Shown: piece after piece, positions 1-9,775 of the stretch | Layout of the letters: each line of letters opens with the position of its first letter | Position numbering within the stretch: the first letter of the stretch is position 1 | Source: an uncultured Eubacteriales bacterium | Lineage (GTDB): Bacteria; Bacillota; Clostridia; Peptostreptococcales; Anaerovoracaceae | NCBI GenBank assembly: GCA_902766185.1 | Contig: CACXCQ010000292.1 | Span: 1-9,775, forward strand | DNA length: 9,775 nt | Reading direction: 5' to 3' | The notes under the pieces: generated by a model | What the model was told of the DNA's origin: nothing | Seen by the model: only the letters and a program-made list of their open reading frames with translations | The model's database searches: none | Made by a program: the position numbers and the translations under genes

Positions 1-484
1 CCGCCGCAGCCCCATCCGATGCGACCAGTGTTCTCTCGAAGCAATGCCAGACGAGCCAGATCGCCATCCCATAGAAAAACATGCTGGAAATGGAGTGGCC
101 GCTGGGGAAGGAGAATCCGCCTTCCTCCACCAGGTGCAGGACCTCATCCGGCCGGGGCCGGCAGACGAGATGCTTGATGGCAGAGTTCAGGATGACGGTG
201 GCGAGGGCTCCGGCGGACAGGGGCACGCCGAAGGAAAGCCGGGTCTTCGGGATGATCAGCAAAAGCAGGCATAGCGCGATGATGAAATACTTGTCTGCCA
301 TATTCGTGATCACCACCAGCACAGCCGTCAGCCCATCTGCGCGCAGCGCATAGAAAAACTGCCGGATCGGATCGTCGAAGCCGGCGGCATTTTCGGTCAC
401 CACCAGGCCAAGAAGGACCCCGAACAGGATCACGCAGAATATGGCGGCGCACAGCCGGAGCGTTTGTTTTGTGTCTGCTTTCAC
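1..484 (-). CDS. PAP2-family membrane phosphatase (partial, C-terminus beyond window edge)
   Basis: This is the 5' part of an integral-membrane phosphatidic-acid-phosphatase-type (PAP2) enzyme, a family that removes phosphate from lipid phosphates such as undecaprenyl or phosphatidyl-glycerol phosphates. About 161 residues are present. The first catalytic motif KX6RP is seen at K104...R111-P112, and the second, PSGH, at residues 127-130. The third motif (SRX5HX3D) would lie past the left edge. Hydrophobic segments lie at about 11-29, 52-78, 84-103 and 131-146. The start is the GTG at 482-484 because GGAGG (complement of 491-496) sits 6 nt upstream and the only nearby ATG frame stops at once. 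It is divergent from the kinase/exporter operon. The substrate cannot be deduced. Family assignment is firm; a role in envelope lipid recycling is inference. Confidence 0.9.
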   Translation of the reverse strand, partial: MKADTKQTLRLCAAIFCVILFGVLLGLVVTENAAGFDDPIRQFFYALRADGLTAVLVVITNMADKYFIIALCLLLLIIPKTRLSFGVPLSAGALATVILNSAIKHLVCRPRPDEVLHLVEEGGFSFPSGHSISSMFFYGMAIWLVWHCFERTLVASDGAAA

Positions 485-507
485 CGTATGACCTCCATAG
501 TGCGACA

Positions 508-536
508 ATAATAGCACAGATGCAGGGGAAAGAAAA
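508..536 (-). promoter_or_regulatory. Predicted promoter of the PAP2 gene (extended -10)
   Basis: On the minus strand a -10 element TATTAT (complement of 508-513) is preceded directly by TGC, which fits an extended -10 (TGn). A weak -35 candidate, TTTTCT (complement of 531-536), lies 17 nt further upstream. The predicted start site is only about 17-20 nt from the GTG start codon, just enough for the GGAGG ribosome binding site. Confidence 0.5.
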
Positions 537-547
537 GCGCAAGCCTA

Positions 548-576
548 TGGGAAAACCACCAAAAAAAGTGTATAAT
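548..576 (+). promoter_or_regulatory. Predicted promoter of the FHA-ABC/kinase operon
   Basis: A perfect -10 hexamer TATAAT lies at 571-576, preceded by GTG. The -35 position 17 nt upstream (548-553) reads TGGGAA, a poor match, so the promoter may depend on the near-extended -10 or an activator. The AT-rich run at 561-580 stands out against the GC-rich surroundings. It would give a leader of about 60 nt before the ATG at 644. It is the only convincing promoter-like element seen upstream of the six co-directional genes. Confidence 0.55.
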
Positions 577-581
577 AATTT

Positions 582-610
582 CACCGAATCACACAGGGAC
601 ACCGATTCAC
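582..610 (+). repeat. Pair of 11-bp direct repeats in the operon leader
   Basis: The sequence CACCGAATCAC (582-592) recurs as CACCGATTCAC (600-610), with 10 of 11 bases identical and 18 bp start to start. The same segment holds an inverted GAATC/GATTC pair (586-590 and 604-608). It lies immediately downstream of the predicted -10, at about +1 to +30, a usual place for a repressor operator. No regulator is identified. Confidence 0.4.
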
Positions 611-643
611 AAGCAGAACAGTATAAGGCAAACCACAGCAAAC

Positions 644-3073
644 ATGATCAGCACTTTTGACAGAGAACAGACCGGAAGCCAGATGCGTCCGACCCTGATC
701 GTCATCGACGGATCCGGCGAACCGAGAGAATATGAGTGCGCTGCCTTTGGCGGAAACGCCATCCGGCTGGGCCGCAAGGCAGACAACAACGACATCATCA
801 TCCCGGAAAAGTTCGTATCATCCCGGCATGCGACGATTTATGAAGATAACGGCCGGTATTTTTATTGTGATGAGAACAGCTCCAACGGAAGTTACGTGAC
901 CACGTCCTCCAGGACCCGCCAGCTGAAGGAGACCGGGGAGATCGTGGAGCTGAGCAACAACTCCGTGATCCGCATCGGCAGCCTGCAGGATCCGAACCGG
1001 CGGGTGGTGATCTGGTTCTCCTACATGCGGGAGGGCGAGCGCCTGACCCGGTGGGACCTGAAACAGGAACGGATCACCATCGGACGGGACAGCCGAAACG
1101 ACATCGTGCTTCCCCACCCCAGCGTGTCCAGGACCCACGCCACCGTGCTGCGGCAGGGGGACAGGTTCAGCATCGTGGACAACCGGAGCATGAACGGGAT
1201 CCTGCTCAACGGAGAGAAACTGAACCAGCAGAGCACGCTCTGCGACAAGGACATCATCCAGATATCCGGTTTTCAGCTCATCTTCTCCGGGGACAGCATA
1301 TACTACAAAAACAGGCTCAGCGGCATCGGCATCACCGCCCGCAACATCAACAAGATCGTGGGCAGCGGCAAAGGCAGGAAACAGATCCTCCGCAACGCCG
1401 ACGTGGAGATCAAGGCCAACGAGTTCGTGGCCATCATCGGCGGAAGCGGCGCCGGCAAGTCCACCATCATGAACGTGCTGAACGGCTTCGACCTGAACTA
1501 TACCGGAGAAGTTTTTTATAACAACATCAGCCTGAAGGAGAACTTCCAGCAGATCAAGGGCATCATCGGCTATGTTCCTCAGGAGGACATCATCTACGAG
1601 AACCTGACTTTGCGCCGGATGCTCCAGTATACCGCAAAGCTGCGGATGCCGGCAGACGCGACGAAGGACGAGATCGAGGAACACATCGATGAAGTTCTGC
1701 AGACACTGGATCTGCAGGAGCACCAGAACACCCTGATCCGGAAGCTGTCCGGCGGGCAGAAGAAACGGGCGAGCATCGCCGTGGAACTGCTGGCGGACCC
1801 GAAGCTGTTCTTCCTGGACGAGCCCACATCCGGGCTGGATCCGGGAACGGAGAAGAACCTGATGATCGCCATGCGGGACCTTTGCCGGCAGCAGCAGAGG
1901 ACCATCGTCATGGTTACCCATACCACCCAGAGCCTGCACCTTTGCGATAAGGTGATCTTCATGGGACCCGGGGGCAGAGTCTGCTTCGCGGGGAACGTGG
2001 AGGAGGCCAAGGGATTCTTTGAAAACGACGATCTGACGGAGATCTATAACATCATCGCCGCGGACCCGGAAAAATGGGAGCGGAAGTTCAGACAGAGAAA
2101 CCGCCGGTCGGTCACCGGAAGCGGCGCGCAGGCGGATCCGGCGAAGTACCAGAGGACCAGGGTGTCCGCGCTGAAGCAGTTCGCCACCCTGACGCAGCGG
2201 TACACGGAGCTGATGACCAACGACCGCAGGAAGCTTTTGATCCTCCTGCTGGAACCGATCGTGATCGGGCTGCTGCTCTTCGTGGTGTCGGGAGAGCACA
2301 TCTTCGACGTGTTCTCGGTCGCCATGAACGATGGAGACCCCCCGAAGGCGATCGCGATGCTGGCCTATTCGGACACGAAGTCCATGATGTTCACCCTGAG
2401 CTGCGCGGCCATCTGGATCGGGTTGTTCAATTCCATCCAGGAGATCTGCAAAGAGCGCAGCATCCTGAAGCGGGAATACATGGCGAATCTGCGCCTGCCG
2501 GTGTACATGGGATCCAAGGTGGGCGTGCAGGCCGTGATCGGACTGATCCAGGCGATCCTCCTTTCGGAGACGTTCCTGCTTTTGGCACAGCACATGATGA
2601 AGAGCGACCGGGATCCGCAGGTGCTGTTCCCGGGTTCGATCCAGACCCTCGGAGGATGGGCGGTCACCACCGAGATCATTCTCACCGTGTGGCTCACCAT
2701 CATCGCGTCCATGGCGCTGGGGCTCATCGTGTCCGCGATAGTGAAGACCGGGGACAAGGCCATGGTGGTGGCGCCATTCCTGCTGATCGTTCAGCTGCTG
2801 TTCTCCGGAATACTTTTTGAACTGAAGGGGATCAGCGAGAGGATCGCCGATCTGACCGTCAGCAAATGGTCGGTGGACTGCCTTTGCACCATCGCCAACA
2901 TCGGAAACATCGACAGCGATCTGCACCCATCGCAGAGCGAGAAGGACAAGGGGATGTTCATCTGGGATCCTCACACCCTGACCCAGGACTGGGTCGTGCT
3001 GCTGGTGATGGCCGCCGTCTGCATCGTGATCAGCACCATCGTGCTGCGCAGCGTGGCGAAGGACGGCCGCTAG
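644..3073 (+). CDS. Tandem-FHA ABC exporter half-transporter (Rv1747-like architecture)
   Basis: This 809-residue protein is a phospho-regulated ABC exporter subunit with the nucleotide-binding domain ahead of the membrane domain, as in ABCG/ABC-2 transporters. It has FHA domain 1 (about 17-112; G43-R44, S59, H62, N81-G82), FHA domain 2 (about 125-215; G147-R148, S162-R163, H165, N184-G185) and an ATPase domain (about 230-475). The ATPase has Walker A (266-274), an LSGGQ signature (368-372), Walker B with D392-E393 and an H-loop H426. Six predicted membrane segments follow at about 531-548, 582-600, 626-649, 678-700, 706-725 and 783-805. Both FHA domains keep the phospho-threonine-binding residues and all ATPase motifs are intact. 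It probably works as a dimer. The layout matches mycobacterial Rv1747 (about 865 residues), whose activity is linked to the kinase PknF. A kinase and a PP2C phosphatase lie in the same operon. The start is uncertain: ATG 644 has no clear ribosome binding site, while ATG 683 (M14) has a weak GGAAG 4 nt upstream. Neither choice affects FHA1. The substrate is unknown. Confidence 0.93.
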   Translation: MISTFDREQTGSQMRPTLIVIDGSGEPREYECAAFGGNAIRLGRKADNNDIIIPEKFVSSRHATIYEDNGRYFYCDENSSNGSYVTTSSRTRQLKETGEIVELSNNSVIRIGSLQDPNRRVVIWFSYMREGERLTRWDLKQERITIGRDSRNDIVLPHPSVSRTHATVLRQGDRFSIVDNRSMNGILLNGEKLNQQSTLCDKDIIQISGFQLIFSGDSIYYKNRLSGIGITARNINKIVGSGKGRKQILRNADVEIKANEFVAIIGGSGAGKSTIMNVLNGFDLNYTGEVFYNNISLKENFQQIKGIIGYVPQEDIIYENLTLRRMLQYTAKLRMPADATKDEIEEHIDEVLQTLDLQEHQNTLIRKLSGGQKKRASIAVELLADPKLFFLDEPTSGLDPGTEKNLMIAMRDLCRQQQRTIVMVTHTTQSLHLCDKVIFMGPGGRVCFAGNVEEAKGFFENDDLTEIYNIIAADPEKWERKFRQRNRRSVTGSGAQADPAKYQRTRVSALKQFATLTQRYTELMTNDRRKLLILLLEPIVIGLLLFVVSGEHIFDVFSVAMNDGDPPKAIAMLAYSDTKSMMFTLSCAAIWIGLFNSIQEICKERSILKREYMANLRLPVYMGSKVGVQAVIGLIQAILLSETFLLLAQHMMKSDRDPQVLFPGSIQTLGGWAVTTEIILTVWLTIIASMALGLIVSAIVKTGDKAMVVAPFLLIVQLLFSGILFELKGISERIADLTVSKWSVDCLCTIANIGNIDSDLHPSQSEKDKGMFIWDPHTLTQDWVVLLVMAAVCIVISTIVLRSVAKDGR

Positions 3074-3118
3074 GCGCGGCAGGCGCGCGGACAGGAGCCC
3101 GGGCAAGAGGAAGATAAC

Positions 3119-3910
3119 ATGAAAGCAACACCGCTGATCATATTAATACCCTGCATTCTGGCGCTGGGGATACTGTTCTGGGTGGACAGTCCCCAGGAGG
3201 CGGCGACCCCGAATAAAACGGAGTCGCAGGCCGCCGGAGAGCAGACCCCGGAGGACGGCGCGCTGATCCTCCAGCTTGTGGTGGGACAGGCGGGCTCTTT
3301 GGAAAACGACATCGGAAACCCGGTGTACTCCGCCCCGGACGAGACCGCTGAGCAGGCGGGCACCCTGCAGTACAACTGCTGCATGCTGCAGGCGGAGGAG
3401 GAAGCGCCGGAAGGATGGATCAGCGTAGAGCTTTCCGACGGGTCCACGGGATATGTGCAGAGCCAGAGCGTTCTGCTGAAGACCCTGACCGTCTCCGACC
3501 AGGACCCGCTTCGCATGGAGATCGCCCGAGACGCGGTGCAGTATCTGGGCCTTCGCTTCAAGCGGTACGGAGACTCCCTGAACAGCGGCATCGACTGCTC
3601 CCACTTCGTGGAGCAGATCTATGCGCGCAACGGAAGGGACATCCCGGAGACCTGCAACGAGATGATCGCGGAGGGGACGGCGATCCCGGTTTCCGACGCC
3701 CGGACAGGAGACATCATCTACTATGACGTGAACGACGGCTACGGCCACGTGGGCATCTATCTCGGGGGCGGCTATCTGATCAACGCCACCGGCCACGCGG
3801 GGAGAACGTATCCGGATGGCGGCGTGCGGATCTGCGCGCTGAAATACAGAGACAGAGAGGTTCCCCAGGCCTACGATTTGCTGGATGCACAGCAGGACGA
3901 ACAGCAGTAA
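3119..3910 (+). CDS. Membrane-anchored SH3-like + NlpC/P60 cell-wall hydrolase
   Basis: This 263-residue exported protein is a putative peptidoglycan-peptide hydrolase (NlpC/P60 cysteine peptidase). It has an N-terminal hydrophobic signal anchor (about 5-22) without a good lipobox or signal-peptidase site, a polar linker (24-47), a bacterial SH3-like domain (about 49-122) and a C-terminal NlpC/P60 domain (about 130-255). Catalytic Cys160 lies in a DCSH motif where the family usually has DCSG. His210 lies in GHVGIYLG, and Asn222 sits 12 residues after it at the third polar position, which is His in many members, giving a C-H-N triad. A strong AAGAGG (3105-3110) is 8 nt before the ATG. It follows the exporter gene by 45 nt and ends 14 nt before the acyltransferase gene. 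The family assignment is good. Whether it cuts wall peptides or acts on the exported product is unknown. Confidence 0.88.
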   Translation: MKATPLIILIPCILALGILFWVDSPQEAATPNKTESQAAGEQTPEDGALILQLVVGQAGSLENDIGNPVYSAPDETAEQAGTLQYNCCMLQAEEEAPEGWISVELSDGSTGYVQSQSVLLKTLTVSDQDPLRMEIARDAVQYLGLRFKRYGDSLNSGIDCSHFVEQIYARNGRDIPETCNEMIAEGTAIPVSDARTGDIIYYDVNDGYGHVGIYLGGGYLINATGHAGRTYPDGGVRICALKYRDREVPQAYDLLDAQQDEQQ

Positions 3911-3924
3911 AGACGGAGAAGAAT

Positions 3925-4941
3925 ATGGGAGAGAGAAGAATCGCAAAATGGGATAACCTGAAATTCTGGATGATCCTTTGCGTGGTGACGGGGCACGTTC
4001 TGTACGAGTTCACCGGCACCAGCATGCAGGCATCTGCCCTGTACCTGTTCATCTACTCTTTTCATATGCCGGTGTTCATGTTCGTGGCGGGACTGTTTTC
4101 GAAGCACGCGGTGCGGGAGCATCGCCACGAGCTCATCATCAACTATCTGCTGATCTACATCATCATGAAATTCCTGGAGGCGGTGGGCAGCTGGCTGGCA
4201 GACGGGTCCTTCACCTTCCACTTCCTGTGGGAGAGCGGCCCGGCCTGGTTTGCCCTGGCTTTGGCCGTGTTCCTGACGGCCACCATGATCCTGCAGCGAT
4301 ACGACCGGAACTGCATTCTGGCGGCGGCGCTGCTGATCGGATGCCTGGCCGGACTGGACACCCACTTCGGCGACCACTTCGCCTCCATGCGGATATGCGT
4401 ATTTTACCCCGTATTTCTGGCGGGATTCTATCTGGATCCGGAGCGGCTGAGCATGAAGCGGCTCGAAGCGGGGAAGCGCGCGGTGCTGCGGATCGCGGCG
4501 CTGCTGATCCTGGCGGGCTGGTTCTATTACTGCATGTTCGTCCTGAAGGACTCGGTCCGGCTGCTGCGGATGTTCAAGGGAAAATACGAGTATCAGGATA
4601 TGGATATGGGCATGGAAGGCGTGATCTTACGGCTGGCCTGCTATGCTTTCTGGGCGCTGCTGATCGCCGTGATGGTGATCTTGGTCAGCGAAAAAGAGAG
4701 GATCTACACGTGGGTCGGCAAGCGGTCCATGGCGATCTTCATCTGGCACCCGCTGATCATCGATGTGGTGATGTCGGTGATCGGCGTCAGGCTTCTGCTG
4801 ATGCGGGAGCTTCCGGCGTTTTACGTCATCGGCGCGATCTGCGTGGCGGTGATCATCACCGTTCTGGCGGCCTACCTGCCGGAGTTTCGGATCGCGCAAA
4901 GGCTGGCACAAGGCAAAACAAAAAAAGAGAAGAGGGGTTAG
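3925..4941 (+). CDS. Acyltransferase-3 family integral membrane protein
   Basis: This 338-residue polytopic protein has about ten hydrophobic segments and resembles acyltransferase family 3 (OafA/Fuc4NAc-acyltransferase type), which moves acyl groups, often O-acetyl, across or at the membrane onto cell-surface glycans. It starts with the family's characteristic W9-D-N-L-K13 element. The K13-X10-H24 spacing matches the conserved R/K-X10-H signature, and a SFHMPVFMFVAGLF stretch follows (about 45-58). The C-terminal end has a WHPLII element and a basic tail. The start is set by GGAG at 3915-3918, 6 nt before the ATG. It lies between the NlpC/P60 gene and the kinase gene (3-nt gap), so it is very probably co-transcribed with them. 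Acceptor and acyl donor are unknown. Modification of the exporter's cargo or of wall glycan is inference. Confidence 0.85.
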   Translation: MGERRIAKWDNLKFWMILCVVTGHVLYEFTGTSMQASALYLFIYSFHMPVFMFVAGLFSKHAVREHRHELIINYLLIYIIMKFLEAVGSWLADGSFTFHFLWESGPAWFALALAVFLTATMILQRYDRNCILAAALLIGCLAGLDTHFGDHFASMRICVFYPVFLAGFYLDPERLSMKRLEAGKRAVLRIAALLILAGWFYYCMFVLKDSVRLLRMFKGKYEYQDMDMGMEGVILRLACYAFWALLIAVMVILVSEKERIYTWVGKRSMAIFIWHPLIIDVVMSVIGVRLLLMRELPAFYVIGAICVAVIITVLAAYLPEFRIAQRLAQGKTKKEKRG

Positions 4942-4944
4942 CGA

Positions 4945-7068
4945 ATGGACAGCGCAGCGAAGAGAAAAGAACTGGAAAAAAAAGAGCCCTTGTTCGGGGC
5001 ATGGCATATCGTGGACTTCATCGGAGCGGGAAGCTTCGGCCAGGTTTTTGAGATCCAGCGGGAGGAATTCGGCCGCACATACCGTTCGGTGCTGAAGGTC
5101 ATCTCCATCCCCCAGAGCGAGGAGGACGTGAAGATGATGCTGACGGAGGGCACGGATATGTCCTCGGTCTCCTCCTACTACGACGATCTGATGGCCTCCA
5201 TCGTGGAGGAGAACGCCATCATGTTCGAACTACGGGGCAACACCAACATCGTCAGCTATGAGGACCACACCGTGATCCCCCACGACGACGGGATCGGCTA
5301 CGATGTTCTGATCCGCATGGAGAAGCTCACGCCGCTGATCGATACTCTCCTGGAGAAGGAGATGACGGAGAAGGACGTGCTGAAGCTGGGAGCGGATCTC
5401 TGCCAGGCGCTGATCATCTGCCAGAAGAAGAACATCATCCACCGGGACATCAAGCCCGCCAACATCTTCATCTCCGATACGGGAGACTACAAGCTGGGGG
5501 ACTTCGGCATCGCTCGGACCATCGAAAACGCCACATCGGAGCTGTCGAAGAAGGGCACCTTCGCCTACATGGCACCCGAAGTGTACCAGGGGAAGAGCTA
5601 CGGCGCAAAGGCAGATATCTACTCTCTCGGCGTCGTCATGTACCACATGCTGAACTACAACCGTGCGCCGTTCCTTCCGGCGCCGCCGCAGCCGATCACC
5701 GCGTCCATGAAGGAAGACGCCCGGCAGCGGAGACTCTTCGGCGATCCGCTTCCGAAACCGGCCAAGGCCAGCCAGATCATGAGCAGGATCATCCTGAAGG
5801 CCTGCGCCTACCGGCCGGAGGACCGCTATGAAACGGCGGCGGAGATGCGCAAGGACCTGATCGCGCTTCAGCGCGGAGAGCTGGATAAGATCACCGCGAT
5901 GGCGGAGACCGAAGCGGAGAAGGAGACGCGCGAGGATCTTGAAGACCGCACGGAGCTGCTGACGGATGTGGGACTTCAGGGAAAGGCCGCAGCCGACGGC
6001 GCATCGCGGGAGGTGCCCCGTTCCGGCCAGACCACCGATCCGGAGCCGGAAGATGTCCCTTGGTATCAGAGGGGCAGCACGCCTCATCAGGAGAAAACGG
6101 CGACGGAAGACCTGAACCGCACCGTTCCGGACACCGGACACGACGGCCGTTCAGGAGGGCAGAGCCGCTCAGGAGGACAGGGACGCACCGCCGGAGACGG
6201 CGGACAGACGAGAAGGAAACCTGCGCCCGCGCCAAAGGCAGCGCCCCAGCCGCGGTGGAAGATCATCGCCCTGACGGCGGCCATCGTCATCGTCTTCGGC
6301 TTCGCGGGATTCATGATCCAGCAGCACCTCCGGACAGGGGGCGGCGACAGCGCGGAGCAGCAGAACGGCGGAGCAGCAAACACAGAGCTGACCCTGGAGG
6401 ATCTGAAGATCAAAGACTTCGACGTGAACTTCAGTCAGATCGACCAGCAGGACAACGAGATCCTGGAGGACCAGACGAACATGTCCTTTGAGGACAACGG
6501 CGTCGATGTTCTGATGAAGATCAAGAACAAGGGCAGCAAGCCGCTGAAACAGGTGAAGTTCAGCATGACCATCGACGGCGGGAAGGTCCGGAACCTGGAT
6601 AAGGACAACGAGGTATTTACGGCCTCCGGCTACATCAAGGGCGGAAAGACCGGATACATGTGCGCGAAGGCGAAAATCTCCAACGATTACTGGGATGACC
6701 ATCCCAACACGGAGCTGGAACTGATCGAGATCCCGGACGGCGGCAGCGGTTATGTGGACGGCAATACAGAGTACGAGCTGCAGCACGGCACCATGGAAGA
6801 CCGTAGCGAGAAGAGCGACACCTACGCCTTCCGGCTGAACGGGAAAAGCGACCGGGAGATCCATAAGGGCGCGTACCTGGTGGCCATCAATAAGGACAAG
6901 GACAAGGGACTGGCGGAATACTGGGCCGGCGGCCAGCTCGATGAGTCCGTTGACGAAGGCGAAAAATGCTACATGAAAAAGGCCTTCTACAACCCCGGCC
7001 TGAAGGATTCGGACCCGGATGATTACGACGTGCTGGTCATCGATCCCATCGCGATCATGGGACAGTAA
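4945..7068 (+). CDS. Transmembrane Hanks-type Ser/Thr protein kinase with non-PASTA extracytoplasmic domain
   Basis: This 707-residue receptor-like kinase has a cytoplasmic catalytic domain at about 18-310. The glycine loop is GAGSFGQV (27-34), the likely ATP lysine is K51, the catalytic loop is HRDIKPAN (166-173), DFG is at 186-188, and GTFAYMAPE closes the activation segment (204-212). It is an RD kinase with T192, T197, S198, S201 and T205 in the activation segment. The spacer between the ATP lysine and helix C looks longer than in PknB. A polar, Thr/Pro/Gly-rich linker (about 315-437) includes two SGGQ units and a basic PAPAPK patch. A single membrane helix (440-458) is followed by about 250 acidic extracytoplasmic residues (459-707). 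These show no PASTA repeats and begin with a beta-rich stretch that may be FxLYD-like. AGAGGGG (4931-4937) precedes the ATG, which starts 3 nt after the acyltransferase stop. It probably phosphorylates the FHA exporter or an adaptor for it. The PP2C gene follows 28 nt downstream. Confidence 0.94.
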   Translation: MDSAAKRKELEKKEPLFGAWHIVDFIGAGSFGQVFEIQREEFGRTYRSVLKVISIPQSEEDVKMMLTEGTDMSSVSSYYDDLMASIVEENAIMFELRGNTNIVSYEDHTVIPHDDGIGYDVLIRMEKLTPLIDTLLEKEMTEKDVLKLGADLCQALIICQKKNIIHRDIKPANIFISDTGDYKLGDFGIARTIENATSELSKKGTFAYMAPEVYQGKSYGAKADIYSLGVVMYHMLNYNRAPFLPAPPQPITASMKEDARQRRLFGDPLPKPAKASQIMSRIILKACAYRPEDRYETAAEMRKDLIALQRGELDKITAMAETEAEKETREDLEDRTELLTDVGLQGKAAADGASREVPRSGQTTDPEPEDVPWYQRGSTPHQEKTATEDLNRTVPDTGHDGRSGGQSRSGGQGRTAGDGGQTRRKPAPAPKAAPQPRWKIIALTAAIVIVFGFAGFMIQQHLRTGGGDSAEQQNGGAANTELTLEDLKIKDFDVNFSQIDQQDNEILEDQTNMSFEDNGVDVLMKIKNKGSKPLKQVKFSMTIDGGKVRNLDKDNEVFTASGYIKGGKTGYMCAKAKISNDYWDDHPNTELELIEIPDGGSGYVDGNTEYELQHGTMEDRSEKSDTYAFRLNGKSDREIHKGAYLVAINKDKDKGLAEYWAGGQLDESVDEGEKCYMKKAFYNPGLKDSDPDDYDVLVIDPIAIMGQ

Positions 7069-7096
7069 AGGCGGCAGCAGGCTTCGAGGAAACGAT

Positions 7097-7819
7097 ATGA
7101 GAATCGATTACGGATGGAAAACGAGCGCCGGAAAGATCCGCTCCCAGAACGAAGACAGCCTCTTCGCCGGAAACCGCGTCTTCGCCGTCTTCGATGGCAT
7201 GGGCGGCGCCAGCTACGGCGAGGTGGCGTCCCTTCTGGCCACGCAGACGCTGGAGGTGTTCGCGGAGCACGACAAGCTGGCCTGCGGTGGTCCGGAGCTG
7301 GAGGAGGCGCTTGGGGATTACATCACCATCGCCAACGACATCATCTGTGAGGAAATGCGGCAGCGCAGCGTCAGCAGCATGGGAGCCGCGGCGGCTGTGC
7401 TCGTCCTGCATGAGGACCGGGCGTCGATCTGCAACCTCGGGGATTGCCGTATATACCGGCAGGATGGATCCGGGCTGAACCAGCTCTCCTGCGATGACCG
7501 GACGAAGGCGCCCATGCACAGCGGCACCGTCCTGACCCAGCATCTGGGCGTGCCCCGGGAGGAGTTTCTGCTGGAGCCGCACATCGTCACCGACATGGAC
7601 GCGCAACCGGGCCAGATCTTCCTGCTGTGCAGCGACGGCCTGACGGACATGCTGCAGGAGGAGAAGATACGGGAGATCATCCAAAGGCTGGCCGGATCGC
7701 CGGCGCAGAAGATAGCGGACGCCCTGGTGGAAGCTGCCCTGGAGAGCGGCGGCCGGGACAACGTGACCGCGCTGATCGTGAAGTTGGACGAGAATCTTGA
7801 AGCTACGGAGGGAAAGTAA
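7097..7819 (+). CDS. PP2C-family (PPM) Ser/Thr protein phosphatase
   Basis: This 240-residue soluble Mn/Mg-dependent phosphatase is the expected antagonist of the upstream kinase. Family motifs appear in order: N18-E19-D20, DGMGG (33-37, metal-binding Asp33), a GDCR element in the centre, SDGLTD (179-184, metal-binding Asp180) and GRDNVT (219-224, Asp221). The length is typical of a single-domain bacterial PP2C such as Stp/PrpC. The frame is open further upstream, but the ATG at 7097 is chosen because GAGGAA lies at 7085-7090 and the PP2C fold begins directly at its first residues. The stop overlaps the next gene's start (TAATG), implying translational coupling. It probably dephosphorylates the kinase, the FHA-ABC exporter, or both. 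Confidence 0.94.
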   Translation: MRIDYGWKTSAGKIRSQNEDSLFAGNRVFAVFDGMGGASYGEVASLLATQTLEVFAEHDKLACGGPELEEALGDYITIANDIICEEMRQRSVSSMGAAAAVLVLHEDRASICNLGDCRIYRQDGSGLNQLSCDDRTKAPMHSGTVLTQHLGVPREEFLLEPHIVTDMDAQPGQIFLLCSDGLTDMLQEEKIREIIQRLAGSPAQKIADALVEAALESGGRDNVTALIVKLDENLEATEGK

Positions 7820-8637
7820 TGTATTGTTCGCACTGCGGAGAAGAACTCAGAGAAGGGGTCAGGTTTTGCGAAAACTGCGGCAGCCCGGTGCCGGAAAAGG
7901 ATGGGCAGGACAGAGCGCCTTCCGGAAAAAAGAAGGCGCTGATCGCAGGCATCGTCGCGGCAGTCCTCCTTGCGGCGGGGATCGGTGTGATGGTGGGACA
8001 AAAGACGGGAGATGATTCTGCGGGAACGGATGGCGAAGCCCAGACCCAGGCACAGACAGAGGCCCCGGTCAACGCAGCGGCGGATATACCCGAAGACTAC
8101 TACGACCCGGACGAATACGATTTCTCCGCCGTTACCGTAGGCGGACTGTCCCAGTATGAGATGGATAACGTTCTGGATGTGGTGACCGCGTACACCGACG
8201 CGAAGGATAAGAAAAAGATCGGGCAGATGGAACTCAACGCGGCAGCGGAAGAAAGCTCTGTGGTGATCGCCCGCATCCTGGATCCGATCCGGACAGAGGA
8301 CAGGGATAACCGGTCATACGCGGTGTTTCCGATGGATGAGGTGAACCGGCTGCTCTCCTTCTTCACCATGTTCCAGTACGAACCGGACTCCACGTACCTG
8401 AACGGGACCGCCTTCACCGAGGGCAACGAGCTTTGGATCGCGCAGGGTATCGGATGGGAGCAGAGCAGCAGAACCACCTCTGTCGGTTCCTCCGAAGAAG
8501 AGATCGGCCTGGATTATCACACGGTGGAATCCTACGGTCCGGACGCAGCGCACACCACGTACTATCACGCCACCCTGCGCCCGAACGACAAGGGAAGGTT
8601 CTACCTGTACAGCATCGAGTACGTGGATGAGGAATAA
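7819..8637 (+). CDS. Zinc-ribbon single-pass membrane protein with unknown extracytoplasmic domain
   Basis: This 272-residue protein has an N-terminal zinc ribbon (C3-x2-C6 ... C17-x2-C20), a short basic linker, one membrane helix (about 41-60) and a Gln/Thr/Ala-rich tether (about 62-90). A C-terminal domain (about 95-272) rich in acidic and aromatic residues follows and I do not recognise it. By charge the ribbon should be cytoplasmic and the large domain outside. The ATG overlaps the PP2C stop by 1 nt, and GGAGGG (7807-7812) is its ribosome binding site. As last gene of the operon it may be an adaptor or co-sensor for the kinase/exporter. Zinc-ribbon membrane proteins of this shape are common beside regulatory genes in Firmicutes, but no specific function can be given. 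Confidence 0.85.
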   Translation: MYCSHCGEELREGVRFCENCGSPVPEKDGQDRAPSGKKKALIAGIVAAVLLAAGIGVMVGQKTGDDSAGTDGEAQTQAQTEAPVNAAADIPEDYYDPDEYDFSAVTVGGLSQYEMDNVLDVVTAYTDAKDKKKIGQMELNAAAEESSVVIARILDPIRTEDRDNRSYAVFPMDEVNRLLSFFTMFQYEPDSTYLNGTAFTEGNELWIAQGIGWEQSSRTTSVGSSEEEIGLDYHTVESYGPDAAHTTYYHATLRPNDKGRFYLYSIEYVDEE

Positions 8638-8656
8638 TGCGGTTTTCCGCAAATAA

Positions 8657-8679
8657 AAAACCCCGCGCCGCGGGGTTTT
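8657..8679. terminator. Intrinsic, probably bidirectional terminator
   Basis: A perfect 10-bp stem AAAACCCCGC (8657-8666) pairs with GCGGGGTTTT (8670-8679) around a GCC loop. On the plus strand it is followed by GTTG, and on the minus strand by more U residues (complement of 8651-8656). It lies between the convergent operon (ending 8637) and the lipoprotein gene (ending 8689), so it can stop transcription from both sides. Confidence 0.9.
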
Positions 8680-8688
8680 GTTGTGCCG

Positions 8689-9498
8689 CTACCGTGCCGG
8701 AATGACCTCGTTCGCTGATCCGCCGCCGGCCGGGAAATGCTTCTTTACGACCACGTCCAGAAGGCCCATATCGTGAAGAACGAATTTGATGGTCCCGTCG
8801 CTGACGGAGGACTCATATTCTTCGATGCTTTGCTCGATATAGCTGTCGATATCCGGCGCATCAGAGAAATCTTTGAGCGTGGATTCTCGGATGTTTTCCT
8901 TTACGGTCTCGCCGGCTTCCTCAACCGTGGTCCCCGCGATCGCGCAGGCCTCCTCATAGTTCAGAAGGTGCCCGTCATCCCGGCTGAAGGAGTAGGCATA
9001 GTAGTCGTGGGAAGGCACATCCGTTCCGCCTGACGTTTGCGTGACCAGAACGGACACCGCATCATCCAGAACGTACGCATCGTAATCGGACACGGAATAG
9101 CCGCTGTTCCCGTACTCATCGGACATGCGCGCGCACTCGTTGAAGCTGTCGATCAGCTCCCCGTAGAGGCCGTAGAGCTCCTCGTTGGCCGCCCTGGCGT
9201 CCGGAGAGTCGATGTTGATGTACGGAACGACCAGATCGGAGACCTGATACAGTTCATTGAAGGATGTGTAGCTGTCGACCTCCGCAGGGATGTCATAGTC
9301 CGCGTCGAAGACCCAGGGCTTATCGCTGAACTCCTTCAGGGCATCGGCGCCGGCATCTCCGCCGTCGGCCTCCGCCTGCGTCGCGGCGCCGCTGTCACCG
9401 CCGTCACCGCCGGAAGATCCGCAGCCGCAGATCAGCGCCATCATTGCCGCCATCATCAGGATCAATGCGAAAGATAAAATGATTCTTTGTGCTTTCAT
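8689..9498 (-). CDS. Lipoprotein with possible RsiV/DUF3298-like C-terminal region
   Basis: This 269-residue protein has a lipoprotein signal peptide: K2 and R5, a hydrophobic core at about 6-23 and a lipobox ending I-C-G-C26. Lipid-modified Cys26 is followed by a Gly/Ser/Asp/Ala-rich tether (about 27-52). The rest is acidic. The stretch with 'YSFSRDDGHLLNYEEA' and a following amphipathic 'ETVKENI' segment resembles the pattern of DUF3298 domains found in RsiV-type anti-sigma factors and related surface lipoproteins, but this is only a pattern impression. The start has AGGAG (complement of 9509-9513) about 10 nt upstream. It is divergent from a sigma-factor gene and convergent with the kinase operon. 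It acts on the outer face of the membrane; its ligand is unknown. Confidence 0.8.
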   Translation of the reverse strand: MKAQRIILSFALILMMAAMMALICGCGSSGGDGGDSGAATQAEADGGDAGADALKEFSDKPWVFDADYDIPAEVDSYTSFNELYQVSDLVVPYINIDSPDARAANEELYGLYGELIDSFNECARMSDEYGNSGYSVSDYDAYVLDDAVSVLVTQTSGGTDVPSHDYYAYSFSRDDGHLLNYEEACAIAGTTVEEAGETVKENIRESTLKDFSDAPDIDSYIEQSIEEYESSVSDGTIKFVLHDMGLLDVVVKKHFPAGGGSANEVIPAR

Positions 9499-9515
9499 CG
9501 TAAAGTCGCTCCTTT

Positions 9516-9543
9516 CCGCGTCGACGCGGCCTTAAATGGCCGC
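9516..9543. repeat. Two overlapping inverted repeats in the lipoprotein leader
   Basis: CCGCGTCGACGCGG at 9516-9529 is a perfect 14-bp palindrome. It shares four bases with a second inverted repeat, GCGGCC-TTAAAT-GGCCGC, at 9526-9543. Both lie between the predicted promoter and the ribosome binding site (9509-9513) of the minus-strand lipoprotein gene. As RNA the two structures exclude each other; as DNA either could be an operator. Confidence 0.6.
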
Positions 9544-9558
9544 CCTGCCTTTGCTGTT

Positions 9559-9567
9559 ATTGTAACA
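9559..9567 (-). promoter_or_regulatory. Predicted extended -10 promoter of the lipoprotein gene
   Basis: On the minus strand the sequence reads TGT-TACAAT (complement of 9559-9567), a TGn extended -10 with a 5/6 match to TATAAT. No -35 match lies 17-18 nt upstream. The element is inside a small dyad TGTTA-TTG-TAACA (9555-9567). It predicts a leader of about 50 nt carrying both inverted repeats. Confidence 0.45.
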
Positions 9568-9617
9568 CATCTGCGCCGCCCGCGGGATCGTCCGGACGGA
9601 ATTTACTCCGTAGCGTG

Positions 9618-9646
9618 TTGCCGTTTCGGGTGCTGGCTGATACAAT
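9618..9646 (+). promoter_or_regulatory. Predicted sigma-A-type promoter of the sigma-factor gene
   Basis: The -35 hexamer TTGCCG (9618-9623) and the -10 hexamer TACAAT (9641-9646) are separated by exactly 17 nt. The likely start site, near 9653, is about 27 nt before the ATG at 9680, with GGAG at 9668-9671. The promoter appears vegetative rather than ECF-type, so the gene need not be self-activated from this site. Confidence 0.7.
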
Positions 9647-9679
9647 GGATAGCAGAGAGACGACAACGGAGACAGCAGC

Positions 9680-9775
9680 ATGAGCACCCAGTCTGAAAAA
9701 CTGTTTCAGGAGATCTACGAAGACTACTACCAGAAGGTCCTCGCCTACATCCGCGCCCGCGTGAATGATACCTAC
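9680..9775 (+). CDS. RNA polymerase sigma factor, sigma-70/ECF-like (partial, N-terminal 32 codons)
   Basis: Only the first 32 residues are inside the window. They begin MSTQSEKLFQEIYEDYYQKV and continue LAYIRARVNDTY. This pattern, an aromatic/acidic helix followed by 'V..YI..RV.D...', is that of sigma region 2.1 in ECF and related small sigma factors. GGAG (9668-9671) lies 8 nt before the ATG, and a good promoter lies upstream. The rest of the gene and any anti-sigma partner are past the right edge. It is divergent from a lipoprotein gene. Confidence 0.75.
   Translation, partial: MSTQSEKLFQEIYEDYYQKVLAYIRARVNDTY

Follow-up and report, generated by a model that had tools for sequence, protein, structure and literature searches.

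A phosphothreonine-binding ABC exporter encoded near a transmembrane Ser/Thr kinase in an uncultured Eubacteriales bacterium, with a possible docking site on the kinase tether

How a bacterial Ser/Thr kinase finds its exporter is, to our knowledge, open even for Rv1747. In the type VI secretion system (T6SS), the PpkA-Fha-PppA set of kinase, FHA protein and phosphatase gates an export machine and, by this general description, is a loose parallel to the genes analysed here. Rv1747/PknF/PstP is described as an exporter of FHA-FHA-NBD-TMD order that neighbours a transmembrane kinase, phosphorylation being reversed by a phosphatase (PMC9312465, PMC5549992, PMC3908365). In an excerpt of one of these, a disordered linker joins the two FHA domains of Rv1747, and residues 1-310 condense once phosphorylated by PknF, an effect reversed by PstP (PMC9312465). 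For StkP, phosphorylation of a juxtamembrane Thr favours partner recruitment, according to part of one study (PMC12077195). The type VII secretion (T7SS) subtypes T7SSe/f/j (TsxC, TsxD, TsxF, TsxJ) possess a PPM phosphatase and FHA proteins, and T7SSe/j display in addition a membrane kinase and, on the ATPase of the machine, an FHA domain with a conserved phosphothreonine (pThr) motif, as described in sections of a single account (PMC11217815).

The window, which is the whole stretch of 9,775 nucleotides analysed (contig CACXCQ010000292.1; source genome G000), was proposed in a sequence-only reading to carry a set of six genes, and this is borne out by open reading frames (ORFs) and Pfam matches on the same strand with gaps of at most 45 bases. 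The features comprise:

571..576 (+), TATAAT, possible -10 box, 68 bases 5' of the exporter gene, without a -35 match (read by eye; absent from the promoter scan)
644..3073 (+), FHA-FHA-ABC exporter, ABCG-type half-transporter, 809 aa (ORF, Pfam, model)
764..979 (+), FHA domain 1, exporter residues 41-112
1076..1267 (+), FHA domain 2, exporter residues 145-208
1388..1831 (+), nucleotide-binding domain, exporter residues 249-396 (Pfam ABC_tran, motifs)
2177..2836 (+), ABC2-type membrane domain, exporter residues 512-731 (Pfam ABC2_membrane, model)
3119..3910 (+), NlpC/P60 hydrolase, one hydrophobic segment (anchor or signal), weak SH3b match (Pfam)
3925..4941 (+), acyltransferase-3 membrane protein, ~8 hydrophobic segments by hydropathy (Pfam)
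4945..7068 (+), transmembrane Ser/Thr kinase, 707 aa (ORF, Pfam, model)
5005..5838 (+), kinase domain, residues 21-298, catalytic residues intact (Pfam, motifs)
5917..6249 (+), disordered juxtamembrane tether, kinase residues 325-435 (pLDDT <50 at 325-379 and 381-435)
5944..5967 (+), candidate phospho-docking motif DRTELLTD (Thr336) in the kinase tether (motif conservation)
6115..6138 (+), second conserved Thr motif NRTVPDTG (Thr393) in the kinase tether (motif conservation)
6259..6330 (+), kinase transmembrane helix, residues 439-462 (sequence, model)
6382..7065 (+), predicted extracytoplasmic beta-rich domain of the kinase, without a Pfam match (Pfam scan, model)
7097..7819 (+), PP2C phosphatase, 240 aa (Pfam, NCBIfam, motifs)
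7819..8637 (+), zinc-ribbon protein, one hydrophobic segment (Pfam, motifs)
8657..8679 (listed minus), terminator-like hairpin of 10 pairs, past the last gene and between converging genes

The PP2C start at 7097 was chosen by us, the mechanical ORF opening at 7019. With successive gaps of 45, 14, 3, 28 and -1 bases, the six genes are probably one transcript. The promoter scan gave no + strand promoter-like sites within them, and + strand terminator-like patterns lie at 4408-4424 (acyltransferase gene) and 5021-5039 (kinase gene), in scans whose totals are close to those of shuffles (promoters 2 vs 3.0 +/- 1.7; terminators 11 vs 7.4 +/- 3.4). The circuit had also been called self-contained, a description not borne out at the level of the source genome, which contains three further kinase matches and another PP2C.

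The exporter comprises, in a single chain, two N-terminal FHA domains, then the NBD and the ABC2 membrane domain (Pfam), and its structure model predicts an ABCG-type NBD-TMD half-transporter. Domain order and predicted fold are like those of ABCG2, ABCG1 and ABCG16, from which the two N-terminal FHA domains distinguish it. The GR, SxxH and NG residues that contact pThr are all present, the pockets being intact in FHA1 (R44/S59/H62/N81-G82) and FHA2 (R148/S162/H165/N184-G185), as are the ATPase motifs (Walker A GGSGAGKST, signature LSGGQKKR, Walker B LFFLDEPTSGLD and H-loop). Homologues among the matches listed (120 of 6709) carry FHA, ABC_tran and ABC2_membrane, and the FHA pockets are conserved among these 120. 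The inter-FHA stretch is 32 residues long and modelled as folded (pLDDT 83-87), pLDDT below 50 being confined to residues 1-11, 488-503, 560-562 and 654-661. The model thus does not display the disordered, kinase-phosphorylated linker between FHA domains that marks the Rv1747 type and, because this linker is missing, the exporter is called a variant that would work in the manner of Rv1747. Its identity to the fetched actinobacterial relatives is ~29-30%, Rv1747 itself lying outside the alignment. The window resembles Rv1747/PknF/PstP in placing an FHA-FHA-NBD-TMD exporter near a transmembrane kinase and a phosphatase; it differs, apart from the linker, in that the phosphatase gene belongs to the same gene run, the kinase tether bears a conserved TELL motif, and the run includes wall hydrolase and acyltransferase genes.

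The kinase motifs GAGSFG, K51, HRD and DFG are intact. Pfam gave no match to PASTA repeats in this kinase, and the PASTA-kinase NCBIfam model NF033483 scored 140.7 bits vs a cut-off of 450. No fold was obtained for the outer domain, all of the matches listed for the whole model (50) falling on the kinase domain. The protein is similar to StkP-type kinases in the conserved Thr of its tether, where phosphorylation is predicted, and differs from them by the lack of PASTA repeats and by its proposed partner, an FHA exporter. The phosphatase retains FDGMGG, CSDGL and GGRDN, and its domain with metal-binding Asp motifs matches PF13672 at 2.4e-16; against the Stp1/PrpC model NF033484 it scores 135.8 bits, under the cut-off of 230. 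Cys160, His210 and His226 of the NlpC/P60 protein are what we take to be catalytic-type residues, and the zinc-ribbon protein keeps its four zinc-ribbon Cys.

A search of contigs with the exporter query revealed two loci with matches limited to residues 227-471; because these spanned only the ATPase part, neighbourhoods were drawn from another genome set. The exporter was found in 10 of 49 genus genomes, and G784, with an exporter gene end at a contig edge, was tallied in the 39 exporter-less genomes. A kinase lies within 10 kb on the same contig in nine of the ten (in the window, 1.9 kb downstream of the exporter gene), the 4 kb and 10 kb distance limits having been set after the loci were seen. 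A phylum search and a family search around G579 added one genome each, and at class level 5 of 11 loci are without a kinase on the fetched stretch. Orthologues of NlpC (E <= 1e-25) and the acyltransferase (E <= 1e-20) accompany the exporter in one of 48 other genus genomes, G017, where the order is PP2C, kinase, PASTA protein, exporter, small FHA, NlpC and acyltransferase. The fixed six-gene set was rejected on this count, and the claim of a six-family system in fixed order is not supported, as these two genes join the exporter only in G017 among the other genus genomes, and in a different order. Related loci display other envelope enzymes near the exporter: a transglutaminase-like protein together with an acyltransferase of dissimilar sequence (L039), an acyltransferase (L078), an amidase (L065) and, at ~4 kb, an M23 peptidase (L043).

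The phosphate-contacting FHA Arg and Ser, taken from automatic alignments, are intact in 21 of 22 exporter loci with a kinase nearby vs 3 of 10 without (32 loci, omitting G006 and G1189 with contigs of 9 and 6 kb). The second sample on its own (nine plasmid matches fetched, out of 20 among the matches listed; at least 5000 records) gives p 0.17, and collapsing related loci to one each yields 11/12 vs 3/6 (p 0.08); few of the pocket losses are independent. In G755 a kinase is present, yet the second FHA is eroded. If the rule is true, a kept pocket would mark an FHA exporter under kinase control and a lost pocket one that is not. The pThr link between kinase and exporter claimed earlier is backed by this comparison, namely the adjacency in nine of ten genomes, the conserved FHA pockets and the occurrence of pocket loss mostly where a kinase is not nearby.

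Within the kinase tether (columns computed without P0122 and P0177), Thr336 of DRTELLTD (T-E-L-L) occupies the most conserved column, above Thr393 (13/19). From a set of 120 tethers, 14 were removed as redundant or <12 residues. The TELL motif is also found in FHA proteins of related loci, and its Ser version is not enriched. The scan started from 725 proteins, of which 45 near-duplicates were removed. The 98-versus-516 comparison placed the motif in 18/98 proteins, or in 14/97 (p 0.005) minus four doubtful cases: L072 (exporter with one recognised FHA), L126 and L086 (outside the tether) and L044 (FHA edge). In a separate step, two G784 kinases were removed as near-copies of G020 and the L085 FHA distance of 2.1 kb was entered by hand. 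Classes left out of that comparison carry it in 4/35 zinc-ribbon proteins, 0/21 exporters and 0/10 housekeeping-type kinases, the 20 control kinases so termed being top-scoring, ~580-615 residues long and adjoined by a PP2C gene in nearly every genome. Because related kinases and proteins were counted, the tether and motif tests are not independent. The motif is absent from exporter-adjoining kinase tethers in L041, L042, L043, L044 and L064, and from kinases of class-level loci L066-L069, L075 and L076, where the scan of the 725 proteins also gave no match. The second motif, as [RKE]T[VI][LP]D, occurs in the window kinase, the L078 kinase and four other proteins without a kinase domain, and so it was restricted to aligned homologues. 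Nine exporters had RTIVMVTHTT-type matches in their own ATPase strand, which were discounted because that strand is structured.

Because the association of pocket with kinase and the conserved tether Thr336 suggest it, we propose a mechanism in which the FHA domains of the exporter would dock on phosphothreonines of the kinase tether, a signal from outside gating export and PP2C resetting the system; judged from sequence, this has not quite an even chance. The kinase would autophosphorylate Thr336, and perhaps Thr393 too; FHA1 and FHA2 would bind the phosphorylated tether sites, and docking would activate the exporter ATPase rather than inhibit it. An outside signal, passed through the transmembrane kinase, would likely gate export, and PP2C would reset tether phosphorylation. 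The cargo may be an amphipathic molecule of the envelope, lipid-linked or otherwise. The NlpC/P60 protein and the acyltransferase could remodel the wall or the surface molecule at the same place, with the zinc-ribbon protein as a putative adaptor.

Other destinations for the exporter FHA domains must be weighed. That they read another phosphoprotein, such as an adaptor, while the tether motif attracts different FHA proteins of the cell (for instance a TIR-FHA protein on contig C75 or an FHA protein on C320) is quite unlikely: G000 does have FHA domains on both contigs, and elsewhere the motif sits on small FHA and zinc-ribbon-FHA proteins, but the exporter is the sole FHA protein of the window and pockets erode mostly without a kinase nearby. 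Docking on the phosphorylated activation loop, with the tether motif serving another purpose, seems improbable, even though a Thr is present in that loop in the window sequence, short-tether kinases also adjoin the exporter and, in part of a report on PknQ-MupFHA of M. ulcerans, a docking model puts the FHA domain at Ser170/Thr174 of the kinase and not at the juxtamembrane region (PMC4238996); it leaves unexplained a Thr-only tether motif common to FHA proteins. We give similarly little weight to self-clustering, in which the kinase phosphorylates the exporter and FHA domains bind pThr on neighbouring copies in the membrane. The PstP-reversible condensation of Rv1747 1-310 by PknF, as excerpted, is its precedent (PMC9312465), yet the folded model of the 32 inter-FHA residues contrasts with the disordered linker of Rv1747.

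Grouping by chance or shared expression alone, the kinase having no control of the exporter, is very improbable; the unconserved six-gene order and the five kinase-less loci at class level speak for it, while the nine-of-ten adjacency and the association of pocket with kinase speak against. Membership of a T7SS subtype (T7SSe/f/j) is scarcely credible. Kinases, phosphatases and FHA proteins are frequent in loci of T7SSc-j, according to sections of the source (PMC11217815), and the window shares a PPM-type phosphatase and FHA domains with T7SSe/f/j and, with T7SSe/j, also a membrane kinase; its machine, however, is an ABC exporter. An EssC-like match was observed only in G017, G005 and G786 among the 49 genus genomes, G019 adding a weak match within a long frame, and 9 of 10 exporter genomes, including G000, show FtsK/SpoIIIE-like, weak or no matches (calls judged by score and frame length, several genomes being incomplete). 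The T7SS assignment was disfavoured since no EssC/TsxC-type multi-NTPase was found in G000, which is 83% complete, so that a missing gene is possible. By analogy, T7SSe/j is nonetheless a nearer secretion parallel than T6SS.

A literature search by title and start of abstract gave, among the matches listed, no such Bacillota exporter locus and no TELL motif, the motif string not being queried. Kinase, zinc-ribbon, PP2C and vWA neighbours are described in other conflict systems and, in the sections concerned, not for this exporter (PMC7159879). Returning to tether docking, a wider form of the proposal, rather unlikely in our judgement, would be a Bacillota-wide pThr docking code (acidic-basic-T-E-L/I-L plus a second T-V/I-L/P-D site) on kinase tethers and zinc-ribbon/FHA adaptors that holds FHA export machines; in the window, two sites and two FHA domains would constitute a bidentate latch, the kinase serving an ABCG exporter as its regulatory subunit. 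A short phosphopeptide of the tether motif makes docking directly testable, and in related bacteria the TELL motif indicates which proteins of other loci may be partners. As the motif of related loci is in part carried by small FHA proteins or zinc-ribbon-FHA proteins, the docking site may come from either kinase or adaptor; in L041 and L042 it is found on the small FHA protein, not on the kinase.

The FHA-FHA-ABC exporter (an ABCG-type half-transporter, 644-3073) and the transmembrane Ser/Thr kinase (4945-7068) belong to a run of six genes on the + strand spanning 644-8637, with successive gaps of 45, 14, 3, 28 and -1 bases if the PP2C gene is taken to start at 7097. Pfam assigns two FHA domains, ABC_tran and ABC2_membrane to the first gene, and NlpC/P60, acyltransferase-3, protein kinase, PP2C and zinc ribbon families to the others, and the catalytic and binding motifs are intact on reading the sequence. 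The sequence-only reading had described one six-gene phospho-threonine operon gating export of a surface molecule; given this layout, the Pfam matches and the intact motifs, its observation of the six genes therefore stands, and the run is presumably expressed as a single transcript. The window spans an entire contig (G000:C292, 9775 bases), and its draft genome (G000) has a completeness of 83% and a contamination of 6%. A gene with a Pfam match to PAP2 lies upstream of the run on the opposite strand, and the run is followed by:

8657-8679, hairpin between the last gene of the run and the converging gene
8689-9498, - strand, converging gene (269 aa), lipoprotein-like start by eye
9680-9775, + strand, 5' part of a reading frame that runs off the contig, ECF sigma factor-like by eye

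The product of the converging gene matched no family in Pfam or NCBIfam at E 0.01.

The two-FHA exporter is present in 10 of the 49 genomes of the genus, and an eleventh (G784) shows just its terminal part, next to a contig edge. Counting the window's own genome, it was found in 9/393 genomes of the order sample and 12/392 of the class sample (both at E <= 1e-60), and in 2/398 of the phylum sample (E <= 1e-50). Scoring of 7999 candidates in a protein search left 6709 homologues at E <= 1e-30, the best 120 of which all contain FHA, ABC_tran and ABC2_membrane. Among the matches listed, the nearest named homologues are from "Firmicutes bacterium" (P0006, 66%) and "Bacillota bacterium" (P0016, 58%), followed by Schaedlerella (P0095, 49%); as all three belong to Bacillota, the window probably comes from a member of the Firmicutes. 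In three remoter loci (L065, 9014-11394; L075, 347-2706; L076, 9251-11679) separate genes encode the FHA-FHA-ATPase and the membrane part.

In nine of the ten genus genomes with the exporter, its contig also carries a kinase gene no more than 10 kb away, and in eight the distance is within about 2 kb; the tenth exporter contig is 9 kb long and has a PP2C fragment at its end. Exporter genomes hold 2 to 8 kinase matches each, and at least two were found in 16 of the 39 genus genomes lacking the exporter. Among 11 class-level loci, the fetched stretch includes a kinase in six and none in five. Orthologues of the NlpC protein (E <= 1e-25) were detected over the 49 genomes only in G000 and the relative G017, as were those of the acyltransferase (E <= 1e-20) apart from one remote match in G031 (24% identity). 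The G017 genes run PP2C, kinase, PASTA protein, exporter, small FHA protein, NlpC and acyltransferase. Other relatives place TPR kinases, a leucine-rich-repeat kinase or zinc-ribbon proteins beside the exporter, as well as fusions of FHA with TIR, von Willebrand A, trypsin-like or DUF4234 domains. Thus, of the proposed ordered co-occurrence of six families, the exporter/kinase pairing is kept within the genus, while NlpC and acyltransferase are shared with G017 only, in another order. The kinase proximity, the patchy envelope enzymes and the changing neighbours therefore define exporter plus kinase as the constant core in this genus, often joined by more FHA, PP2C or zinc-ribbon genes.

Several further gene sets were also observed. 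A second contig of the window's genome (L049, G000:C75, 1-4931) encodes a TIR-FHA-like protein, a STAS protein, zinc-ribbon proteins and the end of an NHLM-like-type exporter ABC protein; a similar TIR-FHA/STAS/exporter set directly adjoins the FHA-ABC exporter in G013 and G020, and is one kinase gene away from it in G011 and G783. Two G020 contigs (L041, 17215-18423; L088, 13195-14001) end within apparently the same exporter ABC gene, matching seed residues 277-677 and 1-267, respectively, which suggests one large phospho-signalling and peptide-export locus. In L067 (11153-18774), FHA fusions with a von Willebrand A domain, with a trypsin-like protease and with DUF4234 are encoded beside the FHA-ABC exporter in a single gene run that also includes a kinase and two PP2C. 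G031, a genus member lacking the FHA-ABC exporter, has seven matches to kinases and four to PP2C, a differing kinase expansion.

Exporters of 23 loci were aligned and their phosphothreonine-contact residues read off, the kinase being scored on the fetched stretch or, in the case of G013, on the adjoining stretch of its contig; G006 was omitted from the counts because its contig is short. The phosphate-contacting Arg and Ser are intact in both FHA domains at 16 of 17 loci with a kinase (the exception is G755; Ser replaces Asn184, part of the FHA2 N-G pair, in G782 and G288), and at one of five without (G501). Of the latter, G630 and G719 have lost Ser and Asn of the second FHA, and G713 and G534 both pockets. 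The prediction was fixed before a second sample was fetched, comprising 11 further loci, two of them genomic and nine carried on cyanobacterial or actinobacterial plasmids, one of which (a 6 kb contig) was left out of the counts. Here pockets are intact in 5/5 loci with a kinase vs 2/5 without (p 0.17 taken alone); the kinase-less loci are three Nostocales whose only FHA is eroded, and G1066 and a Mycolicibacterium plasmid, both intact. Together the samples give 21/22 vs 3/10 (p 3e-4), or 11/12 vs 3/6 when related loci are counted once (p 0.08). In these alignments pocket retention thus appears to track the kinase, a clear trend, though with few independent losses.

About 110 disordered residues, with pLDDT under 50 at 325-379 and 381-435, separate the kinase domain from the membrane helix. 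Within this tether, Thr336 (DRTELLTD) is the most conserved of 111 columns (T in 20/22 rows when the window kinase is aligned with its relatives), and Thr393, in a site reading NRTVPDTG here and RTVLDTGQF elsewhere, is conserved as T in 13/19. The pattern TE[LIVM][LIVM], first spotted by eye in neighbouring kinases and counted afterwards, occurs 20 times in 13 of 106 non-redundant tethers drawn from 120 kinase homologues, vs 1.4 in shuffled tethers (maximum 5 in 300 trials). Its Ser form is absent from all 106, despite similar abundance of Ser and Thr (788 vs 727). In those parts of 680 non-redundant proteins from the fetched loci that belong to no recognised domain, TE[LIVM][LIM] is found in 18/98 kinases and other FHA proteins vs 30/516 other proteins (p 1.3e-4; 14/97, p 0.005, with four doubtful matches removed), the Ser form in 3/98 vs 29/516. 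The motif lies in kinase tethers of L039, L077, L078, L081, L085, L088 and L089, of which L089 comes from the same genome as the window. In L040, L041, L042, L081, L082 and L084 it precedes or follows the FHA domain of small FHA and zinc-ribbon-FHA proteins. Of kinases that have FHA genes no further than 4 kb away, 6/26 carry it, as do 1/29 of those without and 0/20 of housekeeping type; it is absent from the exporter-adjacent kinases of L041, L042, L043, L044 and L064 and from the kinases of the class-level loci.

FHA domains have high phosphothreonine specificity (PMC3146460); a motif confined to Thr, lying in a disordered region near FHA genes, therefore has the look that would be expected of a docking site, here a putative one. 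The phosphorylated juxtamembrane tether of StkP favours protein recruitment (PMC12077195). Docking might instead occur at the kinase activation loop, as in the M. ulcerans PknQ-MupFHA docking model (PMC4238996). While the genes, their motifs, their conservation and the link between pockets and kinase are observed, phosphorylation, FHA binding, control direction and cargo are inferred: with the tether as docking site, signal binding by the outer beta-rich kinase domain would promote tether autophosphorylation. The exporter FHA pair would bind phosphorylated Thr336, with Thr393 perhaps a second foothold, keeping the ATPase beside the kinase and altering export, and PP2C from the same gene run would strip the phosphates. 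The NlpC/P60 hydrolase and acyltransferase may act on the wall and surface molecule at the export site, roles as presumptive as that of the zinc-ribbon protein.

The locus resembles Rv1747/PknF in architecture and likely logic but differs in its proposed, testable docking site and in its neighbours. Kinases, phosphatases and FHA proteins are also often encoded in T7SSc-j clusters, which mostly belong to Bacillota (PMC11217815). Nine of the 10 exporter genomes yielded no EssC-type ATPase, and thus the same phosphothreonine toolkit appears joined to another machine, here an ABC exporter. G017, which has an FHA-ABC locus, also carries a stretch (L087, G017:C32, 1-12000) with an EssC-like ATPase fragment, FHA proteins and PP2C, which may represent a variant of type VII secretion.
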